From contig DUSO01000035.1 in assembly GCA_012842565.1 (NCBI GenBank), positions 1 to 35,910 on the forward strand: a stretch of DNA of 35,910 nucleotides. The letters are read 5' to 3'. The stretch is from Bacillota bacterium (lineage in GTDB: Bacteria; Bacillota; SHA-98; Ch115). The notes under the pieces are model-generated. The model was given only the letters and a program-made list of their open reading frames with translations. It did no database searches and had not been told where the DNA came from. Made by a program: the position numbers and the translations under genes. This document shows, piece by piece, positions 1 to 35,910 of the stretch (position 1 is its first letter; every line of letters begins with the position of its first letter).

Positions 1-1707
1 CCCGCCGCTACCATGACTTCGCACGTCTACTATGATACTTCCGCAACCATCATAACCCTCATCCTGTTGGGCCGTTACCTCGAGGCTATCGCCCGCGGGC
101 GGGCCTCAGAGGCCATGAGAAAGCTTTTGGGACTCTCCGCAAAGAATGCACGCGTGATACGTGAAGGTAGCGAACTGGAAATCCCGGCGGATGAGGTCAG
201 GGTAGGGGATGTAGTAGTCGTAAGGCCGGGGGAGAAGATACCGGTGGACGGTGTCGTGATTGACGGGTATTCCACTGTAGATGAGTCTATGCTTACAGGC
301 GAGAGTATCCCCAGAGATAAGGCAGCCGGGGACCAGGTGGTTGGGGCCACCATAAACCTGACCGGGAGTTTTAAGTTTAGGGCCACAAAGGTGGGCAAGG
401 ACACAGTGCTGGCCCAGATAATTCGCCTGGTGGAGGAGGCCCAGGGATCCAAGGCCCCGATACAGAGGCTGGCGGACAGGGTGGCGGGTATTTTCGTGCC
501 AGTTGTTGTCCTGGTCGCTATTGCCACCTTTATCGCTTGGTACCTGTTCGGCCCGGCACCCAGGCTGAGCTTTGCCCTTTTGAGTTTCGTATCTGTCTTG
601 ATAATAGCCTGCCCCTGTGCCCTTGGCCTTGCTACCCCCACGGCAATAATGGTCGGGACGGGAAAGGGCGCGGAGTTTGGGGTGCTATTCAGGGGCGGTG
701 AGCACCTCGAGCGCGCGCACCGCATAGATACCCTGATTTTTGATAAGACAGGGACCCTTACCAGGGGAAAGCCGGAAGTAACGGACATCTTCACTCCTTC
801 GGGCCCTCCCGCCTGGAGCGGTGGAGATGTCGACGAGGTGCTGCGGCTGGTTGCCGCGGCTGAAAAGGTTTCAGAACATCCCCTTGGACAGGCCGTGGTT
901 GCGGAAGCGGAAAGGCGTGGGCAGACACTTCCTCAAGCTGAGGAATTTGAGGCGATACCCGGGCATGGCGTCAGGGCACGCGTGGAGGGCCACCTGGTCC
1001 TGGCTGGCAATGAGAGGCTCATGGAGCGTGAAGGCATCTCCCTTGCCGGTCTCACAAAGGAGGCCAGGGCTTTTTCAGCGGCGGGCAAGACACCCATAAT
1101 GGTGGCCATCGATGGGGAGCCGGCGGCAGTGATCGCCATAGCAGATACGGTGAAGCCCGGGGCAAGGGAAGTGGTGGACGCCCTCCACAAAATGGGAGTG
1201 CAGGTCGTCATGCTGACAGGGGATAGCCGGCTGACAGCCGAGGCTATTGCGCGGGATATCGGGATCGACAGGGTCCTCGCGGAGGTCATGCCGCAGGATA
1301 AGGCGAATGAGGTAAGGAGGCTGCAACAAGAGGGCAGGCTTGTGGGCATGGTTGGAGACGGCATAAACGACGCCCCGGCTCTTGCCCAGGCAGATGTGGG
1401 CATCGCCATCGGCACCGGGACGGATATCGCCATGGAGGCGGCTGACATCACCCTCATGCAGGGCGACCTCAGGGGGGTCGTAACCGCTATCCAGCTTAGC
1501 CGCAGGACCATGGGAACCATCAAGCAGAACCTGTTTTGGGCCTTTGCCTACAACGTGGCGGGGATCCCGGTAGCGGCAGGAATACTCTATCCCTTTACGG
1601 GGCTCTTGCTGAATCCCATGATCGCCGCAGCCGCCATGGCATTGAGCTCGGTGTCAGTGGTAACCAATAGTCTTAGGCTGCGGGGGTTTAGGCCACGCCA
1701 GGTTTGA
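1..1707 (+). CDS. copA: Heavy-metal (copper-type) P1B ATPase, 5' end outside window
   Basis: Frame open from base 1; motifs [42 protein letters not shown]; ends TGA. Confidence 0.93.
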
Positions 1708-1738
1708 CTCCATCGCGTGGTATAGACCCCGCCGGAGC

Positions 1739-2200
1739 TCAGGCATCACCGGGGAATCTTCGCCGGAGATAGTGTATGAGCGGCATCCCAAGGCCAAATA
1801 CCACCACGGCTTCGCTTGCGCTGATGCTCAAAGCTGTAGCCCAATATGGGAGTTTTTCCGTGATCCAGGTGAGGTAAAGGCTTACCAGGAGCCCGTTTAG
1901 CACCACAGGGGATAGGTAGGCGATAATGCTGTTGCGAAACCTGTAGGTTACTATTGCGGCGACCAGGGTCACCAGGCTCCCGCCAAAGATGTCCCAGGGC
2001 CCAAGCCCCCCCAGGATATTTGCGAGAAGGCAGCCGACAAAGAGCGCCGGAATTGCCTCTACATAAAGAATGGGCAGCACCGTGAGGGCTTCTGCTACCC
2101 TCAGCTGCACCGGCCCAAAGCTGATGGGCAGGAGGAGATATACCAGGCCGACATAGAGTGCTGCTATTATGGCTCCACGCGTAAGCCTTTTGATGCCCAT
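1739..2200 (-). CDS. queT: QueT family queuosine-precursor ECF transporter S component
   Basis: 153 aa, hydrophobic; GPVQLRVAEALTVLPILYVEAIPALFVGCLLANILGG pattern recognised as QueT-like. Confidence 0.8.
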   Translation of the reverse strand: MGIKRLTRGAIIAALYVGLVYLLLPISFGPVQLRVAEALTVLPILYVEAIPALFVGCLLANILGGLGPWDIFGGSLVTLVAAIVTYRFRNSIIAYLSPVVLNGLLVSLYLTWITEKLPYWATALSISASEAVVVFGLGMPLIHYLRRRFPGDA

Positions 2201-2228
2201 GAACTTAAACCACCTCGTCCGGCCTGGC

Positions 2229-3290
2229 TCATTTGCCCCGGGCGGTGACGGCTCTGCTCCCGGCGGCTGTACCTACGTTTCGGGCCGCGCATGCCTCCGG
2301 GGATAGCCCATACCTCTTGGCTGCCAGTGCGAGTATCCGGTTGATGAGGTCGTCAAAGCCTATTCCGGCAGCCAGGGCGGCTATGGGAAACAGGCTTACC
2401 GACGAAAGCCCGGGCAAGGGGTTGATCTCGAGGAAATGAGGCTTACCCTGCGAGTCGAGTCTGATGTCAACGCGGGCCATATCGCGGCATCCAAGGGCCC
2501 TGAAGGCGCGCACCGCGATATTCCTTATCCTGCGTGTAAGGTCTTGAGGTATTGGTGCCGGGCAGAGGAACCTATCCAGGTTTTTACTCTTGGTCTCGTA
2601 CGAATAGACAAAGGCCTCGGCAGGGACTTCACTCTTTGGACGGACCTCCATTATTGGGAAAACCGTAAGGTCCTCATTATTGCCTAGGATGCCGACGGTG
2701 AATTCCCTGCCGGGCAGGAATTCCTCTACAAGGACGGGTTCACGATATGTGCTGAGGATCCAGGACACCTGTTTTTTCAGGTCATCATAAGTCTCTACCT
2801 TGCATGTATCGCGAATTCCCTTGCTTGATCCTTCATATGCCGGCTTTACAAAAACGGGAAATGCGAGTTTCGACTTGGAAACCTGGGCCTCGTCGTGAAC
2901 CAGCATGAACCTGGGGGTTGGAATTCCTGACGCCTTAACGACAGTCTTTGCCAACGCTTTATCCAGGGCAAGCGACAGGGTGAGGGCGTCGGACCCAGTA
3001 TACGGGATGCCACAGGTTTCCAAGATTGCAGGAACATGTGCCTCCCTGTTGCGCCCGGACCAGCCCTCAGCGATATTGAAAACGATGTCCAGGTGAGTGC
3101 GCCTCACCCTACTTAAAAGCCCCGGCCCATATGGGATCATGACCACTTTATGCCCATCCCGTCTGAGTGCCCTGGCAATGCGACTTACTGTAGCCTTTTC
3201 TTCATATTCAGCGGCCACATCCTCCGGATCCCCTTCTCCTCTCGGACAATCCCGTTTGAGGTTGTAAGAGAGGCCCACGACAAACGACAT
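2229..3290 (-). CDS. D-Ala-D-Ala ligase-like ATP-grasp protein
   Basis: VFNIAEGWSGRNREAHVPAILETCGIPYTGSD, VKPAYEGSSKGI, FLEINPLPGLS motifs; AAAAGGAG upstream of ATG. Confidence 0.8.
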   Translation of the reverse strand: MSFVVGLSYNLKRDCPRGEGDPEDVAAEYEEKATVSRIARALRRDGHKVVMIPYGPGLLSRVRRTHLDIVFNIAEGWSGRNREAHVPAILETCGIPYTGSDALTLSLALDKALAKTVVKASGIPTPRFMLVHDEAQVSKSKLAFPVFVKPAYEGSSKGIRDTCKVETYDDLKKQVSWILSTYREPVLVEEFLPGREFTVGILGNNEDLTVFPIMEVRPKSEVPAEAFVYSYETKSKNLDRFLCPAPIPQDLTRRIRNIAVRAFRALGCRDMARVDIRLDSQGKPHFLEINPLPGLSSVSLFPIAALAAGIGFDDLINRILALAAKRYGLSPEACAARNVGTAAGSRAVTARGK

Positions 3291-3371
3291 GCCCTTATCG
3301 GCTCCTTTTCAATAGGGGGCTTTCAGGGCCCCCCGCATCGTCAAGAGTATATCATATAGGCCGGAGCACAG

Positions 3372-3560
3372 CTAGACCTCTTTAATCGCCTCGGTGGGGC
3401 ACCCCTCGAGCGCCTCCCTGCAATCATCCTCGACCTCGGGTGGCACTTCGTCTACCTTGGCATAGGCCTTTTCGTCCTCGTTCCAGTCGAAAACCTCGGG
3501 GCAGGTATCTATGCATGCCCCGCAGCTGATGCAGAGATCCTGGTCTACTTCCACTTTCAT
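3372..3560 (-). CDS. Small ferredoxin (single 4Fe-4S)
   Basis: MKVEVDQDLCISCGACIDTCPEVFDW...CREALEGCPTEAI; start trimmed to ATG at 3560 with GGAGGGATC SD; TAG stop. Confidence 0.9.
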   Translation of the reverse strand: MKVEVDQDLCISCGACIDTCPEVFDWNEDEKAYAKVDEVPPEVEDDCREALEGCPTEAIKEV

Positions 3561-3713
3561 GTTGATCCCTCCAGTACGTCTCCATCGTGTCGGCATTAGT
3601 CTTGTATACTCGGGCCCCTCTCTATGCGGAGAGAGTTCGGCCGGACAATATTTCTTCGCTATTTCCTGCATTCCTCCTGCAGCCAGGAGGAAATTTATAG
3701 AGGCATGGCCCTA

Positions 3714-3742
3714 CAAGAAAAAAGAAGGGCCGTGCAAGGCCC
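3714..3742 (-). terminator. Candidate intrinsic terminator of the nucleoside kinase gene
   Basis: Minus strand GGGCC-TTGCAC-GGCCC followed by TTCTTTTTTCTTG just after the stop codon. Confidence 0.65.
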
Positions 3743-3752
3743 CCGGAAGACC

Positions 3753-5444
3753 CTAGGACGCCTTATCAACATGCCTGTAGAAGCAGCTACCGCCGATGAA
3801 CTCACGGAGGATCGAGTTTTGGGGCACCTCCCGGCTGTCGATATCCGAAAAATACTCGAGGAACTTGAGGAGTCGCTTTGCCTCGGAGTATTCGGGTTGG
3901 TCCTTGCCGATCCCTTCAAGCAGTGGTTGCACATAGCCCTTTAATACGCCGAGCTCGTAGGGCAGTGCAGAGTTGAACATCACGTCGGCCTCTTCCTGGA
4001 ACGGGAATATGTTGCGTTCTTCCCCGCGTCTCACTGAAGGCCACATCCTGATCGTGCTCGCAGCGTCATGGCCGCGGAATTGATTGTCCCGCACGATCCT
4101 CCTTATGAGGCGGACGTCGGTAGTGGGAATCCTGTTATGGTCATCTATGTTGAGTTGAGTCAATGCGCTTACATAGATCTTGAACTTCCTCCCCTTAGGG
4201 ATCGAGCGGGTCAGCTTGTCGTTTAGGCCATGTATCCCTTCGATTATGATGGGCTGGTCCCGGGACACGCGAAGCTTACGGCCGGTGTACTCCCGCCTGC
4301 CGGTTATGAAGTTGAAGGTAGGGAGATCGATCTCCTCGCCCTGGATGAGTCTGGACAGGTCTTCGTTAAAGAGTTCTATATCGATGGCCTCCAGGGATTC
4401 GAAGTCAAGGGTGCCATCCTCCCCCCTGGCTGTGGTCTCGCGGTCTACAAAATAGTCATCAAGGGAGATCGTCACCGGCTCAAGGCCGTTTACCCTAAGC
4501 TCCACCATTAACCTCTGGGCAAAGGTAGTCTTGCCCGACGAAGAGGGGCCAGCTATCAGCACCACCCTGAGCCTCTCCCTTTCCTGGGTTATTACGTCGG
4601 CGATCTTTGCGATCTTCCTCTCGTGAAAGGCCTCTGAGACCCTTATGAGAGTCCCCGCCTCGCCAGCTTCTACTATGTCGTTAAACGACGCGACATCGGC
4701 CACCCCAAGTATATTCGCCCACTTCTCTGCCTCAAAGTATATGCCCGCGAGCTTTCCCTGCTCAACATAGTCTGGGATGGTAACTGGGTCTTCGGTCCTG
4801 GGAAACTCGATGATAAAGCCAGGAAGGTAGAATCGTAGTTTGAAATATTTAAGGTATCCTGAAGACGGCACCATATAGCCATAAAAATAGTCGCGGAGCC
4901 ACCCGCAGCTGTAAACATTTACGGTGGGTGCCTTTCTATACTTGAGCAGGTGTACCTTGTCATACTGGCCGTCTTCTTTGAATATCTGAATTGCCTTTTC
5001 CTTGGGCAGCCTTTCCTTTGTGAAGGGCACATCTTCTTCCACGATGGCCCTCATCCTGGCTTCGATCTGCATAACATCTTTCTCCGTAAGCGGCCGCTGC
5101 CAGAATATTTCCCCATATAGCCCGTTGGACAGCGAGTGCTCAATCCTCACCCGGCACCCAGGCAAGATTTCCCGCGCGGCCCTGACCAGGATGAATACGA
5201 CACTGCGCCGGTAGACCCTCATCCCATCTTCGTGGCTCATGTCAAGGAACTCTACAGTGCAATCGCTCGTGATTGGGGCTGTGAGCTCCCTGAGCTCGTT
5301 GTTGACCTTTGCCAGGACTATAGGGTACTTGGCCTTTATTCCAAGGTCACGGATGAGCTCCAGGATGGTAGTGCCCGGCGGTACCTCCCGTGTAATCCCG
5401 GGCGATACTGTAACCTTAACCGTTGTTGTGTGGTCCTTCTTCAT
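3753..5444 (-). CDS. Nucleoside (uridine-like) kinase with N-terminal TGS/ThrRS-like region
   Basis: N-term TGS-like (VSPGITREVPPGTTILELI), Walker A GPSSSGKTT, SLDDYFVDRE, EGIHGLND; SD GAGGTGA. Confidence 0.88.
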   Translation of the reverse strand: MKKDHTTTVKVTVSPGITREVPPGTTILELIRDLGIKAKYPIVLAKVNNELRELTAPITSDCTVEFLDMSHEDGMRVYRRSVVFILVRAAREILPGCRVRIEHSLSNGLYGEIFWQRPLTEKDVMQIEARMRAIVEEDVPFTKERLPKEKAIQIFKEDGQYDKVHLLKYRKAPTVNVYSCGWLRDYFYGYMVPSSGYLKYFKLRFYLPGFIIEFPRTEDPVTIPDYVEQGKLAGIYFEAEKWANILGVADVASFNDIVEAGEAGTLIRVSEAFHERKIAKIADVITQERERLRVVLIAGPSSSGKTTFAQRLMVELRVNGLEPVTISLDDYFVDRETTARGEDGTLDFESLEAIDIELFNEDLSRLIQGEEIDLPTFNFITGRREYTGRKLRVSRDQPIIIEGIHGLNDKLTRSIPKGRKFKIYVSALTQLNIDDHNRIPTTDVRLIRRIVRDNQFRGHDAASTIRMWPSVRRGEERNIFPFQEEADVMFNSALPYELGVLKGYVQPLLEGIGKDQPEYSEAKRLLKFLEYFSDIDSREVPQNSILREFIGGSCFYRHVDKAS

Positions 5445-5532
5445 TTGAGTTGGTCACCTCGTCTTCCATTGCGCCGGTGATGAATAAACACCCCCGGGCT
5501 TCGCAGATTCTAGCCCTGGGGATGATGCCTTC

Positions 5533-6741
5533 ATGGGGATACGCGCAAATGATATCGCGATGGAAACGAGCATAATCGCGGACATGTTGTTTCGCATTCT
5601 CCCGATGGTCGACCGCGAACTGGGCGAGTGGGCCTCGAGGCTTGATGCCTGCCCAGACCCGGTGCTTAAGGAACTGGGTAGATCCAGTATACTTTACAAG
5701 CGGTTTCACGCGCAAGGCGGGAGTGTCTATGCCGCCTATCCCTGGTTTCTCGTGCGCGACAGCATTGCCAGCGAGTCAAGGTTAAGGGCGGGGAAGAGAT
5801 ACAACCTGGCCCGGCACAAGGGTAGCGATCTTGACTATGCTACGGCTTCCGATCAGGTCTACCACCTGATCAAGTTTATTGTGGCGTTCCAGACGATAAG
5901 TGATTACCTCGACAATCTCTGCGACAGGGCAGGTTGTCTCGACGGGAGAGCTTTCTGGACCCTCCACCAGTCTATGCTGGATGCCCTGGAACCCCCGCCG
6001 AAGCCGGGCGCGGAGCATCCCTCATCCGGTGCTCCAGATACAGACTACTACTGCGACTACCCCCATAAATCAGATGGGGGCTATCTTGGAGCTCTGGTGA
6101 CTCAGTGCCGCCAGCAGCTCGTGCATTTCCCTTCCTACCCTCTGATTAAGAAGGAAGTCCTGAAATTAGCCAGCCTCTACCGTGACCTGCAGGTCAAAAA
6201 GCATGTCGAGGTCGCCTCGAGGGAGGGGCTCCTGGTAGACTGGTACAATGAACACGCAAGTGGGTTTCCCTCCATCCAGTGGTGGGAGTTTGCAGCGGCC
6301 TGTGGGTCCACCCTCGGTATATTTGCGCTTTTGGCCAGCGCCATATCGCCGCTCCTTTCTTACGATGACGTATGCGCGATTACCAGGGCCTATTTCCCAT
6401 GGATTGCGGGCCTTCATATCCTCCTCGACTATCTCATAGACCAGGAGGAGGACAGGAGGGGAGGAGACCTCAACTTTGTCAGCTTCTACAAGAGCCGCGA
6501 CACCTGCCGTGAACGCCTTATGCTTTTTTTTCGTGAATCCATGAACCGGGCAAGCGAACTCCCGTCGAGGCATTTCCACATGACGGTGGTGAGGGGCCTG
6601 CTGGCCCTGTATTTCTCGGATCCCAAGGTCAAACTGCAGGGGCTTGACGACATCGCAGACAAGCTCCTTCATGACGCCGGGCTGCGCGTGCGCCTGGTAA
6701 GAGCTGCGTGCAGTGCTCTCAGGGCGGCGAGAGTGGTCTAA
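5533..6741 (+). CDS. ytpB: YtpB-like tetraprenyl-beta-curcumene synthase (DUF2600)
   Basis: 402 aa; QTISDYLDNLCDR and LLDYLIDQEEDRRGGDLNF; overall resemblance to DUF2600. Confidence 0.85.
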   Translation: MGIRANDIAMETSIIADMLFRILPMVDRELGEWASRLDACPDPVLKELGRSSILYKRFHAQGGSVYAAYPWFLVRDSIASESRLRAGKRYNLARHKGSDLDYATASDQVYHLIKFIVAFQTISDYLDNLCDRAGCLDGRAFWTLHQSMLDALEPPPKPGAEHPSSGAPDTDYYCDYPHKSDGGYLGALVTQCRQQLVHFPSYPLIKKEVLKLASLYRDLQVKKHVEVASREGLLVDWYNEHASGFPSIQWWEFAAACGSTLGIFALLASAISPLLSYDDVCAITRAYFPWIAGLHILLDYLIDQEEDRRGGDLNFVSFYKSRDTCRERLMLFFRESMNRASELPSRHFHMTVVRGLLALYFSDPKVKLQGLDDIADKLLHDAGLRVRLVRAACSALRAARVV

Positions 6742-6778
6742 CCCAGGGCTGTCACATGGGTAGCGTAGCATAGGGCCG

Positions 6779-7699
6779 TCAGGCATTGCGGGTGATTACC
6801 AGCTCCGCCAGTGCCAGAAGGCAATCCCTGGCACTGCAGTCCGGCATGGATTGCAGTTTCGCCTTTGCGAATTCCACATATTTGCGTGCTTGTGCGTAAG
6901 AGTAGGCTATGGCCCCGCTTTCAAGCAAGAGGTGATGCACCTTGCTGAGTGTCTCGGCACCAGTCCTTCGCGAGCGCATTATCTCGCGGAGCGCGGGGCC
7001 GGCCACCGGGTGCTGCAGGCCTCGAATAATGGGAAGGGTCATCACACCACATGCGAGGTCTTTACCGGTGGGCTTGCCTATCATGGTCTCATCACCGACG
7101 ATGTCCAGGGTATCATCTATTATCTGAAATGCGATGCCCAGGTACAGTCCATATTCCCACATGCATGCCATCCGCTTCCGGCCGGCACGGGATGTCGCCG
7201 CCCCCGAATAGCAGGAGGCCGCCATGAGATAAGCGGTCTTTTTGCTGACGTAATCAGTGTACTCCGCCTCGGTCATCCGTTCGTCAAAGGCACGGGATGC
7301 CTGTATCATCTCTGCCTGCGACATGTTGGCCACGGTGTTGGCGAGGACGCGCACGACTCCATATTTCCTGCGCCTGCTGAGGATCTCGAGTGCTTTTGAG
7401 AGCAGGAGGTCCCCGGTGAGCACTGCGAGGTGATTACCCCACCTCGCGTTAATGGTCTCGCGTCCTCTCCTGCTCATGGCCTGGTCTATCACGTCGTCAT
7501 GCACTATCGACGCCATGTGGACCAGCTCGACTGATGTGGCAACGTCTACGGCCAGCTCATGGTCGCATTCTGCAAAGTCTGAAGAATGAAGCGCCAGGAT
7601 CGGCCTTATGCGTTTACCCCCGGAAGCTATGATGAAGGAGGCCAATTCCGCCGGGAGCCCGTATAGAGACCCGGCCATTTCCATGAGCCTTTTTTCCAC
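6779..7699 (-). CDS. Polyprenyl (heptaprenyl-type) diphosphate synthase
   Basis: SGGKRIRP, HDDVIDQA (FARM) and IIDDTLDIVGDE (SARM); start placed at GTG 7699 (VEKRLMEMAGSLYGLP) because the longer ORF overlaps the 7773-8096 gene and a hairpin; ATG 7684 is an alternative. Confidence 0.85.
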   Translation of the reverse strand: MEKRLMEMAGSLYGLPAELASFIIASGGKRIRPILALHSSDFAECDHELAVDVATSVELVHMASIVHDDVIDQAMSRRGRETINARWGNHLAVLTGDLLLSKALEILSRRRKYGVVRVLANTVANMSQAEMIQASRAFDERMTEAEYTDYVSKKTAYLMAASCYSGAATSRAGRKRMACMWEYGLYLGIAFQIIDDTLDIVGDETMIGKPTGKDLACGVMTLPIIRGLQHPVAGPALREIMRSRRTGAETLSKVHHLLLESGAIAYSYAQARKYVEFAKAKLQSMPDCSARDCLLALAELVITRNA

Positions 7700-7724
7700 G
7701 TCTGCCAGTCCCGGGTGGTATAGA

Positions 7725-7744
7725 GGGAGGCCTTGTGGCCTCCC
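7725..7744 (-). terminator. Perfect 8-bp hairpin, possible terminator/attenuator
   Basis: GGGAGGCC-TTGT-GGCCTCCC on + strand; lies between the CBM gene stop and the polyprenyl synthase start; no strong T-tract. Confidence 0.4.
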
Positions 7745-7772
7745 CTCGGTTATCTCTAACCCTGCACTGCAC

Positions 7773-8096
7773 TTAGACAATCGCACAACCCCAGTTGAGC
7801 CCGTTGTTATTATCCCAGTGATCGGCCCCGTCCTTGAAGCAGAAGTTGAACTTGGTCTCCCCTTCAATCGGGACCTCTGCGACCCATGTATCCTGGTCTT
7901 GCCTTGTCATAGGGATCGTCTTGACATTGGACCAGGTATCATAGCCATAGCCGGAGTGAAGGTAGACCGCATCTGCTCCAGACTTGGCCAGGAGCCCCTT
8001 GTACATTATCGTCGCTTTCTTCCCACTCGATAGCGGGAATGGGTCTACCGCGACCCTGCCATCGATGAACAGGTCTCCTATAACCCGCTTTACCAT
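7773..8096 (-). CDS. Stand-alone carbohydrate-binding module (CBM25/CBM53-like)
   Basis: 107 aa, VYLHSGYGYDTWSNVKTIPM...DTWVAEVPIEGETKFNFCFKDGADHWDNNNGLNWG typical starch-binding pattern; strong AAGGAGGCG SD; no signal peptide visible. Confidence 0.8.
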   Translation of the reverse strand: MVKRVIGDLFIDGRVAVDPFPLSSGKKATIMYKGLLAKSGADAVYLHSGYGYDTWSNVKTIPMTRQDQDTWVAEVPIEGETKFNFCFKDGADHWDNNNGLNWGCAIV

Positions 8097-8195
8097 GCTA
8101 TCGCCTCCTTTTTCTATCGTGTTTCCAGGATATCAGTCATTAGTATTCAGGTTTTTTCTCGGTTTATGTGTACGGGATAACTATGCCCCGATGAG

Positions 8196-8223
8196 AGTAT
8201 AGTAATAGGCGGGCCCGTCTCAA
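8196..8223 (-). promoter_or_regulatory. Candidate sigma-A promoter for the CBM gene
   Basis: Minus strand TTGAGA-N16-TATACT. Confidence 0.5.
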
Positions 8224-8302
8224 TCATTTCCTGAAGAGAGGACGCACGGCAGGAAAACCAGTCAATGAAAAGAAATAACGTAGCTAAGAGGAGGGGATAC
8301 TG

Positions 8303-9274
8303 ATGACACAGGTTGACCCGCGGGACCTCAGGCAAGCTGCGAGGACAGCGCTAATACAATGCATGGGGCTTAGGGCGGGAGAGTCATGCCTCGTTGTTAC
8401 AGATAGGGAGCTTTTCTCCGTGGGAGCTGCTTTTTGGGAAGAAGCCTTTCAGGCCGGGGCTGAAGCGATGCTGATAGAAATGATACCGCGCAGGCGCAAC
8501 GGTGAGGAACCCCCGCAGGCTGTAGCCTGGGCGATGAAACATGCGAATGTAGTCATCATTCCGACCTCCAAGTCGCTTTCCCATACTGCGGCCCGGAGAG
8601 AGGCATGCCAGGCAGGCGCCAGGATCGCAAGCCTGCCCGGAATCACTGAAGAATGTGCAGTGAGGACCCTCGTTGCAGATTACGATGAGATAGCTGAACG
8701 CAGTATAAGACTTGCCCAGATTCTCAGCGAGGGGAAGGTGGCTCGCCTTACGAGCGCCCGCGGGACTCGCCTTGAGCTCTCCATCGAAGGGCGCGAAGGG
8801 TATCCTGACACCGGCCAGTACATGACCCCGGGAGACTTCGGCAACCTGCCGGCTGGCGAGGCCTACATTGCGCCCCTTGAAGGCAGTGCGAACGGGATAC
8901 TGGTCGTCGATGGTTCCATGGCGGGGGCCGGGGTCGTGGAAGACCCCATCATACTACATATCGAGGATGGATATGCCATGCGGGTCGAAGGGGGAGAAGG
9001 GGCCCGGAGGCTCGAGGAGACTATAGCCGGGCTCGGGCGTGAGGCGCGCAATGTCGCCGAACTGGGCATCGGCACAAACCATCTGGCAATCATCTCAGGC
9101 CGCGTTCTAGAGGATGAAAAGGTCATGGGCACGGTGCATGTGGCACTTGGTGACAACAGCGGCTTTGGGGGCAGGGTCAGGGTGCCGAGCCACCTGGACG
9201 GGGTGATACTCTCGCCGACTCTAGAGGTCGATGGCCGGGTAATCATAGATAACGGTCACGTTACGGTGTGGTGA
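8303..9274 (+). CDS. Aminopeptidase (M29-like / leucyl aminopeptidase family)
   Basis: 323 aa; GDFGNLPAGEAYIAPLEGSANGILVVDGSM, ELGIGTN, VHVALGDNSGFGG, HLDGVI motifs. Confidence 0.8.
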   Translation: MTQVDPRDLRQAARTALIQCMGLRAGESCLVVTDRELFSVGAAFWEEAFQAGAEAMLIEMIPRRRNGEEPPQAVAWAMKHANVVIIPTSKSLSHTAARREACQAGARIASLPGITEECAVRTLVADYDEIAERSIRLAQILSEGKVARLTSARGTRLELSIEGREGYPDTGQYMTPGDFGNLPAGEAYIAPLEGSANGILVVDGSMAGAGVVEDPIILHIEDGYAMRVEGGEGARRLEETIAGLGREARNVAELGIGTNHLAIISGRVLEDEKVMGTVHVALGDNSGFGGRVRVPSHLDGVILSPTLEVDGRVIIDNGHVTVW

Positions 9275-9291
9275 CCCGGAAGGTGATATAG

Positions 9292-9504
9292 TTGCCGAAT
9301 CAGAAAACGTCTAAACCCAGAGTTCTCCGGCGCAGGTCTCTCAGAAAGTCTGCTACCAAACCCATAGACGTGGATGACAAGGACTTCCTGGACATGATAA
9401 TGGCCGAAGTGAATGAGGAGGAAGCAGCAGAAGTGCTTGGAGAACCTGCCAAATTGCCATGGTCTGAGGAGCAGGAGCCTCAGGAACCGGACGAAAAGGA
9501 ATAG
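9292..9504 (+). CDS. Small hypothetical protein, basic N-terminus and acidic C-terminus
   Basis: 70 aa ORF with TTG start, SD GGAAGGTGAT, TAG stop. Confidence 0.55.
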   Translation: MPNQKTSKPRVLRRRSLRKSATKPIDVDDKDFLDMIMAEVNEEEAAEVLGEPAKLPWSEEQEPQEPDEKE

Positions 9505-9586
9505 CCTGGCATGTAGGTCCCGTAGGGTGATATCCAGGTAGAGGGCCGGGTATAAAAGGTGTGTCTCACAAATAGATTTTCTATGG

Positions 9587-10036
9587 ATGGAGATGATCAC
9601 CATGAATCCCGGCCTTCCACAGAATGTCACGCGGGTATTGGGCCGCAAGGGGCGTGCGTGCGCGCTGGTCGTGGTTGACAGCCCATCCGGTCTTTCTGCG
9701 GCCCTTATAAACCTCATAGTGGCAAAGGACCATACTACAGTCAGGTTTGCCATGGAGCGTGAGGCCCCGCTATTTGAAAAGGTGGCAAACGGTCAGAGGG
9801 TGGCTATTCTTATAGCAGACGAGGGCAATATTGCGTGTTTCATCCGCGGGCACCCCCACGTGCTCAGGCTGGCCTGCAAAACCGATCCATCTTGGGCTAT
9901 AATAGAGGTTACAGTAGACGAAGTAGACGATATCACTATCCCTGATGCGGTTGTATCCTCCGGCATCAGGGTGTGTCAGAGGCGGGAGCGGGTTGACCTC
10001 GTCTCCCGCTCGGTCCTGGCGGAGCTCACCTCGTAA
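9587..10036 (+). CDS. Hypothetical protein, possibly split-barrel flavin-binding (PPOX-like)
   Basis: 149 aa ORF; weak resemblance (TVRFAMEREAPLFEKVANGQRVAILIADEGNIACFIRGHPHV); start may be ATG 9602. Confidence 0.55.
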   Translation: MEMITMNPGLPQNVTRVLGRKGRACALVVVDSPSGLSAALINLIVAKDHTTVRFAMEREAPLFEKVANGQRVAILIADEGNIACFIRGHPHVLRLACKTDPSWAIIEVTVDEVDDITIPDAVVSSGIRVCQRRERVDLVSRSVLAELTS

Positions 10037-10058
10037 GGACCTTGGGGGGTGGTCATGG

Positions 10059-10109
10059 ATGGGAGACTTTGTGCATCTTCACCTGCACACTGAGTACTCC
10101 CTCCTTTAG
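10059..10109 (+). other. dnaE: N-terminal dnaE PHP fragment ending at in-frame TAG
   Basis: ATG GGA GAC TTT GTG CAT CTT CAC CTG CAC ACT GAG TAC TCC CTC CTT TAG = MGDFVHLHLHTEYSLL*; same frame as the downstream 1114-aa ORF; GGGGGGTGG SD upstream. Confidence 0.9.
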
Positions 10110-10127
10110 CTAGATGGTGCGTGTAAA

Positions 10128-13100
10128 TTGGACAAGCTAATGGAGATGGCACTAGCAGCGGGCTATGATTCCGTTGCAATGACCGACCATGGGGTGCTCT
10201 TCGGCGCGGTCGAATTCTTTAAGACGGCAAAAAAGTATGGCGTAAAGCCCATAATCGGCTGCGAAGTCTACGTGGCGAAAAGGACAAGGCACGACCGTAC
10301 GCCGCGGGTGGATGAGGATCCCTATCACATGGTGTTGCTTGCAGCGGATGAGGCCGGTTATCGTAACCTGGTGCGCCTTTCTTCTATTGCGTTTACCGAG
10401 GGGTTTTACTATAAACCTCGCATCGACCGCGAGCTTCTCGAGAAGTATAACGAAGGCCTAATTGCAACTTCTGCATGTATTGCCGGGGAGATCCCGCAGC
10501 TCATCCTGGACGGCAACCTCGATGAGGCCAAGAAGAGAGCGCTATTTTATAAAGAGCTCTTCGGAGGGGACCGCTTCTTCCTGGAGATCCAGGACAATGG
10601 CATGAAGGCGCAGGATGAGGTTAACAGGGCCCTGGTGAATATGTCGAGGGAGCTTGAGATACCCCTTGTCGCCACCAACGATGTCCACTATATAGCTCGC
10701 GAGGATTCATCCTTTCACGATGTCCTTCTCTGTATCCAGACGGGGAAGTCGGTCGAAGACAAGGAAAGACTCCGCTTTCCAACCCAGGAGTTTTACTTTA
10801 AGTCGCCGCAGGAGATGGGGAGGCTCTTCTCCGGCGAGCTTGATATTGCCCTCAGGAATACGGTGGATATTGCCGAGCGGTGTAATTATGAGTTTACGTT
10901 TGGTCGGTCGCGCGTGCCCAGGTACCCCGTCCCCCCGGGATATACCGAGGAGACCTACCTGCGCGAGCTCTGCTTCCAGGGGGTAAGAAAGCGCTACCCC
11001 GAGGTCACTCAGGAGATTGAATCCAGGCTGAACTATGAGCTGGACGTTATCCAGCGCATGGGGTATTGCGGGTATTTTCTCATAGTCTGGGATTTTACGC
11101 ATTTTGCCAGGGAATCAGGGATATACGTCGGTCCCGGCCGCGGCTCTGCGCCGGGAAGCCTTGTGGCCTATTCCCTTGGCATTACGGACCTTGATCCTCT
11201 TAAGTATGGGCTTATCTTTGAGCGCTTTTTGAACCCCGAAAGAGTCAGTATGCCGGATATAGACGTGGACTTCTGTTACGAGAGGCGCCAGGAGGTCATT
11301 GATTATGTTACGCGCAAGTACGGGGAGGATAGGGTCGCACAGATAATTACATTCGGCACAATGGCCGCACGGGCGGCTATACGCGACGTAGGCAGGGCAT
11401 TGAACTTTCCATATGCCGAGGTTGACCGCATAGCGAAACTGGTCCCCGCAGAGCTGAATACGACCATCGACAAAGCCCTCGAAACCGCCCCTGACTTGAG
11501 GAAACTCTATGAAACCAGCGACCGGGTCAAGACCTTGCTGGATATGGCGAGGATGGTCGAGGGGATGCCCAGGCACGCGTCTGTTCATGCTGCCGGCGTA
11601 GTCATATCGGACATGCCCCTGGCAGAATATGTGCCGCTATACAGGACCTCTGAGGGAGCCATAACCACCCAGTACCCGATGGAGTCCTTGGAGAGCCTTG
11701 GCGTTCTCAAGATGGATTTCCTGGGCCTGCGGACCCTCACGATGATCGGCAAGGCAGTGGAGATCATTGAGGCCACCAGGGGCGACAAGGTGGATCTCTC
11801 CAAGCTCCCCCTGGATGACCCCGAGGTCTACCAGATGCTGTCTAGCGGGGATTCTATGGGAGTTTTCCAGCTGGAAAGCAACCTCTTCAAGGGCCTGCTC
11901 CGTGAGGTAAAGCCACAGTGTTTTGAGGACCTTATCGCAATCCTGGCCCTCGGTAGGCCGGGACCCATGAACCGTATTGAGGATTTTGTAAAGCAAAAGC
12001 ATGGCCTCGCGGAGATAAAATACCCGCACCCCAAGGTTGAGCCGATCCTCAAGGAGACCTACGGCATCATGCTGTATCAAGAACAGGTCATGATGGTCGC
12101 AAGTGCCCTCGCTGGGTTCTCTATGGGTGAGGCCGACCTGATGCGACGGGCGATGGGCAAGAAAAAACCTGAAGTGCTGGCCGGGTTGCGCAGTCGTTTC
12201 ATAGACGGGGCTGTCAAGGGCGGGGTATCCGAGGAAGTCGCAAGTGAGATATTTGACCTGATGGAATACTTCTCAGGATATGGCTTTAATAAGTCGCACA
12301 GCGCAGCTTACGCTCTGATATCCTACCAGACGGCGTATCTTAAGGCCCATTACCCGGTGGAGTTTATAGCCGCACTGCTCACCAGCGTATCCGGGAATAC
12401 TGACAAGGTAGCCTATTATATAGATGAATCTAGGCGCAAGGGCATCAAGGTGCTCCCGCCAGATGTCAACGAGAGCCTTACCGGGTTTACCGTGGTGCCC
12501 GGTGGCATACGGTTTGGTCTCGCGGCCGTAAAGAACGTGGGCCGCTCTGCTGTGGAGGCCATAATCGAGGCGCGGAAAAAGGCGAAGGGATTCAAAAACC
12601 TGATAGATTTCTGCGAGAAGGTTGACACTTCTGTCGTGACCAAGAAGGTAACGGAAAGCCTCATAAGGTGTGGTGCTTTTGACTATACCGGTGCGCGCCG
12701 GTCCCAGCTCTTGGCGATTCTGGACTCCGCATATGAGGCCGCGGCGGCCGGCAGGAGGAGGAAGGCGGATGGCCAGGTATCGTTCTTTGACCTGTTTGAG
12801 GAAAGGTCGGGATTCGCGTCCTATGACATACCGCTCCCGGACCTAGAGGAATTTTCGGAACGGGAACGCCTTGCGATGGAGAAGGAATTGCTCGGCCTGT
12901 ATATTTCCGGTCATCCCCTTAACCACGTCGCCGATGAGCTCAGGGCGAAGACCACGGCGACATGTGCGGTCTTGCCCGGGCTTGCGGACGGCACCGAGGT
13001 TGTCATCGGCGGCATAATCACAGCAATTAAGAAAATAGTGACCCGGAACGGCCAGCAGATGGCCTTTGTAACGCTTGAGGATCTCCGTGGTTCGGTGGAG

Positions 13101-13472
13101 GTGGTCATCTTCCCCAAGACCTATGAGCGGTATTCCAGCTTCCTGGGAGAAGATGTCATTGTCATAGTGCAGGGAAGGGTCGACAGCAAGGAAGACGAAG
13201 GGGTTAAGGTAATTGCAAATGAGGTCATACCCTTGACCAGAGAAAGCGTGCATATTATGCTTGATTCGAAAAAGCTCAATCAGAACCTACTTTCCGAGGT
13301 CAAGGGGGTATTGGATGGGCTCCGGGGCCCCAAGCCCGTATTCATCATTGTCAGGACAGGTGAGGGCAAAGCCGTCATATCTACGCCCCCCGATCTCTGG
13401 GTAGAGGATGCGGGCAGGGCTCGAAATGCCATGCGTGATCTACCGGGCATCAAGGTTATAGCGGCAGGCTAA
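10128..13472 (+). CDS. dnaE: DNA polymerase III alpha subunit, ORF downstream of the in-frame TAG
   Basis: MTDHGVLFGAVEF, GYCGYFLIVWDF, YVGPGRGSAPGSLVAYSLGITDLDPLKYGLIFERFLNPERVSMPDIDVDF, MGVFQLES, GYGFNKSHSAAYALISYQTAYLKAHYP. Confidence 0.97.
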   Translation: MDKLMEMALAAGYDSVAMTDHGVLFGAVEFFKTAKKYGVKPIIGCEVYVAKRTRHDRTPRVDEDPYHMVLLAADEAGYRNLVRLSSIAFTEGFYYKPRIDRELLEKYNEGLIATSACIAGEIPQLILDGNLDEAKKRALFYKELFGGDRFFLEIQDNGMKAQDEVNRALVNMSRELEIPLVATNDVHYIAREDSSFHDVLLCIQTGKSVEDKERLRFPTQEFYFKSPQEMGRLFSGELDIALRNTVDIAERCNYEFTFGRSRVPRYPVPPGYTEETYLRELCFQGVRKRYPEVTQEIESRLNYELDVIQRMGYCGYFLIVWDFTHFARESGIYVGPGRGSAPGSLVAYSLGITDLDPLKYGLIFERFLNPERVSMPDIDVDFCYERRQEVIDYVTRKYGEDRVAQIITFGTMAARAAIRDVGRALNFPYAEVDRIAKLVPAELNTTIDKALETAPDLRKLYETSDRVKTLLDMARMVEGMPRHASVHAAGVVISDMPLAEYVPLYRTSEGAITTQYPMESLESLGVLKMDFLGLRTLTMIGKAVEIIEATRGDKVDLSKLPLDDPEVYQMLSSGDSMGVFQLESNLFKGLLREVKPQCFEDLIAILALGRPGPMNRIEDFVKQKHGLAEIKYPHPKVEPILKETYGIMLYQEQVMMVASALAGFSMGEADLMRRAMGKKKPEVLAGLRSRFIDGAVKGGVSEEVASEIFDLMEYFSGYGFNKSHSAAYALISYQTAYLKAHYPVEFIAALLTSVSGNTDKVAYYIDESRRKGIKVLPPDVNESLTGFTVVPGGIRFGLAAVKNVGRSAVEAIIEARKKAKGFKNLIDFCEKVDTSVVTKKVTESLIRCGAFDYTGARRSQLLAILDSAYEAAAAGRRRKADGQVSFFDLFEERSGFASYDIPLPDLEEFSERERLAMEKELLGLYISGHPLNHVADELRAKTTATCAVLPGLADGTEVVIGGIITAIKKIVTRNGQQMAFVTLEDLRGSVEVVIFPKTYERYSSFLGEDVIVIVQGRVDSKEDEGVKVIANEVIPLTRESVHIMLDSKKLNQNLLSEVKGVLDGLRGPKPVFIIVRTGEGKAVISTPPDLWVEDAGRARNAMRDLPGIKVIAAG

Positions 13473-13502
13473 CAAAAGCAGCAATTAAAAGGGAGGGCAT
13501 AC

Positions 13503-13709
13503 TTGCCGATGTGGACTGTTGTATACATTGCGCCTAATCGCTCTGTCGCGGACATGATGAAGGAGTACCTTGAGAAACAGGGCTACCTTGTGAGCTTGCG
13601 GCCGGTCGGCATTCCTCATCTCGGTGCCTCAGCAAACGTGGAGATATTGGTGCCGGAATCTGAGGCGGAGGATGCCCAGGAGGCCTTGAATGAAGCCTTT
13701 GGTAAGTAG
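13503..13709 (+). CDS. Small DUF2007-like (putative signal-transducing) protein
   Basis: WTVVYIAPNRSVADMMKEYLEKQGYLVSLRPVG...VEILVPESEAEDAQEALNEA; GGGAGG SD. Confidence 0.65.
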   Translation: MPMWTVVYIAPNRSVADMMKEYLEKQGYLVSLRPVGIPHLGASANVEILVPESEAEDAQEALNEAFGK

Positions 13710-13802
13710 CCGCCCATGTCGGCCGCGGCCGGCACCGGTGAGGTATGAAAATGCGTGGCGCATTCTGAAGTAGGGTAGCCAGGGGTGAGGGAGGCTGTAA
13801 GT

Positions 13803-14678
13803 ATGACTCCTCCTGCGTTAAAGGACCTCTTCCGAGGCAAACAAAAGTACGTTACCGTCAAGCCGGCTAGCATAAAGCACGAGATACCGGACGGGCTCTG
13901 GCTTAAGTGCGAGAAATGCGGCCAGATGACCTATGGGAAAGAACTCGCCGCCACCTTGAAGGTGTGCCCCAAGTGCGGCTATCACTTCAAGATGTCGGCG
14001 ATGGAAAGGATTGCGATGATAGCTGATGAAGGGTCCTTCGTAGAATACGACAGTGACCTTATCCCGGCAGACCCCCTTGGTTTCCCGGGGTACCGGGAGA
14101 AGGTAGAAAAGTCCGTCAAGGCAACGGGGCTCTCGGAGGCCATTGTCACCGGCGAGGCGCTGGTGGGGGGATACCGGGCGGCAATTGGTGCAATGGACTT
14201 TGGGTTCATCGGCGCGAGTATGGGGTCGGTAGTCGGCGAGAAGGTCGCCCGCACATTTGAAAGGGCTACGCTCAAGAGGCTGCCGGTCATCATGTTTTGT
14301 ACCTCGGGCGGGGCCAGGATGCAGGAAGGTATCCTATCTCTCATGCAGATGGCAAAAACCAGCGGTGCGGTCATGAGGCACAGCCACGCCGGGCTTCTTT
14401 ACATCTCGGTCCTGACTAACCCGACGACGGCCGGGGTGTTTGCGAGCTTTGCCTCGCTGGGAGACATAATCATCGCAGAGCCCGAGGCGCAGATAGGTTT
14501 TGCCGGGCCCAGGGTGATCGAGGAGACCATCCGCCAGAAGTTGCCGCCCGGTTTCCAAACTTCGGAATTCGTGGAAAGGCACGGTATGATAGATAAAATC
14601 GTGGAGAGAAGCGCGCTCAAGCCTACCCTGGTAACCTTGCTATCCCTTCACGACAAGAGGGTGGTGGAGGCAAAGTGA
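13803..14678 (+). CDS. accD: Acetyl-CoA carboxylase carboxyltransferase subunit beta
   Basis: Zinc finger CEKCGQ...CPKCGYHF, SGGARMQEG, GFAGPRVIEETI; ATG with GGGAGG SD. Confidence 0.96.
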   Translation: MTPPALKDLFRGKQKYVTVKPASIKHEIPDGLWLKCEKCGQMTYGKELAATLKVCPKCGYHFKMSAMERIAMIADEGSFVEYDSDLIPADPLGFPGYREKVEKSVKATGLSEAIVTGEALVGGYRAAIGAMDFGFIGASMGSVVGEKVARTFERATLKRLPVIMFCTSGGARMQEGILSLMQMAKTSGAVMRHSHAGLLYISVLTNPTTAGVFASFASLGDIIIAEPEAQIGFAGPRVIEETIRQKLPPGFQTSEFVERHGMIDKIVERSALKPTLVTLLSLHDKRVVEAK

Positions 14679-15679
14679 TAGGGGGAGTGCTCGACTTTGA
14701 AAAGCCCCTTGCCGAGCTCGAGGCGCGTATTGAGGAACTCAAGACCTTCAGCCGCGAACAGGACATCGATCTCTCCCGGGAGATCAAGACCCTTGAAGAA
14801 AAGGCCGACGCCCTGCGACGCGAGATATATGACAACCTCACGCCCTGGCAGAGGATAATGCTGGCGAGGCACCCTCACCGGCCCACCACGCTGGACTATA
14901 TCCAGCGCATATTCGATGATTTCATTGAGCTTCACGGCGACAGGTGTTTTCGCGAGGACGCCGCCATAGTCGGTGGCATAGCCAGGCTTGCGGGACGCCC
15001 GGTCACCGTCATCGGGACACAAAAAGGGAGGGATACCAAGGAAAACCTCGCCAGGAATTTCGGCAGCCCGCATCCTGAAGGCTACCGCAAGGCTTGCCGG
15101 CTCATGAAACAGGCCGAGAAATTCGGCCGCCCTGTCATATGCTTCATAGATGTTGTCGGAGCCTACCCCGGCATCGAGGCCGAGGAGCGAGGCCAGGGGG
15201 TCATCATAGCTCAGAATCTCGCAGAGATGATGTGCCTCCAGGTACCGGTAGTGGCCGTGGTGACCGGCGAAGGCGGGAGCGGCGGGGCACTCGCGATTGG
15301 CGTTGCAGACCGGCTTATCATGTTACAGAATGCTTACTTTTCTGTCATCTCTCCCGAGGGATGTGCCGCTATCCTTTGGAAAGACGCCAGCCGGGCCAAG
15401 GAAGCCGCAGATGTGCTGCGGCTTACCGCGGGCGATCTCTTGGCACTCGGAGTAGCAGATGAGGTATTGCCCGAACCCCGCGGCGCTGCTCACAAGGACT
15501 ACGACGCGATGGCAGGCGCGATCAAGGAAGCCCTCATGAGGCATCTATCCGAGCTTTGCAGCATTGCGCCCAGGAAACTGGTGGACAAGAGGTATTCTAA
15601 GTATAGAAGTATCGGGCTCTACCAGGTCAGGGAGAGCCCTTCTCTGCCAAGGCAGGAGGCAGCTTCGCACGGGGAATAG
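14675..15679 (+). CDS. accA: Acetyl-CoA carboxylase carboxyltransferase subunit alpha
   Basis: LHGDRCFREDAAIVGG, GSPHPEGYRKACRLMKQAEKFGRPVICFIDVVGAYPGIEAEERGQ, GEGGSGGALAI; ATGA overlap with accD. Confidence 0.97.
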   Translation: MIGGVLDFEKPLAELEARIEELKTFSREQDIDLSREIKTLEEKADALRREIYDNLTPWQRIMLARHPHRPTTLDYIQRIFDDFIELHGDRCFREDAAIVGGIARLAGRPVTVIGTQKGRDTKENLARNFGSPHPEGYRKACRLMKQAEKFGRPVICFIDVVGAYPGIEAEERGQGVIIAQNLAEMMCLQVPVVAVVTGEGGSGGALAIGVADRLIMLQNAYFSVISPEGCAAILWKDASRAKEAADVLRLTAGDLLALGVADEVLPEPRGAAHKDYDAMAGAIKEALMRHLSELCSIAPRKLVDKRYSKYRSIGLYQVRESPSLPRQEAASHGE

Positions 15680-15725
15680 TCTTGACTGCCGCTATGCGGC
15701 TTTGGTTTGTGGGAGGGAAGAAGGT

Positions 15726-16718
15726 GTGAAGAGGATTGCTGTCCTGACAAGCGGGGGAGACGCCCCCGGAATGAATGCGGCCATACGCTCTGTAGTAAGA
15801 ACCGCGCTTCATCACGGGCTCAGCGTCTTCGGCGTCTCCCGGGGTTATCTCGGGCTCATGAATGGCGAGATCCAGGAGATGGATACCCGGTCGGTGGGGG
15901 ATATTGTACAAAGGGCCGGAACTATCCTCCGCTCGGCACGTTCTGAGAGGTTCAAGACCGAGGAGGGCCAGAGAGAGGCCCTTTTTCAATTAGAGAAGTT
16001 CGGCATCGAGGGCCTTGTCGTTATCGGCGGAGATGGCTCATTCCGCGGGGCCAAGTGCCTTTCGGACCTTGGCGTGCCCACCATCGGTATTCCGGCCAGT
16101 ATCGACAACGACGTGGCCTGCACGGACCTGGCAATTGGTTTTGATACGGCTACAAATACAGCCGTCGACGCTATAACGAAAATCCGGGATACGGCGAGCT
16201 CTCACGGGAGGGTCAACGTCATCGAAGTCATGGGGCGGACCACAGGTTTTCTGGCCCTTGCTGCCGGGCTTGCCGGCGGCGCCGAGCACATTCTCATTCC
16301 CGAGGTCGAGTTTGATCTCGATGATATCTGTGACAAGATCTTGAGCGGGTACCGCCGCGGGAAGACTCACAATATCATCGTCGTGGCGGAGGGAGTAGGG
16401 GGGTATCGCGACCCGGGTCAAGGCTTTGGACACAGCGCAGGCTTCGAGGTCGGCAGGACCCTGCAGGAAAAGACCGGTTTAGAGACGCGGGTTACTGTCC
16501 TGGGATACATCCAACGAGGCGGTACCCCCACCGCCCAGGACCGGATACTCGCATCCAGGTTTGGATTGCGCGCTGTAGAGCTCCTGATGGCCGGTAGAGC
16601 AGCCAGGGTGGTTGGCATAACGCGGGGAGAGATAATGGACTACGATATAAGCTATGCAGTGAGCCAGAAGAAGACGATAAACCTGGATGACTACCGCCTC
16701 TCGGAGATGCTCACGTGA
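15726..16718 (+). CDS. pfkA: 6-phosphofructokinase, ATP-type signature
   Basis: VKRIAVLTSGGDAPGMNAAIRSVVR; GGDGS, IPASIDND; GTG start with GGGAGGGAAG SD. Confidence 0.95.
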   Translation: MKRIAVLTSGGDAPGMNAAIRSVVRTALHHGLSVFGVSRGYLGLMNGEIQEMDTRSVGDIVQRAGTILRSARSERFKTEEGQREALFQLEKFGIEGLVVIGGDGSFRGAKCLSDLGVPTIGIPASIDNDVACTDLAIGFDTATNTAVDAITKIRDTASSHGRVNVIEVMGRTTGFLALAAGLAGGAEHILIPEVEFDLDDICDKILSGYRRGKTHNIIVVAEGVGGYRDPGQGFGHSAGFEVGRTLQEKTGLETRVTVLGYIQRGGTPTAQDRILASRFGLRAVELLMAGRAARVVGITRGEIMDYDISYAVSQKKTINLDDYRLSEMLT

Positions 16719-16751
16719 CGATAGATACCTCATTCACTTAATCCCGCGCAT

Positions 16752-16776
16752 CGGTAGGCCTTCGGTAGGCCTTTTG
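16752..16776 (+). repeat. 11-bp tandem duplication forming a terminator-like hairpin
   Basis: CGGTAGGCCTT CGGTAGGCCTT; AGGCCT-TCGGT-AGGCCT followed by TTT in the pfkA-pyk gap. Confidence 0.5.
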
Positions 16777-16795
16777 AAATGAGGGGTGAATTCAG

Positions 16796-18211
16796 GTGAG
16801 GCGGACCAAGATCGTGGCTACGCTCGGCCCTTCCACTGACCCGCCGGAAGTTTTGAGCGCGCTTATAGAGGCGGGGATGGATGTGGCACGTATAAACATG
16901 TCTCATGGTACCCCGGAAGAACACGGGGAGCGGATGGCCCGCGTGAGGGAAGCTGCCGAGAGACTCGGGCGTCATGTCGGGATCATGATCGACGTTGCCG
17001 GGCCCAAGATAAGGACGGGCCCGGTCGCAGGGGGGGCCGTGGACATTGAGACGGGGTCTATAGTGATCCTTACGACCAGGCCCCTGGAAGGCAATGAGCA
17101 TATTATCAGCGTCGGCTATGAGAGACTCCCGGAGTCTGTGAAACCCGGGTCGGTGATCCTCCTGAGTGACGGCCTGATCGAGCTCAAGGTGGAGGAGGTC
17201 AGGGGTGAGGATGTCACCTGCCGTGTCACTTCCGGCGGGAGGCTCGGGTCCCGCAAGGGGGTCACATTGCCCGGGGTCCCGATAGACCTCCCCGCCCTGA
17301 CTGAGAAGGATATCGCCAACGTGAGACTCGGCCTCGAGAACGGGGCGGATTTCGTTGCGGCCTCTTTTATTCGAAAGGCACAGGATGTTGCTGCTGTAAA
17401 AGACCTTATCCAGAGCGAAGGCGGCCACGCGGACGTAATCGCCAAGATCGAGTCCAGTGAGGGCGTGAATAATCTGGAGGAGATTGTAAGGATCGCCGAC
17501 GGCGTGATGGTGGCGCGGGGTGACCTCGGGGTGGAAACCCCGCCGGAGCGGGTGCCCCTGGTACAAAAGACGATAGTCGGGAAGTGCAACCGGGCCGGCA
17601 AACCGGTCATAATCGCCACCGAGATGCTCGAGTCGATGATACATAACCCTCGCCCGACGAGGGCCGAGGTTACCGATGTGGCTAACGCGATACTCGACGG
17701 CACAGACGCGATAATGCTGTCTGGCGAGACCGCTGTAGGTAGCTACCCTGTCCAGGCCGTGAAAATGATGGCGAGGATTGCGGAGGCCACCGAAGATGCC
17801 CTGCGGTATGAGGAAATGCTCTATGAAAGGCGGGCGATAGCGACCAGAACGGTGGCTGATGCCATAAGCCATGCGGCGTGCCAGGCCTCGCATGACCTGG
17901 ATATAAAGGCGATCCTGACTTCGACCCAGTCCGGCGCAACTGCCCGCATGGCGTCAAAGTATCGCCCCAGAGTGCCCATTGTTGCCGTGACGCCCAATGC
18001 TGACGTGGCGCGTAAGTTAGCCCTGGTGTGGGGGGTGCACCCGGTCACTGCCCGTTCAGCAAGGAATATTGACGACATGCTTGATATCGCCGTTGAGGCA
18101 GGGCTTTCTACGGGAATTATCTCCCGGGGGGACGTAGTAGCCATCACGGCGGGCGTGAGAACTGGTGTCCCCGGTACCACAAACCTCATCAAAATACACA
18201 AGATCGAATGA
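16796..18211 (+). CDS. pyk: Pyruvate kinase
   Basis: RRTKIVATLGPSTD, INMSHG, ARGDLGVE, ATEMLESMIHNPRPTRAEVTDVANAILDGTDAIMLSGETA. Confidence 0.97.
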   Translation: MRRTKIVATLGPSTDPPEVLSALIEAGMDVARINMSHGTPEEHGERMARVREAAERLGRHVGIMIDVAGPKIRTGPVAGGAVDIETGSIVILTTRPLEGNEHIISVGYERLPESVKPGSVILLSDGLIELKVEEVRGEDVTCRVTSGGRLGSRKGVTLPGVPIDLPALTEKDIANVRLGLENGADFVAASFIRKAQDVAAVKDLIQSEGGHADVIAKIESSEGVNNLEEIVRIADGVMVARGDLGVETPPERVPLVQKTIVGKCNRAGKPVIIATEMLESMIHNPRPTRAEVTDVANAILDGTDAIMLSGETAVGSYPVQAVKMMARIAEATEDALRYEEMLYERRAIATRTVADAISHAACQASHDLDIKAILTSTQSGATARMASKYRPRVPIVAVTPNADVARKLALVWGVHPVTARSARNIDDMLDIAVEAGLSTGIISRGDVVAITAGVRTGVPGTTNLIKIHKIE

Positions 18212-18276
18212 GGGACAGCATCGAATGATGGCACATGCGGGGTGCCTTGGCACCGGGGATCAATAAGGCAAGGGGG

Positions 18277-19125
18277 TCAGTGGGGCATCCCTACCTGGGT
18301 AAGGACCAGCCCGGCGAGTATGCCTGCGAGTGTCCCGGCAAGTGCCGGACCTTCTGCCAGGGCCAGCGCATCAGGCAACAGGTCCAGGGCCGCTACGGTG
18401 GTCATCGCCCCCCCTGCCAGCGCAAGGTTGAATCCGAGCACTCCACTGGACACTGTTCCTGCAGCGACTCCTATGAGTGCCCCGATCCCGGTCGGCAGGC
18501 TGGCGAGAACCGGGAGGGCTATAGCTTTCCATGCCTTTACCCGGGCAATCCTGAGAGGACCCGCGATAGCTATGCCCTCCGGGATATTGTGCAGGGTCAT
18601 GATAATTGCTACCCTGAGCCCGAGATCAGCCTCGACCATATAGCCGGCCCCGATTGCGAGGCCTTCGGCTGTGTCGTGCAGGGCGATGCCAAGCGCTACC
18701 ATGAGGCCGGTCTCCGCGTAGTCATATGGCAATAAGTATCTCTTGCGTTTTGGCCACCAGACATGGGAGCTGCGCCCCGGGCGCCGGGCCCGGCCTCTGC
18801 GTCTTAAGCGCCGGAACCGGGAGAGGAAGAGGTTACCCAGGCCAAAGGCCAATAGGGACATGGGTCCGCCGCTTGTCCTTATTGCGGCAGGCAACAGGTC
18901 AAATGCCACCATGGCCATCATGATGCCGCCCGCAAAGCCCAGCAGGGCAGCCAGGAGCCTTTTGCCCGGCCGGGGATGTACCGCGGTTATGAGCCCGCCG
19001 AGGCCGGTGCCGATTAGCCCGGACAGGAGACCTATGACTACCGCCGACCCTTTCACCCGCAGCACCCTCTCAATCAGTTTTTCGATCAATGTCCTATACA
19101 CTTTATGCTGAAACAACTCTCTCAT
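18277..19125 (-). CDS. ZIP family metal transporter
   Basis: IALHDTAEGLAIG and MTLHNIPEGIAIA motifs; start trimmed to ATG 19125. Confidence 0.88.
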   Translation of the reverse strand: MRELFQHKVYRTLIEKLIERVLRVKGSAVVIGLLSGLIGTGLGGLITAVHPRPGKRLLAALLGFAGGIMMAMVAFDLLPAAIRTSGGPMSLLAFGLGNLFLSRFRRLRRRGRARRPGRSSHVWWPKRKRYLLPYDYAETGLMVALGIALHDTAEGLAIGAGYMVEADLGLRVAIIMTLHNIPEGIAIAGPLRIARVKAWKAIALPVLASLPTGIGALIGVAAGTVSSGVLGFNLALAGGAMTTVAALDLLPDALALAEGPALAGTLAGILAGLVLTQVGMPH

Positions 19126-19269
19126 TCGGCAGGAATATCGAAATCCTTGCAGAATAGATGGCGGGAAGAGGCAAATGCTATTCATAAGCAAATAGCCCAA
19201 TATAAGCCGCGGCGGTGCTCTTCCGGGATTCCATCGCGGTAGTATTTTAGCACAAGGGGGTTTTAACAA

Positions 19270-20196
19270 ATGCCGCTAGTAACAAGCAAGGAGGTACTTA
19301 AAGCCGCCCAGGCCGGAGGCTACGCGGTTGGGGCATTCAATGCCAACAACCTCGAGTATGTACAGGCGATCATTGAGGCGGCCGAGGAGGAGAATGCTCC
19401 TGTGATCCTGCAGGCGAGCCAAGGCGCGATAAAGTATGCCGGGCTCGAGCAGATTGTAGCCATGGTCCGTAATGCCGCGGAGGCAGCTACCGTCCCTGTG
19501 GTATTGCACCTGGATCACGGGACGGACTATGAGCAGAATGTCCGGTGCCTCAGGGCAGGGTTCACTTCCCTCATGTTTGACGGGTCAGCCCTTCCCTTTG
19601 AAGAGAACGTGCGCATAACCAGTAAAATCGTGGAGATGGCCCATGCATGCGGCATACCTGTGGAAGCCGAGCTCGGCAAGGTGCCCCAGGCAGGTGATGT
19701 AAGCTTCGAGGAGCTCAAGGCCCTTATGACAGACCCTGAGGAAGCCAAGAGGTTTGTCGAGCTCACCGGCGTGGACTCGCTTGCCGTCTCCGTCGGCAGC
19801 ATCCACAGGATGAAGGTGCAGGAGGCAAAGCTTGATATAGACCGTATCAAGAAGATCAAGGAGCTGACCGGCATACCGCTTGTCCTCCACGGTGCCTCCG
19901 GCGTAACCGATGAGGGCTACAGGGCGGGCATCCCGGCTGGCATCTGCAAGATCAACATCGCGACTGAGCTGAATAAGGCCTTTACGAGGGGTATCCGCGA
20001 GGTACTCGAGAAAAACCCCAATGAAGTCGACCCGAGGAAGCCCCTCGGCCGTGGCCGTGACCTCACCAAGGAGGTAGTCAAGGCCAAGATGCGGCTATTC
20101 GGCTGTTCCGGCAAAGCCGGGGACACCCTCGGGCGTGGGGCCGCATATACCGGCAAGGCTGAGAAACTTACAGAGAAAGAGCTCGCAAGGGAGTGA
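19270..20196 (+). CDS. fba: Class II fructose-bisphosphate aldolase
   Basis: MPLVTSKEVLKAAQAGGYAVGAFNANNLE, HLDHGTDYE, FDGSALPFEENV, LVLHGASG, KINIATELNKAF. Confidence 0.96.
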   Translation: MPLVTSKEVLKAAQAGGYAVGAFNANNLEYVQAIIEAAEEENAPVILQASQGAIKYAGLEQIVAMVRNAAEAATVPVVLHLDHGTDYEQNVRCLRAGFTSLMFDGSALPFEENVRITSKIVEMAHACGIPVEAELGKVPQAGDVSFEELKALMTDPEEAKRFVELTGVDSLAVSVGSIHRMKVQEAKLDIDRIKKIKELTGIPLVLHGASGVTDEGYRAGIPAGICKINIATELNKAFTRGIREVLEKNPNEVDPRKPLGRGRDLTKEVVKAKMRLFGCSGKAGDTLGRGAAYTGKAEKLTEKELARE

Positions 20197-21248
20197 AAAC
20201 GGAGATGGCAACGATCAAGAGGATAGGAGTTCTCACCGGAGGCGGAGACTGCCCGGGCCTGAATCCGGCCATAAGGGCGGTAGTGATACGTGCTCGCGAC
20301 TACGGATACGAGGTTTTGGGCATCCAGGAAGGTTGGGCCGGACTGGTCAAGGGCGATGCTAGGCCCATCGACGTAGATGATGTCCGCGAGATAATCTCGG
20401 TCGGAGGCACTGTTTTGGGCACCTCCAGGACTAATCCATACAAGAATGAGGAAGACAAGAAGAAGGCCATAGAAAACGTAAGCAAGCTGGGGCTTGATGC
20501 GCTTGTCGCCATCGGGGGAGATGACACGCTGGGCGTGGCCAACAAGCTCAGCAAGGAGGGTGTGCCATGCGTAGGTGTCCCTAAGACCATGGACAATGAT
20601 GTCTCCGGGACAGACTACTGCATAGGCTTTGATACGGCCGTTTCAGTCGCAATAGATGCCCTTGAGCGTCTTAAGGATACCGCACGGTCCCATCGCCGCA
20701 TAATGGTGCTCGAGGTCATGGGCCGGGAGGCCGGGTGGGTTGCCCTCATGACCGGCATGGCCGGCGGCGCCGACTGGATCATGCTCCCGGAGTTTGAGAC
20801 CGACCTCGATGAGATGTGTCGCCACCTCGTCAACCTCCGTTCAAAGGGCAGGCTCTTTGGGACCGTGGTTGTCTCGGAGGCCGTGCGTGTAGCGGGGACG
20901 AGAGAGGAGGACCAGGCAGCCGAAGTCGACGCCTTCGGGCATACCAGGCTAGGACTTCGGGGCGTCGGCGCTGCAGTCGCTGATATAATCAAGGAGCGCA
21001 CAGGCATATCCACCAGGTCTGCGGCCATCGGCCACATCCAGCGGGGCGGCACCCCTGTGCTCCGCGACCGGTACCTGCCAACCCGTCTGGGCCTTGCGGC
21101 CGTAGATATGGTAAAGGCCGGCAAGTTCGGCATGATGCCTGCGGTAGTGGGTGAGGATATCAAGCCTGTCGCACTGGAGGTCGCTGTCGGCAAGACCAAG
21201 ACAGTGCCGGTCGAACTGTGGGAGATGGCTAAGTCGCTTTTCAAATAG
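20193..21248 (+). CDS. pfp: Phosphofructokinase paralogue with PPi-type signature
   Basis: GVLTGGGDCPGLNPAIRAVV, GGDDT, PKTMDND; start GTG 20193 or ATG 20205. Confidence 0.9.
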   Translation: MKTEMATIKRIGVLTGGGDCPGLNPAIRAVVIRARDYGYEVLGIQEGWAGLVKGDARPIDVDDVREIISVGGTVLGTSRTNPYKNEEDKKKAIENVSKLGLDALVAIGGDDTLGVANKLSKEGVPCVGVPKTMDNDVSGTDYCIGFDTAVSVAIDALERLKDTARSHRRIMVLEVMGREAGWVALMTGMAGGADWIMLPEFETDLDEMCRHLVNLRSKGRLFGTVVVSEAVRVAGTREEDQAAEVDAFGHTRLGLRGVGAAVADIIKERTGISTRSAAIGHIQRGGTPVLRDRYLPTRLGLAAVDMVKAGKFGMMPAVVGEDIKPVALEVAVGKTKTVPVELWEMAKSLFK

Positions 21249-21281
21249 GCTCCTTTCAGGCTCATCTTTTAGTGTATCCCG

Positions 21282-21307
21282 GGGTGCAGGTAGCCCTGCA
21301 CCCTTTT
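21282..21307 (+). terminator. Intrinsic terminator after the second phosphofructokinase
   Basis: GGGTGCAGG-TAGC-CCTGCACCC followed by TTTTG. Confidence 0.8.
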
Positions 21308-21437
21308 GCTGGTCCGGGACAGGCACGGGCCCCCGAGCCCGGGATCGGCACAACCCCCGAGGCACGCGGCGGGCCCTTCGTGTCGCCACCCGAGCTGGCG
21401 CCTGTGCCGTCATCCCGCTTAAACTATTCTGGGGAGA

Positions 21438-23231
21438 ATGTGCATGGGAGAGAGCGTCCGGTTCCGGCAAGGTAAGCTATACGGGGATTTCGGGCTTATC
21501 TTCAAGTTCATTCGTCGAAACCGGCGGACCTACATCGGCGGCATTGCCAGCCTGTTACTGGTAGACACGCTCCAGCTGATCCAACCCAGGATCCTGGGCC
21601 GGATGGCGGACGACTACAAGGCAGGGATCCTCACCAGGTCTGGAATATTGCGGTATATAGCCATTATCCTGGGAATGGCCCTGGCTATAGCAATTGGCCG
21701 CTTTTTCTGGCGCCAGCTCATCATGGGGGCGGCAAGGCGGCTCGAATTTGACCTGAGAGGCGAGCTATTCCGCCATTTCGAGAGACTCCCGGCGAGCTAC
21801 TATGATCAGCACAAGATAGGGGATCTCATGGCCCATGCCACGAACGACATCCACGCCGTCCGCATGGCCGCCGCGCAAGGGGTCGTGCTGAGCGTCGACT
21901 CGACCTTTCTTGCCGCCAGCACAGTTGTGATCATGTTGAAGACAGTCGATGCCAGGCTGACGGTCCTCGCGCTCCTTCCTCTCCCCGCCCTGGCAATGAC
22001 GACGGCTTTCCTGGGGCGCGCCATTCACACGAGGTTTAAGGGCGTCCAGGATGCTTTTGCCAAGCTTACGGACAGGGTACAGGAAAACCTGTCGGGGATA
22101 AGGGTTGTGAAGTCGTTCCTGCAGGAGAAGGCTGAGATCGAGCGATTCCAGGAGGCAAATCAGTCCAATCTTGCCGCCAACGTTCGCCTGGTGAGGCTAT
22201 GGGGAGCGTTCGGGCCTCTTATCCAGATGTTGTCCGGACTCAGCTTCGTGATCGTGCTGGGATATGGGGGCAGCCTCGCCATCCGTGGCGATATCTCTCT
22301 GGGTGACTTCGTCGCTTTTACCGGTTACCTCGGCCTTCTGACCTGGCCTGTCATGGCAATCGGGTGGGTAGTCAACATACTGCAACGTGGCGCGGCATCC
22401 CTGGACCGCATCAATGCGATCCTGAGGGTGAAACCGGAGATAGTCGACCATGAGAATCCGGCTCCTGTGAGCTCTATTGACGGCCATATTGAATTCAGGC
22501 ACCTTACATTTACTTACCCGGGACGGGAAAAACCGGCGCTCGAGGATATCAACCTCGTGGTCGAAAAGGGAAAGACGCTTGCCATAGTCGGGCGCAGTGG
22601 CAGCGGTAAGACGACGCTTGCGAATCTGATAGTCCGGTTATATGACCCGGGCCCGGGCCAGCTATTCGTGGATGGTCACGACATAACCAGGATACCCCTC
22701 AAGGTCTTGAGACGGGCAATCGGCTATGTACCTCAGGACAACTTCCTTTTTTCCACCTCCATCAGGAAGAATATTGAATTCGCCCGGGAGGACCTTTCGG
22801 GGCGTGCCGTCATGGAGGCAGTGGAGACAGCCCAGCTTGCCGGGGATCTGGAGGGGCTGCCCGACGGGCTGGACACAGTCATAGGCGAGAGAGGGGTTAC
22901 CCTTTCGGGCGGGCAGCGCCAGAGGGCTTGCATCGCCCGCGCCATTGTCAAGGATCCGGCCATTCTCATCCTGGATGACTGTCTTTCGGCGGTCGACACC
23001 TCTACGGAGGACCGGATCCTGCGGGGTCTCAGGCAAATAATGAGGGGACGCACCAGTATCATGATCTCTCACCGTCTATCGACTGTCAAGGAGGCCGATG
23101 AAATCGTGGTGCTGGACGAAGGGCGCATAGTCGAACGCGGAAACCACGAGGCCCTCATGGCTATGGGAGGGCTATATCACGATATGTACCAGCGCCAGCT
23201 CCTGGAAGAGGAACTGGCGGTAGTTGACTGA
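21438..23231 (+). CDS. ABC exporter half-transporter (TMD-NBD), degenerate-site partner
   Basis: Six-TM ABC1 domain, Walker A GRSGSGKTT, LSGGQRQR, Walker B ILILDD. Confidence 0.92.
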   Translation: MCMGESVRFRQGKLYGDFGLIFKFIRRNRRTYIGGIASLLLVDTLQLIQPRILGRMADDYKAGILTRSGILRYIAIILGMALAIAIGRFFWRQLIMGAARRLEFDLRGELFRHFERLPASYYDQHKIGDLMAHATNDIHAVRMAAAQGVVLSVDSTFLAASTVVIMLKTVDARLTVLALLPLPALAMTTAFLGRAIHTRFKGVQDAFAKLTDRVQENLSGIRVVKSFLQEKAEIERFQEANQSNLAANVRLVRLWGAFGPLIQMLSGLSFVIVLGYGGSLAIRGDISLGDFVAFTGYLGLLTWPVMAIGWVVNILQRGAASLDRINAILRVKPEIVDHENPAPVSSIDGHIEFRHLTFTYPGREKPALEDINLVVEKGKTLAIVGRSGSGKTTLANLIVRLYDPGPGQLFVDGHDITRIPLKVLRRAIGYVPQDNFLFSTSIRKNIEFAREDLSGRAVMEAVETAQLAGDLEGLPDGLDTVIGERGVTLSGGQRQRACIARAIVKDPAILILDDCLSAVDTSTEDRILRGLRQIMRGRTSIMISHRLSTVKEADEIVVLDEGRIVERGNHEALMAMGGLYHDMYQRQLLEEELAVVD

Positions 23232-23306
23232 AACTATGGCTCTGCAGGCCCCGGGCCCTAACCCTTAGGAGGTCCGGCAGGCGATCTCGGGGAGAGCGGT
23301 GAATCG

Positions 23307-25226
23307 GTGCAACCTGACCAACAGGACGAGGAAATCCTGGGCAAGGCATATGACTGGCGACTGATGCGCCGGCTACTAAGCTACGCCCGGCCTTTCCGGC
23401 CGGCGCTGGTTGCCTGCATGCTCTTGCTTTTGCTTGCGACGGCGGGGGACCTGTCAAGGCCCTATATCTTAAAAGTCGCCATTGACAGCCACATCAACGT
23501 GTCGCATGCTGTGCCGAATGCCGCGGCGCACGCCGTGCCACACACAGCAGTGCCCACAGTTGCGCATACAGCCGCGGGGCTTATCCATGGCGAGGCTAGT
23601 GCCGAGCAATACCATATCCATGCCCTCATCCGTCTCGCCCTTCTCCTCCTGGTAATCACGGCCGCAGGGTTTGTCCTGAACTACATCCAGACCTATCTCC
23701 TTGGCATTACGGGCCAGAAGATTATCTTTAACATGCGCCGGGGACTCTTCTCCCATATAGAGCGCCTTTCGGTCTCGTTTTTTGACAAAAACCCGGTGGG
23801 GCGGCTCGTCACCCGTGTTACCAATGACATGGAAGCCCTGAATGAAATGTATACCGGCGTGCTGATCTATCTCTTCAAGGATATTCTCTTGCTCGCCGGC
23901 ACAATGGCAGCCATGGCGAAACTTGACACCAGGCTGGCGCTGGTATCTTTTAGCGTGTTGCCGGTAATCGCTGTCCTTACCTACTTCTTCAGGGTAAAGG
24001 CCCGTGATGCCTACCGCCGGGTCAGGACAAGGCTCGCCCGGATCAACGCGGCTCTTGCCGAGAACCTCGCCGGCATGAAGGTGATCCAGGCGTTCAACCA
24101 GGAGGAACGGAAATTCGGGGAATTCAATGAGATCAACAGGGACTACTACCGGGCCAGCATGCAGGAGTTGATGGTCTTTTCGGTCTTCCGACCGGCGATT
24201 GATCTCGTCTTTTCCCTTGCCCTCTGCCTTCTCCTCTGGTTTGGCGGTGGGCAGGTAGTCCGGGGCAGGATCCAGTTCGGCGTGCTCTACGCATTCATCA
24301 ACTACATGATGCAGTTCTTCCAGCCGATCAACGACCTTGCGGAGAAATACAACATAATGCAGTCCGCCATGGCCGCGGCCGAGAGGATCTTCATGCTGCT
24401 GGACACGAAGGACACGGAATATGACCGGGAGCATGACCTCGGCCGCAGGGGCGCCTTTCGACCCCGGTTTGCCGGGGAAGTGGAGTTTAAGAATGTGTCA
24501 TTCGGTTACAACGACAATGAAATGGTGCTGCGGGATGTGAGCTTTCACGTAAATCCGGGGGAGACCGTGGCCTTTGTAGGGGCCACCGGTGCGGGCAAGA
24601 CATCCATAATGAGCCTCTTGATGAGATTCTATGAGCCGCAGAAGGGGCAGATCCTGATTGACGGCGTTGACATCCGCAATATCGCGAGGGACGTCCTGAG
24701 AAGCCAGATATCTGTCGTGATGCAGGACGTTTTCCTGTTCTCGGGCGATGTCAAGGGGAATATCAGGCTAAATGACAGCTGGATCTCGGATGATGAGATC
24801 GAGGCTGCAGCCAGGTATGTTCATGCAGACGGTTTCATCCGGAGGCTGAAGGCGGGTTACAACGAGCCCGTCACGGAGCGTGGGTCTACGCTCTCAGCAG
24901 GCGAGCGGCAACTCTTGTCATTTGCCAGGGCGATTGTGCGCGACCCGGCCATACTCGTGCTGGACGAGGCGACATCCACGATCGACACCGAGACAGAGGT
25001 GCTGATACAGGACGCCTTGAGGCGGCTCAGGTCGGGGAGGACCACCCTGGTTGTGGCCCACAGGCTTTCCACTATAAGGGATGCTGATAAGATAATAGTC
25101 CTTCACAAGGGCCGGGTACGTGAGGTGGGGACTCACCGGGAACTTCTGGCAAAGAGGGGGCTCTACTACCAGCTTTACCTGCTACAATGCGGGAGGAATT
25201 TGCCGTCAGGCGTCGAAAATAGATGA
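23307..25226 (+). CDS. ABC exporter half-transporter (TMD-NBD), catalytic partner
   Basis: Walker A GATGAGKTS, LSAGERQL, Walker B ILVLDE; adjacent to the first half-transporter. Confidence 0.92.
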   Translation: MQPDQQDEEILGKAYDWRLMRRLLSYARPFRPALVACMLLLLLATAGDLSRPYILKVAIDSHINVSHAVPNAAAHAVPHTAVPTVAHTAAGLIHGEASAEQYHIHALIRLALLLLVITAAGFVLNYIQTYLLGITGQKIIFNMRRGLFSHIERLSVSFFDKNPVGRLVTRVTNDMEALNEMYTGVLIYLFKDILLLAGTMAAMAKLDTRLALVSFSVLPVIAVLTYFFRVKARDAYRRVRTRLARINAALAENLAGMKVIQAFNQEERKFGEFNEINRDYYRASMQELMVFSVFRPAIDLVFSLALCLLLWFGGGQVVRGRIQFGVLYAFINYMMQFFQPINDLAEKYNIMQSAMAAAERIFMLLDTKDTEYDREHDLGRRGAFRPRFAGEVEFKNVSFGYNDNEMVLRDVSFHVNPGETVAFVGATGAGKTSIMSLLMRFYEPQKGQILIDGVDIRNIARDVLRSQISVVMQDVFLFSGDVKGNIRLNDSWISDDEIEAAARYVHADGFIRRLKAGYNEPVTERGSTLSAGERQLLSFARAIVRDPAILVLDEATSTIDTETEVLIQDALRRLRSGRTTLVVAHRLSTIRDADKIIVLHKGRVREVGTHRELLAKRGLYYQLYLLQCGRNLPSGVENR

Positions 25227-25247
25227 TGTCTTCGAGCCAGGTAACCT

Positions 25248-25378
25248 AAAGGTCCGGGTGACCTACGATCTACCGGCCCATGGTGCCTGGCCGACAGGGT
25301 ATGGGTGGAAATGCCCATGCCTCCCGTGTTGGAAAGAAGACCCCGGGCATATCAGCGGCTCGGGCCAGGGAGCGGTTT
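25248..25378 (+). promoter_or_regulatory. Candidate molybdenum/tungsten cofactor (Moco/Tuco-type) riboswitch aptamer
   Basis: Structured leader upstream of tupA: GGTCCGGGTGACC, CCCATGGTGCCTGGCCGACAGGGTATGGG nested hairpin, GCCTCCCGTGTTGGAAAG, CCCGGGC...GCTCGGG stem. Resemblance from memory; not covariance-tested. Confidence 0.5.
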
Positions 25379-25384
25379 ATAGAG

Positions 25385-25433
25385 GCCGGCATCCTATCTG
25401 TTGTACCAACACGGGATGCCGGCTATATCTTTT
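25385..25433 (+). terminator. Terminator-like expression platform upstream of tupA
   Basis: GCCGGCATCC-TATC-TGTTG-TAC-CAACA-CG-GGATGCCGGC followed by TATATCTTTT. Confidence 0.8.
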
Positions 25434-25480
25434 GTGGTTTGGGATGGCGGCCTGAATATCTACAGGAGGTGTCAGGTAAG

Positions 25481-26449
25481 ATGAAGGGTAGCACAATTGT
25501 AGGGGGCAATCGACGCCGGTCCGGGTGGCATCTTGACCGACGCGGGAGACGGGCATTGCCGGGAGTGTCGTCGGGGCCCCGTCGAGCGGCGGCACCCCGT
25601 TCGGGGTGGGCATTGCTGGCCCTGTGTCTCACAGCTGCTATTGTGGCTCTCTCCCTGTGCGGGGCGGGAGCTACTCCCACAAACCGGAATGTGATCCTGG
25701 CCACCACCACCAGCACCCAGGATTCAGGCCTGCTTGATGTGTTGATACCGATCTTTGAGAAAGAGACCGGGTACTTGGTAAAAACCATCGCCGTCGGGAC
25801 CGGGCAGGCGCTAGCCATGGCGGAGCGGGGCGAGGCTGACGTCGTCCTGTGCCATGCGCCTAGCGCGGAGCTCGAGGTGGTGCGAAAGGGCGCGGTAATA
25901 AACCGTCAGCTCGTAATGCATAATGACTTTATCATAGTAGGTCCCTCAGATGACCCGGCGCACATCAAGGGGATAAAGAACGCGGCCGAGGCTTTTAAGC
26001 GCATCGCGGAGGCTAAGGTGGCATTCATCTCCAGGGGAGATGAGTCGGGGACCCACAAAAAGGAAAAGGAGATATGGAAGAAGGCGGGCATTACCCCCGG
26101 GGGCAAATGGTACCAGGAGTGCGGCCTGGGCATGGGGCAGACCCTCAGTATTGCATCGGAAAAGCGCGGCTATACCTTGACCGACCGGGGCACCTACCTC
26201 GCCCTCAAGAAAAACCTGGATCTCACTATTCTCGTGGAGGGCGAGGCATCGCTGCTCAATATCTATCATGTCATGCAGGTAAATCCGGAGAAGTTCGGCA
26301 AGGTGAACGCCGACGGCGCGAAGGCCTTTGTGGAGTTTATGATATCCCCCAGAACCCAGGCTATTATAGGGGAATTTGGCGTTGATAAATTCGGCGCTCC
26401 CCTGTTCTTCCCGGATGCCGGCAAGGACGAGGCGGCTTTAGGGAAGTAG
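25481..26449 (+). CDS. tupA: Tungstate ABC transporter substrate-binding protein
   Basis: ILATTTSTQDSGLLDVLIPIFEKETGYLVKTIAVGTGQAL, RGDESGTHKKEKEIW, YTLTDRGTYL; ATG with AGGAGGTG SD. Confidence 0.92.
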   Translation: MKGSTIVGGNRRRSGWHLDRRGRRALPGVSSGPRRAAAPRSGWALLALCLTAAIVALSLCGAGATPTNRNVILATTTSTQDSGLLDVLIPIFEKETGYLVKTIAVGTGQALAMAERGEADVVLCHAPSAELEVVRKGAVINRQLVMHNDFIIVGPSDDPAHIKGIKNAAEAFKRIAEAKVAFISRGDESGTHKKEKEIWKKAGITPGGKWYQECGLGMGQTLSIASEKRGYTLTDRGTYLALKKNLDLTILVEGEASLLNIYHVMQVNPEKFGKVNADGAKAFVEFMISPRTQAIIGEFGVDKFGAPLFFPDAGKDEAALGK

Positions 26450-26597
26450 GTAGAGGCAACTTCTGGCAGCCTACCGGCGGCCTACAAGCCACTTTCTTAT
26501 GGTTTATCAGCGGTCTTTCATGGCGGCCTGTCGGCCTCTTCCTCAGTAGCGGTAGTGGCGATGCGGCAGGCCGTGATTCGCGGAACATAGCGGGGGG

Positions 26598-27308
26598 ATG
26601 CCGGGTTTGGACTTGATATGGGATGGGATGGTCCAGGCAGCAAAGCTCCTCCTCAGCCTGGATCCTGAGGTGCTTCGCATCTGCTCTTTGACTTTGAGGG
26701 TTTCGGGGCTTGCGACCCTGATAAGCGTGCTGGTCGGAGTGCCTCTGGGTCTATTCCTGGCTCTTACGTCCTTCCGCGGCCGCGGGGTGATAGTCGGCGC
26801 AGTCAATACGGGCATGGGCCTCCCGCCGGTAGTGGTCGGGCTGTGGGTCAGTATCTTGTTATGGCGCTACGGCCCCCTTGGCTTCCTGGGAATCATGTAT
26901 ACGCCCGCCGCCATGGTCATAGCTCAATCGGTCATAGCCCTCCCCCTCGTCACAGGTTTTACCATGGCAGGCATCCAGCAGCTCAACCCGAAGCTGAGGC
27001 TCCAGCTCATGGGGCTTGGAGCTTCTCGAATGCAGGTGCTGGGGGTGCTCCTCTGGGAGGCCAGACTCTCGGTTTTGGCGGCGGTGATAGCTGGCTTTGG
27101 CGGGGTAATATCAGAGGTAGGGGCGTCAAATATGGTGGGTGGGAATATCCTGGGCCAGACAAGGGTACTGACCACGGCCACCATGATGGAGGTGTCGAAG
27201 GGCAACTTCGGCCTTGCAACGGCGCTGGGCTTGATCCTGCTAGCCATAAGCTATACCATAACCCAGGTCTTGACGATAATCCAGCAGCGCGGGTCGCGGC
27301 GGGATTAG
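26598..27308 (+). CDS. tupB: Tungstate ABC transporter permease
   Basis: 236 aa; NTGMGLPPVVVGL, LGASRMQVLGVLLWEARLSVLAAVIAGFGGVISEVGASNMVGGNI. Confidence 0.9.
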   Translation: MPGLDLIWDGMVQAAKLLLSLDPEVLRICSLTLRVSGLATLISVLVGVPLGLFLALTSFRGRGVIVGAVNTGMGLPPVVVGLWVSILLWRYGPLGFLGIMYTPAAMVIAQSVIALPLVTGFTMAGIQQLNPKLRLQLMGLGASRMQVLGVLLWEARLSVLAAVIAGFGGVISEVGASNMVGGNILGQTRVLTTATMMEVSKGNFGLATALGLILLAISYTITQVLTIIQQRGSRRD

Positions 27309-27419
27309 AGGGTGAATCGGGCGTCCATCCGGCGGGCCGGTGCCGACATGTGCTTAGAGGCAGCATGGTATGAGTTCGAGCTTCCTAATTTACGGATACC
27401 TGTCAGGAGGAGATAGGGA

Positions 27420-28220
27420 TTGGCCGGAGGTTGCAGCTTGTCGCCTGCGAGGACTGCCTTACACACAGATGTCGATGAGGAAATCATAAGAGGTGAGGGC
27501 CTTACCGTCCGGAAGGGGCGGCGGGTCATCCTGGATGTAACGGAGATAAGAATCCGCCGGGGTGAGTCGCTGGCCATAATCGGGCCCAACGGGGCTGGCA
27601 AGAGCACCTTGATCCACTTACTGGCCTTTCTATTGCGGCCCACCACGGGGGTGGTATACTTCCGTGGCACTGCACCCCGGACCCACCGGGACCGCCTCGC
27701 CGCAAGACGCAAGATGGCCATCGTCTTTCAGGAACCCTTGCTGGTGGACGCTACCGTTTACCAGAATGTAGCCCTCGGTCTGAGATTTAGAGGCCTTGCC
27801 CGCGAGGAAATTGATACCAGGGTCAGACATTGGATGGAAGTCTTCGGAATCACCGGCCTTCGAAATGAAAGGGCCCATACGCTTTCAGGAGGGGAGGCAA
27901 AGCGGGCAAGCCTCGCGAGGGCTTTTGCACTGGAGCCCGATGTCCTGTTCCTCGACGAGCCCTTTTCAGCCCTTGACGTCCGGACACGTCAAGTCCTGCT
28001 CAACGAACTTGCCCACGTGATCCATACAACGGGAACCACGACCGTCCTGGTCACCCACGATTACACGGAGATCATGCCCCTGGCGCGCCGGACATTGGCA
28101 ATGGTGGCGGGAAGGATCGTGAGGGACGGGGATTCCGAGGGTGTGATCAAGGAGTTCGACAACCAGGTAGCGCCCTTCGATAATGTAGATCAAGCCTTGC
28201 TCAGGCCTTGCGGTTGGTAG
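27420..28220 (+). CDS. tupC: Tungstate ABC transporter ATP-binding protein
   Basis: Walker A GPNGAGKST, LSGGEAKRASLARAFA, FLDEPFSALD; TTG start with AGGAGG SD. Confidence 0.88.
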   Translation: MAGGCSLSPARTALHTDVDEEIIRGEGLTVRKGRRVILDVTEIRIRRGESLAIIGPNGAGKSTLIHLLAFLLRPTTGVVYFRGTAPRTHRDRLAARRKMAIVFQEPLLVDATVYQNVALGLRFRGLAREEIDTRVRHWMEVFGITGLRNERAHTLSGGEAKRASLARAFALEPDVLFLDEPFSALDVRTRQVLLNELAHVIHTTGTTTVLVTHDYTEIMPLARRTLAMVAGRIVRDGDSEGVIKEFDNQVAPFDNVDQALLRPCGW

Positions 28221-28447
28221 TGAGGTAGAGTAGCGCCGGGGCTTATCGGCAAGGGTTGGGGGCTTTTGCTGGTTTTGGATTGGAGGCGTCCGCTGATTTT
28301 ACCCGCCGACACCGGAATTTGTGATAGAATAGACTTGTCCTGGGGTGTCCTTTCCCCCTGAAGATGCTTGCGTTCTTATTCCCATTTGCATCAAGGTGTT
28401 GTGTTCCCTTCAAGGGATCGTGGCGACCCTGAGGAGGTTCGTAGTCG

Positions 28448-29665
28448 ATGGGCGAGCCTTGCGGTTCATCTCAGCTTAGACATCTCGCGACTCCTGAGGA
28501 GCCCCCTTGGTCTACGCGCCGAGTGCCGGTCCAGGATGATGATCCGAGGGATGCCTTTAACCGCGACCGGGATCGAATTGTCCATAGCGCTGCCTTTCAC
28601 AGGTTGCAGCACAAGACCCAGGTCTACCTGATTCATGAGGGCGACTTCTACAGGACCCGTTTGACCCATACACTCGAGGTTGCCCAGATAAGCCGCACCA
28701 TGGCAAGGCTCCTCGGGTTGAGTGAGCCCCTGGCAGAAGCCATAGCCCTGGCTCACGATCTCGGGCATTCTCCATTCGGACACGCAGGGGAACAGGCTCT
28801 CGACCAGTGCCTGAAGAAGGCCGGTGACCCTGCGGGGTGGGATTCCAACAGACATTCCCTGACGGTTGTAGACGAGATGGAGTTTGTCTATCCCGATGCC
28901 CCCGGGCTCAACCTGACTTATGCAACACGCCAGGGAATTGCCCGTCACAAGACCCCGTTTGACAGGCCTGTCCTGGATTTTGATCGATATCCGCAGCCGA
29001 TTGCAGAAGCCCAGGTAGTCAACCTCGCGGACGTAATAGCCTATGCGGGGCACGATGTTCAAGACGCGCTGGAGGTTGGACTCCTAAAACCCGAGACCAT
29101 GCTGGATGAGCATGCCTTAAGGTTGTGGAGAGAGTGCTGGGACAGGGCCGTCAAAGAATTCGAGACCCATGGCACAGCGGGCGGCCTGTCTCATGCTGAG
29201 AGAAATCGCTTATTAGCCCGCCGGGCGAGGCGCCATCTAATCGACAAGACGGTCAAGGAGGCCGTGGCACATACCAGAGAGCTATCGATGGAATATGGGA
29301 TTCATTCTCACGAAGACGTTCTCTATTGCAGGACCCCGGTCGTAATGCTGCCGGGCGAGACTGGCAGAGCAGTCGAGGAGATGGTCCGGTATCTCTTCGA
29401 GCATGTGTATAGCAGCCCTTTCGTTGAGCGCCAGAATGAGAAGGAACGCTGGGTGCTCACCAGGATATTTGAAAGGCTCTACGAGAATAATCGCCTCCTG
29501 CCGGAGGGCGTGCAGCGTCGCGTCGCGCAGGCTGAGCCCGGGCAGCGCGCTCGTGAGATAGCATGTTATCTCGCGTCGCTGACAGACCGGGGCGCCCTGG
29601 ACCTCTATGCCGAGCTCTTCGACCCGAGGGACCGGGTGCTGGGGCATCATCGCGCGTGGGAATAG
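28448..29665 (+). CDS. dgt: dGTP triphosphohydrolase
   Basis: FNRDRDRIVHSAAFHRLQHKTQVYLIHEGDFYRTRLTHTLEVAQI, ALAHDLGHSPFGHAGE. Confidence 0.93.
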   Translation: MGEPCGSSQLRHLATPEEPPWSTRRVPVQDDDPRDAFNRDRDRIVHSAAFHRLQHKTQVYLIHEGDFYRTRLTHTLEVAQISRTMARLLGLSEPLAEAIALAHDLGHSPFGHAGEQALDQCLKKAGDPAGWDSNRHSLTVVDEMEFVYPDAPGLNLTYATRQGIARHKTPFDRPVLDFDRYPQPIAEAQVVNLADVIAYAGHDVQDALEVGLLKPETMLDEHALRLWRECWDRAVKEFETHGTAGGLSHAERNRLLARRARRHLIDKTVKEAVAHTRELSMEYGIHSHEDVLYCRTPVVMLPGETGRAVEEMVRYLFEHVYSSPFVERQNEKERWVLTRIFERLYENNRLLPEGVQRRVAQAEPGQRAREIACYLASLTDRGALDLYAELFDPRDRVLGHHRAWE

Positions 29666-29817
29666 CTCCACGGACCTGGGCGCCCGGGGGAAAGCCTTTC
29701 CAGGTGGGCCCCCATGCGGACAGGTATTCCTCTGGTACGCCGCAAGCAGTCGAAACCCTGTCCCTCCTGCCCTACAAAGGTTCGACCTTCCGGGCCCTGC
29801 AGCCCTGCAGCTCGCAC

Positions 29818-29846
29818 TTTACACCTCCACGGCGATATGCTAAAAT
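29818..29846 (+). promoter_or_regulatory. Candidate sigma-A promoter with long leader to tig
   Basis: TTTACA-N17-TAAAAT. Confidence 0.6.
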
Positions 29847-30018
29847 AGCTTGCGGCCGGAGCGCTAGCCATGTCTTGCGTTGTTTCGGGGATACCCGGCG
29901 GTCTGCGGGCCTCCCGTGTATGCTTGGCGTATGCTTTAGGTAAGCCTGACCTCGGCCAGGACGCGACTTGATATTCCTACCGGGGTTTTATTTTTGGCAG
30001 CTATGGCCTTAGAGGTCA

Positions 30019-30049
30019 TGACAATTCCTTGGAGAGCTCCTGACAATTC
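30019..30049 (+). repeat. Paired TGACAATTC direct repeats flanking a GGAGAGCTCC palindrome
   Basis: TGACAATTC at 30019 and 30041 (22-bp period), palindrome 30031-30040. Confidence 0.6.
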
Positions 30050-30136
30050 ATGGCCCAAAGGGTGATTTATGGCCTATAGGCGGCAATCCTTGATTGTACA
30101 GGATGGTTTTGGCGGTCGGTTTCAATCTGGAAAGAG

Positions 30137-31447
30137 GTGGGGAGATTGAAGTCAAGTGTGGAGCGACTCGAGGGCAATCTGGTGAAGGTTGAGGTGGAAG
30201 TCCCGGAGGAGGAGGTCTCAAAGGCCATCTCCGATACCTACCGTCGCATTGCCCGGCAAGTGAGTATTCCCGGCTTTAGGCGGGGACATGTCCCCCGTCA
30301 GATCCTGGATATCAGGGTCGGCAAGCAGGCCATCTACCAGGAGGCCGCGCAGGCCTTGATATCACGCTCCTATGAAAAGGCTATCTCCGATAACAGGTTA
30401 AGGCCTATCGACAGCCCCAAGATAGAGCCTCCTGATGTCGAGGAAGGCAAGCCCTTGAGATATGTGGCGATGGTCCAGGTGGTCCCCGAGGTTGACCTTG
30501 GTGACTACAGGTCGGTCCGGGTGGAGAAGGTGTCTCCTCCGGAGGTCACAGAGGAGGACGTTGAGTCCACCATTAAGACCCTTCGTGAACAGATGGCGAG
30601 GTTTGAGAGGGCAGACCATAGCGTGGCCGCCGATGGGGATTACGCCGTGGTTGACCTGACTGCCCATGTGGATGATGCTCCCGCTGAGGACCTGAGCAGG
30701 AAAAACCTCCTGGTGCAGGTGGGCGAGTCCGGGGCGCTCATCGGAGTTGAGGCTGAGATCGCGGGGATGAGTATCGGGGAGACAAAGGAAGTCCTGGTGG
30801 ATGGAAGCAGGACAGGTATCCCCCGGTATGAGGGAAAGCAGGTCAAGTACCTGGTAGAGCTCAAGGAAATCCGCCGGAAGGTCTTACCTGACCTGGATGA
30901 GAAATTTGCAAAGGAAATCTCAGGCTCTGAGTCAGTCGATGAATTGAAGAAGGAGATTAGGTCCAAACTGGAAAGGGCAGCGCGGGAAAGATACCGCAAT
31001 GAGATCGAGTCCCTTGTTGTGAAACAAGTGGTGGACAAAGCCTCCGTGACCGTACCCGAGGTCCTGGTCGAGCGCCGGATTGACGCCATGGTGGAGGAGA
31101 TGAGGCGAAGCGTGGAAAGGCAGGGAATGACCCTCGAGGGTTATCTGGAGGCTACATCCACCGACCTTGCCTCTCTCCGCAGCCGGTTTAAGGAAGCCGC
31201 CGCCGAGGAGGTCAAGACCGACCTGGTGCTGGACGCAGTTGCTGAGGCAGAAGGAATTGAGGCTACTAATGGAGAAGTAGAACATCGGCTGGAGGAATTG
31301 GCCGGGGCAAGCGGTAAGAATGTAGATGAAATGAGAGCTATCTTAGGGGACGCAGGTCTTGGTTCTATCAGGCGTTCTATAGTCAGGCGCAAGACGCTTG
31401 CGAGGCTTGTCGAGCTCTCGGGAGCCGAAGGCGCTCCTACCTCATAG
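30137..31447 (+). CDS. tig: Trigger factor
   Basis: VERLEGNLVKVEVEVPEEEVSKAISDTYRRIARQVSIPGFRRGHVPRQIL; adjacent to clpP-clpX; start uncertain (GTG/TTG). Confidence 0.95.
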   Translation: MGRLKSSVERLEGNLVKVEVEVPEEEVSKAISDTYRRIARQVSIPGFRRGHVPRQILDIRVGKQAIYQEAAQALISRSYEKAISDNRLRPIDSPKIEPPDVEEGKPLRYVAMVQVVPEVDLGDYRSVRVEKVSPPEVTEEDVESTIKTLREQMARFERADHSVAADGDYAVVDLTAHVDDAPAEDLSRKNLLVQVGESGALIGVEAEIAGMSIGETKEVLVDGSRTGIPRYEGKQVKYLVELKEIRRKVLPDLDEKFAKEISGSESVDELKKEIRSKLERAARERYRNEIESLVVKQVVDKASVTVPEVLVERRIDAMVEEMRRSVERQGMTLEGYLEATSTDLASLRSRFKEAAAEEVKTDLVLDAVAEAEGIEATNGEVEHRLEELAGASGKNVDEMRAILGDAGLGSIRRSIVRRKTLARLVELSGAEGAPTS

Positions 31448-31521
31448 ACCGCCGGCCAGATGCGTTTTGAATAGACCTGGCGTATAATTTTGATGAGGGA
31501 TAGATTTTAGGGGGGGTCCAG

Positions 31522-32109
31522 ATGAGCCTTATTCCCATAGTGGTAGAACAGACCGGCCGGGGCGAGCGTGCGTATGACATATATTCCAGGCTCCTCAAGG
31601 ACAGGATCGTCTTTGTGGGCGGGCCAATAGGAGATGAGCTGGCCAACCTGGTGATTGCCCAGCTTCTTTTCCTGCAGGGCGAGGACCCCGAGAAGGACAT
31701 AAACCTCTACATCAACAGCCCCGGAGGTTCTGTGACTGCCGGGCTGGCCATATACGATACCATGCAATATATCAAGCCCGATGTGGCTACCACATGTATC
31801 GGGATGGCTGCGAGTATGGCAGCGATCTTGCTCGCTGCAGGGACCAAAGGCAAGCGATACGCATTGCCATATTCGCGTGTCATGATTCACCAGCCGGCAG
31901 GGGGCACTCAGGGCCCTGCTACAGATATAGAAATCCACGCGAGGGAAATCAAGCGGCTCAAGGAAATAGCCAATAGCATTCTGGCCAAGCATACCGGGCA
32001 ACCTATTGAAAAGGTCAGCCAGGATACGGAGCGTGACTTCTTTATGTCTGCAGAGGAGGCTAAGGAGTACGGCATCGTAGACGAGATCTTTCGCGGCAAG
32101 AAGAAATGA
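31522..32109 (+). CDS. clpP: ATP-dependent Clp protease proteolytic subunit
   Basis: [64 protein letters not shown]. Confidence 0.97.
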
Positions 32110-32120
32110 GGGGTGATTCC

Positions 32121-33386
32121 ATGTTCAAGTTCAGCGACGACAAAGGCCAACTCAAATGCTCCTTTTGCGGTAAGGTTCAGGACCAGGTGAAGAAGCTCAT
32201 CGCAGGCCCGGGCGTATACATCTGCGATGAGTGTATTGAGCTTTGTAACGAAATCATAGCCGAGGAGCTAGGCGAGGAAGTTGACGTTGAACTGGGGAGC
32301 ATCCCAAAGCCGAAGGAAATCAAGGAAATATTGGATCAGTATGTGATCCAGCAGGAAGAGGCCAAAAAGACTCTGGCCGTTGCCGTGTACAACCACTACA
32401 AGCGTATAAACTCCAATATGAGGATGGATGATGTGGAGCTCCAAAAGAGCAACATCCTCCTGCTCGGCCCCACCGGGAGCGGCAAGACCTTGCTGGCCCA
32501 GACGCTGGCCAAGATTCTCAATGTGCCCTTTGCCATAGCCGATGCTACCTCGCTTACAGAGGCGGGGTATGTAGGGGAAGACGTGGAGAATATCCTGCTG
32601 AAACTGATCCAGGCCGCGGACTACGATGTCGAGAAGGCCGAGAAAGGCATTGTATATATAGACGAGGTCGACAAGATCGCGAGAAAATCTGAGAACCCCT
32701 CCATCACGCGGGATGTCTCGGGTGAGGGAGTCCAGCAGGCACTTCTCAAGATCCTCGAGGGGACCATCGCGAGCGTGCCCCCACAGGGAGGCAGGAAACA
32801 TCCTCACCAGGAATTCATCCAGATCGACACCACGAACATACTGTTCATATGTGGTGGTGCCTTTGAGGGACTCGAGAAGATAATCCAAAACAGGCTGGGC
32901 AAGATGGCGATAGGCTTCGGTGCCGAGGTCAAGCCCAAGATCGACCTCAAAGTCGGCGACATTCTGAGGCAGGTGTTGCCTGAGGATCTCTTGAAGTTCG
33001 GGTTGATACCGGAATTCATCGGGCGGCTGCCCATTGTAGTGCCGCTCGATGCCCTTGACGAGGATGCCCTCGTCAGGATCCTGACTGAGCCCAAGAACGC
33101 CCTCGTGAAGCAGTATAAGCGGATATTCGAGATGGACGGCGTTGAGCTTGAATTCACCAGTGACGCCCTCGTGGCGATAGCGAGAAAGGCCATAAAGCGC
33201 CAGACCGGGGCCCGGGGGCTGAGATCCATAATCGAAAAGCTCATGCTGGACGTTATGTATGAGATCCCGTCGCGGGGCGATGTGAAGAAATGCGTTGTTA
33301 CCAAGGAGGTTGTCGAAGGGGTGGCCGCTCCTACCCTTGTCCTGGCGGAGAAGAAAAGCTCCCGCAAGAAGGAGGAGACGGCTTAG
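32121..33386 (+). CDS. clpX: Clp protease ATP-binding subunit ClpX
   Basis: N-terminal zinc finger CSFCGK...[49 protein letters not shown]. Confidence 0.97.
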
Positions 33387-33416
33387 GCCCGGCAGCCGCC
33401 CCTCGCGGGCCTTTAT
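33385..33416 (+). terminator. Weak terminator-like hairpin after clpX
   Basis: AGGCCCG-N14-CGGGCCT followed by TTATG. Confidence 0.4.
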
Positions 33417-33549
33417 GAGTTCTCGTTGACCTCGTTGATCTCTATAGAGCTAGAGAGCTAACCATCCCCTGGTTTACCTGGCGGTGGTAGTGCCATAAAC
33501 CCTTCCGGCGGTGGACATACTAGGTTAGAGATTCCGGGTCGGGAGGTTG

Positions 33550-35277
33550 ATGGCCGTGGACTTAACCGCCAACATGATCGGGATGGTTAGCCTTTTCTTT
33601 ACCGTCATAATAGGGCTATACTTCTGGAACCTTTTGCGCGGTCAGCAGACTTCGCGGACGTCGATAGAGCGGGAATCTCGCAGGGAGATGGAGAGGCTCC
33701 AGAGACTGAGGAGCGTCTCTCTGACTGAGCCCCTGTCGGAGAAGACGAGGCCGTCTTCGCTTTCTGAGATAATTGGCCAGGAGGAGGGCCTCAGGGCACT
33801 GCGGGCAGCCCTTTGCGGGCCCAACCCCCAGCATGTGATCATATATGGCCCGCCGGGGGTAGGGAAAACTGCAGCAGCGCGGGTAATCCTGGAGGAGGCG
33901 AAGAGAAACCCGCTTTCTCCCTTCCGGGAGACGGCCAGGTTCGTGGAAATGGATGCCACGACTGCCCGCTTTGATGACCGCGGGATCGCCGATCCTCTGA
34001 TCGGATCTGTACATGATCCCATATATCAGGGCGCGGGGCCCATGGGCGTGGCCGGGATACCACAGCCCAAACCGGGAGCTGTAACCAGGGCCCACGGCGG
34101 TATCCTGTTCATAGATGAGATAGGCGAGCTTCACCCGGTCCAGATGAATAAGCTCCTTAAGGTGCTCGAAGACCGCAAGGTATTCCTGGAGAGCGCTTAT
34201 TACAATCCCGACGACCCCAACATCCCGCCCCATATCCACGATATCTTTCAAAACGGCCTGCCCGCGGATTTTAGGCTGGTCGGGGCGACGACGAGAACGG
34301 CCAATGACATTCCTCCGGCAATAAGGTCCAGGTGCGTGGAGGTGTATTTCAGGCCCCTGACACCGGACGAGATAGGGATTATAGCCTCCAATGCGGCCAG
34401 GAAGGCCAGGTTTGACCTCGTGCCTGAGGCCCTCGAGATAATCAAGAAATATGCCACCAACGGTCGTGACGCCGTAAATATCCTGCAGATGGCCGGGGGC
34501 ATTGCCCTTACGGAAGGCAGGAACCTGGTTTCCCGCGAAGACGTGGAGTGGGTGGTGAATAGCGGGCAGTTTTCGCCGAGGCCTGAGCGCAAGGTCCCGC
34601 CCGAGCCCCAGGTAGGGTACGTGAACGGCCTGGCAGTTGCCGGCCCCAACGTCGGGCTCCTTCTCGAGATAGAGGCTACCGCAATCCCGGTAGAAAAGGG
34701 GTGTGGCAGGGTAGTCGCTACAGGACTTATCGATGAGGAGGAAATAGGTGAATCGGGCCGGCTCTCCCGGCGAAAGAGCATGGCCAGGGGTTCGATTGAC
34801 AATGTAATGACCGTGCTGCGAAAGTACCTTTCCTGCGACCCCAGGGATTACGACATCCACATAAACTTCCCTGGCGGGATTCCCATAGACGGTCCCTCTG
34901 CGGGGATCGCCCTGGTAACCGCCATCTACTCGGCCGTCAAGAACGAACCTGTCGATAACCGGGTGGCCATGACAGGGGAGGTGTCAATCCGGGGGCTGGT
35001 GAAACCCGTGGGAGGAGTGGTTGCGAAGATAGAGGCAGCCATCAAGTCCGGCGCAAGGAGGATAATCATACCCCGGGAAAACTGGCAGGATACCTTTGCA
35101 GGCCTCGGCACCGTCGAAGTGATGCCTGTAGACAGGGTGGAGGACGCAGTCCGGCTTGCACTGGTCAATGGCTGCCTGGACAACGTCCTCTCGAGAAGAT
35201 ATCCCCCGGTGCCGTTGAGCCAGCCCGTGGCCGCTGCAGGGTGCCAGACCACCGTTGTCCAGAACTGCGGGGCGTAA
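33550..35277 (+). CDS. lonB: ATP-dependent protease LonB (membrane-anchored type)
   Basis: N-terminal TM segment, IYGPPGVGKTAAARVILEEAKR, GGILFIDEIGELHPVQMNKLLKVLEDRKVF, C-terminal GGIPIDGPSAGIALVTAIYSA. Confidence 0.94.
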   Translation: MAVDLTANMIGMVSLFFTVIIGLYFWNLLRGQQTSRTSIERESRREMERLQRLRSVSLTEPLSEKTRPSSLSEIIGQEEGLRALRAALCGPNPQHVIIYGPPGVGKTAAARVILEEAKRNPLSPFRETARFVEMDATTARFDDRGIADPLIGSVHDPIYQGAGPMGVAGIPQPKPGAVTRAHGGILFIDEIGELHPVQMNKLLKVLEDRKVFLESAYYNPDDPNIPPHIHDIFQNGLPADFRLVGATTRTANDIPPAIRSRCVEVYFRPLTPDEIGIIASNAARKARFDLVPEALEIIKKYATNGRDAVNILQMAGGIALTEGRNLVSREDVEWVVNSGQFSPRPERKVPPEPQVGYVNGLAVAGPNVGLLLEIEATAIPVEKGCGRVVATGLIDEEEIGESGRLSRRKSMARGSIDNVMTVLRKYLSCDPRDYDIHINFPGGIPIDGPSAGIALVTAIYSAVKNEPVDNRVAMTGEVSIRGLVKPVGGVVAKIEAAIKSGARRIIIPRENWQDTFAGLGTVEVMPVDRVEDAVRLALVNGCLDNVLSRRYPPVPLSQPVAAAGCQTTVVQNCGA

Positions 35278-35354
35278 AAGGGTTAAAGTAAATTACTGGA
35301 AGGAATTGCGGGTGATAACCAGGAAATACACATAAAAAAGGCTTGTTTTTACAT

Positions 35355-35382
35355 TTCACATATAGCCCTTGACTGCTATAAT
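35355..35382 (+). promoter_or_regulatory. Candidate sigma-A promoter of lonA
   Basis: TTCACA-N16-TATAAT. Confidence 0.65.
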
Positions 35383-35428
35383 ACTTTTGAGTCCTGCCGT
35401 CAGCAGCATTTAGGAGGTGTAGGGGCAG

Positions 35429-35910
35429 ATGGCAGTCGAACGCGTGGGAGAGGTAGCCTTCAGAGATATATTGCCACTGCTTCCGCTCAGAGGAGTACTG
35501 GTATTCCCCTATATGACGATCCCCCTCGAAGTAGGGCGCGACAGGTCTGTAAGCGCTTTAGAAGACGCCATGATGAATGAACGGCTCATCATGCTTGCAG
35601 CCCAAAAGCAGGCGAGGCTGAATGAGCCATCGCCTGAAGATATCTATAACGTTGGTACGATATCGGAGATAAAGCAGCTGGCCAAGCTGCCTGATGGCAC
35701 CATCCGTATCCTCGTGGAAGGGATCATGAGGGCCAGGATAGAGGAGTATACGCAGGAGAAGCCGTGCTACAAGGTACGGGTGGTAAGGTTCGAGGAACCT
35801 GTAGATCGTACCCCCGAGGTCGAGGCGCTGATGCGCAGCGCCATAAACGCTTTTGAGCAGTATGTGAAGCTCAGCAAGAAGATACCCCCTGAGATATTGT
35901 TTTCGGTAGC
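35429..35910 (+). CDS. lon: ATP-dependent protease La, N-terminal part (3' end outside window)
   Basis: MAVERVGEVAFRDILPLLPLRGVLVFPYMTIPLEVGRDRSVSALEDAMMNERLIMLAAQK; SD TAGGAGGTG; absent from the ORF track because it runs off the end. Confidence 0.93.
   Translation, partial: MAVERVGEVAFRDILPLLPLRGVLVFPYMTIPLEVGRDRSVSALEDAMMNERLIMLAAQKQARLNEPSPEDIYNVGTISEIKQLAKLPDGTIRILVEGIMRARIEEYTQEKPCYKVRVVRFEEPVDRTPEVEALMRSAINAFEQYVKLSKKIPPEILFSV

Follow-up and report, generated by a model that had tools for sequence, protein, structure and literature searches.

A proposed programmed in-frame stop hop in dnaE, the replicative polymerase gene of two sister bacterial classes

In-frame stop hops were obtained in synthetic E. 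coli constructs in which, as summarised in a 2016 review, nine nucleotides specify one amino acid (Weiss et al. 1987, cited in PMC5009743). According to the same summary the stop in these constructs is flanked by matched or near-matched codons, and the product is two residues shorter than that of readthrough (PMC5009743). The review suggested that in-frame stop hopping might underlie some supposed readthrough, and knew of no occurrences (PMC5009743). The dnaE gene (DNA polymerase III alpha) described here resembles the constructs in its flanking codons and in its predicted product, but they are artificial whereas dnaE is natural, conserved and chromosomal. A programmed in-frame stop hop, in which nine nucleotides are read as a single leucine, is probably how this gene is expressed and, if true, would make dnaE the first natural case known of a "stop hop"; no report of a stop hop in dnaE was found in the literature searched, whose coverage leaves out most subscription journals. 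The wider reading, that two classes constitutively make their essential replicative polymerase by a natural, ancient and programmed stop hop, which may also set or regulate the level of DnaE, is put forward with somewhat more belief than doubt.

Three further systems invite comparison. T4 gene 60 shares with dnaE a stop immediately 3' of its take-off codon, and its re-pairing at a similar codon and its 5' stem-loop before take-off have proposed counterparts in dnaE (PMC5009743, PMC11194080). The gap in gene 60 is 50 nucleotides compared to six in dnaE, its stem-loop at the take-off codon and A site and its KKYK-like peptide signal were not found in dnaE, and dnaE differs further in resuming in the zero frame and in landing codons that are often two-of-three matches. 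The byp elements of Magnusiomyces capitatus mitochondria resemble the proposed hop as short inserts removed by the ribosome with a sometimes imperfect match of take-off and landing (PMC5009743), but there are 81 of them in a mitochondrial genome as opposed to one fixed 6-nucleotide insertion in one bacterial gene. The +1 frameshift of RF2 (prfB) at CTT TGA C also places a leucine P-site codon beside a stop, and one of the dnaE genes (that of genome G001) reads CTT TGA C, yet dnaE is without a Shine-Dalgarno sequence 3 nucleotides upstream and continues downstream in the zero frame. A +1 shift in dnaE was rejected, as frame 0 continues while the +1 frame stops at 10111-10113, meeting TAG one codon on in both the genome studied here (G000) and G001. 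The prfB genes of these two genomes, suspected of holding a second recoding site, carry the usual RF2 +1 shift site with TGA; it reads CTT TGA C in G001 (contig C3, L178) and CTT TGA A, with an unusual fourth base, in G000 (contig C11, L179).

The window is the whole stretch of DNA that was analysed, 35,910 nucleotides of contig DUSO01000035.1 from a Bacillota bacterium. Its dnaE, a single locus and the sole match to the DnaE family in the genome, is interrupted after 16 codons by an in-frame TAG, and the codons before the stop are in the frame of the 1114-aa ORF that follows. The features of the locus are as follows.

10044-10049, plus strand: GGGGGG Shine-Dalgarno-like run, a AGGGGGTGGT-type element also found 5' of most other stop-bearing dnaE genes
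10059-13472, plus strand: dnaE, complete save for the in-frame stop (TIGR00594, 1395.8 bits spanning the stop)
10059-10106, plus strand: 16 pre-stop codons from the ATG, encoding MGDFVHLHLHTEYSLL with the metal ligands of HxH; purifying selection acts on them
10061-10101, plus strand: predicted mRNA hairpin, GGGAGACTTTGTGCA pairing with TGCACA..GAGT.CTCCC, 3' end 2 nucleotides before the take-off codon
10104-10106, plus strand: proposed take-off codon CTT (Leu)
10107-10109, plus strand: in-frame stop TAG; the 12 homologues have TAG or TGA here
10110-10112, plus strand: proposed landing codon CTA, predicted to be undecoded
10113-10115, plus strand: resume codon GAT, by alignment the PHP Asp zinc ligand equivalent to Asp23 of M. 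tuberculosis DnaE1
10113-13472, plus strand: rest of dnaE, open through to its end
10128-10142, plus strand: internal-start candidates TTG and ATG, judged not to be starts (no Shine-Dalgarno sequence, unconserved, preceded by conserved residues)

The two-codon insertion TAG CTA sits within the invariant HxHTxYSLLDGA motif of the PHP domain, where it separates HxH from the Asp that is the next metal ligand. A preliminary description of the window gave correct positions (ATG 10059, TAG 10107-10109, TAGCTA 10107-10112, TTG 10128, ATG 10140), and the GGGGGG run it mentioned is at 10044-10049. Its account of a stop within an insertion that adds two codons to the PHP domain and preserves the frame of the 1114-aa ORF is borne out. 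The palindrome it saw in TAGCTA is present at 10107-10112 but is incidental; the homologous hexamers differ (TGACTA, TAGCTT, TGACTG, TGATTG, TGAATG, TGACCG, TGAGTG and TAGGTG). Immediately 5' of dnaE lies a 149-aa ORF (9587-10036) without a Pfam match.

Among 399 genomes of the phylum, 13 from nine genera and two sister classes of uncultured bacteria carry a stop plus one codon at exactly this site, the stop being TGA in nine genes and TAG in four. In the window's own class (class A) these are G000 with TAG, G001 of the same family with TGA, and G002 and G003 of another family of the same order, both with TAG; 13 genomes of the class-A family f3 are without the insertion. The first pattern search of the 399 genomes gave three more cases in the distant class B, where a protein search found the interruption in every searched genome of families f63 and f74 (n = 9, eight TGA and one TAG); the one genome of family f38 with a match is without it. 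A broader pattern, allowing any landing codon and TGG, returned exactly the same 13 from the 399 genomes, with neither TAA nor TGG in the stop slot, while the reversed pattern used as a control had no matches. None of the other contig loci carrying the motif has the interruption, and where about 130 kb of these genomes hold further stops flanked by matched codons, these are, judged from translations, intergenic or off the coding frames. No insertion separates HxH from Asp in any of the 101 stop-less homologues whose motif is recognisable, which come from many phyla. In DnaE trees the two classes are sister groups (support 100/98) and each divides into a stop-bearing and a stop-less clade; the history is either one gain with two exact 6-nucleotide losses or two gains. 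The stop-bearing clades of the two classes are about 61-63% identical to each other.

The pattern of substitution is strong evidence that ribosomes cross the stop, which they very probably do. Codons 2-11 before the stop show no amino-acid differences within class A at a codon identity of just 62%, and in the first ten codons after it 7% of residues differ at a codon identity of 36%, which is purifying selection on both flanks. Ahead of the earliest possible internal start, the residues that follow the stop are likewise conserved while their codons change synonymously, class A being the clearest case. Because residues are kept despite codon change, both the upstream HxH and the DGACKL stretch, located after the stop but ahead of any internal start, are selected as protein. 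All nine PHP ligands are retained in the 13 stop-bearing genes. YSLLDGA is restored exactly when the stop and the codon after it are deleted, and with the skipped nucleotides removed the motif region aligns without gaps to solved DnaE structures. The spacing of HxH and Asp is fixed in 101 of 101 homologues, and therefore only the removal of both codons yields the standard spacing. The Asp in question corresponds to D23 of M. tuberculosis DnaE1, a zinc ligand whose D23N variant is without exonuclease activity (PMC5636811).

The codons flanking the stop also share bases. In all 13 genes the stop lies immediately 3' of the leucine take-off codon, and the landing codon shares three of three bases with it in four genes and two of three in nine, never fewer. 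Class A has CTT as take-off codon and CTA, CTA, CTT and CTT as landing codons; class B has CTG, with landings at CTG (two genes), TTG, ATG (three), CCG and GTG (two). The third bases are thus clade-specific, T then A or T in class A and G then G in class B. All landing codons are single-step neighbours, so shared ancestry contributes to the similarity, even though synonymous positions in the rest of the gene have diverged widely (about 45% codon identity). The amino acid at the landing position varies between L, M, V and P amid invariant neighbours, as would be expected if the landing codon were untranslated. Two points tell against a hop: nine of the 13 landing codons are only two-of-three matches, of which CCG would need a central mismatch, and a hydrophobic landing residue would also fit readthrough. 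The 13 genes form a natural set of variants in take-off, stop and landing codons.

The hop may proceed as follows. The ribosome would translate 16 codons and halt with TAG in the A site and its peptidyl-tRNA-Leu paired to CTT; in place of termination, the tRNA would leave CTT while the mRNA slides by 6 nucleotides, a movement perhaps aided by a hairpin re-forming behind the ribosome. The tRNA-Leu would then re-pair at CTA and decoding restart at GAT (Asp, GAY across the set), and CTT TAG CTA would thus be read as one leucine, giving a normal uninterrupted DnaE (...TEYSLLDGAC...). From the sequences we infer each of three elements of this scheme: a product without the two codons, the action of the hairpin and the efficiency of the hop. 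A stop-to-sense mutation would lengthen the PHP metal site by two residues, and the stop would therefore be locked in unless exactly 6 nucleotides were deleted, an event which may have occurred in the two stop-less sister clades. Putative regulation of DnaE dose is another possible reason for its retention. The locus poses the puzzle of an essential gene that has acquired a stop and retained it from a time before the divergence of families, perhaps of classes.

Two candidate cis signals precede the stop. The nine class-B genes all have the same four codons before it, TAC TCC CTC CTG, which rank first in constraint among 681 four-codon intervals, whereas the same interval in the stop-less family f3 ranks 500 of 734. 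The hairpin predicted at 10061-10101 of the window has a free energy of -19.4 kcal/mol (folded over 10059-10106). Measured against GC3-matched synonymous randomisation, mean z for the hairpin between start and take-off is -2.84 in class A, -1.80 in class B, 0.04 in f3 and 0.22 in 88 other homologues (p = 2.8e-8, a value that ignores relatedness), and excess predicted stability is seen in stop-bearing dnaE genes only. Part of the complementarity is dictated by the encoded amino acids and is also present in some f3 genes. By analogy with T4 gene 60, the predicted hairpin, ending just 5' of the take-off codon, would be the likely cis stimulator of the hop. The synonymous freeze and the predicted hairpin overlap, and they could instead serve to control initiation; the predicted hairpin covers the start codon and adjoins the Shine-Dalgarno sequence. 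The 16 pre-stop residues, compared for a nascent-peptide signal, are conserved, equally so in stop-less dnaE. Conserved structure 3' of the stop was found in genus g191 only and is not general. Shine-Dalgarno pairing with CTCCCTCCT before the stop was also considered; it is possible, with support no better than for the start-codon hairpin.

Ribosomal protein L9 restrains hopping in E. coli. Its loss was rejected as the cause of hopping since L9 occurs in stop and stop-less genomes alike, being missing only from one low-completeness genome of the stop-less family f38. One rplI gene (G211:C99:21062-21452; L270, L271) matches as two overlapping pieces, either through a frameshift or an assembly error.

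The main rival of the stop hop is programmed readthrough, in which a near-cognate or dedicated tRNA would decode TAG or TGA and DnaE would gain X plus L, M, V or P between HxH and Asp. Speaking for it are the identical reading frame on either side of the stop, the L, M, V or P codons after it in 13 of 13 genes, TAG and TGA as the sole stops found and the selection showing that the stop is crossed. Readthrough would however violate the spacing kept in the 101 homologues and leaves the similarity of take-off and landing unexplained; the base after the stop is unconserved (C, T, A or G), there is no sense mutant (TGG) among the 13 genes, and an anticodon for TAG or TGA is absent from the 49 tRNA matches of G001, whose stop is TGA, and from the tRNAs recovered from G000, although misreading by a near-cognate tRNA is conceivable. 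Readthrough is on this evidence unlikely, though a serious contender. A longer loop between HxH and Asp is not impossible, because standalone PHP proteins differ in this spacing. The two readings predict peptides two residues apart in an essential gene, the tryptic peptide across the junction being GDFVHLHLHTEYSLLDGACK under the hop and GDFVHLHLHTEYSLL-X-LDGACK under readthrough.

Pyrrolysine or selenocysteine as a common principle is ruled out, as each clade contains both TAG and TGA and neither could explain the whole set. For the same kind of reason the amber readthrough offered by the preliminary description is not the common principle, nine of the 13 genes carrying TGA, and the amber suppressor tRNA it advised looking for is found neither in G001 nor among the G000 tRNAs recovered; the stop hop, which fits best, is missing from the mechanisms it listed. 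Reassignment of the stops was likewise rejected: TAG ends eight and TGA 14 of 25 long ORFs in the window, both also terminate long ORFs in G001-G003, and the prfB shift sites of G000 and G001 use TGA as well. G001 has five tRNA-Leu, with anticodons TAG, TAA, CAA, CAG and GAG. Two tRNA-Trp candidates were dismissed as suppressors, the extra one of G001 being a truncated copy and the second one of G000 a different variant that G001 does not have. The former (L239, G001:C2:30419-30485) has its 3' half intact and resembles the attachment site of an integrated element; the latter (L154, G000:C3:864-934) is an odd, low-scoring tRNA with its anticodon called as CCA, unlike normal tRNA-Trp.

Termination after a 16-aa peptide and reinitiation at the next codon, giving a DnaE without HxH that is perhaps complemented by the peptide, is improbable. 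It draws on the NTG codon that follows the stop in eight of nine class-B genes, six of these being common bacterial starts, but five of the 13 genes, the window's among them, have CTA, CTT or CCG there, and in these the reinitiation raised by the earlier description fails. No Shine-Dalgarno sequence precedes this codon, the sequence being the pyrimidine-rich CTCCCTCCT; the 16 upstream residues match those of ordinary DnaE and are maintained through synonymous change, and in class A residues 5' of any internal start are conserved. The TTG and ATG further downstream had been described as lacking a clear Shine-Dalgarno sequence, and rightly; neither is conserved and conserved residues lie 5' of both, nor do relatives use a shorter DnaE start.

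Replicases are needed in low copy, and the stop might regulate a low-level product, through an abortive 16-aa peptide, a start-codon hairpin or control at the mRNA level, with DnaE arising by unprogrammed leakage. The predicted hairpin over the start codon and beside the Shine-Dalgarno sequence speaks for such regulation, which however predicts neither the class-specific pattern of take-off and landing nor the exact two-codon size, and it is very improbable. An assembly error, pseudogene or strain variant is barely credible even though G000 is a draft of 199 contigs, because the same codon is interrupted in 13 independently assembled genomes (among them the public DUMQ01000037.1, 'Bacillota bacterium isolate AS04akNAM_80', L108) against no control matches in 399, the remaining gene is open and conserved, and the four class-A genomes hold dnaE only. 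The polC or second dnaE that the preliminary description advised seeking was not found: dnaE is the sole C-family polymerase found in these four genomes, with no PolC above the cut-off in G000, and loss of PHP function covered by PolC is further contradicted by the nine ligands kept in all 13 genes.

Annotation pipelines would probably label this replicative polymerase a pseudogene or misplace its start. A AGGGGGTGGT(C)-like element lies 5' of the start codon in most stop-bearing dnaE genes of both classes (L002-L005, L216-L224) and is absent upstream of the f3 and f38 genes. Elsewhere in the window, a DUF2600 protein (PF10776; 5533-6741) adjoins a polyprenyl synthetase (PF00348; 6779-7867), a pair that suggests long-chain terpene synthesis.
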